A stretch of DNA of 63,454 bases from Paramesorhizobium endophyticum (lineage in GTDB: Bacteria; Pseudomonadota; Alphaproteobacteria; Rhizobiales; Rhizobiaceae), in NCBI RefSeq assembly GCF_014640615.1, contig NZ_BMHH01000022.1, positions 1 through 63,454 on the forward strand, given 5' to 3'. Below, one piece after another: positions 1 to 63,454 of the stretch; positions within the stretch are counted from its first letter, which is position 1, and every line of letters starts with the position of its first letter. The position numbers and the translations under genes are program-made. The notes beneath the pieces were generated by a model. That model did not search any database. It was given only the letters and a program-made list of their open reading frames with translations, and had not been told where the DNA came from.

Positions 1-2
1 CG

Positions 3-50
3 CAGGAATGTGCCAACTACTTCAAATCCTGCGGATATGACCCCGAGTAA
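3..50 (+). pseudogene. C-terminal end of an IS630-family transposase (cut by window edge)
   Basis: The first 15 codons read QECANYFKSCGYDPE and then stop. The pattern ECANYF..(A/C)GY is the usual extreme C-terminus of IS630-family transposases. Only the tail is in the window, so it cannot be told whether the full gene is intact to the left. An IS right end should lie within the next few tens of bases, but I could not fix the terminal repeat without the left end. The family call rests on a short but characteristic match. Confidence 0.55.
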
Positions 51-172
51 AGTGGACGCGCTCTAGAACGCATCGTGCTTACCCCTCGCATTATACGATG
101 CGAACAAAAGATCGAATTTGCGGCGCGTTCGATAATACCGCTCAATCACAACAATGACTCCCGGAGTGTCTC

Positions 173-868
173 ATGGAGAGAACGGACGCGCTGCACACGC
201 AGGAATCGATCGGCGCCCATTCGCCTGGGGGCGGTATGATACCGACGGATCGGCTTGGCCTCGCGACTGCGCTGAGCCGGTTTCAGCATCAGAGACGACA
301 GGCCGCTTTTCTCATCATAGTGCTGACGATCGGGTTGCTCTTTTTTCTTCAAGCCCGCTCCAGTGAATTCACCGTCGGCATTGTCGAAACGTTCGGAATC
401 GGACTGATCGCGGCGGCCATCATCGGCCGACTCTGGTCGACGCTTTACATCGGCGGCCGGAAAAATGGCGAACTGGTTGCGAGCGGACCATATTCGATCA
501 CCCGCAATCCGCTCTACCTTTTCTCGGCAATAGCTGCGGCTGGAGCGGGGGCGCAAACGGGAAGTATCGTCGTAATGCTGGCGTTTGCCGCTTGCACCTG
601 CATCATCTTCGCGGTCGTGATCCGGCGCGAGGAAAAATATCTCCGCCAGACGTTTGACGAGTACTACGACGAATATTGCGTGCGTGTGCCGCGATTTCTG
701 CCGCGGTTCTCGGCATTCGTCGACATGGATTGGGTAATGGTAAGCCCCAAGCGGCTCTACGCGACCTTTTTGGACGGTCTGGTCTTTTTCGCAGCCGTGC
801 CTGTTTCCGAAGGCATCGATTGGCTTCAGCAGCAAGGCATGATTCCTGTCCTGCTGCGGCTTCCTTGA
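173..868 (+). CDS. Isoprenylcysteine carboxyl methyltransferase (ICMT/PEMT)-like membrane protein
   Basis: A 231-residue membrane protein. Hydrophobic segments lie at about residues 44-60, 67-88 and 115-150. The conserved core of the ICMT/phospholipid methyltransferase superfamily is visible: GPYSITRNPLYL at 105-116, and REEKYLRQTFDEYYDEYC followed by VPRFLP at 152-177, where the EE..L...F..Y..Y pattern binds the SAM methyl donor in the family. The substrate cannot be read from sequence; bacterial members are mostly uncharacterised. The ATG at 173 gives a hydrophilic leader of about 40 residues; ATG 236 (residue 22) is an alternative start. It stands alone between an IS remnant and the lipoprotein gene. 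Confidence 0.7.
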   Translation: MERTDALHTQESIGAHSPGGGMIPTDRLGLATALSRFQHQRRQAAFLIIVLTIGLLFFLQARSSEFTVGIVETFGIGLIAAAIIGRLWSTLYIGGRKNGELVASGPYSITRNPLYLFSAIAAAGAGAQTGSIVVMLAFAACTCIIFAVVIRREEKYLRQTFDEYYDEYCVRVPRFLPRFSAFVDMDWVMVSPKRLYATFLDGLVFFAAVPVSEGIDWLQQQGMIPVLLRLP

Positions 869-960
869 TCCAGGCAACTTTACATAACTTTACACTGACT
901 TAACGGCACTTAACGTTGAGGCCGATAGGGTTCCCGTCACTCAATGTAGGATTACACGCG

Positions 961-1866
961 ATGCAGCCAAAAGGTCTGGCGAGCTATTTCTTTCAGTTCG
1001 GGCTTGATCCGTTGATGGTGCGGCGCGCCGCGGAGGGGTTTGGAATACGTTTCACATGCGTTGGCCTCCTGATGTTCGCTTGCCTTGCCGGCTGCGCGAA
1101 GGTTCCCTTGCAATCGGGCGCTTCACTATCCTCATACGACAATCTCGTTTCCGAAAAGAGCCTCCTGGCCAAAGCGGCGATCAAAGCAGACCGTGACGCT
1201 CTCCTCAGTGCGCGTACGGTGCGGATCATCCCGACGGGGTTTACGCCAACGGCGGCGGCGATGGTCGAGGATCCGAAAGATCTCCGTTTGGTGGCGAACG
1301 CGATCGATCGTTCGTTGTGCGTGTCTCTCAGTGATCGGCTGCAGGTGGTGGGCAGCGGCCAAGCCGCCGATTTGACGGTACGCGCCAATGTGACTGTCCT
1401 GGTGCCGACAAACGCGGCCGCGGCCGCGCTCTCCACCGCCACTTCGCTCGGAACCTCCGTCGTCCTCCCCGTCTCCGTGCCGCGGTTGCCGTTGGGCTTG
1501 GGCGGGCTTGGGGTCGAGGCGGAGGCGATAGGAGTCGACGGCAAGCAAAAGGCGGCCATGGTCTGGGCGAGAGGCGCCAATTCGATCACCGAAAAGCCGC
1601 GGATGTCGAAGGTCGGCGACGCATATAGCCTGGCCTCTAAATTCGGCAATGACTTTGCCGCGTTGATTGTCAAAGGCAAATCTCCGTTCGGTGGCATGCC
1701 AGAGATCCCGTCCCTCCAGAAGATGCGCTCAGGACTCGGAGGAAAGGCCAAATACACCGCTTGTGAAACCTTCGGGCGAGCACCTGGAGTCGCCGGGCTG
1801 GTTACAGGCCAGCTCGGGATGCCTCCGGGATGGTCCGACAAGGGTGATGCGACAGCAAGAAAATAA
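961..1866 (+). CDS. DUF3313-type outer-membrane or periplasmic lipoprotein
   Basis: Translation from ATG 961 gives 301 residues. A lipoprotein signal ends in the lipobox LAGC, with the modified Cys at about residue 45; ATG 1015 would give a more usual 26-residue signal. ATG 961 has an AGGA-type ribosome site, and a TTG at 916 in the same frame is also possible. After the Cys, the text VPLQSGASLSSYDNLV followed by charged and VRIIPTGF-type segments resembles DUF3313 lipoproteins. Function is unknown in that family. It precedes the RND efflux operon by about 70 bases and may be co-transcribed, but nothing in the protein ties it to efflux. Confidence 0.6.
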   Translation: MQPKGLASYFFQFGLDPLMVRRAAEGFGIRFTCVGLLMFACLAGCAKVPLQSGASLSSYDNLVSEKSLLAKAAIKADRDALLSARTVRIIPTGFTPTAAAMVEDPKDLRLVANAIDRSLCVSLSDRLQVVGSGQAADLTVRANVTVLVPTNAAAAALSTATSLGTSVVLPVSVPRLPLGLGGLGVEAEAIGVDGKQKAAMVWARGANSITEKPRMSKVGDAYSLASKFGNDFAALIVKGKSPFGGMPEIPSLQKMRSGLGGKAKYTACETFGRAPGVAGLVTGQLGMPPGWSDKGDATARK

Positions 1867-1936
1867 GCGCCTGCGTGGCTCAACGATGAACATGAAACAT
1901 TAATCTCTCTCCTCGACTGAAATTAAAGGAATTGGA

Positions 1937-3112
1937 ATGACAGGCTTGCAACAGGCGGTCCGTTCGCTCGCTCTTATCTGTGTCTGGCTGCCCCTGGCCA
2001 GTTGTTCAGGCGAAACAGACACGTCAAAGGCCGGTGCGGCCCCTCAAGCCGAAGTCTCAGTTGTCGAAGTGAAGGCGGAGACGCTTCCTGTCGTCACTGA
2101 ACTGCCGGGCCGCGTGGCGCCGATGATGACGGCGGATGTTCGTCCCCGCATAACAGGCATGGTTTTCAAGCGCGTGTTCGAGCAGGGCTCGACTGTCAAG
2201 GAAGGCGACGTTCTTTATATCATCGATCCGGCGCCGTTCCGGGCCAAGGTCGAGGCAGCGAAAGCCGCGCTGGATTTCGCGATTGCCGCTCAGGCGCTTG
2301 CCAAGCAGCGTGCCGACCGGCAAGCGGAGCTTCTTCGCAAAGGCGTTGCCAGCAAGGACAGCACCGACACCGCCGTTGCAACGCTTGCGCAAAGCAATGC
2401 CGATGTCGATCGCGCGCGGGCGGATCTGACGACGGCCGAGCTCGAATTGCAGTACACGGAAATCCGCGCGCCGATCTCCGGCAAGATTGGTCGTGCGCTC
2501 GTCACGCAGGGCGCCCTGGTCAGCCCCACCTCGGATATCATGGCCTCCCTCCAGCAGATCGATCCGGTCTATGTCGATTTCACCCAGCCGGCGGATAGCG
2601 TCATTGCCCTCAAGAATGCGCTTGCTGAGGGCAAATTGCAGGCGGATGCGCCGGGAAGCGCCCGTTTGAAGCTCCTTTCCACGGGCGGCGAGCCATATCC
2701 GCACGATGGCAAGCTTCTGTTTTCTGAGGCGTCGGTCAATTCGGCCACCGGCCAGATCATCTTGCGCGGCGAGTTCCCCAACCCCGAGATGAACCTGCTG
2801 CCCGGTATGTATGTACGCGGCCGTCTCGAGCAGGCCGCGCTCGACGGCGCCCTTGCCGTGCCCGAGCAGGCTGTCCAGCGTGACACCGCCGGCAATGCTC
2901 AACTCTATGTCGTCGCAGACGGCAAAGTGCAGCTTCGAACGGTTACGCTCGGCTGGATCGTCGATGGCCGCTGGGTCGTGATGAAAGGCATCAATCCGGG
3001 CGACAGAGTGGTGGTCGAAGGCTTCCAGCGTATCGCTCCTGGCGCGCCGGTGAAGACCACGCCCTGGACAAATCCCTCCCTCGCCAGCGCCGACAGTTCA
3101 GACAAGGGTTAA
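1937..3112 (+). CDS. RND efflux periplasmic adaptor subunit (AcrA/MexA type, HlyD family)
   Basis: A 391-residue lipoprotein adaptor. The signal peptide ends in LASC, with the lipidated Cys at residue 23. The barrel-sandwich (lipoyl) halves, the alpha-helical hairpin (about 90-165, rich in Ala, Gln and Lys) and the beta-barrel and membrane-proximal domains follow in the order expected of AcrA/MexA. A late motif, AVPEQAVQRD, is typical of the family. Such adaptors bridge an inner-membrane RND pump to an outer-membrane channel. The start at ATG 1937 follows an AAAGGA ribosome site. The pump gene begins 5 bases after the stop, so the two form an operon. No outer-membrane TolC-type gene is next to them; the channel must be shared or encoded elsewhere. 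Confidence 0.93.
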   Translation: MTGLQQAVRSLALICVWLPLASCSGETDTSKAGAAPQAEVSVVEVKAETLPVVTELPGRVAPMMTADVRPRITGMVFKRVFEQGSTVKEGDVLYIIDPAPFRAKVEAAKAALDFAIAAQALAKQRADRQAELLRKGVASKDSTDTAVATLAQSNADVDRARADLTTAELELQYTEIRAPISGKIGRALVTQGALVSPTSDIMASLQQIDPVYVDFTQPADSVIALKNALAEGKLQADAPGSARLKLLSTGGEPYPHDGKLLFSEASVNSATGQIILRGEFPNPEMNLLPGMYVRGRLEQAALDGALAVPEQAVQRDTAGNAQLYVVADGKVQLRTVTLGWIVDGRWVVMKGINPGDRVVVEGFQRIAPGAPVKTTPWTNPSLASADSSDKG

Positions 3113-3117
3113 GACCG

Positions 3118-6100
3118 ATGGCAGCCTTCTTTATAGATCGCCCGGTGTTCGCCTGGGTCATCGCTATTATTATCATGCTGGCAGGCGCGATTTCGCTCAC
3201 CGTTCTGCCCGTCTCGCAATATCCCAAGGTGGCGCCGCCCCAAGTCAAGGTCTCGGCGGTCTATCCCGGCGCCTCGCCGGAGGATACCTATGAGGGCGTC
3301 ACGCGGTTGATCGAGGAAGAGCTGAGTGGTGTGCCCGGCATGCTCTATTTCGAGTCGACCTCCGACGCCTCGGGGTCCATCGGCATCACGGCGACCTTCG
3401 AATCGGGGACAGACCCGGACGACGCCACCGTCGAGGTGCAAAACCGCGTGCGGCGCGTGGAGGGAAGACTTCCGAGTTCCATCGTGCAACAGGGGATCAG
3501 CGTCGATGCCGCCAGCAGCGGTACGATTCTTCTGGTGGCGCTGACCTCTAAAACCGGTCAGACCGATGGCCTTTCGCTCGGCGATTATATGAGCCGGAAC
3601 GTTGCGAGTGAGTTACGCCGCATCCCTGGTGTGGGCAATGCCCAGCTCTTCGGCAGCGAGCGCGCCATGCGTGTCTGGGTCGATCCGGACAAGCTTCTCG
3701 GGTTCGGCCTTGCGCCCGCCGATGTCACGGATGCGATCCGAGCACAGAACGCGCAGGTGTCCGCGGGCCGTCTCGGCGCCGCACCCGTTGGGCCCGAGCG
3801 CAGAACGACGGGTTCCCTTATCGTCAAGGGACAGCTCACTTCTCCCGATGAGTTCGGCGGCATCGTGCTTCGCGCCGCGCCCGATGGCTCCACGGTGCGC
3901 CTGCGCGACGTTGCCCGCATCGAAATCGGGGCGGAATCCTATGGCACCTCGACGCGCATCAACGGCAAGCCTGCGGCTGGCGCCTCCATCGAGCTTGCGC
4001 CCGGCGGAAACGCCCTCGACGTGGCGACGGCTATCCGCGAGCGAATGCAGGAACTGCAAACATCGTTTCCCGAAGATATCGAATGGATGATCCCTTATGA
4101 CACCACGCCATTCGTCGAAATCTCCATCGAAAAGGTTCTGCATACCCTGATCGAGGCGATCGTTCTCGTCTTTGCCGTCATGTTCCTGTTTCTGCAAAAC
4201 ATCCGCTATACGCTCATTCCCACTCTCGTCGTGCCGATCGCCCTGCTTGGTGCGTGCGGTATCATGTTCGTGCTGGGCTTCTCCATCAACGTGCTCACCA
4301 TGTTCGGCATGGTCCTGGCGATCGGCATTCTCGTGGATGATGCCATCGTCGTCGTGGAAAATGTCGAGCGGATCATGATGGAGGAGGGGCTTTCGCCCAA
4401 GGAAGCCACCAAGAAAGCAATGACGCAGATCACCGGCGCGGTCGTAGGCATCACGCTGGTGCTGACTGCGGTCTTCGTGCCGATGGCGTTCTTTCCGGGC
4501 GCTGTCGGAGTGATCTATCAGCAGTTCTCGCTGACGATGGTCGCATCCATCCTCTTTTCGGCCTTTCTAGCTCTATCGCTGACGCCGGCGCTTTGCGCCA
4601 CGTTCCTGAAACCCATTCCCAAGGGTCATGCCCATTCCAGGAAGGGGTTCTTCGGATGGTTCAACCGGACGTTCGATGCCTCGTCGCATAGCTATAGCAA
4701 CTGGGTTGGCCGGCTGCTGCATAAAAGCGCACGCGTTATGCTCGTCTATCTCGTGATCGCAGGCGTGACCGGCTACCTGTTCCTGCGGCTGCCGACGGAC
4801 TTCCTGCCCATGGAGGATCAGGGGACATTGCTTGCCCAGGTGCAGGCGCCTGCGGACGCGACGTCCGCGCGAACGCTCGAATCCATCGAGAAGATGGAGA
4901 AGACCGTACTGGACAATCCGGCGGTGACACGAGCTGTCGCCATCAATGGCTTCAGCTTTTCCGGCGCGGGCGAGAATGCGGCGCTGGTGTTCATGACGCT
5001 CAAGGACTGGAGCGAGCGCACTGCCGAACAAGGAGCGGCAATGATCGCCCAGAAGCTCAACGCGCAATTCCAGAATATCAAGGACGCCGTCGCTTTCGCC
5101 ACGTCGCCGCCCGCGATCTCGGGACTCGGCAGCACCAGCGGGTTCGCGTTCCGTCTTCAGGATCGTGGCAACAAGGGAACAGAGGCGCTATGGGCCGCGC
5201 GCGACCAGTTCTTAGGCGAAGTGCGCAAGAGCCCGGTTCTGGCGGGCGTGCGCGAAGAGGGGCTTGCCCCCGCGCCGCAGGTGGTGCTGAAGCTTGATCG
5301 CGAGAAGGCTAACGCTTTCGGTGTCACCTTCGCCCAGATCAACCAGACGATCAGCACCAATCTCGGCTCGTCCTATGTGAACGATTTTCCGAATGCCGGA
5401 CGAATGCAGAGAGTGACCGTTCAGGCCGAACCAGGCAAGCGCGGCGACATTTTCGATGTGCTGAACATGAGCGTTCGCAACAGCAATGGCGAGATGGTGC
5501 CGCTTTCCGAGTTCGCCAGCTACGAATGGTCGAAGGGGCCGATTCAGCTCGTCGGCTACAACGGGTTCCCCGCCATCCGGATTAGCGGGCAGGCGGCCCC
5601 CGGCCATTCTTCCGGCGATGCGATCGCCGAGGTCGAGCGCATCGCGGACCTGCTGCCGGAAGGTTTCGGATATGAATGGACCGGTCAGACGCTTCAGGAA
5701 ATCCAGTCCGGCGCGCAGGTTCCCATGCTGCTCGGCCTCTCATGCCTGCTGGTCTTCCTGTGCCTTGCCGCACTCTACGAGAACTGGGCCATTCCTCTGG
5801 CCGTCATGCTGGTGATACCGCTTGGCGTGATCGGATCGCTAGCGGCAGTGATGCTGCGCGACATGCCGAACGACGTCTATTTCAAGGTGGGGCTCATCAC
5901 CATCATCGGCCTGTCGGCGAAAAACGCCATTTTGATCATCGAATTCGCCAAGGATCTGCGAGCATCGGGAAAATCGCTCGCCGAAGCTGCCGTGGAGGCG
6001 GCGCATCTTCGTTTCCGTCCGATCCTGATGACTTCGCTGGCCTTCACGCTCGGTGTCGTGCCTCTGGTCATCGCGAGCGGGGCCGGGTCGGCAAGCCAGC

Positions 6101-6264
6101 GCGCCATCGGAACCGGCGTGATGGGCGGCATGATCTCGGCCACGGTGCTCGCCATCTTCTTCGTACCGGTGTTCTTCGTCTTCGTGATGCGCTGGACGAA
6201 GACCACTCCGAGACAACTGGAAGCCGATGCGGCAGGGACCTCGACGGAACCGCAGCACGGTTGA
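3118..6264 (+). CDS. RND multidrug efflux pump, HAE1 family (AcrB/MexB-like)
   Basis: At 1048 residues this matches the usual AcrB size. It begins MAAFFIDRPVFAWVIAI, as HAE1 pumps do. The proton-relay aspartates fall in GILVDDAIVVVENVER at residues 407-408, the same positions as in E. coli AcrB. TM clusters lie near residues 335-540 and 870-1030, each after a large periplasmic loop. It exports drugs, detergents or other amphiphiles by proton exchange as a trimer in the inner membrane. The specific substrate cannot be called. It is coupled to the adaptor gene just upstream. No TetR-type repressor is present in the window. Confidence 0.95.
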   Translation: MAAFFIDRPVFAWVIAIIIMLAGAISLTVLPVSQYPKVAPPQVKVSAVYPGASPEDTYEGVTRLIEEELSGVPGMLYFESTSDASGSIGITATFESGTDPDDATVEVQNRVRRVEGRLPSSIVQQGISVDAASSGTILLVALTSKTGQTDGLSLGDYMSRNVASELRRIPGVGNAQLFGSERAMRVWVDPDKLLGFGLAPADVTDAIRAQNAQVSAGRLGAAPVGPERRTTGSLIVKGQLTSPDEFGGIVLRAAPDGSTVRLRDVARIEIGAESYGTSTRINGKPAAGASIELAPGGNALDVATAIRERMQELQTSFPEDIEWMIPYDTTPFVEISIEKVLHTLIEAIVLVFAVMFLFLQNIRYTLIPTLVVPIALLGACGIMFVLGFSINVLTMFGMVLAIGILVDDAIVVVENVERIMMEEGLSPKEATKKAMTQITGAVVGITLVLTAVFVPMAFFPGAVGVIYQQFSLTMVASILFSAFLALSLTPALCATFLKPIPKGHAHSRKGFFGWFNRTFDASSHSYSNWVGRLLHKSARVMLVYLVIAGVTGYLFLRLPTDFLPMEDQGTLLAQVQAPADATSARTLESIEKMEKTVLDNPAVTRAVAINGFSFSGAGENAALVFMTLKDWSERTAEQGAAMIAQKLNAQFQNIKDAVAFATSPPAISGLGSTSGFAFRLQDRGNKGTEALWAARDQFLGEVRKSPVLAGVREEGLAPAPQVVLKLDREKANAFGVTFAQINQTISTNLGSSYVNDFPNAGRMQRVTVQAEPGKRGDIFDVLNMSVRNSNGEMVPLSEFASYEWSKGPIQLVGYNGFPAIRISGQAAPGHSSGDAIAEVERIADLLPEGFGYEWTGQTLQEIQSGAQVPMLLGLSCLLVFLCLAALYENWAIPLAVMLVIPLGVIGSLAAVMLRDMPNDVYFKVGLITIIGLSAKNAILIIEFAKDLRASGKSLAEAAVEAAHLRFRPILMTSLAFTLGVVPLVIASGAGSASQRAIGTGVMGGMISATVLAIFFVPVFFVFVMRWTKTTPRQLEADAAGTSTEPQHG

Positions 6265-6329
6265 AAGGCGATTTGTCAGAGACCCCGGATCAAATCCCGA
6301 AAAAATCTAAACGCGGAAGAAGGAGCATC

Positions 6330-6767
6330 ATGAAAAAGCGTTTGATAATACTGGCCGCCTTTGCGACAGCGGCTGTGACCCCGACCATTGCGCAAGCCGC
6401 CGTTCGCGGCTTTGCGACCACCGATGTCAACATGCGGTCTGGGCCAAGCACGGCCTATCCCGCCGTGACCGTCATCCCCGTGGGCGAACCTCTCAGGATC
6501 AACGGCTGTCTGCGGGACGTCAACTGGTGCGACGTCTCTTGGACAGGCGGCCGCGGCTGGGCCTACGGACGGTATGTGCAGGCCGATTACCGCTCTACCC
6601 GCGTGTACGTCGAGCCCGACTATTATCCCCGTCTGGGCATTCCCATCGTCACTTTCGATGTGGACACCTACTGGGGCCGGCACTACCGCGACCGCAGCTT
6701 CTACCGTGAGCGGGACCGCTGGCGCGGTCACGACTGGCGCCACGACCGTCATCTGCCGCGAGGCTGA
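6330..6767 (+). CDS. Exported bacterial SH3-domain protein
   Basis: A 145-residue protein. It has a signal peptide of about 25 residues ending AQA, then an SH3b domain at about 27-85 with the typical VNMRSGPSTAYPAV and GWAYGRYV motifs. The C-terminal half (about 90-145) is rich in Tyr, Arg, Asp and His and of low complexity. SH3b domains of this type bind peptidoglycan or other envelope ligands. The start at ATG 6330 has a strong GAAGGAG site; longer in-frame readings upstream overlap the pump gene and are not credible. It lies about 65 bases after the pump gene and may be transcribed with it. Confidence 0.8.
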   Translation: MKKRLIILAAFATAAVTPTIAQAAVRGFATTDVNMRSGPSTAYPAVTVIPVGEPLRINGCLRDVNWCDVSWTGGRGWAYGRYVQADYRSTRVYVEPDYYPRLGIPIVTFDVDTYWGRHYRDRSFYRERDRWRGHDWRHDRHLPRG

Positions 6768-6880
6768 GGAGCGATTCCCGCCACAGCAGTAAATGTGAGG
6801 TTGCCAGGGACGCGATCAATCCCAACGCCCGGCAATCTCCGACCCCACAATCGTTTTGTACTCAACAATGGAGACTATGA

Positions 6881-7222
6881 ATGCGTAAGATCGTCCTTTC
6901 AGCCGTCATTGCGGCAGCCACTCTGTCCGCCATGCCGGCTTTCGCAAAGCAATGGAAGCTTCAGGCGTCCGTTCAGCGGCAGATCCAGTCGGACATCAAC
7001 CAGTTGGACCAACGGATCGATGCGGCGGCGCAGAGGGGTACAATTTCACGGCGGGAAGCCACAAGTCTGCGCGGCGACGCTTCAAGCGTGCAAAGCCTTT
7101 ACAATCGCCTTTCGCGGAATGGGCTGGACCATGGTGAAGTTGGACAGCTTGAGACGCAGGTAAACCGAATCCACCAGCGTTTGAAGTTTGAAAAGCGTGA
7201 TTGGGACGGCCGCCGCGGCTAA
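6881..7222 (+). CDS. Small periplasmic helical protein, unknown function
   Basis: A 113-residue protein with a clear signal peptide (MRKIVLSAVIAAATLSAMPAFA). The mature part is about 90 residues, highly charged and predicted to be mostly helical, with heptad-like spacing (QRQIQSDINQLDQRIDAA; ETQVNRIHQRLKFEKRD). I do not recognise a named domain. It sits after the SH3 protein with a 113-base gap. A strong stem-loop follows the stop (7231-7274). Confidence 0.65.
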   Translation: MRKIVLSAVIAAATLSAMPAFAKQWKLQASVQRQIQSDINQLDQRIDAAAQRGTISRREATSLRGDASSVQSLYNRLSRNGLDHGEVGQLETQVNRIHQRLKFEKRDWDGRRG

Positions 7223-7230
7223 GCCGAGGT

Positions 7231-7274
7231 AGCGGCAGCATACTGTCGGTTTGCTCCGACAGCATGCTGCCGCT
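7231..7274. terminator. Long perfect-type stem-loop after the small periplasmic gene
   Basis: Two 19-base arms (AGCGGCAGCATACTGTCGG and its near-complement) are separated by a 6-base loop, with one imperfect position. It starts 9 bases after the stop at 7222. No T-run follows, so it may stabilise the mRNA 3' end rather than be a classical intrinsic terminator. Confidence 0.6.
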
Positions 7275-7546
7275 GGATAGGCCAAGCGGTGGCAGGCAAC
7301 GATGCCAGGCTTTCCGAACAGGTGTGCGCCACAATGAGTGGATATTGCCAGCGTCCGCTTACTCCGATGAGGGATTCCAGGGCGTGAGCCGTCAAGGCTA
7401 AGCCCGGGATCGCTCCCGGCGTCCCGGTCGGCCATACGATGAGATCGAACTCAACGGTGAGCCTCCCATAGAAAATCGTTTCGCTGGATTTCTGCTGTTG
7501 CCGACAAATGACATGCGGCGGGATCGTTCCCGCCTGATCGGAGGCT
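7275..7546. other. Gene-free stretch
   Basis: No frame gives a recognisable product and no repeat was seen. It lies between the stem-loop and the 3' end of the broken thioesterase gene. Confidence 0.5.
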
Positions 7547-7959
7547 TCACCCAGCGGCGCCGACAACGGTTCCCTGGGCCAGCGCGCACAAAGTTTCATG
7601 CCCTTCGACAACCGCGAATATCTCGCATTGGCAGACGGCCTGCCGCTTGCCGGAGCTCTTGGTGTTCGCACGCGCAATCAATTCCGTCCCGCGCGCAGGC
7701 TTGAGGTAATTAATCTTGAACTCCGAGGTCAAGGCATTGCCGCCCAATGCAAGCCCGCCGGCAAAGGTAATGGCATTGTCTGCCAGATAGCTCTGAGCAC
7801 GCCGCCATGCACGAAACCATGCTGCTGTTTCAAATTGTCGGAGATCGTAAGGCTCAATTCTGCACTTCCCGGACCAACATTCGTCAGGCGCGCGCCGATG
7901 AATTGGCTGAACGGCTGGGCATCGAAGACCTGGTGGGCAAACGAGAGAATATCTTCCAT
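7547..7959 (-). pseudogene. PaaI-type hotdog thioesterase, broken by a 2-base insertion
   Basis: Two overlapping minus-strand frames together make one protein of about 137 residues, normal for PaaI-type thioesterases. The first (7959 to about 7796) carries FSQFIGARL, then the hotdog signature QQHGFVHGGVL. The reading then shifts; the other frame continues SYLADNAITFAGGLALGGNA and EFKINYLKPA to the stop at 7547. The shift is at 7791-7796, where AGAGC is present and AGC is expected, consistent with a duplicated dinucleotide. Such enzymes hydrolyse aryl- or acyl-CoA thioesters. Either the gene is inactive or the base call is wrong. The next gene on the right is also frameshifted. Confidence 0.8.
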
Positions 7960-8413
7960 GTCATCCCATCCTCAAGCGATCTGTGGCTCGGCTGATCGGC
8001 AGGCAGATGGCGCGGGAAGATTTAGCAGCCCGGATTGCTGCCAATGATAATCGGAAGGCAAAGGCGGCGGATGATGATTAGCCCTGTAGTTGCTTTGTGG
8101 GCACTGGAAACGGCTTGCTTCAGGATGCCGCTTCAATTTAGGATTCATGACGAGGCCGCACAGTCCGAACCTGTTTGGCGCGATGAAAGCCTTTTTGGGC
8201 TTGCAGGGATTGGGCCGGAACGAATCCGCCCCCTCAAGGCCAAGCCGCTTCGCGGTGGCGCTGCGCGCCAGCCTTGACCGGTCGAATGCGTTCCGGCGTT
8301 TGGCTCTGAAGCAGGAAAGGCGCGGCGTGCGCTGGCAGGCAGCGCCAGCCGCAACGGCTTGGCGCAAATGCTGGCAATCACAGCGCATTGTCGATGAGAG
8401 GAGAAGCCCGAAC
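7960..8413. other. Gene-free stretch before the recombinase
   Basis: About 450 bases with short open frames on both strands but no recognisable protein. It probably contains the recombinase promoter or an attachment-site remnant; no duplicated att core could be identified by eye. Confidence 0.4.
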
Positions 8414-10034
8414 ATGACCCATGCAGCCCTTTATGCCCGCTATTCGTCCGACAATCAGCGCGAGGCATCGATTGAAGACCAGTTCCGGCTTTGCCGTGAA
8501 CGCGCCGCCCAGGAACGGTGGGAGATTGTCGGTTCCTACGAGGATGCTGCCCTATCCGGCTCCAGCACAATCTTGCGTTCCGGCATCCAGCGGCTTGTGC
8601 GGGACGCGCAGCGCGGCGACTTCAAAATCCTGCTGGCGGAGGCGCTGGACCGGATCAGCCGCGATCAGGCTGACGTGGCAACCCTCTACAAGCAACTGAA
8701 ATTCGCGGGCGTGAGCATTGTCACTTTGGCCGAGGGCGAAATCAGCGAGTTGCATGTCGGCCTGAAAGGCACGAAACGCCTTATTCCTGAAAGACCTCGC
8801 GATGAAGACGCATCGCGGTTTGCGCGGGCGCGTCGAGAAGGGCAAGGCGGGCGGCGGTTTGTGCTACGGCTACAAGGTGGTGAAGAAATTCGACGCCAAC
8901 GGCGAGCCGATCCGGGGAGACCGGGAAATCCTCCCCGAGGAAGCGCAGATTATTATCCGCATCTTCCGCGAGTTTGCTTCCGGCAAAAGCCCCAAGGCGA
9001 TTGCTGTTGACCTTAACCGGGAAGGCGTTCCCGGCCCGCTTGGCCGTGCATGGGGTGACACCAGCATTCGCGGCCACGTCAGCCGGGGGACCGGCATCAT
9101 CAACAACGAGCTTTATGCGGGCGTTCTGGTCTGGAACCGTCTGCGGTACATCAAGGACCCATCCACCGGCAGGCGGGTGTCGCGCATCAACCCGGAAAGC
9201 CAATGGATCAGGACAGAGGTTCCGCATCTGCGCATCGTGGACGATGAGCTATGGAACGCCACCCGTGCGCGGCAGAAGCAGATATCGGAAATCTTCGGCC
9301 CCAATCCAGCCAATTCCCTGGAAGGCCGCATGAAGCGCGTGCGCCAGACAGGTCGTCCCGTCCATCTCCTTTCCGGCCTTCTGACCTGCGGTTGTTGCGG
9401 CGGCAAGATCGGCATCATCACGCCGAACCGCTATGCCTGCCTCAATCATCATCGGCGCGGCACCTGCGACAATGGCCGGACCATCACCAGCGACAAGATC
9501 GAGGCCCGCGTGCTGACCGGCCTGAAAGAGCGGCTTGTGTCCAGCGAAGCAGTAGCGGAAGCTGTCAAAGCCTATGCTGAAGAAATGAACCGCCTCAATC
9601 GCGACCGCCGCGCACAGGTGCAGACCGATCAGAAGGCGCTTGCCAAGATCGAAAAGGCCATTGCCGGGATCATCGCGGCTATCGAAGACGGCATGTATCA
9701 GCCGAGCATGAAAGCGCGCATGGATGAGCTTGAACGGCAGAAGGCCGAAATTGCCGCCCGCATGGGCGAAGCGCCCGCCGATGTGCCGGACGTTCATCCC
9801 AATGTCACCAATGTTTACCGGCTGCGGGTGGAGCGGTTCATAGACGCTCTGGACGATTCCGATGGCGGGCGGCAGGCAGCGAAGGCGTTGCGTTCCTTGA
9901 TCGGGGAAATCATTCTCACTCCCGGCCAGAAGCGCGGCGAGGTTCATGCCGAGCTACGCGGCGAGTTGTTCGGCATACTCGAATTGGTCAGAGGCGAGGA
10001 TTATCATAGGCTGGACAAAGTTATGTTGACGGCC

Positions 10035-10220
10035 AATGCCTGCCCCCGCAACCATTCTTGTCGAATAAACCCCGTTGCCCTCGCGACGGGGGTTTTTGTT
10101 GTCGTCATCCCCAAGCAGCATGATCGCGCCCAATTCGCCCACAAGCTCGATCTGCCGCTCTCCGGCCTCATCGGGAACGAGACGGATCGTGCCGATCAGC
10201 TGCGCAGCTTTGCGGCGCGG
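10035..10220 (-). pseudogene. C-terminal fragment of a second large serine recombinase, convergent
   Basis: On the minus strand, KAAQLIGTIRLVPDEAGE and RQIELVGELGAIMLLGD match the final domain of resolvase-family recombinases, followed by DDNKNPRREG and MVAGAGI, which are also usual tail motifs there. The catalytic and zinc-ribbon parts are absent. It faces the plus-strand recombinase and the two overlap around the terminator. This suggests two integrases or element ends meeting at one junction, followed by decay. Confidence 0.45.
10067..10097 (+). terminator. Rho-independent terminator
   Basis: CCCCGTTGC, the tetraloop CCTC, and GCGACGGGG form a 9-pair stem with one wobble, followed by TTTTT. 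It lies just beyond the likely true end of the recombinase gene. An AATAAA stretch on the left makes it weakly bidirectional. Confidence 0.75.
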
Positions 10221-10500
10221 AGACACAGGATGGCTGGATGGCCCGAAATGTCCCCATGGATATTCAACCGTCAGACCAGAGGGTGCATGCGCGAAAGACG
10301 GGAGAGCGCCCCTGTTGGAAGGAATTTCCACCGCCAGGACAGATTGTTTTCCACGTGCCCGCATTCACTGTCTGTGTCGCCATTGGGCAAGGGCGGGAAC
10401 TGATTGCGAAGGGAAGACGAGCACGTGGAAAAACGCTGCCGGGCGCGTCTTGAGCTCGAGGCAAGCTTGCCGCCGGACGAAGGGCGTCTCTACGGCTCTG

Positions 10501-11946
10501 TCATCCACGCACCGCGGCAATTCGGCGGCGTGCTGTCATAAAGACGTTCCGCATGGCGGCTGGACGCAGCAGCCATGTCGCCAGCAGGAAGATCGCGGAG
10601 CCTGCCGCGCCGCCCGCGACCAGCGTAACCAGAGGCGGCATGCCCTGCAGAGGTAGGATGGCGAGGCTGGCGGCGGCTCCGCTGGCGACGGCCACCGTCA
10701 GTGAAACGGCGATATCGCGCCAGGGAACGGGAACCGGCGTCAGCCGTCTGGAGATGAGGATTGAGGTGAGAAGCTCGCTCACCGCTCCTCCGGCCAGTGC
10801 AATCGCCGCGCCAAGCGCGACCATATGCGGAATGAGCAGGATCGACAGGCCGATGGTCGCGACCGATCCGAGCGATGTCGCGCCGATCAGCAGCCATGTC
10901 CGCTTATGTGCGTAGATGACGGTGCCGTAGACGAAATTCGTGAGGTTCGCGCACAGCACGGCAAAGGCAATCACGGGAAAGAGGAAGCCCAGTTCTCCGT
11001 GATAGCTTTGCGGCAGGAGAAGCCCGGTGATCGGCCCGTTGAGGGCAACAAGCATGGCGGCGACGGGCAGGCAGAGCTGCATCAGGAGGGCCATGATCTG
11101 AGACAGCAATTCGGCCGCCGCTGTCGCCCCTTTTTCATCGAAGCGGCTCATCACCTCGGGAAACGCGCCCATGTTGATGGCATTGCCGACCATGTCGATG
11201 GGCTGGCGGGCGAGCACATAGGCCGCGGCAAAAACGGCGACGGCGGCGGCGTTGTGATAGGCATTGAGGAACAGGCGCTCGGCGCTGTTGAGGCCGAAAC
11301 CCACCAGCGCCATGACGATGAGCGGTATGCCGAGCATGAAAAGCTCGCGTCCGGTGAAGCGTGGCGGACCCGTAACCACGTGCCGGGCCGCCACCGCAAA
11401 AGCAGTAATGCCGGCGATGAGCATGCCGGCGCTCGAACCCAGCGACACCACCAGGAAATTATCCGGAAACACCGTTATCGCTGCGATAGGCAGAATGAGT
11501 TGCAGCAGGGCGCGCAGGGATTCGACCAGCGAATAGGCCGAATGTCTCTGTTGCATCTGCAAGACGGTGAGGGCAAAACGCGCGACGGCGCCGACAACAA
11601 GATAAACGCAGACAGCTGTGGCGAATTCCTCCCAGCGCGCCGGGACGACAAAGAACGAAGCGACAGCCGAGATCACTAGCGCCAGCGCGGTCGTGCCGAT
11701 GAGTACTTTACCGGCGAGCGCGAGACTGCCGCGTGATATCTCGCCCTTGCCGCCAAGCCGCAAGAGGGCGATGCGCAGCCAGTTGGTCAGCGCCGTGTCC
11801 GTCATCTCGCCCACGGTGACCACGAGGGTCAACAGGCCGTATTCCTCCTGATTGAGGAGGCGGGTAACGATGACCAGCACCAGCAGCGCGGATATCCGCG
11901 TCAGGAGGATGGCCGGGCCGTAGATGAGGGTGGAGCGCAGAAGCAA
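10501..11946 (-). CDS. Polysaccharide flippase (Wzx/MATE-like)
   Basis: A 481-residue, highly hydrophobic protein with about 12-14 membrane segments spread over its length. The N-terminus (LLRSTLIYGPAILLTR ... VTRLLNQEEYGLL) is the typical first helix and loop of PST/MOP-superfamily oligosaccharide flippases. It should move an undecaprenyl-diphosphate-linked repeat unit across the inner membrane. The start is a TTG at 11946, the only one that keeps this first helix; no strong ribosome site is visible. It is the likely flippase of the 10-35 kb polysaccharide region, as distinct from ExoT at 36.7 kb. Confidence 0.88.
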   Translation of the reverse strand: MLLRSTLIYGPAILLTRISALLVLVIVTRLLNQEEYGLLTLVVTVGEMTDTALTNWLRIALLRLGGKGEISRGSLALAGKVLIGTTALALVISAVASFFVVPARWEEFATAVCVYLVVGAVARFALTVLQMQQRHSAYSLVESLRALLQLILPIAAITVFPDNFLVVSLGSSAGMLIAGITAFAVAARHVVTGPPRFTGRELFMLGIPLIVMALVGFGLNSAERLFLNAYHNAAAVAVFAAAYVLARQPIDMVGNAINMGAFPEVMSRFDEKGATAAAELLSQIMALLMQLCLPVAAMLVALNGPITGLLLPQSYHGELGFLFPVIAFAVLCANLTNFVYGTVIYAHKRTWLLIGATSLGSVATIGLSILLIPHMVALGAAIALAGGAVSELLTSILISRRLTPVPVPWRDIAVSLTVAVASGAAASLAILPLQGMPPLVTLVAGGAAGSAIFLLATWLLRPAAMRNVFMTARRRIAAVRG

Positions 11947-11993
11947 GGAGTGGACCCTGAGAAAGTGAAGGCTGTCGGGTACCCTGTCTAGCC

Positions 11994-12111
11994 GTCATTT
12001 TGAGACTTGTCCCGAGAATCTACCGCGGCCAGACATGCCTCCATGGGAATTGCTTATTTTTTCCTTGTGAGAGGTTCTCGGGACAAGCCCGAGAACGATG
12101 ATAAGATGACG
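11994..12111. repeat. Palindromic repeat, family A, copy 1 (intergenic)
   Basis: The outer arms CTTGTCCCGAGAATCTAC (12006-12023) and GTTCTCGGGACAAG (12074-12087) are inverted, with a spacer of about 50 bases, and GTCAT/ATGAC-like ends. The same arms occur inside the gene at 23.5-25.0 kb (copy 2). It separates the flippase and GH5 genes. Confidence 0.7.
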
Positions 12112-12124
12112 AGCTACGGCAATC

Positions 12125-13369
12125 CTACTGCTTGAGTCCCAAGGCCTTGAGCAGCGCATCGTCGGGCACTGCCGGTCCTGTGGGCTGGATCAGCGTCATG
12201 CCATAAGGATTGGAATATTCCCAGACCGACCAGGGAATATGGAATTGCTCCGCAAGCGTCCTGGCGGCGGTAATATAGCGCGACCGGTCGGCCTCCGGGG
12301 CGCCGCTGCGGCCATCCGCCGACATGAGGATCACGCCGAACTCGCCCATGAACAGCCTGCTGGCCGGAATGCCATGCTTGCTCGCCCAGGCCATCGCCTC
12401 GCCGAAACGGCTGCTCAGCTGGTTCGGCCCCCATTGGTCCTGGAAATATTCCGAGATGGCCGGTTGGGCCTCGGCCATGTTCGCCTGTTTTTCGCTCGCG
12501 CTTAACCCCGCATCGTCCATCTTTTTCAACAAGGCCGCGCTTACGCCTTCGGGGGTGCCGCAGGATGCCGGCCATGGGAAGCCGGACACGAAGCCGTTTG
12601 AACGGTCCGAGCGCTGATGGGTGAATGCATGGGGCTCATACATGTGGAAGCTGTAATAGATGTTCGGATCGTCGAAATCGGGCAGAAGGTCGGTGAGCCC
12701 GGTTATGCTTCCGCCGCAGGCGCCGGTCGCCACGATGGTGAGGTTGCGGCTTACAGAGCGGATATCGCGCACGGTATCGGTCATGATGCGCTGCCAGTCA
12801 TCAGTGCCGCCGGCATCGCACGGATAGTGGGCCGGTTCATTAAAAGGCTCGAACGCGACCTGGCCCGCGCCGGCCTCGACGAGCATGCGGGCCACGTCCT
12901 TCACCATGTCCCGGTAGCGGGCAATGCCCTCGCTGTCCGCCGGGCCGTTGATGAGGTCCATGGAATAGGCTGGAACCTGCGAATTGCTGTGCAGATTGAA
13001 CACGATTTTGAGGCCCGACGCGGTGACCTGCCCGACCGCATCGGACAGGACCTTAAGCGCCTCCTGCCGCTTCGCGCCCTGGCTGGCGAGCAGCGGGCCG
13101 GGATCGACGGTGAGGCGGATGAAGTCGAAGCCCATGGATTTGATCCGCTTGAACTCGTCGCCTTGCGGCCAGTCCGTAAGCGGCCTTCCCCCGGAGAGCC
13201 ATTCCTTCTGGCTCAGATATGGCGGCCAACGATAGGAGCCGTCCGGGTTGAGGGGCGACCAGTTCAGCCATTCGTGTACGCCAACGCCGCGATGCAGGGG
13301 AAGAGGCGCAGCCGCCGCGCCGGTGACCGCCAGGCATAGCGCCGCTGCAATAACCATTAATGCTTTCAC
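12125..13369 (-). CDS. Exported glycoside hydrolase family 5 (endoglucanase-like)
   Basis: From the GTG at 13369 (a GAGGAGA site about 8 bases upstream) the protein has 414 residues and a clean signal peptide, ALMVIAAALCLAVTGAAAA. The GH5 acid/base Glu is in FEPFNEP at about residue 178 and the nucleophile in FMGEFGV at about residue 343; the HMYEP segment carrying the family His lies between them. It should cut a beta-linked glucan or mannan in the periplasm or outside. A longer frame back to 13441 exists but would bury the signal peptide. Enzymes of this kind in biosynthetic clusters usually trim or release the polymer made by the cluster. Confidence 0.88.
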   Translation of the reverse strand: MKALMVIAAALCLAVTGAAAAPLPLHRGVGVHEWLNWSPLNPDGSYRWPPYLSQKEWLSGGRPLTDWPQGDEFKRIKSMGFDFIRLTVDPGPLLASQGAKRQEALKVLSDAVGQVTASGLKIVFNLHSNSQVPAYSMDLINGPADSEGIARYRDMVKDVARMLVEAGAGQVAFEPFNEPAHYPCDAGGTDDWQRIMTDTVRDIRSVSRNLTIVATGACGGSITGLTDLLPDFDDPNIYYSFHMYEPHAFTHQRSDRSNGFVSGFPWPASCGTPEGVSAALLKKMDDAGLSASEKQANMAEAQPAISEYFQDQWGPNQLSSRFGEAMAWASKHGIPASRLFMGEFGVILMSADGRSGAPEADRSRYITAARTLAEQFHIPWSVWEYSNPYGMTLIQPTGPAVPDDALLKALGLKQ

Positions 13370-13567
13370 ACCCAATCTCCTCAGTTCAGGACAATAACGT
13401 TTAGAGTATGGTCCTGGAAAGCCCGAGGAGGATAAGTTCATGCGGCTTAAATAAAAATCTGGGGCTCTGTTCTGATTTTGTTAGAACGAACCGGGCTTTA
13501 GGAAAGAGCCGTAGAAAAGATATCCCCGCAATGCGTTTATTGCGGGGTCGGGAGTTGGAGCGTTTCG

Positions 13568-15484
13568 ATGAAACTCGGCTGGTATATCAACCGATTGCGC
13601 AACATGGAGCCGGCCGAGATTATGCATCGGCTTGTCGAGCAGCAGCGCAGGACCGTCTCGAGATATCGCGGCGGCGGCTGGCGGCGCGTGTCGGCCCGCG
13701 CGCTCAATCCGGTTTTCCCGCAATGGCGCGAAGCTTTGCTCAAGGCGACCCCGGCCCAGAAGGAGGCCATAGAGATTGCCGCGCAAGCCGCGCTTGGAGG
13801 AAAGTTTTCGGCGCTCGGGCGCGATTGGCCCGCGCGCGATCCCGACGACCTCTATCCCGCTGATTTCTGGCGCCTCGATCCGGTGACGGGCACGCTCTGG
13901 CCGGGTGCTGAAGCCTATACGTTCGACATCGATTTCCGGCATTCCGCAGAGCGCGGCGACATCAAATATGTCTGGGAAGCGGGCCGGTTGCAATATCTGC
14001 CCGTGCTCGCCGCTTATCTCACCCTGACCGGCGACGAGCGGGCAAGACGCGCCATCGAGACTGCGATTGCGAGCTGGCATTCCGCCAATCCGCCCTTTCG
14101 CGGCGTCGCATGGGCTTCGGGCATCGAAGTGGCGCTGAGGGTTATCAGCCTCATCGTCACGCTTGATCTCGCGGGCGAAAAGATTGGCGGCGAGAGCCGG
14201 GGACAGTTCGCGCAAATCCTCGCCGCAAGCGCTTATTGGCTGGCGCGGTTCCCTTCCGCTTATTCGTCCGCCAACAACCATCTGGTAGCCGAGCTTGCGG
14301 GGGAGCATCTTGTTGGCCTTGCCTTCGGTGAGAAAGCGGAAGGCGCGCGCGCGGCATTGCTGGCCGAAACCCTCAAACAAATTCTGCCTGACGGGCTCGG
14401 TGCGGAACAAAGCCCGACCTATGGTGCGTTCACCGCCGAAATGATCCTGCTCTGCGCGGCAGCGGCAAAGGCGAAGGCGAAGGATGCCCCCTTTCCGCCT
14501 GATGTGACGGCGCGGCTCGCCGCCTTTGCCGATGCCGTGAACTGGCTGCCTGACAACGCCTCCTATGGCGATGACGACGAGGGCCGGGCCCTGACGCTCG
14601 GGAACGAGGGCGACTATACGGGCTCGATCGCCGCAGCCATATCAGGCTTTCTCAGCCAGACGGGTGCCATGCCGGAAGCGGGGGATTTCCGCTCGATCTT
14701 CTTCGGCGCGCCCGCCAAATCCCTGCCCAAACCTATGGGGCTCAAGACTTTCGACGATGGCGGCCTCTCCGTCTGGCGCGGGACCATCAATGGCCGGGAT
14801 GTCGAGATGATGTTCGACCACGGCCCGCTCGGCTATCTCTCCATCGCGGCGCATGGCCATGCGGATGCCCTGTCGCTCACGCTGTTCGTCGATGGCGAGC
14901 CGGTGCTTGTGGATCCGGGTACCTGGGCTTACGGCTCGGGCGGTGTGTGGCGCGACTGGTTCCGCTCCACCCCGGCGCACAACACGCTCAACATCGAGGG
15001 TAAAAGCCAGAGCATCATTTCGGGCAAGTTCAACTGGTCGCACAAGGCGGCGGCGGCCCTTGTGTGCGTCACGCCGGAGCCGGACTGGAGCCTTTGCGCC
15101 CGCCATGATGGCTATGAAGGGCGGTTCGGGGCCGTGCATCAGCGCACCCTGTCACGCCATCCAGAGGGCATTCTGGTGACCGACCAGCTTCTGGGGAAAG
15201 GGCAGGAGGCGGAAGTGGTGTTTCAATTGGCTGCGGGCATCGCAACGCGGACCGATGGAAATGTCGTCACATTGATGCGGAACGATGAGAAGCTGCTGGC
15301 CATCCGTTTTCCCGATCCTGCCATCGAAATCCGCGCGGGCGGCGACAAGCCGGGGGAGGGAGGCTGGGTTTCCCCGCGTTTCGGCGTCCGGCATCCGGCA
15401 GCGCGGATCGCCTGGCGCGGCACGGTCACCGAGGCAGGGAGCAATTTCGAGATCAGCCTGATCGCGCCGCAGGCCGCTGGGTAA
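13568..15484 (+). CDS. Heparinase II/III-like polysaccharide lyase family protein
   Basis: A 638-residue protein. The N-terminal (alpha/alpha) domain begins MKLGWYINRLRNMEPAEI, the usual opening for heparinase II/III-like proteins of capsule clusters. SAYSSANNHLVAELAGE is near residue 235. The C-terminal beta domain has SIAAHGHADALSLTLFVDG and VDPGTWAYGSG (about 427-460), with the conserved His and Tyr of the family. No signal peptide is visible, so secretion is uncertain. It probably cleaves or edits a uronic-acid polymer, which fits the ManNAcA genes downstream in the cluster; this link is inference. The start is ATG 13568 after a GGAG. Confidence 0.88.
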   Translation: MKLGWYINRLRNMEPAEIMHRLVEQQRRTVSRYRGGGWRRVSARALNPVFPQWREALLKATPAQKEAIEIAAQAALGGKFSALGRDWPARDPDDLYPADFWRLDPVTGTLWPGAEAYTFDIDFRHSAERGDIKYVWEAGRLQYLPVLAAYLTLTGDERARRAIETAIASWHSANPPFRGVAWASGIEVALRVISLIVTLDLAGEKIGGESRGQFAQILAASAYWLARFPSAYSSANNHLVAELAGEHLVGLAFGEKAEGARAALLAETLKQILPDGLGAEQSPTYGAFTAEMILLCAAAAKAKAKDAPFPPDVTARLAAFADAVNWLPDNASYGDDDEGRALTLGNEGDYTGSIAAAISGFLSQTGAMPEAGDFRSIFFGAPAKSLPKPMGLKTFDDGGLSVWRGTINGRDVEMMFDHGPLGYLSIAAHGHADALSLTLFVDGEPVLVDPGTWAYGSGGVWRDWFRSTPAHNTLNIEGKSQSIISGKFNWSHKAAAALVCVTPEPDWSLCARHDGYEGRFGAVHQRTLSRHPEGILVTDQLLGKGQEAEVVFQLAAGIATRTDGNVVTLMRNDEKLLAIRFPDPAIEIRAGGDKPGEGGWVSPRFGVRHPAARIAWRGTVTEAGSNFEISLIAPQAAG

Positions 15485-15591
15485 GCGCCGCACCGGACAG
15501 GCCAGCGATTAATCATAGGCAGACTTTTTGCAGGTTCGGGTAGGGCAGACCTGCTAGTGTCCGGCACGCAAACACGGGACGTATCCTCTTC

Positions 15592-16725
15592 ATGAATATG
15601 CATGCAATCGAAGCGATGGAAGGCGTGGATCGCCTGGAGATCGTCGAGTCGCCGGACCGCCTGGCGGCGGTCGAGGAGCCGTGGACGCGGCTGTGGCGTG
15701 AATGCGACGGCCTTATCTTCCAGAGCCATGGCTGGGTGTCCGCCTGGTGGAAAACATTGGGGCGCCCGGAGCAGACCGGGCTTCGCATCGGCCTTGCCTG
15801 GAAGGGGGACAGGCTTATCGCCGTCATTCCGCTGGCGATCACCCGGCGGAAGGGGCTGCGCTTTCTTGAATGGGCCGCAGCCGCCCATTCCGACTATTGC
15901 GATATTCTTTGCGCGCCGGAATGTCCGGATGCGGTGCTCGATGCACTGTGGGCCCGCTTATGCAAGGCTGGGGGATTCGACCTTGCCTTCATCAACCGGC
16001 TTTTGCCAGACGCAGCAGCGCGGCGGGTTTTTTCTCCCGGCAAGCGGACAGGCGTGAGGCTTCATCTCAATCACCGGCAGGAAATCAGCTACCGCATTGC
16101 CGGCGATTGGCAGAGCGGGGCGGCCTGGTTCAAGACCCGCTCCACGAACGCCCGCCAAAATCATCGCCGCAAACTGAAGATGCTGGAGAATGGCGGAGCC
16201 CTGCGCATCCGCCTGCTTGGGCCCGACGAGCCACTCGAACCTGTCCTCGACCGGCTGGTGGCGCTCAAGCGGCACTGGCTGGAGAAGAGCGGCCGCTCTT
16301 CCGAGCTTTTCGAGGGCGGGGGACCGGCGCTCAAGGCGTTGGTCGATGTGCTGGCGCGTGCGGGGATACTGCATCTGTTCGTGATCGAGCGTGACGGCAT
16401 CGTTGTCGCCGTTTCGGTCAATTTCGTCCAGCACAACACGATGATGGTCTGGATGCCGACTTACGATGCGGAATTCGCGCGTGCGTCCCCAGGACTGTTG
16501 CTGCTCTTCGAATATGTGCAATGGTCGATCGATCATGGTCTCGGCATGGTCGATCTGCTTTGCGGCGAAGAGGCGTATAAGGGCCGTGTTGCGACCCACA
16601 CCGTCACGTTGGAGACGCTCGTCGGCGCGCGCACGGCGAAGGGCTCGCTCGCGCTGCTCATGGACGGGCTGCGGCAGAAGCTGAGGCGGAAGGAGACGGA
16701 TGTTTCGGCAGAAGATGGGCAGTAG
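15592..16725 (+). CDS. BioF2/CelD-like GNAT-fold acyltransferase
   Basis: A 377-residue protein. The N-terminal half carries FQSHGWVSAWWKTLG, typical of CelD/BcsL-like proteins of polysaccharide clusters. The C-terminal half is a GNAT (acetyltransf_6/BioF2-like) fold with NARQNHRRKLKMLE and LLLLFEYVQWSIDHG. It presumably acylates a sugar or precursor using acyl-CoA in the cytoplasm; the acceptor is unknown. It lies 107 bases after the heparinase-like gene on the same strand, and is followed by a long inverted repeat that separates it from the convergent ligase gene. Confidence 0.75.
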   Translation: MNMHAIEAMEGVDRLEIVESPDRLAAVEEPWTRLWRECDGLIFQSHGWVSAWWKTLGRPEQTGLRIGLAWKGDRLIAVIPLAITRRKGLRFLEWAAAAHSDYCDILCAPECPDAVLDALWARLCKAGGFDLAFINRLLPDAAARRVFSPGKRTGVRLHLNHRQEISYRIAGDWQSGAAWFKTRSTNARQNHRRKLKMLENGGALRIRLLGPDEPLEPVLDRLVALKRHWLEKSGRSSELFEGGGPALKALVDVLARAGILHLFVIERDGIVVAVSVNFVQHNTMMVWMPTYDAEFARASPGLLLLFEYVQWSIDHGLGMVDLLCGEEAYKGRVATHTVTLETLVGARTAKGSLALLMDGLRQKLRRKETDVSAEDGQ

Positions 16726-16737
16726 GGCATAAGCGGC

Positions 16738-16940
16738 GCCAGGCACCCCCTCATCCGACCGCGCTTATGCGCGGCCACCTTCTCCCACAGGGGGAGAAGG
16801 CCGGCGCACTGCACTACCGCTTCCGCCAACCGCTAACGTTGCCAGTTGGGCAATAACCATCATGCCAGACACCTCCCTTCTCCTCTTGTGGGAAAAGGTG
16901 GCCGCGCGTAAGCGCGGTCGGATGAGGGGGTGCCTGGCAA
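16738..16940. repeat. Long inverted repeat (MITE-like), family C, copy 1
   Basis: Two arms of about 60 bases (16740-16800 and 16877-16938) are near-perfect inverted copies, starting AGGCACCCCCTCATCCGACC and containing CGCGCTTATGCGCG. The spacer is about 76 bases. It lies between two convergent genes. A shorter relative is at 41608-41670. Confidence 0.8.
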
Positions 16941-16981
16941 TTCCATTAAAAACAAAATCTGGCGCACACCAACCGGCTCGC

Positions 16982-18301
16982 TCAGTCCACCAGCCGTCTC
17001 ACCAGGGGCGCTTTTCCGCTCTTGGTGCGCGTCACGCTCTCGACGGTCTTGATCACAACATCAATGCTGGAGGGGATTTTCTGCCGGGCGTTGGCGAGAA
17101 TGGCGCTGGTGCTCCCCTCGCCGAAATCCTTCAGCGGGACGACATGGATTTCGATTTCGGCGAGGCTTTTCTGGATGATCTGCATCTGGGCGATGCCGGG
17201 AACGCCGCGCGGTATGTGGTTCATGCCGATGAGACGCCGCCCATCGGGTGACAGGACATAGTCCGTGCGCCGCCCTTCGATCCCCTGGAACGGAAGGAGA
17301 CCGAGCGTCACGGCGTCCAGTTCATCGGGGCTCAGCCCGCGAGGGAGCCTGGCCAGATCTCCGGTCCGGAAACGCACCAGCGGTTGCGCGGCGTTCCAGT
17401 ACGAGGTCCCGACGATCTCGTAAAGGCTCGACTCGTCCTCGTCATAGGCGGGTATGAGTTCGACCCGCCCATAGGCCGGAAGGAAATAATGCTCGTCGGG
17501 CCTGATGGCATAGGAAGCGCAGACGCGTTCCGCCTGGCCGTAAAAATCGATGACCGGCACCTGGAGAATGTCTGAAATTTCGCCGGATACGCCCGCATCG
17601 AGCACTTCCGACGAAGCAAGGACGAGTTTCAGCCCCGGAAGCCCGCCGTCTTTCAGCGCTGTCGCGCCCAGCCTTGCAAAGGCCTCCAGCGAGGAGGGAT
17701 AGACCCAGAGCATTTGCGGCTGGAACGACCGGATGGCTTCGATGAAGCTGCCTGATGTCGAAGCGTTCAGGTGAAAACTCGAACAGATGAGCTGGCGTCC
17801 ACCCTGCCGTACCCGCCAGTACGGCTCGCTCATGTCGTCGGGGCTTTTGACCATGTCGCCGCGCAAGATTGCCGTGCGCGCGGTCTTCATCTCCAGGCCG
17901 GACTGCCGCCGCACCAGATGGTCGAGCGCCGCCTGCTCGAAGACGACCGCTTCCAGCGAGCGCTTGAGCGCGACGGGAACTCCGGTCGTGCCGCCGGTCG
18001 AAGCGGCTGCGGGGGGAATGAGCGTCCGCGCCAGGCAGATGTGAGGGTTCTGGCTGAGCGTCTCCTTTTCGAGAAGGGGCCACTGATCGTAGCCGGTCAG
18101 CGCCGCCATGGTCCGCCCATAGGGCGTCTTGCGGGCTGTCGCGAGCGTCTGGTTGGTCAGCGCATCGCGCAACGTCCGCCGCTCGTCGAGCGCCATCTTC
18201 TCGGAGCGAAGGATGAGCTTCGTGAGATGCGCGTAGATGCCGGGCGTCCGGCGCACCAGATTCTCCGCGATCGAATTTTTCAGATATGCGGTGGCACCCA
18301 T
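16982..18301 (-). CDS. CapK/PaaK-type adenylate-forming protein (phenylacetate-CoA ligase family)
   Basis: A 439-residue protein. The phosphate-binding loop of the adenylate-forming family is seen as ASTGGTTGVPV at about residues 99-109, followed by DFYGQAERVCASYA (motif for adenine contact) and QPLVRFRTGDLARLP (the conserved YRTGD-type aspartate). It belongs to the PaaK/CapK branch that is common in capsule loci, where the acyl substrate is mostly unknown; CapK proteins are thought to activate an acid for transfer to a sugar or lipid. A second member is encoded at 28.5-29.9 kb. The acyltransferase gene opposite might use its product; this is inference. Confidence 0.82.
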   Translation of the reverse strand: MGATAYLKNSIAENLVRRTPGIYAHLTKLILRSEKMALDERRTLRDALTNQTLATARKTPYGRTMAALTGYDQWPLLEKETLSQNPHICLARTLIPPAAASTGGTTGVPVALKRSLEAVVFEQAALDHLVRRQSGLEMKTARTAILRGDMVKSPDDMSEPYWRVRQGGRQLICSSFHLNASTSGSFIEAIRSFQPQMLWVYPSSLEAFARLGATALKDGGLPGLKLVLASSEVLDAGVSGEISDILQVPVIDFYGQAERVCASYAIRPDEHYFLPAYGRVELIPAYDEDESSLYEIVGTSYWNAAQPLVRFRTGDLARLPRGLSPDELDAVTLGLLPFQGIEGRRTDYVLSPDGRRLIGMNHIPRGVPGIAQMQIIQKSLAEIEIHVVPLKDFGEGSTSAILANARQKIPSSIDVVIKTVESVTRTKSGKAPLVRRLVD

Positions 18302-18382
18302 CGCGGCTCCGTCATGGACCCATGACCGGACGCGGCGAAGGGCCTTGAATTCACCTCACGATTGCCGGAAATCAGGCCGAAG

Positions 18383-19480
18383 TCAAGCAGAGTTGTGGCG
18401 GGCGGCGGCGCGCCAGACGGCGCAGATCCTGTCCGCAAAAGGGCCGATATCCAGATGGCGGCGCTGGAAGTCCTGGGCGGCGGCGCCGAGCCTATGCCGC
18501 AGCGTTTTGTCCTCGACCAGCCGCGTCAAGGCCTCGGCAAGCGCTCTCTCGTCGCCGGGGGGGACGAGCAGGCCGATTTCGCCGTCTTGGACGATGTCTT
18601 TGATCGCGCCGACCGGGGTGGTCACGATTCCAAGCCCAGACGCCATGGCTTCGATGACCGATATGGGAAGGTTTTCGGCGTGGGATGGCAGGGTGAGGAT
18701 ATCGCCTGTGGCAAGAAGACGCGCCGTGTCGCCGGCCTTGAGCCATCCGGGAACCGTGACCCGGTCCGCGAGGCCGAGGGCCTTGATCTCAGCCCGCAGA
18801 GCCTCGACCGCCCCGTCGCCCGCCAGCGTCGCGCGCCAGCCGGGGACGTCCTTCATCCGTGCGAGGGCTTTCACCAGCTCCGGTATGCCCTTGCGCTCCT
18901 CTATCCGCCCGAGGAAGAGGATATGGACGCTTTCGCCACCCCCTTCATGGGCTATCCGGGGTGCCTCCACCGCATTGGGAACGATGGTGATGCGCGCCCG
19001 CGCGCCGGGAACCTTTTCGGCGATGAAAGCCTGCCAGGGTGTGCCGAGCACGATGATGCCGCTCGCCTTGTCGAAGAGCGCATGGATCGACCGGCTTACG
19101 AGCGCGCCGCTGCCGTCCCAGAAGGTACGGAACTCCGCGCCGTGCAGATGGACCACATAGGGGATACCCAGCGAGCGCGCGACGGCGGCGAGGGCGATCT
19201 TGCGGTAGGTGCTGCCGCGGCTGGCGAGATTGATATGGACGAGGTTGATCTTGCCTCGCATCCGCGCCGCCGCCATCCGGGCGCAAAATCGCAGGAGAGG
19301 GAGCCATGAGAGCGCCACGGGCCCGGTGCCGCGCGTCGGCAGAAAATCCGCCGCGACATTGCGCGGGCGCTGGTTGAGCTCGGCCTTGAGAGAGGCCATG
19401 ATGCGGTCGATCCCGCCTTGCCCGGTGCCGCCGGCGGGTGTCGCGACCAGAATTTTCAAGGGTTTGCCGGTCTCAGTCAT
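18383..19480 (-). CDS. Glycosyltransferase family 4
   Basis: A 365-residue GT-B protein. The N-terminal domain has the glycine-rich ATPAGGTGQGGIDRIMASL and YVVHLHGAEF. The C-terminal GT4 domain shows ILFLGRIEERKGIPELV (about 213-229), and then the EX7E-type region PSHAENLPISVIEAMASG, where the conserved glutamates contact the nucleotide sugar. It adds one sugar to the growing lipid-linked unit in the cytoplasm. Its ATG overlaps the stop of the next upstream gene by 4 bases (ATGA), so the two GTs are translationally coupled. Confidence 0.9.
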   Translation of the reverse strand: MTETGKPLKILVATPAGGTGQGGIDRIMASLKAELNQRPRNVAADFLPTRGTGPVALSWLPLLRFCARMAAARMRGKINLVHINLASRGSTYRKIALAAVARSLGIPYVVHLHGAEFRTFWDGSGALVSRSIHALFDKASGIIVLGTPWQAFIAEKVPGARARITIVPNAVEAPRIAHEGGGESVHILFLGRIEERKGIPELVKALARMKDVPGWRATLAGDGAVEALRAEIKALGLADRVTVPGWLKAGDTARLLATGDILTLPSHAENLPISVIEAMASGLGIVTTPVGAIKDIVQDGEIGLLVPPGDERALAEALTRLVEDKTLRHRLGAAAQDFQRRHLDIGPFADRICAVWRAAARHNSA

Positions 19481-20586
19481 GCGAGCAATGCCTCGTAGAG
19501 GTCGCCGATCCCGGCGATATCGAAATCGGTCGCCCGGCGCTTCAGTTCCGCCCTCGGCGTCGGATGGTCCAGCATGTGCGCCATTGCCTCGGCCAGAGCG
19601 GGGGCATCGCCGACGGGCACGAGCATCCCATAACGGCCATTGTCGAGGATTTCGCGCGGCCCGTGCGGCGCGTCGGTGGAAACCACCGGGACGCCCGCCG
19701 CCATCGCCTCCACCAGCACATTGCCGAAGCCTTCACTGGTGGATGAAAGCACGAACAGGTTGGCGACGGCATAGCAGGCGTGGGGATCGTTGACATAGCC
19801 CGCGAACAGCACGGCGTCGCCGATCCCCGCTTGCCGCGCTTGCATGCGCAACTCATCATCGAGCGGGCCTTCACCGAAGATGACCAGCCTTGTGGGCCGC
19901 TTTGCCCTGAGCAGCGCGAAAGCCTGAATCAGGGTGCGGTGATCCTTGACCGGAACCAGCCGTCCGGCCGTGACGATGACAGGGCCGTCGCCCATCGCCG
20001 CGAGGTCCTGCCGCCAGCCATTAGGTTGTTCCGGTGCCGCCACGGGCTGCGGCAGCGGGTTGTGGATGATTGCGACCTTGGAAGCGGGGTAGCCGCGCGC
20101 TTCGAGTTCGCGCCCGACCCCGGCGGAAACCGCAATGGCCTTTGTCGCCCGCGCGGCGACGAGCGAGGACATCGCATGCGCGATCCGCGCCCCCAGCCGT
20201 TCCGTCACCAGCGCGCTGGCCGCATGGAATGTCGGAAAAAACCGCGCGCGGCTTCGAGCGAGGATGAGCGCTGCCGCGGCAAGAAGATTGACGAATTCCG
20301 GCGCGCTGAAGACGGCATCGGGTGCGAGGCTCCGCAGCAGGCGCGCCGTCCGCGTCAGGCCCTTCAGCGTCGTCGGCTTGCCATATCCCTCGCCCTTCAA
20401 GGGCAGGGCGAAATCGATGAGCTTGACGGAGCCGGCGATAAGCGCGGCATTCGGTCCCTCGGCATTCCAGGCAAGCAGCGTAACGTCATGGCCGCGCGAG
20501 GCCATTTCGTTCGCCATCAGCACGAAAACGCGCTCGGCCCCGCCGCCCCTGAGGCTAGCCAGAAGAAAGACGATCCGCTTGCGCAC
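19477..20586 (-). CDS. Glycosyltransferase family 4
   Basis: A 369-residue GT-B protein. It opens RKRIVFLLASLRGGGAERVF, a classic GT4 start with the Gly-rich donor loop. VIVTAGRLVPVKDHRTLIQA and SSTSEGFGNVLVEAMAAG carry the phosphate-binding Arg/Lys and the EX7E glutamates. The start is a GTG at 20586, 2 bases after the stop of the Wzz-type gene. Together with the following GT4 (4-base overlap) and the Wzz gene it forms a three-gene operon read from 22.1 kb down to 18.4 kb. Confidence 0.9.
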   Translation of the reverse strand: MRKRIVFLLASLRGGGAERVFVLMANEMASRGHDVTLLAWNAEGPNAALIAGSVKLIDFALPLKGEGYGKPTTLKGLTRTARLLRSLAPDAVFSAPEFVNLLAAAALILARSRARFFPTFHAASALVTERLGARIAHAMSSLVAARATKAIAVSAGVGRELEARGYPASKVAIIHNPLPQPVAAPEQPNGWRQDLAAMGDGPVIVTAGRLVPVKDHRTLIQAFALLRAKRPTRLVIFGEGPLDDELRMQARQAGIGDAVLFAGYVNDPHACYAVANLFVLSSTSEGFGNVLVEAMAAGVPVVSTDAPHGPREILDNGRYGMLVPVGDAPALAEAMAHMLDHPTPRAELKRRATDFDIAGIGDLYEALLA

Positions 20587-20588
20587 GT

Positions 20589-22112
20589 TCAGGCCGTCTT
20601 GAGTTGCGGAGCATCGGGCGGCAGGCGCATATCCTGCCGGATGCCCCTTGCAAGCGCCAGCAGCAGTCCCAGGCCGAAGCCGCCGATAGCGCCGAGGACC
20701 ACCAAAAGCTTCGTGCTGGGGGGCCAGGAGCGTCCCTTCGGAGGCGTCGGGGCCGAAATCACCTGCACATTCGTGGTATCGATCCGCTCCCGTTCGTTGA
20801 GCTGGCGGGTGCGCTCGAGATAGCGCTGGTAGATTGCCGCCTTCGACGCGGATTCCCGCTCGAGTTCGCGCAGCGCGATTTCCGAGTCCCCGGCGTTGAA
20901 GACGGCGCCCTGCAACTTGTTCATCTCGGCGTTAAGCGAATTGAGCGAGATCTGCGCCGCATCGCGATTGGCCTTTGCGCCATCGACCGTGCGCTGGTAC
21001 TCGGCCCTCAATTGGGCGTTGATCGTATCCAGCGTAACCTTCAGCTTGAGGATCGACGGATGGCGGGGGCCGAGCTGCACGGACAGCGAATTGAGTTGCT
21101 CGCGCGCGGTATTGGCCTTGTTGCGCAGGTCCGCCAGCGTCGGCGAAACGGCGGGATTGGCGTTGGTGCCGTTGATGCCGCCGGCCACCAGCGTGTCGTA
21201 ATTCGCCTGCGCGGTTGCGAGGCGCGCGCGGGCGTCCAGGATCTGCGTATTGAGCTGGGTCATGGACTGCGAGCTGACGAGCTGGCCGTTGCTGGAGACG
21301 AGCTTGTGCGCGCGCTTGTAATCCTCGACATTCTTTTCCGCCGCGAGCACGTCCTGCTTCATCTGGCTGAGGCGGCTGTCGAGCGCCGCCGCGGCGCGGT
21401 TCGCCCCTTCGGATTCGGTCTCGGCGAGCTCTTCCCGGAATGCCTTCACAATGGCTTGCGAAAGCTCGATGGCCTCTCCCGGCGTCTCCGCCGTGACGAG
21501 GAGAGTGGTGACGAAGGACTGCTCGTCCGCCCTGACATTTACGTCCTGCTGCAGCTTCGAGAGGGCGGCGAGCTTGCGGTCGGTTGCCGGGTCACTCGTG
21601 CGCGGCGCGAATTCCGGGTCGTCCGCGAGGTGCAATTCATCCACCACGCGCGAAAGCACGTTGCGCGACGTCAGGACGCGCTGCCGGCTGCGCGCGACGA
21701 GCACCTGGCTGTCGATCTGGCCGGCTTGGGGGAAGAGATCATTGTCCACGACCTGCAGATTGCCCGGGTTGATCAGGATGTCGGTTGCGACGGTGTAGCG
21801 CTTCGGGGCCATAAAGCCGTAAATGCCGCCCGCCAGCGCGCCGAGAAGGGCCAGCGCGAGCGCCAGCATCAGCCCGGCGCGCAGCCAGACGAAGATGCGC
21901 CGGAAATCCAATTCGAGGAAATCCCCTACCTTTTCCATGGTCACGGGGGCGGGAGCCTCGCGTTCCTGTTTGCTTTCCCGGAGCGGAGCCGCCGCCGCGC
22001 GCTGCGCGGCCCCTCGGGCCGCCAGGGAGCCCAGCGACACACGCGGCCGCTCATGCAGGCTCCCTGATGACGAAGGGTGAGGAGGGTCCTCGGACATGGA
22101 CATTTTACTCAT
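20589..22112 (-). CDS. Wzz/GumC-type polysaccharide co-polymerase without kinase domain
   Basis: A 507-residue protein. About 80 cytoplasmic residues are followed by a first TM at about 78-98, a Wzz domain with RYTVATDILINPGNLQVV, a long coiled-coil periplasmic region (about 210-430) and a second TM near 470-492. The GNVR-type region and RELERESASKAAIYQRYLER are those of GumC/ExoP-like chain-length proteins. No Walker motifs follow, so any tyrosine autokinase must be separate. It sets chain length for the cluster's polymer, as distinct from ExoP in the exo locus. It heads the operon with two GT4 genes. Confidence 0.9.
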   Translation of the reverse strand: MSKMSMSEDPPHPSSSGSLHERPRVSLGSLAARGAAQRAAAAPLRESKQEREAPAPVTMEKVGDFLELDFRRIFVWLRAGLMLALALALLGALAGGIYGFMAPKRYTVATDILINPGNLQVVDNDLFPQAGQIDSQVLVARSRQRVLTSRNVLSRVVDELHLADDPEFAPRTSDPATDRKLAALSKLQQDVNVRADEQSFVTTLLVTAETPGEAIELSQAIVKAFREELAETESEGANRAAAALDSRLSQMKQDVLAAEKNVEDYKRAHKLVSSNGQLVSSQSMTQLNTQILDARARLATAQANYDTLVAGGINGTNANPAVSPTLADLRNKANTAREQLNSLSVQLGPRHPSILKLKVTLDTINAQLRAEYQRTVDGAKANRDAAQISLNSLNAEMNKLQGAVFNAGDSEIALRELERESASKAAIYQRYLERTRQLNERERIDTTNVQVISAPTPPKGRSWPPSTKLLVVLGAIGGFGLGLLLALARGIRQDMRLPPDAPQLKTA

Positions 22113-22237
22113 GAACGCTGATTGGCAATGCCATCGTTAGGTCAGGTTCGTTAATATACGGTTATCCAAGTTTCTTTACGACTGCGCCATCGAACGTCCG
22201 TTGGCCGATAAACCCACACAAGTGAACAGGCAAGGCT

Positions 22238-23500
22238 GTGAGCATACCTTTGAGAGAAGAGCAACTCACAATGATGGAAGCGCGTCGTCACAACGCGCTC
22301 TCGTTGATGTTTTTCCTTTGCGCGGCGTTCGCTTTCCTTCTGCGTGCGGCCATCCCGCCGCAGATATTGAACATGTTCACGTCCTACACGAGCGAAGGCG
22401 GCTCCTTTCCGGAAAAACTCCATATCGGGACTTATGCCATCTTCCTGGTGCTGGGGATGATCTGCATCAGCCGTCCGATCCGGCTTGCGGGAGACGATAT
22501 CCGGCTGTTCCGGGCGACATTGTCCTACGCGCTGTTCCTCTCGTTGCTGGTTCCTTATCTCTTCATCGTCGGCAGGGCAGGTTCCGCCGGCTTCATCGTC
22601 GATTCCTATCTTGTCGCATGCGCCGCCGTGCTGGTCATGCTGTGCCTCGAGGAGGAGATCGGCAGGGCGCTTGGAAACGTCCTCCTCGGCATGCTCATTC
22701 TGAGCGCCATGATCGGCACATTCGAGGCGATGACGCATTTCCGGCTTTTGCCTTACCCCAATACGGAATTATCGTTTCGCCCGACGGGCCTCACGCCCCA
22801 TCCGCTGGCGCTTGGCGCGCAATGTGCCATGGCCATCGGCTTCGTCGCGCTCACGCGCTGGCGCCTCTGGGTGCGGGTGCTTTGCATCTTCATCCTTTAT
22901 GTCGGCACGGCGGCGGCGGGCGCACGGGCGGCGCTGCTGCTTGCAACCGCCGAGATTCTGTTCCTGCTGATCTTCCTGCCCTGGCCGCGCCTGTCGCCCG
23001 CGCATAGGCGTCAGGCAAAGCTCGTCGTGCTGGCAATGACGCTGATGGCCGGCGCGGTGCTGGTCGCGGTGCTCTTCTCCGCGGGGTTCCTGAACCGTTT
23101 CAGCGCTACGCTCTTCGACGAAAATTATTATGCGCGCATCAAGATTTACGATGTGTTCCATCTGGTGGAGTGGAAGGACATCCTGTTCGGCATGAACGCC
23201 AACGAATTGTTGAAGATCGTCAACGAGCAGTTGAACCTGCCCTATATCGAAAGCACACCGGTCGTTCTCTCGCTCCTGTTCGGCGTGCCGATCGCCTTGA
23301 TCTTTGCCGCCGCATTCTTTCGCTATGTTCTCCAGCTTCTCTACAAGGCGCCCCTGGCGGCCTATGCCGGCTCCACGGTGTCCATTCTGGCGGCGCTGTC
23401 CAACAACGGTCTTTCATCGAAGGCGCCGGATCTGATGCTGTTGTTCATTTTGATCATGGCTTACCGGAAGCCGGTGCGGCGTTTGCATTCCGAGCAATAA
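22238..23500 (+). CDS. VpsF/O-antigen-ligase-like polysaccharide polymerase
   Basis: A 420-residue integral membrane protein with about 11 hydrophobic segments and a large external loop between the last helices, the layout of Wzy/WaaL polymerases and of the VpsF family. The segment TELSFRPTGLTPHPLALG and GARAALLLATAE in the middle are typical of this group. It should polymerise lipid-linked repeat units at the periplasmic face. The GTG at 22238 and ATG at 22271 are both possible starts; the latter removes 11 hydrophilic residues. It is divergent from the Wzz operon. Confidence 0.78.
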   Translation: MSIPLREEQLTMMEARRHNALSLMFFLCAAFAFLLRAAIPPQILNMFTSYTSEGGSFPEKLHIGTYAIFLVLGMICISRPIRLAGDDIRLFRATLSYALFLSLLVPYLFIVGRAGSAGFIVDSYLVACAAVLVMLCLEEEIGRALGNVLLGMLILSAMIGTFEAMTHFRLLPYPNTELSFRPTGLTPHPLALGAQCAMAIGFVALTRWRLWVRVLCIFILYVGTAAAGARAALLLATAEILFLLIFLPWPRLSPAHRRQAKLVVLAMTLMAGAVLVAVLFSAGFLNRFSATLFDENYYARIKIYDVFHLVEWKDILFGMNANELLKIVNEQLNLPYIESTPVVLSLLFGVPIALIFAAAFFRYVLQLLYKAPLAAYAGSTVSILAALSNNGLSSKAPDLMLLFILIMAYRKPVRRLHSEQ

Positions 23501-23503
23501 CGG

Positions 23504-25036
23504 TCAGTCGCAACTATCCACCACCTCCACCCCGCCAGCCCGGTTGAGCGTGTGGATGCCTTTGCGGTTCCATGCCGGGCCGGGCAGGATGGGGCGGGGC
23601 GGGGAGAAGCTGACATCGGCATGGTCGAGCCGCTCCAGCCGCATCAGGCCGAGCCCGCCGCCATAGGTCTGCGAGCCGTCCTGTACGGGCAGCAGCAACC
23701 CTCCATCCTGCCGGATGAACGCGCCGCCGGGCCGGGTGGCGGAATGATCGACGGCGAGGGGATTGAGCGCATGGGGCAGCCACGGCCCGCGCAATGCGGG
23801 GGCGGAATAGGCCACCATCGTATCCGACGCGCTGCCATAGCCGAAGCGCTGCGTGCCGATGAGCCAGAATGTTCCGTCCGCCTCGAAGAGGGTTGCGTCG
23901 TTGATTTCGATATCGCTGAGCAGAACAGTGTCGCGCACCCAGCGATGGGGGAATTGCGTGGCACGATAGAGGACGAGCTCACGCGCCGCCGCGCTTTCGG
24001 GGATCATGTAGATTTCGCCGTCTCGCGCGAAGACTTGCGGATAGGACAGATGGTGCGGCTCTTCCAGCACAGGCTGCGGTGTCCCGAATGTGCCGTCCTC
24101 GCGCAGTTCCGAGGCCGAAATGATCCCACGGCCTTTGCCGTAGGGAAACTCCTCCACGAACAGATAGACGCGGCCATCCTGCTCGAAAACGAAGGGGTCG
24201 GCATAGAACCGCTCCCCATCGTCGGGGAGGAGCGTGAATTCCGGTCCGTCCAGCCTGCCCGTTTCGGCGATGCCCGGCCCGTCGATCCGGCGATAGGCCA
24301 CCTGCCAGTAAAAGGGGCGGCGCTTGAGTTTCTGGGTGGCGCGCTCCGCGATGCCTCTTGCCAGAAAACGTGGATAGCTCAATGCGAACGCATTCTTGCT
24401 GATGCCATGGCCACCACCGTCATTCGAAGTCCTCGGGTCAAACCCGAGGATGTCCCGAGAATCTACGACGTGTGGTTCGTCAGGACGATCATCGCTTTGC
24501 TCTTCCGCCGTCGCAGATCCTCGGGACAAGCCTGAGGATGACGTGAAGCGGGTTGCAACGGCCCGCATGATAAGTGAAATGGCCCCGGCGAGCAGATTGT
24601 CGGATGCGCGCGTCAGCCAGAGCCGATCCTGAACCATCGGACGTCCGCGCGCAACCACAGAGCCGTCGATGGACACGGCAAGCTCAGCCTTGCCGCCGTT
24701 TGCGACCATCGCGGCGAGGCCTGCCGGAAAATCTTTTTGATCGCAGAAGGTGAGCGTCATCACCGGCGCGTCATGGCGCGCCGTTCTGGATGTGAGGTCG
24801 ATGATGAGATCGGCTGGGCTATCGCCGTCAGCGGGCAAAGGCGCGCATGGGCTGGCGAGCGATGTGCCGAAGCGCCGGGCTTCCAGCGCCAGCACGGCCC
24901 GCAGTCCCATCGGCTCCGCCGCAGCGGCGGCTCCATGCCGGACAGACACGGCATGGCCAGCCGCAGCGAGCCGCGCCACGAGTTCGTTCTGCCACCGGCG
25001 GCATCCCGCAGCCGGCAATAGGACGCAAATCCGCAT
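23504..25036 (-). CDS. Two-domain protein with C-terminal GINT1-like beta-propeller; carries an in-frame palindromic insert
   Basis: A 510-residue protein. Residues 1-165 look like a nucleotide- or sugar-binding alpha/beta domain (RICVLLPAAGCRRWQNELV). From about 225 to the end there is a five-blade beta-propeller with repeated aromatic-Asp segments (DDGERFYADPFVFEQDG, YPQVFARDGEIYMIPES, INDATLFEADGTFWLIG). This resembles the propeller of plant GINT1 and of bacterial polysaccharide-cluster proteins that are presumed glycosyltransferases or glycan-binding proteins. Residues about 166-205 are encoded by repeat family A and separate the domains. The ATG at 25036 overlaps the wecG stop (TGATG); a GTG one codon earlier is also possible. 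It is the last gene of the wec operon. The exact reaction is unknown. Confidence 0.7.
   Translation of the reverse strand: MRICVLLPAAGCRRWQNELVARLAAAGHAVSVRHGAAAAAEPMGLRAVLALEARRFGTSLASPCAPLPADGDSPADLIIDLTSRTARHDAPVMTLTFCDQKDFPAGLAAMVANGGKAELAVSIDGSVVARGRPMVQDRLWLTRASDNLLAGAISLIMRAVATRFTSSSGLSRGSATAEEQSDDRPDEPHVVDSRDILGFDPRTSNDGGGHGISKNAFALSYPRFLARGIAERATQKLKRRPFYWQVAYRRIDGPGIAETGRLDGPEFTLLPDDGERFYADPFVFEQDGRVYLFVEEFPYGKGRGIISASELREDGTFGTPQPVLEEPHHLSYPQVFARDGEIYMIPESAAARELVLYRATQFPHRWVRDTVLLSDIEINDATLFEADGTFWLIGTQRFGYGSASDTMVAYSAPALRGPWLPHALNPLAVDHSATRPGGAFIRQDGGLLLPVQDGSQTYGGGLGLMRLERLDHADVSFSPPRPILPGPAWNRKGIHTLNRAGGVEVVDSCD
24429..24542. repeat. Palindromic repeat, family A, copy 2, inside a coding sequence
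   Basis: The left arm carries CCTCGGGTCAAACCCGAGG and then GTCCCGAGAATCTAC; the right arm is GATCCTCGGGACAAGCCTGA. The arms match copy 1 at 11994-12111. The whole element is read through in frame on the minus strand as about 40 residues. Confidence 0.8.
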
Positions 25037-25872
25037 CACGAGGAAGCTTCGCTATCCCGCCGCGCCGGATTGCGTGATGCTCCCGTTATGCGGCGGCTCC
25101 AGAATTCCTTCGCCAGCAGCCCGACATAGGCGGTGTTGGTGTCGTAGTATCGCCGCCATAGCCGCCTCGGCTCTTGCGCGACCCGGAACAGCCACTCCAT
25201 CCCTGCCGCCTGGACGATTTTCGGCGCGCGGGCGACCTTGCCGCCATAGACATCGAAGGCGCCGCCGACGCCCATGATGAAATTCGCCTTCAATTCGGCG
25301 CGGTAGCGCTTGATGAACCGCTCCTTGCGCGGCGTCGGCATGGCCACAAGCATGCAGTCCGCGCCGGAGGCGTTGATATCGGCGACGATGGCGGCTTCGT
25401 CTTCCGGCTTGAAATAGCCGTTGCGCGCGCCCGCCACCACGAGCTTGGGGTGATCCCGGCCAAGGCGGGCGATAACGAGATCAAGCACGCTCTGCTCCGC
25501 GCCGAGCAGATAGGGCTTGTAGCCGCGCCGCTCGCACAGTTCGAACAGGTGGAACATGATGTCGACGCCGGTGACGCGTTCCGGCAGGTCCACGCCGCAG
25601 AGGCGCGCGCCCCACAGTACGCCCTTGCCATCGACATTGACGATATCGGCCGAGGACACGTCCTCATAAAGCTCGTCATTCTTGCGCATGTTGACGAGCT
25701 TGGCGACGTTGACGACGACGTGATGCAGCGGGCGCTTCGAAGCCATCGCCTCGTCGGCGAGTTGCATCGTCTCCTCCATGCTCAGGGCATGGATGGGCGT
25801 GGACAGGAACTCGCGCCGGCGCGCCGCCAGCATCGGATGTTCGGCCCAGGAGGGGATGTCCGTTGCGATCAT
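25036..25872 (-). CDS. wecG: WecG/TagA/CpsF-family glycosyltransferase (probable ManNAcA transferase)
   Basis: A 278-residue protein. The family motifs are clear: VVVNVAKLVNMRKND, SSADIVNVDGKGVLWGARL (the conserved Asp), LCERRGYKPYLLGAEQ, and CMLVAMPTPRKERFI near residue 190. In enterobacteria WecG moves ManNAcA from UDP-ManNAcA to GlcNAc-diphospho-undecaprenol. Here the gene directly follows genes that make UDP-ManNAcA, which supports the same reaction. The ATG at 25872 overlaps the wecC stop by 4 bases. No WecA-type initiating GlcNAc-phosphate transferase is in the window; the acceptor lipid is probably made elsewhere. Confidence 0.85.
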   Translation of the reverse strand: MIATDIPSWAEHPMLAARRREFLSTPIHALSMEETMQLADEAMASKRPLHHVVVNVAKLVNMRKNDELYEDVSSADIVNVDGKGVLWGARLCGVDLPERVTGVDIMFHLFELCERRGYKPYLLGAEQSVLDLVIARLGRDHPKLVVAGARNGYFKPEDEAAIVADINASGADCMLVAMPTPRKERFIKRYRAELKANFIMGVGGAFDVYGGKVARAPKIVQAAGMEWLFRVAQEPRRLWRRYYDTNTAYVGLLAKEFWSRRITGASRNPARRDSEASS

Positions 25873-27185
25873 GCCACCTTGTCCATGGGTTCGATATTCT
25901 TGCGGCCCTCGATGCGGGCGTCGGGCTTGCGCGCCTTGCGCCAGGTCCACAGGCCGCGCGTGTCGATGAGCTTCTTGTCCTTCAGCGCTTCCGGATCGAT
26001 CAGGTTGAACTGCCGGTGATCGACCAGCAGCACGACGATATCGGCCTGGTCGATGGCGGAAAGCGCATCGGTGAACTCGATGCCCTTGCCCTCGAGCTGA
26101 CGCGGCAGCGCGCGCGCGTTCGGCTCGGCGGCGATGAGCTTCAAGTTCGGGATTTCCGACAGAAGCTCGACGACTTCGACCGCCGGGCTCTCGCGCATGT
26201 CGTCGATATTGGGCTTGAAGCTGAGGCCGAGGCAGGCAATCGTTTGCTTGCGCGAGGGGTCCAGCAGCGCCTCGATGTCGCGCACCACGGTGTGCGGACG
26301 GCCCGAATTGATGCGCCGGGCAGAGGCGATCAGCGGCGTATCGTCGGGCGCGGAATCGATGATGAAATAGGGATCGATCGCGATGCAATGGCCACCGACG
26401 CCGGGGCTCGGCTGCAGGATGTTGACGCGCGGATGCTTGTTGGCGAGGTCGATCACCTCCCAGACATTGAGCGACAGATGCTGGCAGACGGCGGCGATCT
26501 CGTTAGCGAAGGCAATGTTCACGTCGCGGAAGGCGTTCTCGGTGAGTTTCACCAGTTCGGCGCTCTCTGGCGTGGTCAGGAACAGATCGCCCTGGACGAA
26601 GGTCGAGTAAAGGGCCGCGGTTTGCTGCGAGGACTTGCGCGACAGGCCGCCGATGGAGCGGTCATTGTTGACGAGCTCGGTCAGCACCTTTCCCGGCAGA
26701 ACCCGCTCCGGCGAATAGGCGACGAGTATGTCGGCATTCTCGCCATCGGTGATTGGGAATTTGAGGTCGGGACGCAACTCGGCCATCAACTTTGTGATGG
26801 CGCGCGTGGTGCCGACGGGAGAGGTGGATTCCAGCACCACGAGATCGCCCGGCTTCAGCACCGGCGCGACGCTTTTCGCCGCCGCGTGGACATAGGTGAC
26901 ATCAGGCCTGTGATCGTCGGTCATCGGCGTCGGCACGGCTATGATGAAGGCATCCGCGGTCTGCGGCGTGGTGAATGCCCTAAGCTTGCCATTGGCGACG
27001 ACCTTCTGGATCAGACCGTCCAGATCCGGCTCGACGATATGGATCTCGCCCCGGTTGACCTTTTCGACAACCGTCTCGTTGATATCCACCCCGATGACGT
27101 CGAGCCCGTGTCCGGCAAGGATGGCGCAGGTCGGCAGGCCGATATAGCCCATGCCGACGACACATACTTTGCTGATTTCAGCCAT
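25869..27185 (-). CDS. wecC: UDP-N-acetyl-D-mannosamine dehydrogenase
   Basis: A 438-residue member of the UDP-glucose/ManNAc dehydrogenase family. The NAD-binding Rossmann motif is KVCVVGMGYIGLPTCAILA at residues 6-24. ESTSPVGTT, KLTENAFRDVNIAFANE and the catalytic cysteine in GVGGHCIAIDPYF all follow in order. It oxidises UDP-ManNAc twice to UDP-ManNAcA in the cytoplasm. The start at ATG 27185 was chosen because it is directly followed by the Rossmann fold and overlaps the wecB stop by 8 bases; the open frame continues to 27428 but that part is antisense to wecB coding. Confidence 0.94.
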   Translation of the reverse strand: MAEISKVCVVGMGYIGLPTCAILAGHGLDVIGVDINETVVEKVNRGEIHIVEPDLDGLIQKVVANGKLRAFTTPQTADAFIIAVPTPMTDDHRPDVTYVHAAAKSVAPVLKPGDLVVLESTSPVGTTRAITKLMAELRPDLKFPITDGENADILVAYSPERVLPGKVLTELVNNDRSIGGLSRKSSQQTAALYSTFVQGDLFLTTPESAELVKLTENAFRDVNIAFANEIAAVCQHLSLNVWEVIDLANKHPRVNILQPSPGVGGHCIAIDPYFIIDSAPDDTPLIASARRINSGRPHTVVRDIEALLDPSRKQTIACLGLSFKPNIDDMRESPAVEVVELLSEIPNLKLIAAEPNARALPRQLEGKGIEFTDALSAIDQADIVVLLVDHRQFNLIDPEALKDKKLIDTRGLWTWRKARKPDARIEGRKNIEPMDKVA

Positions 27186-28323
27186 GCAATAATTCCTCGA
27201 TGATGCGGCGGCTCGCCTGGCCGTCTCCATAGGGGTTAACCCGCGTCGCCGTGCTGAGATACGCCTCGCGATCGTCAAGCAGATGGTTGGCGGCGGCGGT
27301 GATTTTTTCGGCATCGGTGCCGACCAGGCGCGTGGTGCCCGCCTCGACGCCCTCAGGCCGTTCCGTGTTCTCGCGCATGACCAGAACCGGCTTGCCCAGC
27401 GAGGGCGCCTCTTCCTGTACGCCGCCACTGTCGGTCAGCACAAGATAGCTCTGTTTTAACAGAAAGAGAAAAGGCAGATATTCCTGCGGGTCGATCAAAT
27501 GGATGTTCGCCGTATCACCCAGCTCTGCGCGGACCACAGAGCGCACATTGGGGTTGGGATGCACGGGGTAGACGATTTGCACATCCGGGCGCGCCGCCAG
27601 CGCTTTCAGCGCGGCGCAGATGCGATGAATGCCGCCGTCGAAATTCTCGCGCCGGTGGGCGGTCGTCAGGATCATCTTCTTCGCGGGATCGAGGAAGGGG
27701 AAGCGGCTGGCCAGTTGGGCGCGCAAATCCGCATTCGCATCGATCTCGGCGGAAAAATGCAGGAGCGTATCGATCACCGTATTGCCGGTGACAAAAATCC
27801 TGCCCGCAGGGACATTTTCCTTGAGGAGATTGGCGCGCGCCTGTTCGGTCGGCGCGAAATGCCAGGTGGCGACATTGCCGGCGATCTTCCGGTTCAACTC
27901 CTCGGGAAAGGGAGAGTTGATGTCATGGCTGCGCAGGCCCGCCTCGACATGGGCGACCGGGATGCGCTTGTAAAAAGCCGCGAGCGCTGCAGCCATGGCG
28001 GTCGTCGTGTCCCCCTGCACGATCACCACATCGGGCCGGGAGCGCTCCAGCACATCAGCCATGCCCTGGAGCACCCGCACGGTGACGTCGAACAGGGTCT
28101 GGTTCGGCTGCATGATGTTGAGGTCGTAGTGGACAGGCAGCCCCGTCAGCTCGATCACCTGGTCCACCATCTCGCGATGCTGGGCGGTAACGCAGATTTC
28201 GACGGCGCAGTCGCCCCTCGCCAGCGCGGCCTTTGCGATGGGGAAGCATTTGAGCGCTTCCGGCCGGGTGCCGAACACGATGAGAAGCCGACGGGGAGAG
28301 TTTGTGTTGGATGAGGAGTTCAT
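27178..28323 (-). CDS. wecB: UDP-N-acetylglucosamine 2-epimerase (non-hydrolysing)
   Basis: A 381-residue protein of the WecB family. It shows IVFGTRPEALKCFPI at the start, VIVQGDTTTAMAAALAAF and PVAHVEAGLRSHD in the N-terminal half, and LTDSGGVQEEAPSLGKPVLV with MRENTERPEGVEAG in the C-terminal half; these carry the conserved Asp, Glu and His residues. It interconverts UDP-GlcNAc and UDP-ManNAc. It is the first gene of the minus-strand operon wecB-wecC-wecG-propeller gene. About 150 bases separate it from the end of the CapK-like gene upstream. Confidence 0.95.
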   Translation of the reverse strand: MNSSSNTNSPRRLLIVFGTRPEALKCFPIAKAALARGDCAVEICVTAQHREMVDQVIELTGLPVHYDLNIMQPNQTLFDVTVRVLQGMADVLERSRPDVVIVQGDTTTAMAAALAAFYKRIPVAHVEAGLRSHDINSPFPEELNRKIAGNVATWHFAPTEQARANLLKENVPAGRIFVTGNTVIDTLLHFSAEIDANADLRAQLASRFPFLDPAKKMILTTAHRRENFDGGIHRICAALKALAARPDVQIVYPVHPNPNVRSVVRAELGDTANIHLIDPQEYLPFLFLLKQSYLVLTDSGGVQEEAPSLGKPVLVMRENTERPEGVEAGTTRLVGTDAEKITAAANHLLDDREAYLSTATRVNPYGDGQASRRIIEELLHG

Positions 28324-28478
28324 TGCGGCCTGGACAGTATTTTCATGGCGGTAACCTATAATGGGTCACTTTAGGAAAGTTGAACGTTCTCCCCGCCTAC
28401 ACTTCATTTTCCGGGGGCGCGAGGAAAATTCCAAACATACTTAACGGGAAATTGCGGCCCCGCCGGGACGACAGGTTC

Positions 28479-29912
28479 TCAATCGAGCGAGAGATCGAGC
28501 CTCTGGTCGACGAAGGCGCGTTTGCCGCCGCGACCGCTGGCGAGCCGCTCGACCTGTTCCAGCCGGAAATCCACTCGGCCCTGGCAGAGGTTGGCGAGAC
28601 GGTCCGCTACCTTTCGGGCGCAGGCTTCATCTCCACCCGGTGCCAGCATATAGCGGAAGAGCACTTCGCCGGGCGTATCCTGATAGAACTGGAATTCCTG
28701 GACGTCCCCATAATGGTCCGGATCTTCAGAGGTCAGCGCCATGATGACGATCCGGCCACCATCCCGCCCGATCAGAATGCCCGGCTTCCGGCGGGGCGCG
28801 ATGGCTTTTACCTTCAATCGCTGTCCGTTGGCCGGGCTGGGTAGTTCAACGAGCCGGGCAAAATCCTTGGTGTCGTAGCGGATGAAGGGCATGCCGGTGG
28901 AGAGAAAGCCGGTGCCGATGAGCCGCCCTTCGCGCCCGGGCTCAGTGACCGGGTTACCCGCGGCATCGACCAGTTCGGCAAGCCCATAGAGCGGATTGAA
29001 TTCGTAGACGTCCGGCTGCCCGTTCACTTCACTGGCGAACAGCACCTTTTCGCTCATGCCGTAGAAGCAGGAGACCGGCACATCGCCGAATGTCTGCCGG
29101 TAGATTTGCCGTTGGTGCGCATAGACCGGCTCGGAGATGAGCAGGATTCCCTTCAGCGGCAGTTTTGGCCTGCGACCAAGATGATGCAGGTTGCGGCAGA
29201 GGATTTCGATGGCCGAGGGGTAGCCGTAGAGATAGCGGATGCGGCGCTTGTCGATGAGGTCGAGATAGAGCTCCGCACTCTCCGGCGTCAGCGGAAAGGT
29301 CGCGAGCCGCAATTCCCTGAGCGCCGGGTCCCATCCATGGATATCGCCGGCCCTGACGCCGACATCCACCCCGCGCAGCGTTGCCCGGCGCTCGTCCTCG
29401 GAAAAGCCTGTCCGAGACCAGACGTTATAGACGAAGGCCATTTCACGCGTGCTGCGGTCCTTGTCGAGATAGAAGGCGAAGGGCTTTTCGCCGTTGGACC
29501 CGCTGGTCTCGGCGCGGTCCAGCGCCTGTTTCGGCACCGCCAGTGCGGCATCACCCGCAGCGCTTAGGTCCTCTTTCGTGAGGATCGGCAGGCGGCGGAC
29601 GTCCTCAAGCGTGACACGGTTCGCGTCGAACTTGTTGTCGAACGCACGGTCGATCAGATCACGGTAAAAGGGGCTGCCTTCATGCGCTTTTGCCAGCAAG
29701 CGGCGAAGCGCATCGAGATGTTGTGCGGCGGCAAAATCCAGATCGGTCTCGGCCCGCGCCACGATCTGCCGCCAGTGCCAATAGGTCCGTCCGAATTTCA
29801 GCCGTGTCGGCAAAAAGGCGATGGCGTGTCCCAGTGTAGCACGCACGACATGCGGGCTGTGCGCATAGGCGCCGCGTGCGATGTCCATCAATCGCCCGGA
29901 TTTATAGGTCAT
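28479..29912 (-). CDS. Second CapK/PaaK-type adenylate-forming protein
   Basis: A 477-residue protein. The phosphate-loop equivalent is ETSGSNGEKPFAFYLDK, followed by YLYGYPSAIEILCRNL, SCFYGMSEKVLFASE (YGxSE adenine motif) and FIRYDTKDFARLV, which corresponds to the YRTGD region but has YDTKD instead. It belongs to the phenylacetate-CoA ligase/CapK group of capsule loci; the acid it activates is unknown. The start at ATG 29912 was preferred over the longer frame to 30068 because GAGAG lies before it and the extra leader has no conservation signs. It is divergent from the SDR gene across a 339-base regulatory region. Confidence 0.78.
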   Translation of the reverse strand: MTYKSGRLMDIARGAYAHSPHVVRATLGHAIAFLPTRLKFGRTYWHWRQIVARAETDLDFAAAQHLDALRRLLAKAHEGSPFYRDLIDRAFDNKFDANRVTLEDVRRLPILTKEDLSAAGDAALAVPKQALDRAETSGSNGEKPFAFYLDKDRSTREMAFVYNVWSRTGFSEDERRATLRGVDVGVRAGDIHGWDPALRELRLATFPLTPESAELYLDLIDKRRIRYLYGYPSAIEILCRNLHHLGRRPKLPLKGILLISEPVYAHQRQIYRQTFGDVPVSCFYGMSEKVLFASEVNGQPDVYEFNPLYGLAELVDAAGNPVTEPGREGRLIGTGFLSTGMPFIRYDTKDFARLVELPSPANGQRLKVKAIAPRRKPGILIGRDGGRIVIMALTSEDPDHYGDVQEFQFYQDTPGEVLFRYMLAPGGDEACARKVADRLANLCQGRVDFRLEQVERLASGRGGKRAFVDQRLDLSLD

Positions 29913-30251
29913 TCTTACTCTCACAAATGTCACGGCATACAGAAAGTGCCGCGCGCTTCTGTAATCATCCTTTATGTGAGAATCCATTTTGATTGGGCAT
30001 TGTGGGCAATATACGGACATTGCCTGATATGGCCTTGCCACGGAGCGCAGCCGTAATGCAGGGTTCACTTAATATTTCTCGTACCCAAGAAATTTGTCCC
30101 TATTAATTCATCGTTTCCATAGATGGTTAAAAAATCATATGCTACGTTGCACTGCAACATAATAGCACATTCTGCCGTTCACGAAGCTTAACCGCAGCAA
30201 ACCTTCCATCCTGAAGGGATGGTTGCCGTTGCACTATGGGGGCATGCATAG
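29913..30251. promoter_or_regulatory. Divergent AT-rich regulatory region between ligase and SDR operons
   Basis: About 340 bases with no coding frame, clearly more AT-rich than its surroundings. It contains the perfect palindrome GTTGCACTGCAAC at 30146-30158 and an imperfect copy GTTGCACTATGG at 30228-30239, just before the SDR start. Confidence 0.55.
30146..30158. promoter_or_regulatory. Candidate operator GTTGCACTGCAAC
   Basis: A perfect odd-centred palindrome, 94 bases before the SDR start. Its core, TGCACTGCA, fits the TGC-NN-TGCA pattern found upstream of exoT/exoW, exoY, exoV, exoH and exoL. Confidence 0.45.
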
Positions 30252-31361
30252 ATGAATATTATGGTTACGGGGAACATGGGCTATGTCGGCCCCGTCCTCA
30301 TATCCCACATCCGAGAAGTACTTGGTTCTTCGACGATTATCGGTGTCGATAGCGGCCTGTTTGCTCATTGCATCACGCAGGAAAACCTTCCGGAGCACGC
30401 GGTCGATATCCAGATATTCCGCGATGTACGGGATCTTGACCTTGCGGTGTTCGAAGGCATCGATGCGGTCGTTCATCTGGCTGCCGTCTCCAACGATCCG
30501 ATGGGCTCGCGCTTCGAGGCGGTGACGGAGGAAATCAATCAGCAGGCAACCATCCACGTTGCGGAGCTTGCCGCCGAGGCGGGTGTCGGGAGCTTCGTCT
30601 TTGCGTCCAGCTGCTCGATGTATGGCTATGCCGAGGGCGGCGCGCGCTGCGAAGGCGATCCGCTCAACCCGCTGACCGCCTATGCCCGCTCCAAGGTCGG
30701 GGCGGAGATTGGCCTTGCGGAGGTCGCAGCGAAAAGCGGGATGACCGTGACGGCGCTGCGCTTTGCCACCGCCTGCGGCTTTTCCGGGCGTCTTCGGCTC
30801 GACCTCGTGCTCAATGATTTCGTTGCCTCAGCGCTCGCGACGGGCCGTATCTCGGTGTTGAGCGACGGCACGCCCTGGCGCCCGCTCATCCATGTGAAGG
30901 ACATGGCGCGCGCCATCGAATGGGCGATTTCGCGGGGGGCGACGGACGAAGACAGGTTTCTTGCCGTCAACGCCGGTTGCGATGAGTGGAATTACCAGGT
31001 GCGGGAGCTGGCGGAAGCGGTGCGCGCGGCCCTACCGGGCACCGAAATCGACATCAATGAACATGCGCAGCCGGACAAGCGGTCCTATCGCGTGAGCTTT
31101 GCCGCTTTCCGGGCGCTTGCGCCTGACCATCAGCCTCGAATTCACCTTAAGGAGGCGATCGAGGACATCAGGGACGGCCTCAAATCGATCGGGTTCGATG
31201 ACCCCAGATATCGTCAATCGCATTTCGTCCGGTTCAATGTGCTGGGGGCGGCACTGGAACAGGGACGGCTCCGGCCCGATTTGCGTTGGGCCAATCTCCC
31301 TGCGGCCAGGTCCGTTCGTGTGCCGGTTTTCGAGCCGGCGCGGGCGGCAAGCGCCGCGTAA
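30252..31361 (+). CDS. Extended SDR nucleotide-sugar epimerase/dehydratase
   Basis: A 369-residue extended short-chain dehydrogenase. The NAD-binding TGNMGYVG is at residues 6-13, followed by VVHLAAVSNDP, the catalytic Ser region FASSCSMYG, and YARSK (Tyr-x-x-x-Lys) at about 147-151. RPLIHVKDMARAIEWA is typical of the substrate half. Substrate specificity cannot be read; it is not a GalE-type sequence. It heads an operon with an RmlC-like epimerase, a SAF-domain oxidoreductase and a cytidylyltransferase, so a CDP-linked sugar is a reasonable guess. Confidence 0.85.
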   Translation: MNIMVTGNMGYVGPVLISHIREVLGSSTIIGVDSGLFAHCITQENLPEHAVDIQIFRDVRDLDLAVFEGIDAVVHLAAVSNDPMGSRFEAVTEEINQQATIHVAELAAEAGVGSFVFASSCSMYGYAEGGARCEGDPLNPLTAYARSKVGAEIGLAEVAAKSGMTVTALRFATACGFSGRLRLDLVLNDFVASALATGRISVLSDGTPWRPLIHVKDMARAIEWAISRGATDEDRFLAVNAGCDEWNYQVRELAEAVRAALPGTEIDINEHAQPDKRSYRVSFAAFRALAPDHQPRIHLKEAIEDIRDGLKSIGFDDPRYRQSHFVRFNVLGAALEQGRLRPDLRWANLPAARSVRVPVFEPARAASAA

Positions 31362-31500
31362 TTCATCTTTGCAGTTCCGCGATTGGGCGCGCGGAAAATC
31401 GGTATGCCCGCCAGCTTGGGTGGCGGCATATGTGAGAGTTCGGCATCGGCCATGAGGTTGCTCATGGGCGCCCGCCGGACGCATCGCGGGGACTGCCGGA

Positions 31501-32115
31501 ATGATATTTCATGAAACGGAATTGCCGGGTGCCCGGCTGATCGATCTCGACCGGAAGGGCGACGAACGCGGCTTCTTCGCGCGCCTTTTCTGCCAGAGGG
31601 AATTTGGCGCGCAAGGGTTGGAAACCGGCTTTGTGCAGGTCAATACATCGCTGAGCGCCAAGGCAGGCACCCTGCGCGGAATGCACTACCAGCTGATGCC
31701 TTCGGCGGAGGTGAAAATGGTGCGCTGCATTCGCGGCGCGCTATGGGATTGCATCGTCGATCTGCGGCCCCATTCGCCGGCATTCGGCAAATGGTTCGGC
31801 GCGACACTCTCCGCCGAAAACCGGACGATGATGTATGTGCCGCGCGGCTTTGCCCATGGCTTCATCACGCTGACCGCCGATACCGAGGCCTTCTATCTCG
31901 TCAGCGCCTTCTATGCGCCCGAACAGGAGCGGGGCCTGCAGTGGGACGATCCGTTCTTCGCCATCGAGTGGCCGCGCGAACCCGCCGAAATATCGGCCAA
32001 GGACAGGGCGTGGCCTTCCTTCGATCCGGCCTATCACGGGGGCGAGGACTTCCGTTCGCTCGCAGTCGATCCTGTCCCCTCAAACGGTTCGCCAGTTCAC
32101 GGAGTTGACGCATGA
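31501..32115 (+). CDS. RmlC/RfbC-like sugar 3,5-epimerase
   Basis: A 204-residue cupin of the dTDP-4-dehydrorhamnose 3,5-epimerase family. The catalytic His is in TLRGMHYQL, followed by VRCIRGALWDCIVDLR, PRGFAHGFITL and, near the end, AFYAPEQERGLQWDDPFF. The usual substrate is a dTDP-4-keto-6-deoxy sugar, but rmlA, rmlB and rmlD are absent and the neighbours suggest a CDP-sugar instead. The start is ATG 31501; the 139-base gap before it is non-coding. Its stop overlaps the next start by 4 bases. Confidence 0.85.
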   Translation: MIFHETELPGARLIDLDRKGDERGFFARLFCQREFGAQGLETGFVQVNTSLSAKAGTLRGMHYQLMPSAEVKMVRCIRGALWDCIVDLRPHSPAFGKWFGATLSAENRTMMYVPRGFAHGFITLTADTEAFYLVSAFYAPEQERGLQWDDPFFAIEWPREPAEISAKDRAWPSFDPAYHGGEDFRSLAVDPVPSNGSPVHGVDA

Positions 32116-33452
32116 TCATTGTCGACAATGCCATCAAGGCCCGGCTCAGGACCGGGCGTCCCGTCATGGTCGGCATGTACGGCATCGGTTTCATGGGCCG
32201 GGGCATGCTCATCAATGTCGAGCGCCACATGAAGGTGCTGCATGTGGCTGCCATCTGCAACCGCAATGTGGAGCGGGCGATCCGGGCTTTCATGGATGCG
32301 GGCGTTGCGCGCGGCGAGATTGTCGAGGTGACGAGCGAGACGGCGATGGCTCACGCGCTTGCCGCCGGAAAGCGGGTGGTGACGAGCGACCCGGCGCTCA
32401 TCGCGCGCTCCCCCGCGATCGATATCGTCGTGGAGACGACCGGCCATGTGGAATATGGCGCGCGCGTCACCATGGAGTGTATCGAAAACGGCAAGGACAT
32501 AGTCTCGCTCAATGTCGAGCTCGATGCCACTGTCGGCCCGCTTCTGCGCCGGAAGGCGGAGGCTGCGGGCGTGATCTTCTCCGGCGCCGATGGCGACCAG
32601 CCGGGCGTGACGATGAACCTCGTGCGCCATGTCGAGGCGATGGGATTGAGGCCCCTAGTCTGCGGCAACATCAAGGGCTTGCAGGACCGCTACCGCAACC
32701 CTGCCACGCAGGAGGCTTATGCCCGGCAGTGGAACCAGACGCCGAGCATGGTCGCAAGCTTCGCCGATGGCACCAAGATGACCGCCGAGCAGGCGATCGT
32801 CGCCAATGCGCTTGGGCTCAAGGTATCGCGGCGCGGCATGATCGGGCGGGACTATGACGGCCATGTCGACGATCTCGTCAATTTCTACGATATCGATGAG
32901 TTGCGGTCGCTGGGCGGCATCGTCGATTATGTCGTGGGGGCGCGGCCCAGCCCCGGCATCTATGTGCTTGCCGAAGCGCGTGACGAAAACCAGGCGTTCT
33001 TTCTCAATCTGGGCAAACTTGGCAAGGGGCCGCTCTACAGCTTCTACACCGCCTGGCACCTGACCGTGCTCGAATTCGGCATATCGGTCGCGCGCGTGGC
33101 GCTGTGCCGCGATGCGGTGATCGGCAACGGCAATGCGCCTTCGGTCGATGTAGTGGCGGCGGCGAAACGACCGCTCAAGACAGGCGAAACCATCGATGGC
33201 ATCGGCGGCTACATGACCTATGGCGTGGCCCAGAATTATGAGGTTTCGCGGAAGGAAAATTTGCTGCCGATGGGGCTTGCCGAAGGTTGCCGGCTGAAGC
33301 GCGACGTGCCCATCGACCAGGCTCTCAGCTATGACGATGTGGAGACTCTCGCGGAGAGCCGCGCCCATGCGCTGCGACGCGAGCAGGACGCGCTGTTTCC
33401 CATCGAAGCCCATGACGAAGCATTGGAATATGAAAGGACGGAAGCCCTATGA
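32112..33452 (+). CDS. NAD(P)-dependent oxidoreductase with C-terminal SAF-like domain
   Basis: A 446-residue protein. A Rossmann fold begins GMYGIGFMGRGMLINVE at residues 21-37, followed by a homoserine-dehydrogenase-like domain (VVETTGHVEYGARV, SGADGDQPGVTMNLV). The C-terminal part (about 330-430) resembles a SAF domain. Proteins of this type occur in sugar-nucleotide and polyol loci, with poorly defined substrates. The gene is coupled by 4-base overlaps to the RmlC-like gene before it and the cytidylyltransferase gene after it, so all three must work on one compound. Confidence 0.7.
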   Translation: MIIVDNAIKARLRTGRPVMVGMYGIGFMGRGMLINVERHMKVLHVAAICNRNVERAIRAFMDAGVARGEIVEVTSETAMAHALAAGKRVVTSDPALIARSPAIDIVVETTGHVEYGARVTMECIENGKDIVSLNVELDATVGPLLRRKAEAAGVIFSGADGDQPGVTMNLVRHVEAMGLRPLVCGNIKGLQDRYRNPATQEAYARQWNQTPSMVASFADGTKMTAEQAIVANALGLKVSRRGMIGRDYDGHVDDLVNFYDIDELRSLGGIVDYVVGARPSPGIYVLAEARDENQAFFLNLGKLGKGPLYSFYTAWHLTVLEFGISVARVALCRDAVIGNGNAPSVDVVAAAKRPLKTGETIDGIGGYMTYGVAQNYEVSRKENLLPMGLAEGCRLKRDVPIDQALSYDDVETLAESRAHALRREQDALFPIEAHDEALEYERTEAL

Positions 33453-34234
33453 AAGTTGTCATTTTCGCAGGCGGCTATGGCAGCAGGCTTACGGAGGAAA
33501 CCACCCTTCGGCCAAAGCCCATGGTGGAGATCGGCGGACGCCCCATCATCTGGCACATCATGAAGATCTATTCGCATTTCGGCTTCACCGAATTCATCGT
33601 GCTTGCCGGATACAAGGCGGACTTCATCAAGTCCTATTTCCTGAACTACGCCATGATCAACAGCGATTTCACCGCCGACCTTGCCACGGGCGAGATCGTC
33701 TGGACGCGCCGATATTCGGAGAACTGGAAGATCACGGTTCTCGACACCGGCCTCGATACGATGACGGGCGGGCGGCTCAAGCAGGCGCGCCAGATCATCG
33801 GCAACCAGCGCTTCCTCCTGACCTATGGCGACGGCGTGTCTGATATCGACATACCCGAGGCGATCAGGGCGCATGAGGAGGGCGGCAACTGGATAACGCT
33901 GACCGCCGTCACCCAGCCGGGGCGCTATGGCGCGCTGGGCTTATCGGAGGATGCCTCGAAGGTGCGGGCGTTCCGCGAGAAGGCGGCGGGCGATGGCGGC
34001 CTCATCAATGGCGGGTTCTTCGTCGTGGAGCCTGAAGTCTTCGATCTCATCGACGGGGACCAGACGGTCTGGGAGGAGGAGCCGATGGAGCGGGTGATCG
34101 AGCGCGGCAAGCTCGGCGCTTATTGGCACAGGGGCTATTGGCAGAGCATGGATTCGCTGCGCGACAAGATGGTGCTGGAGAGGGAATGGGCGAGCGGCAG
34201 GGCGCCCTGGAAGCTCTGGACCGAAGCGGCTTAG
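33449..34234 (+). CDS. rfbF: Glucose-1-phosphate cytidylyltransferase
   Basis: A 261-residue nucleotidyltransferase. It opens VVIFAGGYGSRLTEETTLRP followed by KPMVEIGGRPI, exactly as RfbF enzymes do. LLTYGDGVSDIDI (metal-binding Asp), PGRYGALGL and INGGFFVVEPEVFD follow. It makes CDP-glucose from CTP and glucose-1-phosphate. RfbG, the CDP-glucose 4,6-dehydratase that usually accompanies it, is not next to it; the SDR at the head of the operon might replace it. The ATG overlaps the preceding stop by 4 bases. Confidence 0.92.
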   Translation: MKVVIFAGGYGSRLTEETTLRPKPMVEIGGRPIIWHIMKIYSHFGFTEFIVLAGYKADFIKSYFLNYAMINSDFTADLATGEIVWTRRYSENWKITVLDTGLDTMTGGRLKQARQIIGNQRFLLTYGDGVSDIDIPEAIRAHEEGGNWITLTAVTQPGRYGALGLSEDASKVRAFREKAAGDGGLINGGFFVVEPEVFDLIDGDQTVWEEEPMERVIERGKLGAYWHRGYWQSMDSLRDKMVLEREWASGRAPWKLWTEAA

Positions 34235-34249
34235 GAATAGCGGGGGGCT

Positions 34250-35173
34250 ATGATGGACGCAGGAAATGACAATGCCATCGATATATGGATCGATCTTCCG
34301 TTCGATCTTTTGCAGACGCTCAGACTGGCGCATGCGATTGGAGAAGCCGGCTTCCGGATATGCATCGAGCCGCAGGACGAGAAGAAGCTGGTGCTGCTGA
34401 AACGGATTTTCAGCCTCGACTACAAGGTCGGAACCGCGGGCGCGGGCAAAGTTTCCGGCCTTTATCTCGATCATATGACGCCGGTGAGCCGGATCGGCTC
34501 AATCGAGCGGCCACTAATCATGCCGAACGCGATTCTTAACCATTGCCGGGCGCGGTGGCCGCGAGCGCGCGGCGTGGATGTCTCCTTCGCCGGACTCCTG
34601 ACGGAGAGCCGCCGCGCTGCGATCAACGAATGGCTTCGCCTGTCACATCTCGAAGAGCTTTCCGTTGTCCCGAAGAAGCCGGCATTCATCAGCCAACTGG
34701 CGCGCAAGATCGCCCGCAAAGCGGGCATTTCGATTGCGGACTATGTCGGCACCGAAAACGTCAAGATTTATATGTCAGACCAGGGCCGCGTCTTCCCGCG
34801 CAAATCCTGGAACGAGGCCTATTACGATCTGCTGCTCGATTCCAAATTCGTGCTTTGCCCGAGCGGGGATTTCAAGAGCAACGGCGTCGTCTGGACCTAT
34901 CGTTTCTTCGAAGCGGCGATCTGCGGCGCAATCCCCGTCATCGAGGAGCCCTGTGCGGCCTACGAAGGCTATCACTACCGGCTGATGAGCGCGCCGCTCG
35001 ACTCCCTGCAATGGTCGCGCGAGCAGGCGGAACATAATTTCGAGCTGGCGCGGCAGAGGCTGACGGTCGACCGCGATCAATTGAAGGCCGAAATCCTTCG
35101 CCTGCTGCCTATGCCGGGCGTCGTGGCCGATACGGTGCATAAGGACTATGTCAACGGAATTTACGCGACGTGA
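34250..35173 (+). CDS. Exostosin/GT47-like glycosyltransferase
   Basis: A 307-residue protein without signal peptide. The C-terminal half has KFVLCPSGDFKSNGVVWTYR followed by FFEAAICGAIPVI, the core of exostosin-like (GT47) donor-binding domains. The N-terminal half is less conserved. It probably uses the sugar nucleotide made by the three genes just upstream (15-base gap), which would make this a synthesis-plus-transfer cassette. The donor and linkage are unknown. The start at ATG 34250 follows a GCGGGGGG site. Confidence 0.62.
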   Translation: MMDAGNDNAIDIWIDLPFDLLQTLRLAHAIGEAGFRICIEPQDEKKLVLLKRIFSLDYKVGTAGAGKVSGLYLDHMTPVSRIGSIERPLIMPNAILNHCRARWPRARGVDVSFAGLLTESRRAAINEWLRLSHLEELSVVPKKPAFISQLARKIARKAGISIADYVGTENVKIYMSDQGRVFPRKSWNEAYYDLLLDSKFVLCPSGDFKSNGVVWTYRFFEAAICGAIPVIEEPCAAYEGYHYRLMSAPLDSLQWSREQAEHNFELARQRLTVDRDQLKAEILRLLPMPGVVADTVHKDYVNGIYAT

Positions 35174-35300
35174 CACCAGTCAAGCTCGAAGTTCGAGCGT
35201 CGCCGATCATTTCTTGCTTTTACCGTTGCGGCATGTTGGATTACTAAAATAGCGACCGTGCCGGACAGTTTAAGCAATATCGGGGTGGACATAGGCGGTC

Positions 35301-36623
35301 ATGCGCAAATGGGTATTGCTCGCCTCTGCGGTGATCGTCGTCGCCTGTTTGGCCAATCTGACGGGGAGGGCAAAAATGCAGGATATAGGTGGGTTCCCGC
35401 TTCAAAAGCAGGCGCCGGTACCATTACCGTCCACGCGCGGGGCGTTGAGCGCTTCGCTCGCGCAAGTGGGCGAGCTGACGCCCGATCTGGTGGAACGGTT
35501 AGCGGGGCAAGCCGCGCCGGCCATCCTGCTGGAGACGGTAAAGACCACTGAAGACGCTATCCCACTTGGCGCGAGCAAGTTTGGCGGCGCGCCTGACTTG
35601 CCCGCGGACATACCTTGGCCCGTGCGCCCGCCCTATCCGGACTGGCAGAAGAAGCGGGATCAGTACCGCAAGCGCATGGCGCAGACATTGGCGAAGGCGG
35701 GCATGATGCCTGACTGGATGACGCCAGAGGAAGGCAGGCGCTACATCGAGGAACAAAAGCGCATCGAAAGAGAAGTGGTCGACAGCACGCTTGCAATGCT
35801 TTCCGAGGAAGATGCAAAACGGATGCGGCCAATCTTCGAGGAGCAAATGACCTATACGCCTGAGCGCGCGCGCGAAGGAATTCGCGACGAGGTGCTGCAG
35901 GCAGAGATGGTAGGCAAGAGCCTGCCATTATCCTTCATCGCGCAATTTGACCTTGGCGCGCTTTCCGCCGAGCCGGGCTTCGATCCCGACCTGCCGAAAA
36001 GCGGACGGCTTCTCCTGTTCTACGACTTGCTGGAAATTCCACCCGGCTGGGAGCCAAGCGCGCGCACCGGCTTTCGCTTGATCTGGGACGACACGCCAGC
36101 GCAAAAGCTACGCCGTGCGTCCGTGCCGGAGGCGCTGAGCAGCATCAGCTACCAGGAAAAGCTGGTGCTGGAGCCTGCGCGCGTCCTGCCACGCAGCGTG
36201 GTCACTCCGATCACGCCCGATGAGGAAGCTTGGGATGCGATTCCGCTCGATTCCAATCTCGAAGAGAATTTCGGCAAGGGACCCTATTGGGCCTACATGG
36301 CTTGGCTTTCGCGCTTTGGCTCGCCGGGCGATGCCGGCCGTGTCAATCATCAGCTTGGAGGCTGGCCGCAGCCATTGCAAAATGGGATGCAGGCCCGTGC
36401 GCAACTCGCTTCCAGTGGCATCGCGGGCGGAAATTCGGATGCTTATGATACGCCCGAAGCCGAAGAGGCGCTGAAGGGCGCGGCGGAGTGGAAGCTCGTG
36501 TTGCAGATCGGCGTCGACGAGGCTGTCGGACTGCGTGCCGGAGCTTATTACGTGCTGATGCGCCGCGCCGATCTACTGGCCCGCCGTTTCGACACGGCCT
36601 GGGTCGTTTACGAGTCGGACTGA
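35301..36623 (+). CDS. DUF1963 (YwqG-like) protein with N-terminal membrane anchor
   Basis: A 440-residue protein. An N-terminal signal anchor (WVLLASAVIVVACLANL) is followed by DUF1963/YwqG motifs: SKFGGAPDLPADIPWP, PLSFIAQFDLGAL, GRLLLFYDL and NHQLGGWPQPLQ. A charged helical insert (about 115-205) lies between the first two. YwqG proteins have no known enzymatic role. It separates the two polysaccharide regions and need not belong to either. Confidence 0.78.
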   Translation: MRKWVLLASAVIVVACLANLTGRAKMQDIGGFPLQKQAPVPLPSTRGALSASLAQVGELTPDLVERLAGQAAPAILLETVKTTEDAIPLGASKFGGAPDLPADIPWPVRPPYPDWQKKRDQYRKRMAQTLAKAGMMPDWMTPEEGRRYIEEQKRIEREVVDSTLAMLSEEDAKRMRPIFEEQMTYTPERAREGIRDEVLQAEMVGKSLPLSFIAQFDLGALSAEPGFDPDLPKSGRLLLFYDLLEIPPGWEPSARTGFRLIWDDTPAQKLRRASVPEALSSISYQEKLVLEPARVLPRSVVTPITPDEEAWDAIPLDSNLEENFGKGPYWAYMAWLSRFGSPGDAGRVNHQLGGWPQPLQNGMQARAQLASSGIAGGNSDAYDTPEAEEALKGAAEWKLVLQIGVDEAVGLRAGAYYVLMRRADLLARRFDTAWVVYESD

Positions 36624-36673
36624 CGCTGTAATTCCACGCAGTATCGTGGCCTCTCGGCCCTTATCTCGAGAGA

Positions 36674-38122
36674 TTATCCCGCGCGCAGCGCCAGAAGCGA
36701 GGAGAGCACGGATCGCTGGGTGGCGACGAGGAGGGCGAGATAGATCGCTCCGCCCGCTGCCGCTCCGGCGAGAAGCAGGATCAGGTCGCTTGCGATATGG
36801 GGTTGTAGATAGCCCAGCAGAAGGCGGACGAGCGCGGCCATGACGATGGCGCTTCCCAGGGGTAGGACGACGCAATGAATGGCGGCGCGCGCGGGGATGT
36901 TCGCGACGCGGAATACTACCCCGGCATAGCCGATCATGATGAAGACATTGGCGATGCAGAGCGCCAGGCAGACACCGGTGAGGCCGTCTAGCATCGCGCC
37001 GATCCATGTACCGACAACGATGATGGAGGCGCGGGCGAGGGCAAACCACCAGAGGACGCCGGCATGGCCGGTGGCTTTCAGAAAGGGGATGAAGCTGCCG
37101 CAGGGGGTCATGATGCCCTTGGCGACGGCAAGCAGGCCAAGCACCGGCCATGCGAAAGTCCATTGCGCGCCGAAGACAATTTTCATGGTGGGCTCGGCCA
37201 CGGCCCAGAAGCCGAACAGCATGGGCGCGAGCAGCACGCTCGTCATCTGCGTGCTGCGCATCAGCGCGTAGCTGCGGCGCTCCGGCTCATTCGCCATTGT
37301 CGAGAAGGCGGGGAAGAGCACGCCCATCAGTCCCGATAGCACGACCTGGTTGGGGAGGTCCGAGAGGCGGTTGGCGACGCTGTAGGCCCCTGCATCGGAA
37401 AGGCCGAGCGCCCTGGTGATGACAACAAGGGGCGACTGGAACGAGATGAAATTGGCGAAGTCCGCTCCCGCGATGCGGCTGCCATAGCCGAAGAGCGCGC
37501 GAAGCTTGGGCAGGGAGAAGCGGAGGCGCGGCCGGTAGCGGCTGGCATACATCAGCCCGATCAAGCGCACGATGGCGCTGACGAATTGCTGGAGGATGAG
37601 CGCCCAGACGCCGAAGCCGGCGATGGCGGTGGCGATTGCGGCGATTGCGCCCAGTGTTTCTGATGTCACGCTCCAGAAGGCGTCCCTGGCGAAGGCCATG
37701 CGGCGGGAGAGGAGGGCGGAGGCGACATCCGCGCCGAGATAAACCGGAAAAAGAAAGGCGAAGATTTGCAGCAGCCACGCGGCCTCGGGCGCGCCGAGAA
37801 GGCGGGCAACGAAGGTGGCGTTGAAATAGAGGAGCAGGCCGAGCGCGCTCGCAACCGCCAGATTGGTCCAGAAGACGGTGTCGTGCGCTTCCGCATCCTC
37901 TTTTTCCGCCTGCACGAGGCCGGAGGCAAGGCCCGCGCCGCCGATGAGGATGAGGAAGGAGATGACGACCATGCCTGACGCGACGATGCCGAATTCCGCA
38001 GGCGTCAGCAGATGGGCGAGGATCGGCACGCTGACGAATTTCAGCGAGAAGACGACCACCTTGGACAGGATGCTCCAGCCGACATTCCTCGCGATCCCGC
38101 CGCCGGTCCTGCTCACGTCCAT
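36674..38122 (-). CDS. exoT: Succinoglycan flippase ExoT (Wzx-like)
   Basis: A 482-residue membrane protein with about 12-14 TM segments, starting NVGWSILSKVVVFSLKFVSV followed by LLTPAEFGIV, the usual start of PST-type flippases. It is divergent from the exoW-like gene, as expected for an exo-locus flippase, and is assigned ExoT by locus content rather than by a unique motif. It should move the lipid-linked octasaccharide across the inner membrane. A TGC-NN-TGCA motif lies about 70 bases before its start. The flippase at 10.5 kb is a separate protein with little shared sequence. Confidence 0.8.
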   Translation of the reverse strand: MDVSRTGGGIARNVGWSILSKVVVFSLKFVSVPILAHLLTPAEFGIVASGMVVISFLILIGGAGLASGLVQAEKEDAEAHDTVFWTNLAVASALGLLLYFNATFVARLLGAPEAAWLLQIFAFLFPVYLGADVASALLSRRMAFARDAFWSVTSETLGAIAAIATAIAGFGVWALILQQFVSAIVRLIGLMYASRYRPRLRFSLPKLRALFGYGSRIAGADFANFISFQSPLVVITRALGLSDAGAYSVANRLSDLPNQVVLSGLMGVLFPAFSTMANEPERRSYALMRSTQMTSVLLAPMLFGFWAVAEPTMKIVFGAQWTFAWPVLGLLAVAKGIMTPCGSFIPFLKATGHAGVLWWFALARASIIVVGTWIGAMLDGLTGVCLALCIANVFIMIGYAGVVFRVANIPARAAIHCVVLPLGSAIVMAALVRLLLGYLQPHIASDLILLLAGAAAGGAIYLALLVATQRSVLSSLLALRAG

Positions 38123-38189
38123 CCAGTTCTCCCGTTTGTCGCCGCCGGGGAAATCTTATGAGGCAGGGAGGAAATGGTAAAGCGGGAAT

Positions 38190-38204
38190 TTGTGCGATGC
38201 AGCA
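38190..38204. promoter_or_regulatory. Candidate operator TTGTGCGATGCAGCA between exoT and exoW
   Basis: Almost identical, with its flanks GGAATTTG...CAT, to the site at 43682-43696 before exoY. It is 68 bases from the exoT start and 71 from the exoW start. Confidence 0.45.
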
Positions 38205-38274
38205 TTTCCATGCTTGGATACGGGGATCTAATAGAGCATACTCATGAGCGGGGGGCACAGCGAAAGAGGTGCCG

Positions 38275-39297
38275 ATGAATTCCGGGACAGCCGTCGCCGT
38301 CGTCATTCCGTTCTATCAGCGCGAAAAGGGGATTCTGGCGCGGGCGCTCCGCTCCATCTTTGCGCAGGATATCCCCGACGATATCCGCCTGAAGGTGGTG
38401 ATCGTGGACGATGCCTCGCCGGTTTCGCCGGCAGAGGACATCGCGAGCGTCACCTTCGATCCCAGGCATAAGGTCGAACTCATCAGCCAGCCGAATGGCG
38501 GTCCGGGCGCGGCGCGCAACCGGGGTCTGGCCGCGCTCGATCCGGCGGAGACGCCGTTCGTCGCCTTTCTCGATTCGGACGATGAATGGAAGCCGAACCA
38601 TCTGCGAAAAGCGCTCGCAACGCTTTCCGCTTCGCCGGACCACGACTTTTACTTCTGCGACCACACGCGCTTCAACACAGAGAAAAGCTGGTTCGAGGAG
38701 AGCGCGATCTTCCAGAAATGGGCAAAGGGCGAGGCCAGCCCCGTGCCTGATCTCGACAATATCTACCGGATGCCGTCGAAGCTCGCCTTCAGTGCGTTCC
38801 TCGCCGAATATCTGAGCCAGACGTCGACGGTCGTCTATCGCTTTGCCAAGTTTCCGGAAGCACGTTTCGACACCGATCTCAGGAGCGCGGGCGAGGATCA
38901 CATGCTGTGGATCACGCTCGCATCCAGGGCGGAGACGGTGGTGTTCTCGACCGAGCGCAACGTCATATGCGGGGAGGGCGTGAATATCTATTTCTCCGCC
39001 TTCGACTGGAACCTGCCGCAGACGGCGGACCGCTATGGCTATCTCGTCGTGTTTCTCACCAAGCTCAGGCGCAATTTCCATATCGAAGGGCCTGACCGCC
39101 GGATGATCGACGCGCGCCTTGCCAAATTCAGCAAGGTCTATGCCTATCTGCTCACCCGCGGGCTTGCGAAAGGGAGGGCGCCGAATGGAGCGGTGCTGTC
39201 GCAATTGTTCAAGCTCGATCCGGCGCGGGTGCTGGGCCTGCCGGTCGCGCTGGTTCTGATGCTGAAGGACAAGCGCAGCGGCAATTGGGACTGGTGA
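38275..39297 (+). CDS. exoW: Succinoglycan glycosyltransferase ExoW (GT2)
   Basis: A GT-A fold protein of 340 residues. VAVVIPFYQREKGILARALR and SIFAQD at the N-terminus, VIVDDASPVSP, NGGPGAARNRGL and FLDSDDEWKPNHL (the metal-binding DxD) follow in order and match ExoW, which in S. meliloti adds a late beta-1,3-glucose. The ATG at 38275 has an AGAGG site 5 bases before it; a GTG at 38269 is in the same frame. It runs divergent to exoT and converges on exoZ, ending 1 base before the exoZ stop. Confidence 0.85.
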   Translation: MNSGTAVAVVIPFYQREKGILARALRSIFAQDIPDDIRLKVVIVDDASPVSPAEDIASVTFDPRHKVELISQPNGGPGAARNRGLAALDPAETPFVAFLDSDDEWKPNHLRKALATLSASPDHDFYFCDHTRFNTEKSWFEESAIFQKWAKGEASPVPDLDNIYRMPSKLAFSAFLAEYLSQTSTVVYRFAKFPEARFDTDLRSAGEDHMLWITLASRAETVVFSTERNVICGEGVNIYFSAFDWNLPQTADRYGYLVVFLTKLRRNFHIEGPDRRMIDARLAKFSKVYAYLLTRGLAKGRAPNGAVLSQLFKLDPARVLGLPVALVLMLKDKRSGNWDW

Positions 39298-40278
39298 TCA
39301 GGTGGCCACCTTGGGCCTTGGCCGGGGGGTGATGAGACCGCGCAAGATCTGCCCGACGGGGCGCTCGAAAAGATAATAGGATAGCATCGCCACCGCGATC
39401 GAGGCGACCAGCGCGGTGAGGATCGCCAACAAGCTGCCATGCCAGACGAACTTGCCGACGACGGCAAGTACGAGGCCGTGGGTCAGGTAGAGGGAGTATG
39501 AGGCGTCGCCGACCTTTTCGAGAGGGCGCAGCGCCTGGGCGGGAAACGCGCCGGCGCGCTCGATCGCTACGAAGCCCGCGACGATGGCGGCAGCAGGCAG
39601 CCCCCAGAAGACGATGCGCCATTCCGGCGTGTCGCTTGCAAGCCCCCACGATAAGAGGCTGACCACCCCGGCAATGGCCAGTGCGGCGCCGAGGAGGGCG
39701 TTCTTGAAGAACATCGCGCGCGACAGGAGAAGGCCGATGGCGAATTCCAGCAGGAGTTGGTCGGTATAGAAGCGCGGGATGGTCGCTTCAGGGCGCAACA
39801 GCCATCCGTTGGCTGTGAGCGCGGCAATGGCCAGCACCGGCACGAGGATCGGGCGGCGCAGCCAGAGGCCCAGAGCGAAGAGGACGTAGAAGAACATCTC
39901 ATAGTTCAGCGTCCAGCCCACCACCACCAGAGGCCAGATTTTCCCTTGCGGGTTTTCGAAGGGGATGAAGAAAAGCGACGTGACGAGCCGGGGCAGGTCG
40001 AAGGTGAAGTTGGCGAAAAGGCCGGGCACGAGCGAGGCCGCGCACATGAGCAATGTGATGGCCCAATAGAGCGGCACGATGCGCAGAATGCGCTTCACCA
40101 TGAAGCCGCCGGGGCTGTCGGACAGGCCGACCGTACCCATGATGAAGCCGGAGATGACGAAGAAGAGATCGACACCCGCCGCGCCGAGTGTCCAGGAGGT
40201 CGGGGACAGGTGGAAGAACACCACGGCAAGGGCGGCAACGGCGCGCAGCACCTGGATCGATTGCAATTGCCTGGTCAT
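39298..40278 (-). CDS. exoZ: Succinoglycan O-acetyltransferase ExoZ (acyltransferase-3 family)
   Basis: A 326-residue membrane protein with about 10 TM helices. It opens QSIQVLRAVAALAVVFFHLS (the catalytic His in FFH) and continues DLFFVISGFIMG, the signature of acyltransferase-3 proteins. LYLTHGLVL lies near the end. ExoZ acetylates the succinoglycan unit in S. meliloti. The ATG at 40278 overlaps the exoQ stop by 4 bases; the open frame upstream is antisense noise in exoQ. Gene order exoY-exoF-exoQ-exoZ is the same as in Sinorhizobium. Confidence 0.88.
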   Translation of the reverse strand: MTRQLQSIQVLRAVAALAVVFFHLSPTSWTLGAAGVDLFFVISGFIMGTVGLSDSPGGFMVKRILRIVPLYWAITLLMCAASLVPGLFANFTFDLPRLVTSLFFIPFENPQGKIWPLVVVGWTLNYEMFFYVLFALGLWLRRPILVPVLAIAALTANGWLLRPEATIPRFYTDQLLLEFAIGLLLSRAMFFKNALLGAALAIAGVVSLLSWGLASDTPEWRIVFWGLPAAAIVAGFVAIERAGAFPAQALRPLEKVGDASYSLYLTHGLVLAVVGKFVWHGSLLAILTALVASIAVAMLSYYLFERPVGQILRGLITPRPRPKVAT

Positions 40279-41546
40279 GCGGTCTCCTGCGGGCTTGGCA
40301 TCCGGCCTTGCCGCCGGACACGGGGCACGGATGGCTCGCGCTGCGGTATCGCCAGGAGACCGGCTGAATAATAAAGCAGGAATGCTCCGATGTGGTAGGG
40401 CGTCAGGAAATCGATCTCGAAGAAGGAACGGATCAGCAGCAATATGGCGATGCCGAACATCAGCTGGGCCTGCTGCGCATGGTTCTGCGTCAGAAGCTGC
40501 CTGAGCGAACCGATGAGGATGCGCGCCAGGATGAAGGCGATCAGCCCGAGCCCGACAAGGCCCAATTCCACCGCCGCCTCGATATAGGTGCTGTGGAAAT
40601 GGAAGCCGCTGCGGCTGGCGATATAGAACTCGTCCCACAGGCGCTCCGCCTCGGAAAAGCCCTGCACCCAATAGGCATAATAGCCGACGCCGATGAGCGG
40701 CGATTCATGGGCGGCGCGCATTCCCTGATCCCAGAGATAGGTTCGCCCGGTGAGCGTCGTATCCTTGCCGAAGGCGCCGAGGATCGCCTCCACCGCGCCC
40801 GCATTTAGCCCGACGATCGCAACGGCGATGGCGATGACGACCCCGATGGTGAAAAAGGCGCGGCGGTTGCGCGGCGAGAATTTCAGCACAAGGCCCACCG
40901 TCATGACGACAAGGAGGGTGGCCGATGTCGCGAGGATGGATGTGGCCGAACTCGACGCCAGCAGCGAATAGGCGGATAGCGCGCCGAGCGGAATGGCGAC
41001 CACGCGCCACCGGCGGCTGGTCTTGAGCACGAAGAAGCTGGCGAAGACGAAATAAAGGCCCAGCGAGGCGAAGAAGCCGAGCTGGTTCTTGGAGGAAAAT
41101 GCGCCGACGAAGCTGTAGGAGCCGTCGAGCGGATCATAATAATATTGGCCGAAGGCGAGCGAATAGAGCAGGACCACACACACGCCCAGGCTGACGCCGC
41201 GCGTCAATGTGGCGGCATCGATGACGCGCGATGCGATGAGCGCGCAGATGATGGTGGTGGTGTACTGGATTCCGGCGCGCAACGTCACCGCCGGGGCCGC
41301 CGACCACATGAAGGACATGCAGGCGAACAGCGCAAAGGCCAATATCCACCAGAACCGTGCATAATTGCCGATCACATGGCGATAATCGACGAGGATGAGC
41401 GGCAGCCACAGGGCGTAGAAGACGAGAATGGAGACTTGGCCCAGCCGCGCCGAATAGGCAAAGATGAACACCGAAACGGCGACGGCGAAGCTTCCGTAGA
41501 GGGCGTTTTCACCGGATCGGACGAGGGTGGATCTGGGGATTTTCAT
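40275..41546 (-). CDS. exoQ: Succinoglycan polymerase ExoQ (O-antigen ligase/Wzy family)
   Basis: A 423-residue membrane protein with about 10-11 TM segments. The O-antigen ligase domain is marked by GAFSSKNQLGFFASLGLYF (about 146-164), LTGRTYLWDQGM and SGFHFHSTYIEAAVELG (about 305-321), which carries the conserved His of the family. It should polymerise repeat units at the periplasmic face together with ExoP. It lies between exoF (146-base gap, containing a repeat) and exoZ (4-base overlap). Confidence 0.9.
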   Translation of the reverse strand: MKIPRSTLVRSGENALYGSFAVAVSVFIFAYSARLGQVSILVFYALWLPLILVDYRHVIGNYARFWWILAFALFACMSFMWSAAPAVTLRAGIQYTTTIICALIASRVIDAATLTRGVSLGVCVVLLYSLAFGQYYYDPLDGSYSFVGAFSSKNQLGFFASLGLYFVFASFFVLKTSRRWRVVAIPLGALSAYSLLASSSATSILATSATLLVVMTVGLVLKFSPRNRRAFFTIGVVIAIAVAIVGLNAGAVEAILGAFGKDTTLTGRTYLWDQGMRAAHESPLIGVGYYAYWVQGFSEAERLWDEFYIASRSGFHFHSTYIEAAVELGLVGLGLIAFILARILIGSLRQLLTQNHAQQAQLMFGIAILLLIRSFFEIDFLTPYHIGAFLLYYSAGLLAIPQREPSVPRVRRQGRMPSPQETA

Positions 41547-41607
41547 CGACCGTTCCGCTCATTTCATTGCGTTCGTTCCGCCCATCCGGTTTGGCATGTG
41601 CTTGCTC

Positions 41608-41670
41608 GCCACCCCTCATCCGGCCCTTCGGGCCATCTTCTCCCACGGGGGAGAAGGGAGGTGCTTGGCA
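41608..41670. repeat. Repeat family C, shorter copy, between exoF and exoQ
   Basis: CACCCCTCATCCGG, a short hairpin CCGGCCCTTCGGGCC, and TTCTCCCACGGGGGAGAAGG resemble one arm of the element at 16738-16940. It lies in the exoF-exoQ gap and could attenuate readthrough into exoQ and exoZ. Confidence 0.6.
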
Positions 41671-41692
41671 TTGGCGGCGCAGCGAGCAATCC

Positions 41693-42946
41693 TCACGACC
41701 GCTCATTCGAAATCGCGACCTTGATCACATCCCCCGGCAGGAGAGGCGTGCTCTCCTCCGCCGGAAGCTCCTTCGTTTCGCCGTTGCCGCCATTCCTGAC
41801 AATGCTGTATTTCAGCGCCGGGCCGTCCCCGTTTCCCGCGGCTAGTGTGCCGGCGGCGGGGGCATTCACCAGCGCTTCGGTCATCAAATTGCGGTACATG
41901 CCCAGCTTCAATTCCGCCTCGTCGAGCGCGGCCTCGGTCGCCTGCATTTCGGTGGTCAGTTCGGCTCGGCGGCTATTTTCCAGATCGGCTGCGTCACGGG
42001 TCGCCTTGTTGATCTCCTGCTTGGCGCGCAGGGAATTGGTCTCCATGTCCAGGAGCTTGCTCTGCATGTCGGCGAGCGAGGTTTCGAGCGACATGACGCG
42101 CGAATTGACGACGAGGCCGCGGTCGTGGAGATTGCCGATGGAGGCCAGTTCCTTGCTGAGAAGATCCTTCTGCCTGACTTGCACGACCATCTTCTTTTCC
42201 AGCGAGGCGATCTCGTTCTGGTATAGGGTTTTCAGCTCGTCGAGCGCGGCGAGCTGGCGTTGCAGGGCGTCCTTTCGCGATTGCATGATCGCCGTCTCGT
42301 CCGCGATTAGCTTCTTTGCTTCCGGACTATCGGCCAATTCCTTCGGGATATTGATTTCCTTGGTGTCGGCAAGTTCGGCCTCCAGCCGGGCGCGCTTGGC
42401 CAGAAGCCGGTGGCGCTCGGCGACGAGCACATCGTAATTGCCGCGTGCATTGAGGAAATCCCGCTCGAAGCGCTGGCCTATCTCGGCGCGGCGCATTCCG
42501 CCCGCAAGACTCACGGCCTTCAGGACCGTCAGTTCCGGATCGTAAGGGTATTTGCCGGGCGTCTGCACCTCGCCCGCGACGAAGATCGGGCGGAACTCGG
42601 CGATCTCCACCGACGCTTCGGGGCGGTCACGCAGGCCGAATTTCTGCTGGAGGCTCTTCGCGATTTCGCCAGCAACCTCGGACGTGGTTTTGCCGCCGGC
42701 CTGCAATTCCCCGGTGAAGGGCAGGGAGAGGCCACCCGAAGGGCCGACCGTGAAATTGCCAGTAATGGTCGGCCACTCCCGGAACGTTCCCTCCGCCGTC
42801 TGCCATTCGACGACGCGGATGGAGAGCTTGTCCATGGGCCCGAGCCTGTATTCCTCCGCGCTTGCGGAAAACGCCATTGGCAGCAGGGCGATGAGGGCGA
42901 AAAGAGCGCGGGACATGCCCGCAGCTCGCGAAAAAGCAGCCGCCAT
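41693..42946 (-). CDS. exoF: Polysaccharide export protein ExoF
   Basis: A 417-residue exported protein, close to the usual ExoF size. A signal peptide (MSRALFALIALLPMAFSASA) is followed by the polysaccharide-export domain (EEYRLGPMDKLSIRVVEW), an SLBB domain (RPIFVAGEVQTPGKYPYDPE) and a long coiled coil (about 180-345). It forms part of the envelope-spanning export path with ExoP. ATG 42946 overlaps the exoY stop as TGATG; GTG 42970 and ATG 42916 are in-frame alternatives, and the last gives the cleanest signal peptide. Confidence 0.92.
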   Translation of the reverse strand: MAAAFSRAAGMSRALFALIALLPMAFSASAEEYRLGPMDKLSIRVVEWQTAEGTFREWPTITGNFTVGPSGGLSLPFTGELQAGGKTTSEVAGEIAKSLQQKFGLRDRPEASVEIAEFRPIFVAGEVQTPGKYPYDPELTVLKAVSLAGGMRRAEIGQRFERDFLNARGNYDVLVAERHRLLAKRARLEAELADTKEINIPKELADSPEAKKLIADETAIMQSRKDALQRQLAALDELKTLYQNEIASLEKKMVVQVRQKDLLSKELASIGNLHDRGLVVNSRVMSLETSLADMQSKLLDMETNSLRAKQEINKATRDAADLENSRRAELTTEMQATEAALDEAELKLGMYRNLMTEALVNAPAAGTLAAGNGDGPALKYSIVRNGGNGETKELPAEESTPLLPGDVIKVAISNERS

Positions 42947-43626
42947 CAATAGGATCCGCGCGATGCGCACACGGCGGGAATGGTCTTGAGAAGGATGACA
43001 AGATCCTTCTGGAAGGACCAGTTTTCGACATATTGCTGGTCGAAGGCGATGCGGTCGTCATAGGAAACATCGTTGCGGCCGCTGATCTGCCAGACGCCGG
43101 TGAGGCCGGGCCGGGACTTGAAATAATAGATCGCGGCCGGTCCGTAACGGTCGATCTCCTCCTTGACGACGGGACGCGGGCCGACAAGGCTCATCTCGCC
43201 GCGCAGCACATTCACCAATTGCGGCAACTCGTCCAGGCTCAGTTTGCGCAGGACGGCGCCGACAGCGGTGACGCGGGGATCGTTCTTGAGCTTGCGCGTC
43301 GCCTGCCATTCCGCCCGGGCTTCCGGGTTGGCGGCAAAATGGGCGGCGAGGACCGCGTCTCCATCAGGCACCATGGTGCGGAATTTCAGGCAGTAGAATG
43401 GGTTTCCGTCGCGTCCGATCCGGCGATGGCCATAAAAGACCGATCCGCCGGCGGAACATTTGACCAGAATCGCGAGGAGAAGGAAAAGCGGGCTCAACAA
43501 AAGCAGGCCGGCAGTCGCGCCGATCACGTCGAAAGACCGCTTCAAGGCCCCTCCCACAGGGAGTTTCTCCGCTTTTTTCGACGGTTGGAGAAAAGGGAAA
43601 CTGGCCAACTTCGTTGCAGGCTTCAT
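42946..43626 (-). CDS. exoY: Undecaprenyl-phosphate galactose phosphotransferase ExoY
   Basis: A 226-residue bacterial sugar transferase. A single membrane segment (GATAGLLLLSPLFLLLAILV) is followed by VFYGHRRIGRDGNPFYCLKF, RKLSLDELPQLVNVLRGEMS, LVGPRPVVKEE and RPGLTGVWQISGRND, the conserved catalytic core of phosphoglycosyl transferases. It moves Gal-1-P to undecaprenyl phosphate, the first step of succinoglycan synthesis. ATG 43626 gives the usual ExoY length; the frame continues to 43815 without family similarity. exoX is divergent across a 650-base region, as in Sinorhizobium. Confidence 0.94.
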   Translation of the reverse strand: MKPATKLASFPFLQPSKKAEKLPVGGALKRSFDVIGATAGLLLLSPLFLLLAILVKCSAGGSVFYGHRRIGRDGNPFYCLKFRTMVPDGDAVLAAHFAANPEARAEWQATRKLKNDPRVTAVGAVLRKLSLDELPQLVNVLRGEMSLVGPRPVVKEEIDRYGPAAIYYFKSRPGLTGVWQISGRNDVSYDDRIAFDQQYVENWSFQKDLVILLKTIPAVCASRGSY

Positions 43627-43681
43627 CAGGGCTGCTCCGTCCAGGGGATACGAATGGTCACGTAAAACGATAACACGGAAT

Positions 43682-43696
43682 TTGTGCGATGCAACA
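43682..43696. promoter_or_regulatory. Candidate operator TTGTGCGATGCAACA upstream of exoY
   Basis: It lies 56-70 bases before the exoY start. With its flank (GGAATTTG...CAT) it nearly duplicates the site before exoT, at a similar distance and in the same orientation relative to the gene. Confidence 0.45.
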
Positions 43697-44280
43697 TGTT
43701 GTGTTCGCATCTGCTCACATGAAGCAGGCTGAATTGATGCGATGTAATCGGGCGATTTTGTGAATCCCTGCAATAACGATTCAGGCGTAAAACCGGCATA
43801 GGCTAGATTTATCAATAAGTTGCGCGGATATGGCGGCCTCGGTAAAATATTGTAATTGAGGATAATATTATGTGCGATCAGAATTACACTATTTAATTCT
43901 CTGATACTAAAGGCTTATCCGTCAATAAACGTGAAGAATTACTTTGTCGTTTCGAAGTTTTTGGATTCTGTATTCATGTTGCCCTGCGGTATAAATTCCC
44001 ATTCTCTAATGTAAAGCGGCAGAATGGGTCCGGTTTCAGCGGCCGGTTTTCTTGCCTCCTGTTCAAATTTATTTTTCCCGGCGAAATCAAGATGTGAAAG
44101 CCGGCTTAAAACTATATATTGCGTGTGACCCTGCGGTTTAATACAATTTCAAAGCCTTCTCATCAAAATGCGGCGCGGGGCCAATGAGAACGAAGGCGGG
44201 TTTTCATGCGCGTGGGTAGCCATGCGTATGAAGGGAGGCGAACGATGCAGTCCGTTGAAAGGCCCCAACTCGGGTAGAGA
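43697..44280. other. Long non-coding region between exoY and exoX
   Basis: About 580 bases with no credible frame. It is visibly more AT-rich than its surroundings (for example around 43850-44150). It probably holds the exoX and exoY promoters and perhaps a long exoX leader. No terminator with T-run was seen. Confidence 0.5.
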
Positions 44281-44565
44281 ATGGGGGCAAACGAGATGAG
44301 GTTTCCAAGGTTTCTGGCCGGCATGCTGGGCGCGTTGATCGCCTTTGGCATCACGACCTATGTCATGTCGAATTCACTCTGGACGACTGTGATCGAGACG
44401 CTGATTTGCGCCGTGGTCATCCAGGCCGGCTATTTCGGGGCGATTCTTTTCCAGGTGATGCAAGAGAAGGCGCGCAGTGCGAAAGAGCAATCGCGCCCGA
44501 GCGACGGCGCGAGTTCGAAAGAGCCTTCCCCGCCGTTCAAGACGTCGGCGCCCAAGGCTCCGTAG
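44281..44565 (+). CDS. exoX: Exopolysaccharide production repressor ExoX
   Basis: A small membrane protein (94 residues, or 89 from ATG 44296, which looks more like the family: MRFPRFLAGMLGALIAFGIT). Two TM helices carry TYVMSNSLWTTVIETLICAV followed by VIQAGYF, the recognisable ExoX/Psi core. The tail is hydrophilic and rich in Ser, Pro and Lys. In Sinorhizobium, ExoX lowers succinoglycan output post-translationally, with the ExoX:ExoY ratio deciding the amount made. Its position, divergent from exoY, is conserved. Confidence 0.82.
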   Translation: MGANEMRFPRFLAGMLGALIAFGITTYVMSNSLWTTVIETLICAVVIQAGYFGAILFQVMQEKARSAKEQSRPSDGASSKEPSPPFKTSAPKAP

Positions 44566-44659
44566 CGCGCCGCAGCTTTCTATTTAGCGCAGCCTCTTGC
44601 GAGGGATCGAAACCCCTGTATCTTCTGATGCGGGGGCATAGCTTGCGGATGAGGCTGCC

Positions 44660-45757
44660 ATGGCTGCGACAGCGGAGCAGAAAACCACCGTCAACGGGGC
44701 GGATGACAGCGTATGCGTCATCATTGCCGCGAAGAATGCCGCCGATACGATCGGCGCGGCGATAGCCTCGGCATTGAATGAACCGCAGGTGACGGAAGTC
44801 GTGGTGGTCGATGACGGCTCGACGGACGGGACGAGCGAGGCCGCGCGCGCGGCGGATGACGCCAGCGGACGGCTCCGCATCATTCGCTTCGAGGTCAACA
44901 AGGGACCCTCATATGCGCGCAACCAGGCCATCGCCTCGTCATCGGCGGCGCTGATCGCCATTCTCGACGCGGATGATTTCTTTCTTCCGGGCCGTTTTTC
45001 CCATCTCCTGGCAAGGCGGGACTGGGACCTTGCCGCCGACAATATCGTCTTCATCGACCAGCATCGGCTTGGCGGCTTCCATGTCTCGGCGGTGGAACGG
45101 TTTTCGCCCGAGCCGCGCTTCCTCGATCTTCCCACCTTCGTCGAGCGCAACATCTCAAAGCGCAACCGGCAGCGTGGGGAACTGGGTTTCCTCAAGCCGG
45201 TCATCCGGCGCGATTTCCTCGACCGCCACCAATTGCGCTATGACGAAAAGCTGCGGCTCGGCGAGGATTACGATCTGTACACCCGGGCGCTGGCCCTGGG
45301 CGCGCGGTTCCAGATCATCAACAATTGCGGCTATGGCGCGGTGGTCCGGTCCGATTCCTTGAGCGGGCGGCACCGGACGGAGGATCTGAAGGCGCTCGCC
45401 GACGCGGACAGGGCCATTCTGGCAAACGGGCTGCTCACGGGCGAGGCGAGGCAAGCCGTTGCCCGGCACGAACGCCATATGCGCGGGAAATATCATCACC
45501 GGCAGCTGCTGGATGTGAAGGCGCAGCGGGGGATTATCGGGGCGCTGGGCTATTGTGCGAGCAATCCTTCCGCCATCCCGCCGATTGTCCGGGGAGTGGC
45601 GGCGGACAAGCTGGAGGGCTTCATGCGCCCGGGCGGCGGGAAGGCGCAGGCGGACGGGGCGATGGCGCTGCGGTATCTGTTCTCGGGGCGTGTGGTCCGG
45701 GACCCACCCCCCTCTGCCCTGCCGGGCATCTCCCCCTCAAGGGGGGAGATTGGCTGA
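44660..45757 (+). CDS. exoU: Succinoglycan glycosyltransferase ExoU (GT2) with repeat-encoded C-terminus
   Basis: A 365-residue GT-A protein. CVIIAAKNAADTIGAAIASA, VVVDDGSTDGTSEAARA, GPSYARNQAIA and AILDADDFFLPGRF (DxD) match GT2 enzymes of the ExoO/ExoU type. ExoU adds a late beta-1,6-glucose in S. meliloti. The last 17 or so residues (from about codon 349) and the stop codon are supplied by repeat family B, so the native C-terminus has been replaced. It is about 95 bases after exoX on the same strand. ATG 44660 is the only good start. Confidence 0.85.
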   Translation: MAATAEQKTTVNGADDSVCVIIAAKNAADTIGAAIASALNEPQVTEVVVVDDGSTDGTSEAARAADDASGRLRIIRFEVNKGPSYARNQAIASSSAALIAILDADDFFLPGRFSHLLARRDWDLAADNIVFIDQHRLGGFHVSAVERFSPEPRFLDLPTFVERNISKRNRQRGELGFLKPVIRRDFLDRHQLRYDEKLRLGEDYDLYTRALALGARFQIINNCGYGAVVRSDSLSGRHRTEDLKALADADRAILANGLLTGEARQAVARHERHMRGKYHHRQLLDVKAQRGIIGALGYCASNPSAIPPIVRGVAADKLEGFMRPGGGKAQADGAMALRYLFSGRVVRDPPPSALPGISPSRGEIG

Positions 45758-45861
45758 TACAGCCATCCCCGCTCAACTTTCAATGTCGGCGATTGATGCC
45801 GACATCGATGAAGGCTCAATCTCCCCCTTGAGGGGGAGATGCCCGGCAGGGCAGAGGGGCG
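45705..45861. repeat. MITE-like inverted repeat, family B, copy 1 (overlaps exoU 3' end)
   Basis: Arms of about 46 bases at 45705-45752 and 45817-45861 share CCTCTGCCCTGCCGGGCATC, then CTCCCCCTCAAGGGGGAGAT. The interior contains a hairpin ATGTCGGC/GCCGACAT (45783-45805). The left arm encodes the ExoU tail; the right arm ends 22 bases short of the exoV stop. Confidence 0.85.
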
Positions 45862-45882
45862 TACTGTGGCACACCGATATAT

Positions 45883-46842
45883 CTAAAAATACGTCCGCCT
45901 CACCCCCTCGAGCGCCTCTGCAAAACGTTCCTTGCACTCGTCCAGCCGGCCATCGGGGCTCAAGTTCGGCTCGGCTTTGCTTGCCTGCCATAGCGCCAGC
46001 ATCGAGGGGGCGGCGAGGAGGCGTTTGGCGACATTCTTCGCGGAAAAATCCAGCGGCTTGCGGCCTGCGGTGAGGACGGTTCCATCAGGCGCGTGGCGCA
46101 TCCGGACGGGCTCTTCGGCCTGCGGATGGCTGCGGTCTTCATGTTTCAAGCCCCAGAAGCGCTCGCCCTTGAAAATCGCTTCCGCGCGGGTGGAGACCGG
46201 AATCTGACGGGGCTTATAGACCGCGCCGACGGACTGCGCCCAATCGTTCCACTTGAAGCTGTTGATGTTGCCGGAGGTGCTGACGGCGATCCAGGGTACG
46301 CGGAACGCGTCGGCGAGGATGGCGGCGTGCATGGATTCGGCGACGACCAGCTCGGACTGCGCGATCTCGCGAATGACGGATTTCGCCTCGCCGCATGGGT
46401 CGACAAAAGTGAGGCCGACATTTTCGCACACGCTGTCCCAGATGCCGCCGAGGGCCGATTCCCAATGGGGGATGAAGATGGCCTTGTTCTTCTTCGGCAG
46501 GTTCCGGAATTCCGGCATCTCGGTGACCATCACCGCCGGATCGACAATGCCGAGCTTCGGATCGAGCCCCAGCTTGGCAGCGGTTTTCGGGCCGCGCACG
46601 GCGTGGATGTCCCATTCATTGGGGTCGGAAGTATCCGGAGGGGTGTCGTAGCCGTAGCCGCTGCCGATCACCAGTTTCCTGACGTTGTGCGGCAGCAAGG
46701 CGGTGTTCAGGACCGTGCCGACGCCGACAAGCAGCACCTCGTCATGCACCTCGCGCACTCCGGGAAGGAGGAAATCCCAAAGCCAGAGATTGAGATCGTC
46801 GCCAAAGTTCCCGTGGCTGGATTCCCAATGAAACAGACGCAT
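45883..46842 (-). CDS. exoV: Succinoglycan pyruvyltransferase ExoV
   Basis: A 319-residue member of the polysaccharide pyruvyl transferase family, close to S. meliloti ExoV in size. It starts MRLFHWESSHGNFGDDLNLW followed by LWDFLLPG, the family's GNxGDxL motif. GVGTVLNTALL, AVRGPKTAAKLGLDP and VAESMHAAILADAFRVPWIA (the late conserved SxHAAI motif) follow. It transfers pyruvate from PEP to the terminal glucose as a ketal. ATG 46842 is preceded by GGAAGGGGGG. It converges on exoU across repeat B copy 1. Confidence 0.92.
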   Translation of the reverse strand: MRLFHWESSHGNFGDDLNLWLWDFLLPGVREVHDEVLLVGVGTVLNTALLPHNVRKLVIGSGYGYDTPPDTSDPNEWDIHAVRGPKTAAKLGLDPKLGIVDPAVMVTEMPEFRNLPKKNKAIFIPHWESALGGIWDSVCENVGLTFVDPCGEAKSVIREIAQSELVVAESMHAAILADAFRVPWIAVSTSGNINSFKWNDWAQSVGAVYKPRQIPVSTRAEAIFKGERFWGLKHEDRSHPQAEEPVRMRHAPDGTVLTAGRKPLDFSAKNVAKRLLAAPSMLALWQASKAEPNLSPDGRLDECKERFAEALEGVRRTYF

Positions 46843-46861
46843 GCAACCCCCCTTCCGGAAA

Positions 46862-46875
46862 TTGTGCAGTGCACC
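46862..46875. promoter_or_regulatory. Candidate operator TTGTGCAGTGCACC upstream of exoV
   Basis: It begins 20 bases upstream of the exoV start. Its flanks (AAATTG before, ATTGGG after) repeat those of the exoH site at 47513, in opposite orientation relative to the downstream gene. Confidence 0.45.
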
Positions 46876-46982
46876 TAGTATTGGGCCATTCCGGCTCGTT
46901 GGCAAGGGCGGATGAGAGGCTTGACACTGCCGCCCATCGACACCAAGCTTGTGGACATCCGGGGCGGGCATAGTGAAGCGCG

Positions 46983-47058
46983 TTAGAGCGTATACGCTCT
47001 AACTCCTTTTTTGCCGCATGATCTTATCCGAAAAGTCTGCAACTTTTCGGGATCATGC
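46983..47058. repeat. REP-like palindromes, family F, copy 1
   Basis: TTAGAGCGTATACGCTCTAA (46983-47002) is a perfect palindrome. It is followed by GCATGATC...GATCATGC arms (47016-47058) around AAAAGTctgcAACTTTTC. It is related to the elements at 49523 and 57918 and lies just before the small coiled-coil gene. Confidence 0.7.
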
Positions 47059-47076
47059 TCTAACGAGGGCAAGGAA

Positions 47077-47460
47077 ATGGCGTTGTTTCGCTTCCGCACA
47101 AGAAGCCCCGGCAGGGACCTTCAGGCCGATATCGCCCGTTTTGCGAAGGTCAGGCAGGCGCTTGATGAGGTCTGCGCGGCCATCGAGCAGGAGCGCGACG
47201 GCTTCCGGCACCGCTACGACGAAGTGGCGATGAATGCAGCTTTTTCGCTCGAAAACATGGAAAATGAGGGCGAAACCGAGCGAGTTTCGGCGAAAATAGA
47301 CGATTTCAGCGACGCGCTGGAGCGCTTCACGCAGCGCATCGCCTCGCTCGAAAAGCAGCTTCATTTCCTCAAGGAGATCGACGGGACGGTTGCGGATTTC
47401 GCCGCCGGCAATGGTTTTGCGGGGGGCGGTACCCCGCCTCAGGCCGACATTTCCGCCTGA
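47077..47460 (+). CDS. Small coiled-coil protein of unknown function in the exo locus
   Basis: A 127-residue hydrophilic protein without signal or TM. Residues 15-105 are strongly helical with heptad character (DIARFAKVRQALDEVCAAIE; RVSAKIDDFSDALERFTQRI). I recognise no family. The start at ATG 47077 follows AAGGA 2-6 bases upstream; this and its normal codon use support a real gene. It lies between exoV and exoH, where the Sinorhizobium locus has no equivalent that I know of. Confidence 0.6.
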   Translation: MALFRFRTRSPGRDLQADIARFAKVRQALDEVCAAIEQERDGFRHRYDEVAMNAAFSLENMENEGETERVSAKIDDFSDALERFTQRIASLEKQLHFLKEIDGTVADFAAGNGFAGGGTPPQADISA

Positions 47461-47512
47461 TTTTCCGCCTCGCGATTTTTGACGGTTGACAGCGGCGGCA
47501 TGTGCCGCGAAA

Positions 47513-47528
47513 TTGGTGCAGTGCAATA
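47513..47528. promoter_or_regulatory. Candidate operator TTGGTGCAGTGCAATA upstream of exoH
   Basis: It lies 76-91 bases before the exoH start. Core TGCAGTGCA; flanks AAATTG and ATTGGG as at exoV. Confidence 0.45.
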
Positions 47529-47603
47529 AGATTGGGATAACGGACTAACACGCATTCGTCAGACGCGCTGTTTTTGGGGGCGCAGCCAAAACAGAAGGTC
47601 GCC

Positions 47604-48650
47604 ATGGCGATGGATGCCAACATATCCGCCCGGATCGATCTCATCCGGATCACGCTCATCTGCGGCATCGTGCTCGTGCATGTGCCCTATGGGCCGGAGA
47701 CGACGCCGTTCAACGGCGAAAACGGAATTCTGGACTGGCTTCGCGTCTTCCTCGCCGAGAGCGTTTTCCGCGTCGGCGTGCCCTGTCTCAGCGCCATCTC
47801 GGGCTATCTGCTGATGCGCAAGGGAACGCTCGATTACGGGAAAACCTTGAAGCGCAAGGCGCGGAGCATCCTCCTGCCGCTGCTGATCTGGAACGGCGGG
47901 TTCTTCCTTATGGTCTACCTCGTGCAGAGCCGGGGCATGGGCCATGGCTATCTGCCCGACGTCACCCAGGCGCAACTGCCCGATCTCCTCAACCTGATCT
48001 TCGCGCTCAATGGCGAGCCGATCAATCTGCCGCTTTATTTCCTGCGCGATCTCTTCGTGTGCATTCTTTTGTCGCCGGTGCTGGCCTTTCTGGTGAGGCG
48101 TTATCCGGTATCGACGCTGGCCGTCCTGCTGGCGATCACGGCCGCGTCTGTTCCTGTCCATATCGTGCTGCGCCAGTCGATCCTGTTCAGCTTCGCCATC
48201 GGCACGGCGTTCGCGATTCACAAGGTGGATGTCAGGCGCATGGATGCGCATGCCGTGCTGGTCTTCGCAGCGTTTCTCCTTGCCAGCGGCGTGCTCGCAG
48301 CGGCGCTCTATCATTACGGTCCGGACTTTCCCCGGTGGCTCGGCGTCACGCGCAACATCTTCGTGCTCATCGGCATTCCCGGGTTCTGGGCGCTGTCGGC
48401 GCTGCTGATCCAAACCGAAATCGGACAGCGAATGGCGCGGACGGGCAGTCTCAGCTTCTGGATATTCTGCGCCCATTATCCGGTGCTGCTGATGCTCTGG
48501 ATGATCTGGAACCGCGTCCATTTCAACGAATATGCCGTGTTTTATGCCGGCGCGCTCGCCATCGGCGGCGTGCTGCTCATCACCTCGAACGCGATCACCC
48601 GCCGCATCCTTCCCGGCACTTACGCCCTGCTTGTCGGAAGCCGGGCCTGA
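47604..48650 (+). CDS. exoH: Succinoglycan succinyltransferase ExoH (acyltransferase-3 family)
   Basis: A 348-residue membrane protein with about 10 TM helices. SARIDLIRITLICGIVLVHV carries the catalytic His of acyltransferase-3 proteins, followed by VGVPCLSAISGYLLMRK. It succinylates a glucose of the repeat unit in S. meliloti, a change that matters for cleavage by ExoK. The start at ATG 47604 has AGAAGG 6 bases upstream; ATG 47610 is possible. exoK follows after 22 bases. Confidence 0.88.
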   Translation: MAMDANISARIDLIRITLICGIVLVHVPYGPETTPFNGENGILDWLRVFLAESVFRVGVPCLSAISGYLLMRKGTLDYGKTLKRKARSILLPLLIWNGGFFLMVYLVQSRGMGHGYLPDVTQAQLPDLLNLIFALNGEPINLPLYFLRDLFVCILLSPVLAFLVRRYPVSTLAVLLAITAASVPVHIVLRQSILFSFAIGTAFAIHKVDVRRMDAHAVLVFAAFLLASGVLAAALYHYGPDFPRWLGVTRNIFVLIGIPGFWALSALLIQTEIGQRMARTGSLSFWIFCAHYPVLLMLWMIWNRVHFNEYAVFYAGALAIGGVLLITSNAITRRILPGTYALLVGSRA

Positions 48651-48672
48651 TAGTTTTTCAAAGGAGCCGCCT

Positions 48673-49443
48673 ATGATGTTCTCAAGACCGCTTCGTCCGC
48701 TTCTGGGCCTCATGGCGATGGCGTCCGTGGCGCAAGCGCAGGAGACGGGGAAATCCTTCGTCGAAAATTTCGCCAGCCTCGACAAGCGTCGCTGGTATGT
48801 TTCCAATGGCTGGAGCAATGGCGATCACCAGAACTGCACGTGGTCAGCGGATCAGGTGAAAGTCGCCGACGGCACGCTGAGCCTCGGCTATGAGCGCAAG
48901 CAAACCAAGGACCGCGCCCATGCCTGCGCGGAGATCCAGACCCATGCGCGCTTCGGCCATGGCGTCTATGAAGCACGCATCAAGGCGGCGGCGGGCTCGG
49001 GGTTCAACACCGGCTTCTTCACCTATATCGGCCCCACGCACAAGCAGCCCTGGGATGAGATCGACTTCGAGTTCCTCGGCAAGGATCCGTCGACCGTCCA
49101 GCTCAACTCCTATGTCAATGGCAAGGGCGGGAATGAGAAGCTGGTTCCTGTGCCTGGCGGCGCCAATACGGGATTCAACGATTACGCCTTCGTCTGGGAA
49201 AAGGAGCGCCTGCGCTATTATGTGAACGGCAAGCTGGTCCATACGGTCACCGACCCGGCGGCGCTGCCGACCCATGCGCAGAAAATTTATCTCAGCCTCT
49301 GGGCGAGCGACAAGCTGACGGACTGGCTCGGCAAGTTCGAAAGCCCCGCCGCGCCTTTGAAGGCGGAGTTCACCCGCGTCTCCTTCACGGCGCTGGGCGC
49401 GCCCTGCCAGTTTCCGGAGTCCGTCGCCTGTGACCTTAAATGA
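48673..49443 (+). CDS. exoK: Endo-beta-1,3-1,4-glycanase ExoK (GH16)
   Basis: A 256-residue exported enzyme with a signal peptide (PLLGLMAMASVAQAQ). The GH16 catalytic motif is intact as WDEIDFEFLG at about residues 118-127: the first Glu is the nucleophile and the last the acid/base. YEARIKAAAGSGFNTGFFTY lies just before it, and FVWEKERLRYYVNGKLV after it. ExoK cleaves nascent succinoglycan to low-molecular-weight forms. ATG 48673 is preceded by AAGGAG. The exoL gene follows after 128 bases containing two operator-like motifs and a REP-like element. Confidence 0.94.
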   Translation: MMFSRPLRPLLGLMAMASVAQAQETGKSFVENFASLDKRRWYVSNGWSNGDHQNCTWSADQVKVADGTLSLGYERKQTKDRAHACAEIQTHARFGHGVYEARIKAAAGSGFNTGFFTYIGPTHKQPWDEIDFEFLGKDPSTVQLNSYVNGKGGNEKLVPVPGGANTGFNDYAFVWEKERLRYYVNGKLVHTVTDPAALPTHAQKIYLSLWASDKLTDWLGKFESPAAPLKAEFTRVSFTALGAPCQFPESVACDLK

Positions 49444-49444
49444 T

Positions 49445-49480
49445 TTTGCAGTGCGCCATAGGTATTATTGCAGTGCAGCA
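49445..49480. promoter_or_regulatory. Two candidate operators upstream of exoL
   Basis: TTTGCAGTGCGCC (49445-49457) and TTGCAGTGCAGCA (49468-49480) lie in tandem 92-127 bases before exoL. Both match the TGC-NN-TGC(A/G) core. This is the only tandem arrangement seen. Confidence 0.45.
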
Positions 49481-49522
49481 AAAGCTGTATTACGCTTCAC
49501 CCTCAGATCAACAACTTTAGCC

Positions 49523-49564
49523 GCATGGCCTTACCTGGAAGTCTACAACTTTTCGGGACCATGC
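49523..49564. repeat. REP-like palindrome, family F, copy 2
   Basis: GCATGG...CCATGC arms around an interior (GTCTACAACTTTTCGGG) very like copy 1 at 47016-47058. It ends 7 bases before the exoL ATG and could fold over the ribosome site. Confidence 0.65.
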
Positions 49565-49571
49565 TGGGGGA

Positions 49572-50870
49572 ATGATCGTCATGCTGCAAGTCCTGTACCT
49601 GGTGCATGATCTTTCCGACCCCGCGGTTCGGCGCCGCGTGGTCATGCTGCAGGCAGGCGGCGCCGCGGTGACGCTCGCCGGGTTCCGCCGCAGCCGTGAG
49701 CCGGTGCTTCAGGTAGCAGGGGTTTCGCCCATCGATCTGGGTAAAACCGGCGACGGCCGGTTCGCCCAGCGCATGGCGGCGGTGGCGCGGGCGGCATTGA
49801 CGCTTAAGGCCTCGCTGAAGCACGTGGCGAAGCCCGACGTGATCATCGGGCGCAATCTGGAAATGCTGGCGCTCGCCAACCGGGCGAGGAGCATTTTTTC
49901 GGGCGGGGCAGAAGATATTCCCGTCGTTTATGAATGTCTCGATATTCACCGACTGCTTCTGAGGCAGGATCCGGTGGGGAGGGCGCTCCGCTCCATAGAA
50001 CGCGCGCTTGGCCGCAAGGTGTCGTTGCTCATCACCTCTTCGCCGGCGTTTGTTCGGAATTATTTCGAGCCGTATGGGCAGGTGAATGCGCCGGTGGAGC
50101 TGGTTGAGAACAAGGTGCTGGAGGTGGCGCCGTCGCCCTTCTTCCCCCTTGCGGGGAAGGTGTCTGCGGAGCAGACGGATGGGGGTGGTGACGTTTGCGC
50201 TTTTGCTGGAGATCTTGATGTAAACGTCATCACCCCCATCCGTCCGCTAACGCGGACACCTTCCCCGCAAGGGGGAAGGGGGGGGCCAGGCGAGCCCTGG
50301 AAAATCGGCTGGTTCGGCGCGCTGCGCTGCCGCCGCTCGCTCGCGCTCCTGTCCGAATTCTCGCGGCGGATGGAAGGCCGGGTGGAGATCATCCTGCGCG
50401 GCCGTCCGGCCTATACGGAGTTCGAGGATTTCGACGCTGAGGTTGCCGCCGAGCCGTACATGCAATTCTTTGGGTCCTACCGCAACCCGGAAGACCTTTC
50501 GGGCATTTATGGCGAGGTGCATTTCACCTGGGCCATCGATTTCTTCGAGGAGGGGCTGAACTCGAGCTGGCTCCTTCCGAACCGGCTCTATGAGGGCTGC
50601 CGCTATCATTGCGTGCCCATCGCCATGGAGGGAACCGAGACGGCGCGGTTCCTTAAACGGCTGGGCATCGGCTTCACGCTGGCCCGGCCTGATGCGGACG
50701 AACTTGCCCGCCTGCTCGATGCGGAGCGATACGAGCAGGCGCGCGCGAGGGTCGCCGCGCAGGATTCAAGCACATGGATATGCAACGAAGATGATTGTCG
50801 TGCGTTGGTAGGCCGCTTGAGCACGCTCTTGTCCGTGCGCGAGCGCGTCGTCTTGCCGGCTGCGGCGTAG
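49572..50870 (+). CDS. exoL: Succinoglycan glycosyltransferase ExoL with in-frame palindromic insert
   Basis: A 432-residue GT-B protein. The N-terminal Rossmann domain has VLYLVHDLSDPAVRRRVVML and KPDVIIGRNLEMLALA. The C-terminal domain begins WKIGWFGALRCRRSLALLSE and continues YMQFFGSYRNPEDLSGIYGE, HFTWAIDFFEEGLNSSW and a late EG.ETARFLKR segment. ExoL adds the beta-1,4-glucose after ExoA in S. meliloti. Residues about 188-237 are repeat family D read in frame; they sit exactly between the two Rossmann domains and contain no internal start that would avoid them. Assignment to ExoL is by position and fold. Confidence 0.82.
   Translation: MIVMLQVLYLVHDLSDPAVRRRVVMLQAGGAAVTLAGFRRSREPVLQVAGVSPIDLGKTGDGRFAQRMAAVARAALTLKASLKHVAKPDVIIGRNLEMLALANRARSIFSGGAEDIPVVYECLDIHRLLLRQDPVGRALRSIERALGRKVSLLITSSPAFVRNYFEPYGQVNAPVELVENKVLEVAPSPFFPLAGKVSAEQTDGGGDVCAFAGDLDVNVITPIRPLTRTPSPQGGRGGPGEPWKIGWFGALRCRRSLALLSEFSRRMEGRVEIILRGRPAYTEFEDFDAEVAAEPYMQFFGSYRNPEDLSGIYGEVHFTWAIDFFEEGLNSSWLLPNRLYEGCRYHCVPIAMEGTETARFLKRLGIGFTLARPDADELARLLDAERYEQARARVAAQDSSTWICNEDDCRALVGRLSTLLSVRERVVLPAAA
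50136..50284. repeat. Long inverted repeat, family D, inside exoL
   Basis: Arms of about 60 bases (50136-50196 and 50222-50283) are inverted copies, including CTTCCCCCTTGCGGGGAAGG and AGACGGATGGGGGTG, with a spacer of about 25 bases. The full element is translated in frame as about 50 residues. Confidence 0.88.
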
Positions 50871-50897
50871 AGGATGGAACAGGAGAGGGGACTTAAG

Positions 50898-51902
50898 ATG
50901 CCAGGCGCAAAAGAGCGGAGGTTTTCGGGCCGTTGCCTCATCATCATTCCTTGCCTGAACGAGGCCGGCTTCATCGGCGCGCTGCTGGAGCAATTCAGCC
51001 TGGAAGCCGAACAGCTCGACATGAAGATCGTCGTGGCCGATGGCGGCAGCACCGATGGGACCGTGCACATTGTCGAGGACATCATGCAGCGCAATCCGCG
51101 TGTCGTGCTCCTGCACAATGAAAAGCGCATCCAGAGCGCCGCGGTCAATCTGGCTGTAGCCGCCCATGGCGATGGCTACGACTATTTCATCCGCATCGAC
51201 GCGCATGGAAAATATCCGGCGGATTATTGCAGAACGCTGGTCGAGGAAGCCCATATCACGGGCGCCGATTCCGTCGTGGTCGCCATGGCGACGGAGGGTT
51301 TCAGCCTATTCCAGAAGGCGACTGCTGCGGCGCAGAATTCCCGGCTCGGCAATGGCGGCTCCAAGCATCGCAAGGGCGCGAAGGGTGGCTGGGTCGATCA
51401 TGGCCACCATGCGCTGATGAGCATAAAGGCGTTCCAGCAGGTGGGCGGGTATGACGAGACGTTCACCCATAACGAGGATGCCGAGCTTGATTACCGGCTG
51501 AGAAAAGCGGGCTTCCGCATCTGGATGACCGACCGGACGGTGATGGTCTATTATCCCCGCGCGTCCGCGTCTTCGCTCTTCCGGCAATATCTGGGCTATG
51601 GCCGGGGCCGGGCGAAGAATGTGCTCAAGCACCGCGTCGTGCCAAAGCTGCGGCAGGCCCTTCCGTTGCTGGTGCTGCCGGTGGTGGCGGGCACCTTCCT
51701 CGCCGTCATCCATTGGTCCGCCGCCGTGCCCGCCTTCCTGTGGGTGGCGATCTGCATGGGCTATGGCGTATGGATGGCCGTGGGCGAGCGCAATCCTTAC
51801 GGCCCGCTCGCGGCGGTTTCCGCGATGATCATGCACCTCGCCTGGTCGCTGGGATTCTGGCTCCAACTCATCGGCTTCCGCAAGCGCAGGGAGCCATCGT
51901 GA
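50898..51902 (+). CDS. exoA: Succinoglycan glycosyltransferase ExoA (GT2)
   Basis: A 334-residue protein. GT2 domain: CLIIIPCLNEAGFIGALLEQ, VVADGGSTDGTVHIVEDIM, FIRIDAHGKYPADYC (DxD-type) and VGGYDETFTHNEDAELDYRL. Two or three C-terminal TM helices follow (LLVLPVVAGTFLAVIHW; AAVSAMIMHLAWSLGFWL), as in ExoA, which adds the first beta-1,3-glucose to galactose. The start at ATG 50898 is preceded by GAGAGGGGAC; ATG 50874 is in frame. Its stop overlaps a downstream ATG (TGATG) in front of exoM. Confidence 0.9.
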   Translation: MPGAKERRFSGRCLIIIPCLNEAGFIGALLEQFSLEAEQLDMKIVVADGGSTDGTVHIVEDIMQRNPRVVLLHNEKRIQSAAVNLAVAAHGDGYDYFIRIDAHGKYPADYCRTLVEEAHITGADSVVVAMATEGFSLFQKATAAAQNSRLGNGGSKHRKGAKGGWVDHGHHALMSIKAFQQVGGYDETFTHNEDAELDYRLRKAGFRIWMTDRTVMVYYPRASASSLFRQYLGYGRGRAKNVLKHRVVPKLRQALPLLVLPVVAGTFLAVIHWSAAVPAFLWVAICMGYGVWMAVGERNPYGPLAAVSAMIMHLAWSLGFWLQLIGFRKRREPS

Positions 51903-53170
51903 TGAGTGCCCTTCACTCTCGTGGGCCGCGAGGCACCCCCCTCTGCCCTGCCGGACATCTCCCCCACAAGGGGGGAGATTGGGCCTTCATAGACGCGCGG
52001 CACCAATCGCTGACCTCGCAGGATGAGGGCGGAGCGTCGTGTCAGCCAATCTCCCCCCCCGTGGGGGAGATGCCCGGCAGGGCAGAGGGGGGTACCTTGC
52101 GCCGCCGCTTCCATTTCAATGTGAAAAGCTCAAGCGCCGGTTCAGATGATAAAGAGCGACCTTCCAGTAGCCCTCATCCTGAGGTGCGAGCGCAGCGAGC
52201 CTCGAAGGGCGACGGCGACAGCCACCCCCTCTATCGAATTGATATCGGCGTCTGCACCTATCGCCGCCCGGAACTGGAGGCGACGCTCATCTCGCTCGGG
52301 CGGCTGGCGGTTCCGGCGGATTGCAGCATCCGCGTCATTGTAGCCGACAATGATGTCACCCCGAGCGCGAAGGAGCGTGTGGTCAAGCTCGCCGCTACGC
52401 TACCCTTCGAAATTACCTATGTTCACTGCCCCGCCTCGAATATCTCCATTGCGCGCAATGCCTGTCTCGATACGAGCGATGGCGATTTTCTTGCTTTCAT
52501 CGATGATGATGAAACGGCGTCGGAGAACTGGCTGGCTGCGTTACTTGCCATCGCTAAGGAGACGAAAGCCGATGCCGTGCTGGGGCCGGTTCAGGCCATT
52601 TATGAGCCCCAAGCGCCGCGCTGGATGCGCAAGGGGGATTTTCACTCGACCTTTCCGGTCTGGGTGAAAGGCGAAATCCGCACCGGCTATACCTGCAACG
52701 TGCTTTTGCGGCGTGCTTCGCCTGCAGTTGCCGGACGGCGTTTCAGCCTGGCGCTGGGACGCAGCGGCGGGGAGGATACGCAATATTTCTCCGAACTCCA
52801 TGAGGCAGGCGGCAGGATCGCCTTTGCGCCCGAGGCCTGGGTGCATGAGCCGGTGCCGGAAGGCCGGGCGCGGTTTTCATGGCTCGCCAAACGGCGGTTC
52901 CGTTTCGGGCAGACGCATGGCCGGCTGCTTCAACGCAATGCGGCGGGCTTCGGCCTTGTGAGGCAATTGGCCCTCGCTACCGCCAAAGCCGCTTACAGCT
53001 TCGGCGCGGCGCTTCTCACCCTGTTCTCTTCCACGCATCGCAACCGCTCCATCCTGCGCGGCGTCATGCATGTGGGCGTCGTCAGCGGCCTGATCGGCAT
53101 CCGGGAAATCCAGCAATATGGCAAGCCCGCCATCGTGCCCTCAGGCGGAGGCAAGTCCCGTGCAACCTGA
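51902..53170 (+). CDS. exoM: Succinoglycan glycosyltransferase ExoM (GT2) with repeat-derived N-terminal extension
   Basis: From the coupled ATG 51902 the frame has 422 residues; the ExoM-like domain begins only at about residue 111, with YRIDIGVCTYRRPELEATLI. It continues RVIVADNDVTPSAKERV, NISIARNACLDTSDGDFLAF and IDDDETASENWLA, and EIRTGYTCNVLLRR. The first 110 or so codons are two repeats in a row (family B copy 2 and a short REP-like element). ExoM itself should be about 310 residues. Translation may instead start at ATG 52070 or GTG 52184, both in frame and inside the repeats. ExoM adds a beta-1,4-glucose in S. meliloti. Confidence 0.85.
   Translation: MSALHSRGPRGTPLCPAGHLPHKGGDWAFIDARHQSLTSQDEGGASCQPISPPVGEMPGRAEGGTLRRRFHFNVKSSSAGSDDKERPSSSPHPEVRAQRASKGDGDSHPLYRIDIGVCTYRRPELEATLISLGRLAVPADCSIRVIVADNDVTPSAKERVVKLAATLPFEITYVHCPASNISIARNACLDTSDGDFLAFIDDDETASENWLAALLAIAKETKADAVLGPVQAIYEPQAPRWMRKGDFHSTFPVWVKGEIRTGYTCNVLLRRASPAVAGRRFSLALGRSGGEDTQYFSELHEAGGRIAFAPEAWVHEPVPEGRARFSWLAKRRFRFGQTHGRLLQRNAAGFGLVRQLALATAKAAYSFGAALLTLFSSTHRNRSILRGVMHVGVVSGLIGIREIQQYGKPAIVPSGGGKSRAT
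51932..52096. repeat. MITE-like inverted repeat, family B, copy 2 (inside exoM frame)
   Basis: Arms at 51932-51982 and 52046-52096 begin and end with GGCACCCCCCTCTGCCCTGC or its inverse. The interior (CAATCGCTGACCTCGCAGG, then GGAGCGTCGTGTCAG) is nearly identical to copy 3 at 57499. Confidence 0.88.
52166..52212. repeat. Short REP-like element inside the exoM frame
   Basis: CATCCTGAGGTGCGAGCGCA followed by GCGAGCCTCGAAGG folds on itself. It is read in frame as PHPEVRAQRASKG, a peptide commonly seen where this Hyphomicrobiales intergenic repeat is translated. Confidence 0.75.
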
Positions 53171-54095
53171 CGTCAGCTTCATCATCGCCGCCTATAATGC
53201 GGAAGATACGATCGCCCGGGCCATCGAAAGCGCGCTGGCGCAGGAGGGCGTGATCGTCGAGGTGATCGTCGCCAATGACCGCTCCACCGACCGCACGGAG
53301 GCCATCGCCGCGTCCTATCCCAATACACGCGTCGTCACCCTGCCCAGGAACAGCGGCCCCGGCGGCGCGCGCAATGCGGCCCTCGATGTGGCGAAGGGCC
53401 GCTGGGTCGCGGTGCTCGACGCTGATGATGCGGTCCTGCCTGATCGCATGGCGCGGATGATCGCACGGGCCGAGAAGGCTGGCGCGCAGGCGGTGGTGGA
53501 CAATATCGAGGTGGTGCCCGAGGGCGAGACGAGCGGGGAGCGGATGTTCCCGCCCGGGCGGCTGGAAAAGATCGAGCGGATCAGCCTGGCGGACTTCATC
53601 GGATCGAACCTCGTTTTCAGGTCCACCTTCAATTTCGGCTATATGAAGCCGGTTTTCGAGCGCGCGTTTCTGGAGACGCATGGGTTTCGCTATGACGAGG
53701 CCTTGCGCATCGGCGAGGACTACATCTTCCTGGCATCCGTGCTGGCGAAGGGCGGAAAGCTCATCGTCGAGCCCATAGCGGGATATGTCTATCACTTACG
53801 CGCGGGCTCGATTTCCCGTGTCCTCGAAATGCACCATGTCGTTTCCATGCTGGAGGCGGACAGGAAATTTCTGGCAAGCTTCGAACTCGACGCCGGGACG
53901 CGGGCGGCGCAGGCGCGGCGGACGCGCAGCCTCGAGGAGGCGCGGTCCTTCCTCGCGCTGGTCCATCACATCAAGCGCCGGTCATTCAGGGACATTGTCA
54001 AGGTGGCGGTGAGCGACCCGCTGGCGCTGCGGCATCTTTCGATGCCCATCGCGGTGCGGCTGAAACGGCTCATGCCGCTGGGGCAGGCAGGTTAG
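53160..54095 (+). CDS. exoO: Succinoglycan glycosyltransferase ExoO (GT2)
   Basis: A 311-residue GT-A protein: [52 protein letters not shown] and [17 protein letters not shown] (DxD). [17 protein letters not shown] and [17 protein letters not shown] follow. ExoO adds the first beta-1,6-glucose of the side chain in S. meliloti. The GTG at 53160 has GGAGG about 8 bases before it and overlaps the exoM stop; ATG 53118 is in frame. It shares GT2 subtype features with exoU, so the two names could be exchanged; order next to exoN favours exoO. Confidence 0.88.
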
Positions 54096-54195
54096 GGGAA
54101 TTACAAAACGAGAAGCGAGGCAATCGCTCGGGGAATTGGGTGGCGGGGTTTTGAACAGCAATCGCATTTCTACGCTCGAACGAAAGGACATTTCG

Positions 54196-55095
54196 ATGAA
54201 GAACGTCAAGAAAGCCGTCATACCCGTTGCCGGTCTGGGCACGCGGTTTCTCCCCGCGACGAAATCAACGCCCAAGGAACTGCTGACCATCGTGGATCGC
54301 CCGGTGGTGCAATATGCCGTCGATGAAGCCTTCGAGGCGGGCATCGAGCACATCGTCTTCGTGACCGGCCGCAACAAGGGCGCGATCGAGGATTATTTCG
54401 ATATCCAGCCGGAACTCATCTCGACGCTGACGGAATCGGGGAAGTTCGAGCAGCTCGCCTCGCTGCAGCGGCTGCTGCCGAAAGCGGGAAGCATGAGCTT
54501 CGTCCGCCAGCAATCGCCGCTCGGCCTCGGCCATGCGGTCTGGTGCGCGCGCGACGTCATCGGCGACGAACCGTTCGCGCTGCTTCTGCCAGACATGGTC
54601 ACCTTCGGTGCGCGCGGCTGCCTGGCGGGCATGGCCGAACTGTATAGCCGCACCGGCGGCAATCTGATCGCGGTGGAGGAATGCGATCCCTCCGACACGG
54701 GCAAATATGGCATCGTCGCCAGGGGGCGGGATATCGGCAAGGGGTTTGAGATTACCGGCATGGTGGAGAAGCCTGCTCCCGCAGTTGCTCCGTCCAACTA
54801 TTACATCAACGGGCGCTATATCCTGCAGCCGGAGATCTTCGACATATTGGAGCGGCAGGAGCGCGGCGCGGGCAATGAAATCCAGCTGACCGACGCCATG
54901 CTGAATCTCTCGGGGAAGCAGGAATTCTTCGCCTATCCCTTCGAAGGCCGCACCTTCGACTGCGGATCGAAGGAGGGCTTCATCGAGGCCAATGTGGCCT
55001 TCGCGCTGGCGCGGGCGGATATCAGCGGCAAGGTTTTCGAGCCGCTGCGCAACATCATCCTCGCCCACGAACCGGCCGTCGAAGCGGCGGCATAA
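54196..55095 (+). CDS. exoN: UTP-glucose-1-phosphate uridylyltransferase ExoN
   Basis: A 299-residue GalU-type enzyme: [20 protein letters not shown] followed by [54 protein letters not shown] and FDCGSKEGF. It makes UDP-glucose for the seven glucosyl additions. ATG 54196 follows AAAGGA by about 8 bases; the frame extends upstream to 54136 without family similarity. exoP follows after a hairpin. Confidence 0.94.
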
Positions 55096-55109
55096 ACTAC
55101 CTGCCCGCG

Positions 55110-55131
55110 CGGCCCGCATTGCGGCGGGCCG
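55110..55131 (+). terminator. Stem-loop between exoN and exoP
   Basis: CGGCCCGC, a 6-base loop, and GCGGGCCG, extendable by flanking GCG pairs. Only a weak T-rich tail (CTCTTCGTTT) follows some bases later, so it may be a partial terminator that lowers exoP expression. Confidence 0.45.
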
Positions 55132-55171
55132 TGCGCTCTTCGTTTAATTTGCATATGGAATTGGCGGTATC

Positions 55172-57475
55172 ATGCACCAGGGCAATCTTCCGAGGTTCGC
55201 GGTCAATGCGAAGGGGCAGCCGGATGCCGACAGTTTCATCGATATCGAGCATTTGCTCGCCATGGCGCGGCGCCAGGCAAAGACGGTCGCCATCGTCGCG
55301 GCGCTCGGGCTGCTGCTCGGCATCGTCAGCCTGATCTTCTCGACATCCTATTACACGGCCTCGACAAGCATCCTGCTCGACGACAATCTCGGCAAGCTCG
55401 CCGACGAGCCGTCCCCCGCGCCGGCCAATGCGCAGACCGACGCGATGATCCTGAGCCAGATCGCCATCCTCAAATCGGCGGAATTGGCGGGGAAGGTGGT
55501 GGACCGGGAGAAGCTGACCGAAAACCAGGCCTTCATGAACCCGCCGCGCTCGCTCGTCTCCCGCATCAAGGGCATGGTGCGGGGCATCATCGGCATGTTC
55601 GGCGGCGGGGCCGGTCCGGCGGCGGATCCGTCCAATCCGGCGGCGCGCCGCGGTTTGGCCGCTTCATTGCTCCAGAAAAGCCTCAATGTGGAGCGGCAAG
55701 GACGCAGCTTTGTCATAGATTTGAGCTTTACATCCAAAGATCCCGACCTTGCCGGGCGGATTGCGCGGGCTTATGCCGATGTCTATCTCGCCGACCAGCT
55801 CGACGCCAATTTCGATGCGACGCAGCGGGCGACTGTCTGGCTGCAGGACCGGCTGGTGGATTTGCGGACGAGCTCGCAGCAGGCGGCGCTGGAGGTGGAG
55901 CGGTTCAGGGCGGCGAACGGCCTGACCTCCGCCAAGGGCGCGCTCGTCTCGGAACAGCAGCTTTCGGATCTGAACAGCCAGTATATTCTGACGCAGGCCG
56001 ATACGGCGCGGACGCTTGCCCAGTACAACCAGCTGAAATCCATCGTCGATGGCGGTCCGGAAGCGGCGGTCAACAATGCCGCCGTGCTGTCCGAGCAGGG
56101 CAACGCCTCGGTGATCGCGCCGCTCAGGACCCGCTATCTGACGATCAGCAAACGCATACAGGAAATCACCGGCCAGTTCGGCGAAGATCACCCGCAAGCC
56201 GTCAGCCTACGCACCGAACAGCAGGAGGTCGCGCGGCAGATCTTCCAGGAAATCCGGCAGATGATGGAAAGCGCGCGCAACCAGTATGAGGTGGCGCAGG
56301 CGCGTGAAACCTCGCTCCGGGACAGTTTGGAGAAAGCGACCGGCGCGACCTCCACGGCGAACCAGTCCCTCGTGCAATTGCGGGAGCTGGAGCAGCGGTC
56401 CCAGGCGCTAGGCGATCTCTACCAGACTTATCTCAAGCGCTATCAGGAGGCGTCGCAGCAGCAGACCTTCCCCATCGCCAAGGCGCGGATCATCTCGGTG
56501 GCGTCGAAGCCGACCGATCCGTCGAGCCCGAAGCGGACCATGGTGCTGGCGGGATCGCTGCTTCTCGGCCTCTTCGCCGGGGCCGGCATCGGGGCATGGC
56601 GGGAATTCCGCGAGCGATTCTTCCGGGTGGGTGAGGAAGTGAGGGGGGTATTGGGGGTGAAATTCCTCGGCTATCTCCCCCTCATTGGAGGGCAGGGAGA
56701 GGTAAAACCCGACGATCAAGGGCGCCCGCCGCGCGTCACCAACATGATGCGCATCGCCATCGAGGCTCCCGCCTCCGCCTTCGCCGAAACGCTGCGCAAC
56801 GCCAAGATCGCCGCCGATGTGGTGCTGCAGGGACAGAAGGCGAAGGTGATCGGAATCGTCTCCGTCCTGCCCGACGAGGGCAAATCCACGGTCGCCGCCA
56901 ATTTCGCCGGACTCCTCGCCGCCAATGGTGCAAGGACGCTGCTCATCGATGGCGATTTGCGCGACCCGGGCCTGACGCGAGCCTTGTCGCTGACGCGCCA
57001 GAAAGGGCTTGTCGAGGTGCTCGTCGGTGAATTGCCCTGGCAGAGCGCGGTGAAAGTGGACGGCAAGACCAAGCTCGCCATCCTGCCGACGGTGGTGCCG
57101 CGCCATCTCTCGCACACTAGCGAACTCATATCTTCGCTGGCTATGAAGACGCTTCTGGCGGAGGCGCGCGAGGTCTTCGACTATATCGTCGTCGATCTTC
57201 CGCCGCTCGGGCCGGTGGTGGACGCCAAGGCCTTCGCGCCGCTCGCGGACGCCTTCCTCATGGTGGCCGAATGGGGCGTCACGCCGCGTGCGCTCGTCAA
57301 ATCGACCTTGCAGGCGGAAGGCCATATCCAGTCGAAAGTGCTGGGCCTCATCCTCAACAAGACCGATATGCGCGGCCTGGCGAAATACAGCTCCTATGGC
57401 AGCTCGGAATATTTCATGGAGCGCTACGCGAATTATTATCTGGACGATGCCAACGCCGCTTCTTCGAGGGGTTAG
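55172..57475 (+). CDS. exoP: Chain-length regulator and tyrosine autokinase ExoP (Wzc type)
   Basis: A 767-residue inner-membrane protein. Wzz domain with TM1 at about 38-58, coiled-coil periplasmic part (200-430), a Pro-rich motif PTDPSSPKR at 447-455 and TM2 at about 457-474. The cytoplasmic BY-kinase has Walker A SVLPDEGKST (564-573), Walker A' LIDGDLRDP (591-599) and Walker B YIVVDLPP (671-678). A tyrosine cluster (residues 739, 742, 747, 752, 755, 756) ends the protein. It controls polymerisation with ExoQ and ExoT. ATG 55172 is the only sensible start. Confidence 0.94.
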   Translation: MHQGNLPRFAVNAKGQPDADSFIDIEHLLAMARRQAKTVAIVAALGLLLGIVSLIFSTSYYTASTSILLDDNLGKLADEPSPAPANAQTDAMILSQIAILKSAELAGKVVDREKLTENQAFMNPPRSLVSRIKGMVRGIIGMFGGGAGPAADPSNPAARRGLAASLLQKSLNVERQGRSFVIDLSFTSKDPDLAGRIARAYADVYLADQLDANFDATQRATVWLQDRLVDLRTSSQQAALEVERFRAANGLTSAKGALVSEQQLSDLNSQYILTQADTARTLAQYNQLKSIVDGGPEAAVNNAAVLSEQGNASVIAPLRTRYLTISKRIQEITGQFGEDHPQAVSLRTEQQEVARQIFQEIRQMMESARNQYEVAQARETSLRDSLEKATGATSTANQSLVQLRELEQRSQALGDLYQTYLKRYQEASQQQTFPIAKARIISVASKPTDPSSPKRTMVLAGSLLLGLFAGAGIGAWREFRERFFRVGEEVRGVLGVKFLGYLPLIGGQGEVKPDDQGRPPRVTNMMRIAIEAPASAFAETLRNAKIAADVVLQGQKAKVIGIVSVLPDEGKSTVAANFAGLLAANGARTLLIDGDLRDPGLTRALSLTRQKGLVEVLVGELPWQSAVKVDGKTKLAILPTVVPRHLSHTSELISSLAMKTLLAEAREVFDYIVVDLPPLGPVVDAKAFAPLADAFLMVAEWGVTPRALVKSTLQAEGHIQSKVLGLILNKTDMRGLAKYSSYGSSEYFMERYANYYLDDANAASSRG

Positions 57476-57498
57476 ACGGAAACGTTGGCAGGACAGTA

Positions 57499-57626
57499 AC
57501 CCCCTCTGCCCTGCCGGGCATCTCCCCCACAAGGGGGGAGATGGGGCCTTCATAGGCACGCAGCACCAATCGCAGACCTCGCAGGATGAGGGCGGAGCGT
57601 CGTGTCAGCTAATCTCCCCCCTTGTG
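57499..57626. repeat. MITE-like inverted repeat, family B, copy 3, right arm truncated
   Basis: The left arm (57499-57543) and interior match copy 2 almost base for base, but the right arm stops after CTAATCTCCCCCCTTGTG and passes straight into coding-type sequence of a uracil-DNA-glycosylase remnant. It begins 24 bases after exoP. Confidence 0.85.
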
Positions 57627-57916
57627 AAGCCGACCGCCGGCGAGGTCAAGCGCTATCGCTGGTGGCTGGAAAAGAACTCGACTTCGTTCACCCCCATCTC
57701 GTGGTGGCGCTCGGGGCCACGGCGGCGCTGGCGCTCGCCGGGCGGGCGACGCCCATCGGGCGCAATCGCGGGCCGTTCGATTTCGGCGGGCGCGCGGGGT
57801 ACATCACCGTTCATCCCTCCTATCTTCTGCGTGTGCCGGACGAGACGGCGCGGCACCAGGCCTATACAGAGTTCGTCGCGGACCTCGAGCGCATCCGCGC
57901 GCTTGCGCGGAGTTAA
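57627..57916 (+). pseudogene. C-terminal remnant of a UdgX-type uracil-DNA glycosylase
   Basis: The first frame reads KPTAGEVKRYRWWLE, then shifts at the A-run 57670-57673 into ELDFVHPHLVVALGATAALA, RGPFDFGGRAGYITVHPSYL and RVPDETARHQAYTEFVADLE to a stop at 57916. This is the last third of UdgX-family proteins, with the conserved VALGATA and TVHPSYLLR motifs. The N-terminal iron-sulphur part is missing and repeat B copy 3 abuts the break. One A seems to have been lost. Confidence 0.75.
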
Positions 57917-57917
57917 A

Positions 57918-58020
57918 GCATGTCTCCCAAAAGTGGGAACCGGTTTTGGGGTAAAGACATGCGCAAAAACAAAAACTTAAAGCGTGTTCCATGAATGCGA
58001 TAAAATGCAACACGCTTTAG
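57918..58020. repeat. REP-like palindromes, family F, copy 3
   Basis: GCATGTCTCCCAAAAGTGGG and CCGGTTTTGGGG...GACATGC (57918-57962), then TTAAAGCGTGTT...AACACGCTTTAG (57978-58020). It is a compound palindrome of a type frequent between genes in Hyphomicrobiales. Confidence 0.7.
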
Positions 58021-58058
58021 AGCGGTTTTTCCTTTGACGGAATCAAAGAAAAAAGCGG
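58021..58058. terminator. Bidirectional terminator-like hairpin between the UdgX remnant and betC
   Basis: TTTTTcCTTTGA, CGGAA, TCAAAGaAAAAA: a T-rich arm pairs with an A-rich arm, so each strand ends in a T-run. It lies between convergent transcription units. Confidence 0.55.
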
Positions 58059-58068
58059 TAGGCTCCAC

Positions 58069-59583
58069 CTACTCTCCCCTTGGATAGCGCTGGTTTTCTT
58101 CCAGCACGTTCAGGTCCATGTGGTTGCGCATGTAGCGCTCGGAGGCCTTTTGCAGCGGCTGGTAGTCCCAGGGGTAGTAAGCGCCGTTGCGCAGGGCCTT
58201 GTAGACGACCCAGCGGCGCGCCTGGCTTTCGCGCACCGCCGCATCGAAGGCATCGAGGTTCCAGCGCTCCCGAACCTGTTTCTCAAGCGAAGCCAGGGTT
58301 TCGCTATGGGCAATATCGTCGGCGAGATTGGTCAGTTCGCGCGGGTCGGCTTCGAGATCGAACAGCAGCGGTTGGTCTTCGTTGCAGACAGTCAGCTTGT
58401 AGCGCCCGTCGCGGATGGCGACGAGCGGCGCGATGGAGCCTTCGGCGGCATATTCCATCGGAACCGGCGCGCGGGTTGCCGTTCCATCGACAAGGCCGGT
58501 GAGATCCTCGCCATCGGTCCAGCGTTTCAGCGAGGTGATATCGAGATCGGCGAGGGCGCAGAGCGTCGGCGTCACGTCGAGCGTCGAAACCGGCGTGTCG
58601 ATGCGGGCAGGGGCCCAGCCGGGGGCCGCGATCATCAGCGGCACGCGCGCGGAGCCCTCGAAGAACGACATCTTGAACCATTGGCCGCGCTCGCCCAGCA
58701 TGTCGCCATGGTCGGAGACGAAGAGGATGATCGTGTTTTCCTCCATGCGCGCCCGCTTGAGCACGTCGAGGATTTCGCCGATCTTCTCGTCAACATAGGA
58801 GATGTTGGCGAAATAGCCGCGCCGCGCCCGCCGGATATGCTCAGGGGTGATATCGAAGGCTTTATGGTCGCAAGCCTCCAGAAGCCGCTTCGAATGCGGG
58901 TCGATCTCGTCGAAGGGCAGCGCAGGCACTTCCGGATCGAGGGCCGGGCAATCTTCGTAGTAATCCCAGAATTTGCGCCGCGCCACATAGGGGTCGTGCG
59001 GGTGGGTGAAGCTGGCCGTCAGGCACCAGGGGCGGTCGTCCAGCCTGCGCGAGAGGTCGTAGAGCTTGCGGGTCGCGTGATAGGCGACCTCGTCATCATA
59101 TTCCATCTGGTTGGTGATTTCGGCGACGCCAGCGCCGGTCACCGAGCCGAGATTGTGGTACCACCAGTCGATGCGCTCGCCGGGCTTGGTGTAGTCGGGC
59201 GTCCAGCCGAAATCGGCGGGGTAGATATCCGTCGTCAACCGCTCCTCGAAGCCGTGCAGCTGGTCGGGGCCGACGAAATGCATCTTGCCCGACAGCGCCG
59301 TGTGATAGCCCGCCGAGCGCAAATGGTGGGCATAGGTGGGGATGTCGGAGGCGAACTCCGCCGCATTGTCATAGACCCGCGTGCGGCTGGGCAATTGACC
59401 GGACATGAAGGATGCGCGCGCCGGGGCGCAGAGCGGGCTCGCGGTATAGGCATTGGCGAAACGCACGGAACGCTCCGCCAGCGCCTTCAGATGCGGCGCA
59501 TGGAGGAAATCGGCGGGACCATCGGGGAAGAGAGTTCCGTTGAACTGGTCCGCCATGAGAATGAGGATATTCGGACGCGCCAC
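58069..59583 (-). CDS. betC: Choline-sulfatase
   Basis: A 504-residue arylsulfatase-fold enzyme. PNILILMADQFNGTLFPDG carries metal-binding Asp; YTASPLCAPARASFMSG is the sulfatase signature CxPxR, with the Cys that becomes formylglycine at about residue 52; FVSDHGDMLGERG is the second metal site. ALRNGAYYPWDYQPLQ at the C-terminus is typical of BetC. It frees choline from choline-O-sulfate, for use as carbon source or for glycine betaine. The start is a GTG at 59583 with AGGAGA 8 bases upstream. choX is next on the same strand. Confidence 0.92.
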   Translation of the reverse strand: MARPNILILMADQFNGTLFPDGPADFLHAPHLKALAERSVRFANAYTASPLCAPARASFMSGQLPSRTRVYDNAAEFASDIPTYAHHLRSAGYHTALSGKMHFVGPDQLHGFEERLTTDIYPADFGWTPDYTKPGERIDWWYHNLGSVTGAGVAEITNQMEYDDEVAYHATRKLYDLSRRLDDRPWCLTASFTHPHDPYVARRKFWDYYEDCPALDPEVPALPFDEIDPHSKRLLEACDHKAFDITPEHIRRARRGYFANISYVDEKIGEILDVLKRARMEENTIILFVSDHGDMLGERGQWFKMSFFEGSARVPLMIAAPGWAPARIDTPVSTLDVTPTLCALADLDITSLKRWTDGEDLTGLVDGTATRAPVPMEYAAEGSIAPLVAIRDGRYKLTVCNEDQPLLFDLEADPRELTNLADDIAHSETLASLEKQVRERWNLDAFDAAVRESQARRWVVYKALRNGAYYPWDYQPLQKASERYMRNHMDLNVLEENQRYPRGE

Positions 59584-59634
59584 GCGCTGGTCTCCTGAAT
59601 GCTGAATGGGAATGTTCTGATGGAGGCGCGGGGC

Positions 59635-59669
59635 AACCCCCCTCTGCCCTGCCGGGCAGAGGGGGGTGC
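59635..59669. repeat. Family B minimal derivative, copy 4
   Basis: AACCCCCCTCTGCCCTGCC followed by GGGCAGAGGGGGGTGC: the two outermost ends of family B fused, with the interior deleted. It lies between choX and betC. Confidence 0.75.
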
Positions 59670-59694
59670 TGCCTCGCAAACGCCCAATATTTAC

Positions 59695-60648
59695 TTAAAT
59701 CCCCAGCCCCGCCTTCACCGCCTCCGCACCCGGCTTGCCATCCGCCGTCGTGACGCCTGCGAGCCAGCCGTCCAGCACCTTCGGGTTGGCCTTGATCCAG
59801 GCCCTCGCCGCCGCCTTCGCGTCCTCGCCGTCGAGGATATCGCCCATCAGGGTGTTTTCCATGCCGATGTCGAATTTCAGGTTTTTAAAGAACGCCGCCG
59901 CGTTGGGGCATTTCGCGCTCCAGCCGGTGCGGGCCAGCGTGTAGACTTCCGCGCCGCCGAAGTTCGGGCCGAAATAATCGTCGCCGCCCGAGAGATAGGT
60001 GATCGGGAACTTCTCGTTCATGGGATGGGGCGCCCAGGCGAGGAAGACGATGCCGCTTTTGTCTTTCGCGGCGCGCTCGGCCTGCGCCAGCATGGCCTGC
60101 TCGCCGGATTCGACCAGCGTCCAGCCGTCGAGGCCGAACTTGCCGGAGCCAAGGATCTTGCGGATGTTCTCATTGGCGGGCGCGCCCGGCTCGATGCCAT
60201 AGATCTTCCTGCCGAATTCATCGCCATGCTTGGCGAGATCCGCCAGATCCTTCACGCCCTTTTCGGCCATGTATGTGGGCACCGCGAGGGTGAACTTCGC
60301 GCCTTCCAGATTCCTGGTGAGCACTTCGGCGGCCTTGGCGGCGTTCAGATCATCGATGAACGACTTCTGCGCCGGCATCCAGTTGCCGAGAAAGACGTCG
60401 ATCTCGCCGCTCTTCATGGCCTGGTAGCCGATGGGCACGGAGAGGCTCTTGATGTCGGCCTGATAGCCCAGCGCATCCAGCAGGACGGAAGCGACCGCGT
60501 TGGTGGCGGTGATGTCGGTCCAGCCGGGATCGCTCATGCGGATCGTCTTGCAGGCGGCATCGTCCGCAGCCTCGGCGGCGGTGGTGAGAGCGGCCACGCA
60601 AAGCAAAAACCCGGTCGTGATCCGGCGCAGGCGAGAAAATGTCTTCAT
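59695..60648 (-). CDS. choX: Choline/betaine ABC-transporter substrate-binding protein ChoX
   Basis: A 317-residue periplasmic protein. The signal peptide is TGFLLCVAALTTAAEA; the mature protein opens CKTIRMSDPGWTDITATNAV and continues IGYQAMKSGEIDVFLGNWMP, EPGAPANENIRKIL and LVESGEQAMLAQ, as in ChoX-type (OpuAC) binding proteins with an aromatic choline cage. ATG 60648 follows AGGGGA. The permease and ATPase genes (choW, choV) are not in the window on the upstream side; they might be elsewhere. Together with betC it suggests uptake of choline and breakdown of choline sulfate. Confidence 0.9.
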   Translation of the reverse strand: MKTFSRLRRITTGFLLCVAALTTAAEAADDAACKTIRMSDPGWTDITATNAVASVLLDALGYQADIKSLSVPIGYQAMKSGEIDVFLGNWMPAQKSFIDDLNAAKAAEVLTRNLEGAKFTLAVPTYMAEKGVKDLADLAKHGDEFGRKIYGIEPGAPANENIRKILGSGKFGLDGWTLVESGEQAMLAQAERAAKDKSGIVFLAWAPHPMNEKFPITYLSGGDDYFGPNFGGAEVYTLARTGWSAKCPNAAAFFKNLKFDIGMENTLMGDILDGEDAKAAARAWIKANPKVLDGWLAGVTTADGKPGAEAVKAGLGI

Positions 60649-61120
60649 TGTCGTTCCCCTTCGTTCGAGCAATTCATCGGCACAGCCGGGAAGCCCCGCT
60701 GCATTCGCACATCCCATGTTATTCTGCACGGTGGCGCATGCAATGCCAACCCTTGCCCTTCATGGCATCGAAAGGGGAACGTGCCACCCTCCGGCAGGAG
60801 TGCTCCGTGCGGGCCTTGCTCGCCCTCAGCCGCATAAGGCGGGATGGGGACGCCCGGAACGAGGGTCGTCCCGTCGCGGCGAGCCAATCCCGTGGTATCA
60901 GTATAAATTAGGGTTACTATAAGTATTTATGCGTAATTTAAATAACTAATTGATCCTGTGGAATATTAATAAGAATCATTATATGATTTTGATAAAATTT
61001 ACATAATATTATTCTTGCGAAAGGTAGTCTCGCCATGTAGCAAATATCAATCTTGTACTTTTCAAGTTCCCTTGCGCGCTAATCTTGACGGCCCCCGGCC
61101 TCAAACGTCGGGCAATCGAT
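60649..61120. promoter_or_regulatory. Intergenic region between choX and the adhesin gene, with a strongly AT-rich block
   Basis: No coding frame seen. Bases 60900-61050 are strikingly AT-rich (runs such as TTTAAATAACTAATTG), unlike the rest of the window, which is a common feature in front of surface-protein genes. Promoter elements for choX (minus) and the adhesin (plus) should lie here. Confidence 0.5.
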
Positions 61121-63454
61121 ATGAACGGGATGGACATGATGCGGAAGATCATCACGGCGTCAGTGGAAAATTGTGCTGAGGCTCAGCATATTCGCGAAAG
61201 CGCCGTGAAACGCCCCAACGGGCGAATGGCAATCCCGACCCGGCAGCGCCGCCTCCCGCGCTTCTTCCGCGCCGCATTGGCGACGACGTCGGCGCTGGCG
61301 CTGGCGCAGGCCATTGCGATGATGGCGCCGCGGGATGCGATGGGCGCTGACTATAGCTGGAAAGGCGGGACCGCAAAGGACTGGGAGGTTAACACCAACT
61401 GGACTCCAACAGGGGTGCCAGGCACGAGTGCTAGCGACAACGTCCGGATCGAACAACCCCTTTCCAATGACGTGATCCTCGGCGTGAATGGAGCGGTGAC
61501 CACCACGATCAACAATTTCGCCATGGCCGACAGCGGTGCTAGCGGCGGGCAGGGACAGTTGACCATCCAAAACGGTAGTCAGCTCACCATCAACGGCTCC
61601 ACCACCATAGGCAAAAATATTAATTCGACAACTCTGATTTACATCAGGACCGGCAGCGCGCTCATTTCCAAAGGTGATGCCAGCTTTGGCGGGACGGTTG
61701 GCGGCGGGACGGTAGAGGTCAATGGCGCGGGAGCAAACTGGCAAATTCTAGGCGCTAACGGCCTGTTCGTGGGAAATAACGGCGGTATAGGCAGGCTGCT
61801 GAAAGTCGACAACGAGGGGGAGGTCAATGTCAAAGTGGATCTCTGGCTGGCCAATACGGCAAATTCACTCGGCATCATGGACATTGCCAATGGCAAGGTA
61901 CAAGTCGGTCGCGATATGCAATTCGGCGTCGGCGGTACTGCTACCGCGACGGTAGGAGGAGGCTCTGATAGCGCGACGCTGGAAGTGACTAACATTGCCT
62001 ATGTCGGTAACACCAGCTCCGGCAAGCTGACTGTCGACAGTAACGGCCATGTAACGGTCAACAATAATTTTCATATCGGATATCAGGCGGGCGGACAGGG
62101 TGAGGTGATCATTCAGAATGGTGGGATTGTCACGGCTAAATTAGCGACATCGCTTATAAGAAACGGAGGTGCCAGCGCAAAGCTAACCGTAACCGGCGCG
62201 GGGTCCACTTTGGAAACGAGTGCATTGCAGCGGTTCGGTACTGCCGGCACGGCGCAGGCCACCTTCAATGGCGGTACCCTCAAGGCCCTTGCCGCGAGCA
62301 CGAGCTTCATCAGCGGATTCACCGGTAACGAGTTAAGTATTGGCGCCAATGGGATGACCATCGACACGAATAATTTCGCCGTGGCGACGGCGGCGACGGG
62401 AAATGAGATCGGCGGCACTGGCGCGCTGACGGTGACCGACTCCAGCACGACCAAGCGCGGCAACCTGACCCTCAACGGCGCCAACACATTTGTAGGCCTG
62501 ACCGTGAATGGAGGCACGGCGACGGCGGGATCTGCTACCGCTTTCGGGGGGATCAACGGCATTCTCACGGTGAATGACGGCGGCACCGCCGCGATCAACA
62601 GCAATAACATGACCTTGGCCGGACTGCAGAACACGACGACCGCTGGTGGCACTGTGACCCTCGGCTCTGGTACGCTGACCCTCAACCAGGCGGATGATAG
62701 GACATTTGCCGGCGCCATCACGGGAGCTGGTGCACTGACCAAGACCGGCGCGGGCAAGCTGACGTTGACCGGCACGAGTTCAACAGGTGCGCTGAATGTA
62801 AGTGGTGGCACCGTCGCGATTGACAGCGGCGGCTCCGTAACGGTCAACACACTCTTTTTAGCTCGGGGTACCGCTACGAACGACGGCACCGTGAATGTCG
62901 AAGGGGCGGGGTCGAGTTTGACGGTCGGCGCCACGGGCAACACCGGCATCAACCTGACTGTCGGCGAATTCGGCATAGGGGAACTGAATGTTACCAACGA
63001 TGCAATCGTCACCAACAATGGTGATACAGTTGTCGGGAACAGAGCTGGCAGCTCCGGAACGCTCAACATCAACAGCGGCGGCCAGATGACGACGACTGGA
63101 ACCGCCTATATTTCCGGCCAGCCACAAACTGCTACCGGAACCGGGACCGTGACGGTTTCGGGAAAGAGCGCCACTAGCGGAGCGGCCTCCCATTGGACCG
63201 TTGGCGGCTCTCTTTTTGTCGGCAACAGCGGAAAGGGTACGCTCAATATCGAGGACAACGGCGTCGTGACGTCGAGCACTCAAACGATGATATCGCAGGA
63301 TGCCGTCCAGTCCGATGGTACTCTTAATGTCAAGTCGGGCGGTATATTGGAGACGCTAAAACTGGTGCGCGGCCGTGGAACCAATGCGGTGGTCACCTTC
63401 GACGGCGGTACGCTGAAGCCTACGGCGACCAATAATACGGATTTCATCTCGGGC
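61121..63454 (+). CDS. Autotransporter-type adhesin, passenger domain (runs off the window)
   Basis: An open frame of 778 codons continues past the window end. The N-terminus has a long charged leader, ESAVKRPNGRMAIPTRQRRL, and then a hydrophobic signal (AALATTSALALAQAIAMMA), the extended signal peptide type of autotransporters. The rest is a beta-helical passenger made of repeated Gly/Asn/Thr segments such as GELNVTNDAIVTNNGDTVVG, GTLNINSGGQMTTTG and LTKTGAGKLTLTG, the autotransporter-associated beta-strand motif. VTFDGGTLKP near the end echoes ATFNGGTLKA at about codon 385. The translocator barrel must be further right. ATG 61130, 61136 and 61139 are alternative starts. Confidence 0.88.
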   Translation, partial: MNGMDMMRKIITASVENCAEAQHIRESAVKRPNGRMAIPTRQRRLPRFFRAALATTSALALAQAIAMMAPRDAMGADYSWKGGTAKDWEVNTNWTPTGVPGTSASDNVRIEQPLSNDVILGVNGAVTTTINNFAMADSGASGGQGQLTIQNGSQLTINGSTTIGKNINSTTLIYIRTGSALISKGDASFGGTVGGGTVEVNGAGANWQILGANGLFVGNNGGIGRLLKVDNEGEVNVKVDLWLANTANSLGIMDIANGKVQVGRDMQFGVGGTATATVGGGSDSATLEVTNIAYVGNTSSGKLTVDSNGHVTVNNNFHIGYQAGGQGEVIIQNGGIVTAKLATSLIRNGGASAKLTVTGAGSTLETSALQRFGTAGTAQATFNGGTLKALAASTSFISGFTGNELSIGANGMTIDTNNFAVATAATGNEIGGTGALTVTDSSTTKRGNLTLNGANTFVGLTVNGGTATAGSATAFGGINGILTVNDGGTAAINSNNMTLAGLQNTTTAGGTVTLGSGTLTLNQADDRTFAGAITGAGALTKTGAGKLTLTGTSSTGALNVSGGTVAIDSGGSVTVNTLFLARGTATNDGTVNVEGAGSSLTVGATGNTGINLTVGEFGIGELNVTNDAIVTNNGDTVVGNRAGSSGTLNINSGGQMTTTGTAYISGQPQTATGTGTVTVSGKSATSGAASHWTVGGSLFVGNSGKGTLNIEDNGVVTSSTQTMISQDAVQSDGTLNVKSGGILETLKLVRGRGTNAVVTFDGGTLKPTATNNTDFISG

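Follow-up and report, generated by a model that had tools for sequence, protein, structure and literature searches.

A dispersed palindromic repeat lying in frame in the variable linker of an ExoL-like glycosyltransferase of Paramesorhizobium

Dispersed palindromic repeats of bacteria have been described both between and within genes, and the descriptions in this paragraph follow the parts of the cited sources that were accessible. In Rickettsia and Wolbachia, the RPE/WPE elements are dispersed palindromes of 100-150 bp, some of which lie in open reading frames with the frame intact and at solvent-exposed positions; different element groups can adjoin one position in orthologues (PMC3767692, PMC2229807), and it was left undecided whether such a position is a hotspot struck more than once or holds a single old insert that has diverged (PMC3767692). 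The case of gmk provides the precedent of a decorated protein that is expressed and active (PMC2229807). The GTAG/CGTC REPs, units of 20-40 bp, are found in intergenic regions and within open reading frames, where flexible linkers or loops were suggested as their location, and different REPs occupy approximately the same site of recB in two Xanthomonas species (PMC3733652). MITE-like repeats, including ERIC/RU-1, RU-2 and Correia, are fused in frame to genes (PMC2229807). RIME, Sm-repeats and ABC motifs are dispersed intergenic palindromes, present in dozens per rhizobial genome (PMC2573895), and rhizobial repeats were described as intergenic (PMC2573895, PMC2873474, PMC5082802). Near polysaccharide genes, an intergenic REP was reported beside exoN in Bradyrhizobium (PMC5082802) and flanking GTAG arrays in Thauera (PMC3733652). 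Searches confined to open-licence papers listed no palindrome lying in frame in an exo gene, and none in Phyllobacterium.

The locus described here lies in a window of 63,454 nucleotides (the whole stretch of DNA analysed) from Paramesorhizobium endophyticum. An intact exoL-like gene has neighbours encoding an acyltransferase, a GH16 glucanase and three GT2 proteins, a neighbourhood that resembles the gene order exoHKLAMO. The features of the gene are as follows.

49572..50870, + strand: exoL-like glycosyltransferase gene, 432 aa, intact frame (ORF check; Pfam PF13579, residues 19-180)
50127..50297, + strand: whole ExoL linker of the window, 57 codons (alignment; median 19 aa in 86 homologues)
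50136..50284, no strand: 149-bp near-perfect palindromic repeat, reading FFPLAGKVSAEQTDGGGDVCAFAGDLDVNVITPIRPLTRTPSPQGGRG in translation (inverted-repeat search, family alignment, folding, frame analysis)
50136..50168, + strand: outer left arm of the repeat (inverted-repeat search)
50170..50196, + strand: inner left arm (inverted-repeat search)
50222..50248, + strand: inner right arm (inverted-repeat search)
50251..50283, + strand: outer right arm (inverted-repeat search)
50298..50867, + strand: conserved C-terminal half of ExoL, starting WKIGWFG (homologue alignment)

The outer arms of the repeat (33 nt) are 91% complementary and the inner arms (27 nt) 93%, with 25 nt separating the latter. 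The 149 nt fold at -129.8 kcal/mol as RNA (z -15.7) and at -70.6 as DNA (z -14.8), and none of 200 shuffles folded as well in either case, which rules out a chance inverted repeat. A search of Rfam over 49000-51500 gave no family at gathering score; eight of its nine weak matches were microRNA hairpins.

To place the repeat in the protein, the linker was measured between ENKVLE. and WKIGWFG in 86 ExoL homologues (the window protein, the best 80 of at least 581 candidates, and five from further genomes), and the genus was sampled by six genomes: the window genome (G000), Phyllobacterium leguminum ORS 1419 (G001), a congener (G002), Paramesorhizobium deserti (G003), P. phragmitis (G004) and P. 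salinisoli (G005). The linker comprises 15-24 residues in 84 of the 86 homologues, and the repeat is carried only by the window protein (57 residues) and that of P. leguminum (50 residues), that is, by two of the six species of the genus. About seven native residues are left around the 50 repeat-encoded ones in the window; given the median of 19, this amounts to a net gain of 38 residues and a loss of about 12 native ones. The initial annotation had described a 149-base inverted repeat inside an intact exoL, which was borne out, and a clean insert of about 50 residues, which was not, about 50 residues being encoded for a net gain of about 38. Its view that no internal start bypasses the repeat is sound, because the N-terminal half is encoded ahead of the repeat, on its 5' side, and any start that keeps this half precedes it. 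The same segment was not found in distant genera: it is absent from those 84 homologues, and when the repeat model was run over 884 kb from 80 named exoL loci, only the P. leguminum locus reached an E value of 0.1 or better.

The N-terminal half of ExoL is the Pfam Glyco_trans_4_4 match, and the C-terminal half is not recognized by Pfam. Among the matches listed, the best named homologues belong to Phyllobacterium, Paramesorhizobium, Chelativorans, Mesorhizobium, Rhizobium and Sinorhizobium. As no homologue of solved structure gave a credible match (best E 0.4), it is from the alignment and the N-terminal GT4 match, ending at residue 180, that we infer a GT-B enzyme whose two Rossmann domains the linker would join. 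Both halves flanking the repeat are under purifying selection, with dN/dS of about 0.2 between the window species and P. leguminum (0.133/0.564; 0.147/0.771), and the invariant residues of the family are retained. In the N-terminal half, dN was 0.117-0.134 in the five pairs that include the window genome and 0.048-0.088 in the 10 pairs that do not; this faster change could reflect relaxed constraint or a long branch.

The arm sequence, for which the initial annotation had proposed a genome search, recurs: the first search located 40 places among the best 40 of 181 candidates, and the alignment of these copies showed 85% mean column identity and two arm types in various combinations. A model of 146 positions gave 151 matches in the window genome, 150 in P. 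leguminum, 32 in P. phragmitis, 10 in G002, 4 in P. deserti and 3 in P. salinisoli, a palindrome being counted on both strands and the best 150 candidates being taken per genome (of 3947 in the window genome). Within the retrieved stretches there are 78 full copies in the window genome and 35 in P. leguminum; the former number is a lower bound, because only the best 40 of 181 and the best 150 of 3947 candidates were scored, and the latter is part of a larger number. The arm sequence may resemble the rhizobial repeats of the RIME, Sm and ABC types. Plasmid carriage was rejected, with one match, covering 17% of the query, in 72,556 plasmid records, and in viral contigs two stretches matched a pattern, neither of which encoded a relative. 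In the window itself, weak matches at 16668-16796, 41600-41657 and 45632-45911 point to palindromic repeats of other kinds, located at the ends of genes or close to them.

Based on a codon-usage (coding-score) gene caller, 74 of the 78 copies in the window genome are intergenic, two overlap gene ends and two are intragenic (exoL and cobG), in stretches of which 82.8% is coding; in P. leguminum 32 of 35 are intergenic, one lies at a gene end and two are intragenic (exoL and nasA). The intergenic copies with two neighbours (n = 70) occupy 45 co-directional, 23 convergent and 2 divergent gaps. These stretches also contain 201 repeat-free gaps of at least 40 bp, 66 of them divergent and 20 convergent, a background that overstates the divergent share by excluding the gaps that hold repeats. 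Avoidance of divergent gaps and preference for convergent ones is the habit of REP-like elements of gene 3' ends. The four genic copies (two in exoL, one each in cobG and nasA) are all in frame, at places where relatives differ in length. Open frames with at least 60 codons on both sides of a full copy numbered 17 (16 copies), four of them genic by coding score. Family scans covered 10 of the 13 non-genic frames, leaving out L039:2742-3353, L167 and L162: L160, L174, L192, L171, L076 and L039:2818-4293 matched no NCBIfam or Pfam family, L052 no NCBIfam family, L038 and L206 no Pfam family, and L212 had a FadJ match downstream of the repeat only.

When the reading frames of the copies were counted by both arms, the non-genic copies gave 249 readings free of stops, 31 of them in the phase PLAG...SPQGG, which was used by three of the four genic copies; the ending SPQGG was found in 99 of the 249 and in all four. 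The exception in phase is the exoL copy of P. leguminum, whose left arm is read in another frame. This bias, a post hoc observation on only four copies, hints at selection on the repeat peptide and thereby at its translation.

Other conserved enzymes carry comparable in-frame segments in variable stretches. In CobG of the window genome (TIGR02435, 353.7 bits in two stretches), the family found in exoL lies in frame at a site spanned by the Pfam NIR_SIR match (111-305), so that the site is a loop and not a joint between Pfam domains; other segments stand there in G002 and P. deserti, and none in P. leguminum, P. phragmitis, P. salinisoli or two more distant genomes. In NasA of P. leguminum, a copy lies in frame between the Molybdopterin and Molydop_binding matches. 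The same site contains another family, with the motifs TPLWPAGHLP and ISPLEGEMPGRAEGG, in the window genome, G002, P. deserti and P. phragmitis, a short remnant-like piece in P. salinisoli, and nothing in the five aligned genomes of other genera. A second NasA site is occupied in P. leguminum and P. phragmitis; the P. leguminum protein (L077:1822-5106) has two different in-frame repeat segments, soon after LDGRLLFPEI and at residues 708-751. CobN has segments with the motifs of a further family, here called family B, in five of the six species and in two forms, and a remnant-like piece in the sixth, a pattern which suggests that repeat-derived segments can stay in frame for as long as the genus has existed.

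That family B is repetitive is judged by its copies in the window genome, with at least 150 matches (best 150 of 568 candidates, both strands); the other segments of CobG, NasA and CobN are putative repeats. One family-B copy lies close to exoL, in the adjoining ExoM-like gene.

51929..52096, no strand: family-B copy in the ExoM-like GT2 frame, between ATG 51902 and the GT2 domain, its translation depending on ATG 51902 being the true start

The ATG of this gene (51902-53170) overlaps the stop of exoA, and relatives have the same apparent start. A second repeat-like segment lies at about 52163-52213, with a similar one in P. leguminum, and initiation at a GTG, 52184, could leave most of the repeat-derived sequence untranslated. 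Elsewhere in the window, at 57498-57916, a family-B copy stands just upstream of an 84-codon frame, which is probably a gene remnant, as it matches the uracil-DNA glycosylase profile in the second half only (profile positions 78-140 of 141). In the window genome, there are also family-B copies whose frame continues into the N-terminal part of a gene, namely NicO, secretin, permease-like and dehydrogenase genes (L271, L284, L294 and L160); the starts are ambiguous and these frames were excluded from the genic cases. At somewhat less than an even chance, the variable linkers and loops of conserved enzymes in this genus may be re-used palindrome sites, at which unrelated families would come to occupy one linker in different species by separate insertion or displacement, with residues removed and the frame kept; repeats, and not point changes, would then supply much of linker evolution.

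The palindrome search, the genomic copies and the homologue alignments agree with the initial annotation: a dispersed palindrome interrupts neither the frame nor the conserved halves of ExoL but lies at the variable joint of the two. The reading that we favour, at a probability of roughly 0.8, is that a non-coding dispersed palindrome landed in this linker with the frame kept and is translated as a neutral or mildly costly spacer. A palindrome of REP or MITE size would have multiplied within the genus and persisted between genes, mostly downstream of them; one copy would have arrived in the hypervariable linker of ExoL, ousting some 12 residues; as the copy could be read in a phase without stops and its net length was a multiple of three, ExoL would have stayed whole, by which the copy escaped purging; and the repeat in exoL would now be transcribed and translated into a hydrophilic, probably disordered segment. 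An alternative is that the insert is selected, its hairpin modulating how the exo operon is transcribed, processed as mRNA or translated, or its peptide altering ExoL. The strength of the message hairpin (-129.8 kcal/mol) and the REP-like placement of intergenic copies (2 divergent and 23 convergent gaps of 70) speak for such a role, but the repeat is present in only two of six congeners, with different sequences, and is lacking in 84 of 86 homologues, and we regard a selected insert as unlikely. Still less probable is a decaying pseudogene with an accidentally open frame: decay would fit the slightly raised rate of amino-acid replacement in the N-terminal half, but not the 432-codon frame, the invariant residues and the dN/dS of about 0.2, and a second species, P. 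leguminum, combines the repeat with an intact frame. Repeats can mislead assembly, and the locus was judged from the assembled sequence alone; nevertheless, the exoL copy is in frame and unlike any of 112 other copies compared (best 89%), and the identical site of P. leguminum is occupied by a different copy, which makes a copy misplaced into exoL by assembly barely credible.

Whether the exoL repeats of the two species stem from a single insertion, received by descent or by transfer between the lineages with the exoL-exoA-exoM region and followed by alteration of one copy through exchange with genomic copies, or to two hits in exoL is a matter of even odds. For one insertion, the 3' junction is identical, with both genes reading GCCAGGCGA after the repeat, and the 5' junctions are about 1 nt apart; exoA (50874-51902) groups G000 with G001 (97 when an outgroup was included and G005 omitted; a split at 100 when no outgroup was used), as did the first tree of CobG proteins (82); and the ExoM proteins of both species share a like N-terminal segment, SSSPHPEVR...ASKG, absent from ExoM of the three other congeners examined. 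Against it, the two exoL copies belong to different subfamilies, with a long and a short loop, and differ in left-arm frame; the copy of the window genome is closest to L038/L039 of that genome and that of P. leguminum to its own nasA copy. Six joined genes (codons) give G000+G002 (SH-aLRT 100, bootstrap 96), with G001 beside G004 and G005 (88.6/74), and reject G000+G001 (AU 4.5e-115); NasA alone also gives G000+G002 at 100. The repeat-free linkers of G002-G005 (19, 19, 19 and 23 aa) are alignable and near ordinary length and therefore look ancestral, never occupied. The flanking 120 nt show no clear excess of identity between G000 and G001 (75.8 and 86.7%, versus 72.5-75.0 and 83.3-87.5% with other species). 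Single-gene trees conflict, several placing G000 outside the rest, and rpoB codons by themselves have little resolving power, whether or not outgroups are added (43; G000+G002 at 85 in another tree). Over the exo region, G000 is about equidistant from each of the five species, even from its sister at the genome level, G002 (whose alignment is poor before 48600). Given these conflicts and the equidistance, the exo region of the window species may have a history of its own, and the contradiction between the exoA grouping and the six-gene tree suggests that it may have been exchanged.

As to how the element moved, no direct repeat was prominent beside the 83 alignable copies, whose element ends are fuzzy, and at the 3' junction, which was examined for microhomology, the repeat end is weakly conserved. 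REP mobilization by a RAYT was considered and found no support: a Y1 transposase (PF01797) occurs in just two of the six genomes and is missing from the copy-rich P. leguminum, and the match of the window genome, presumably IS200-like, contains a stop. As neither a target-site duplication nor a RAYT-type partner was detected, mobility is deduced from dispersal; template switching or the in-trans action of some transposase may have been at work. Related species, including four named isolates, supply occupied and empty alleles of the same linkers, and CobG and NasA offer different segments at one place together with remnant-like pieces, which makes the hotspot question, the cost of a translated palindrome and the share of repeats in linker evolution testable here.

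Compared by description, the window family is like RIME, Sm-repeats and ABC motifs a dispersed palindrome, but it has intragenic copies. Like the GTAG/CGTC REPs it is both intergenic and intragenic, but it measures about 146 positions, has no terminal GTAG in its consensus, and no RAYT-type partner was found for it. Several of the MITE-like repeats (ERIC/RU-1, RU-2, Correia) are listed with target-site duplications in the accessible part of the source, whereas none stood out beside the copies of the window family. The initial annotation's comparison with the RPE of Rickettsia is apt as an analogy: the window element is likewise a dispersed palindrome of about 100-150 bp with copies in frame in conserved protein genes (exoL, cobG and nasA) that remain unbroken. 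It differs in its GC-rich, non-rickettsial host of Phyllobacterium type, in the small minority of genic copies (2 of 78) and in the replacement of linker residues, the likeness being one of description. As far as the accessible parts of the sources extend, in-frame palindromes are thus a known kind, familiar above all from Rickettsia and Wolbachia, with fusions of MITEs or REPs to genes in other bacteria (PMC3767692, PMC2229807, PMC3733652); what is new here is the host group, the minority status of the genic copies and the presence of several families at the same places.
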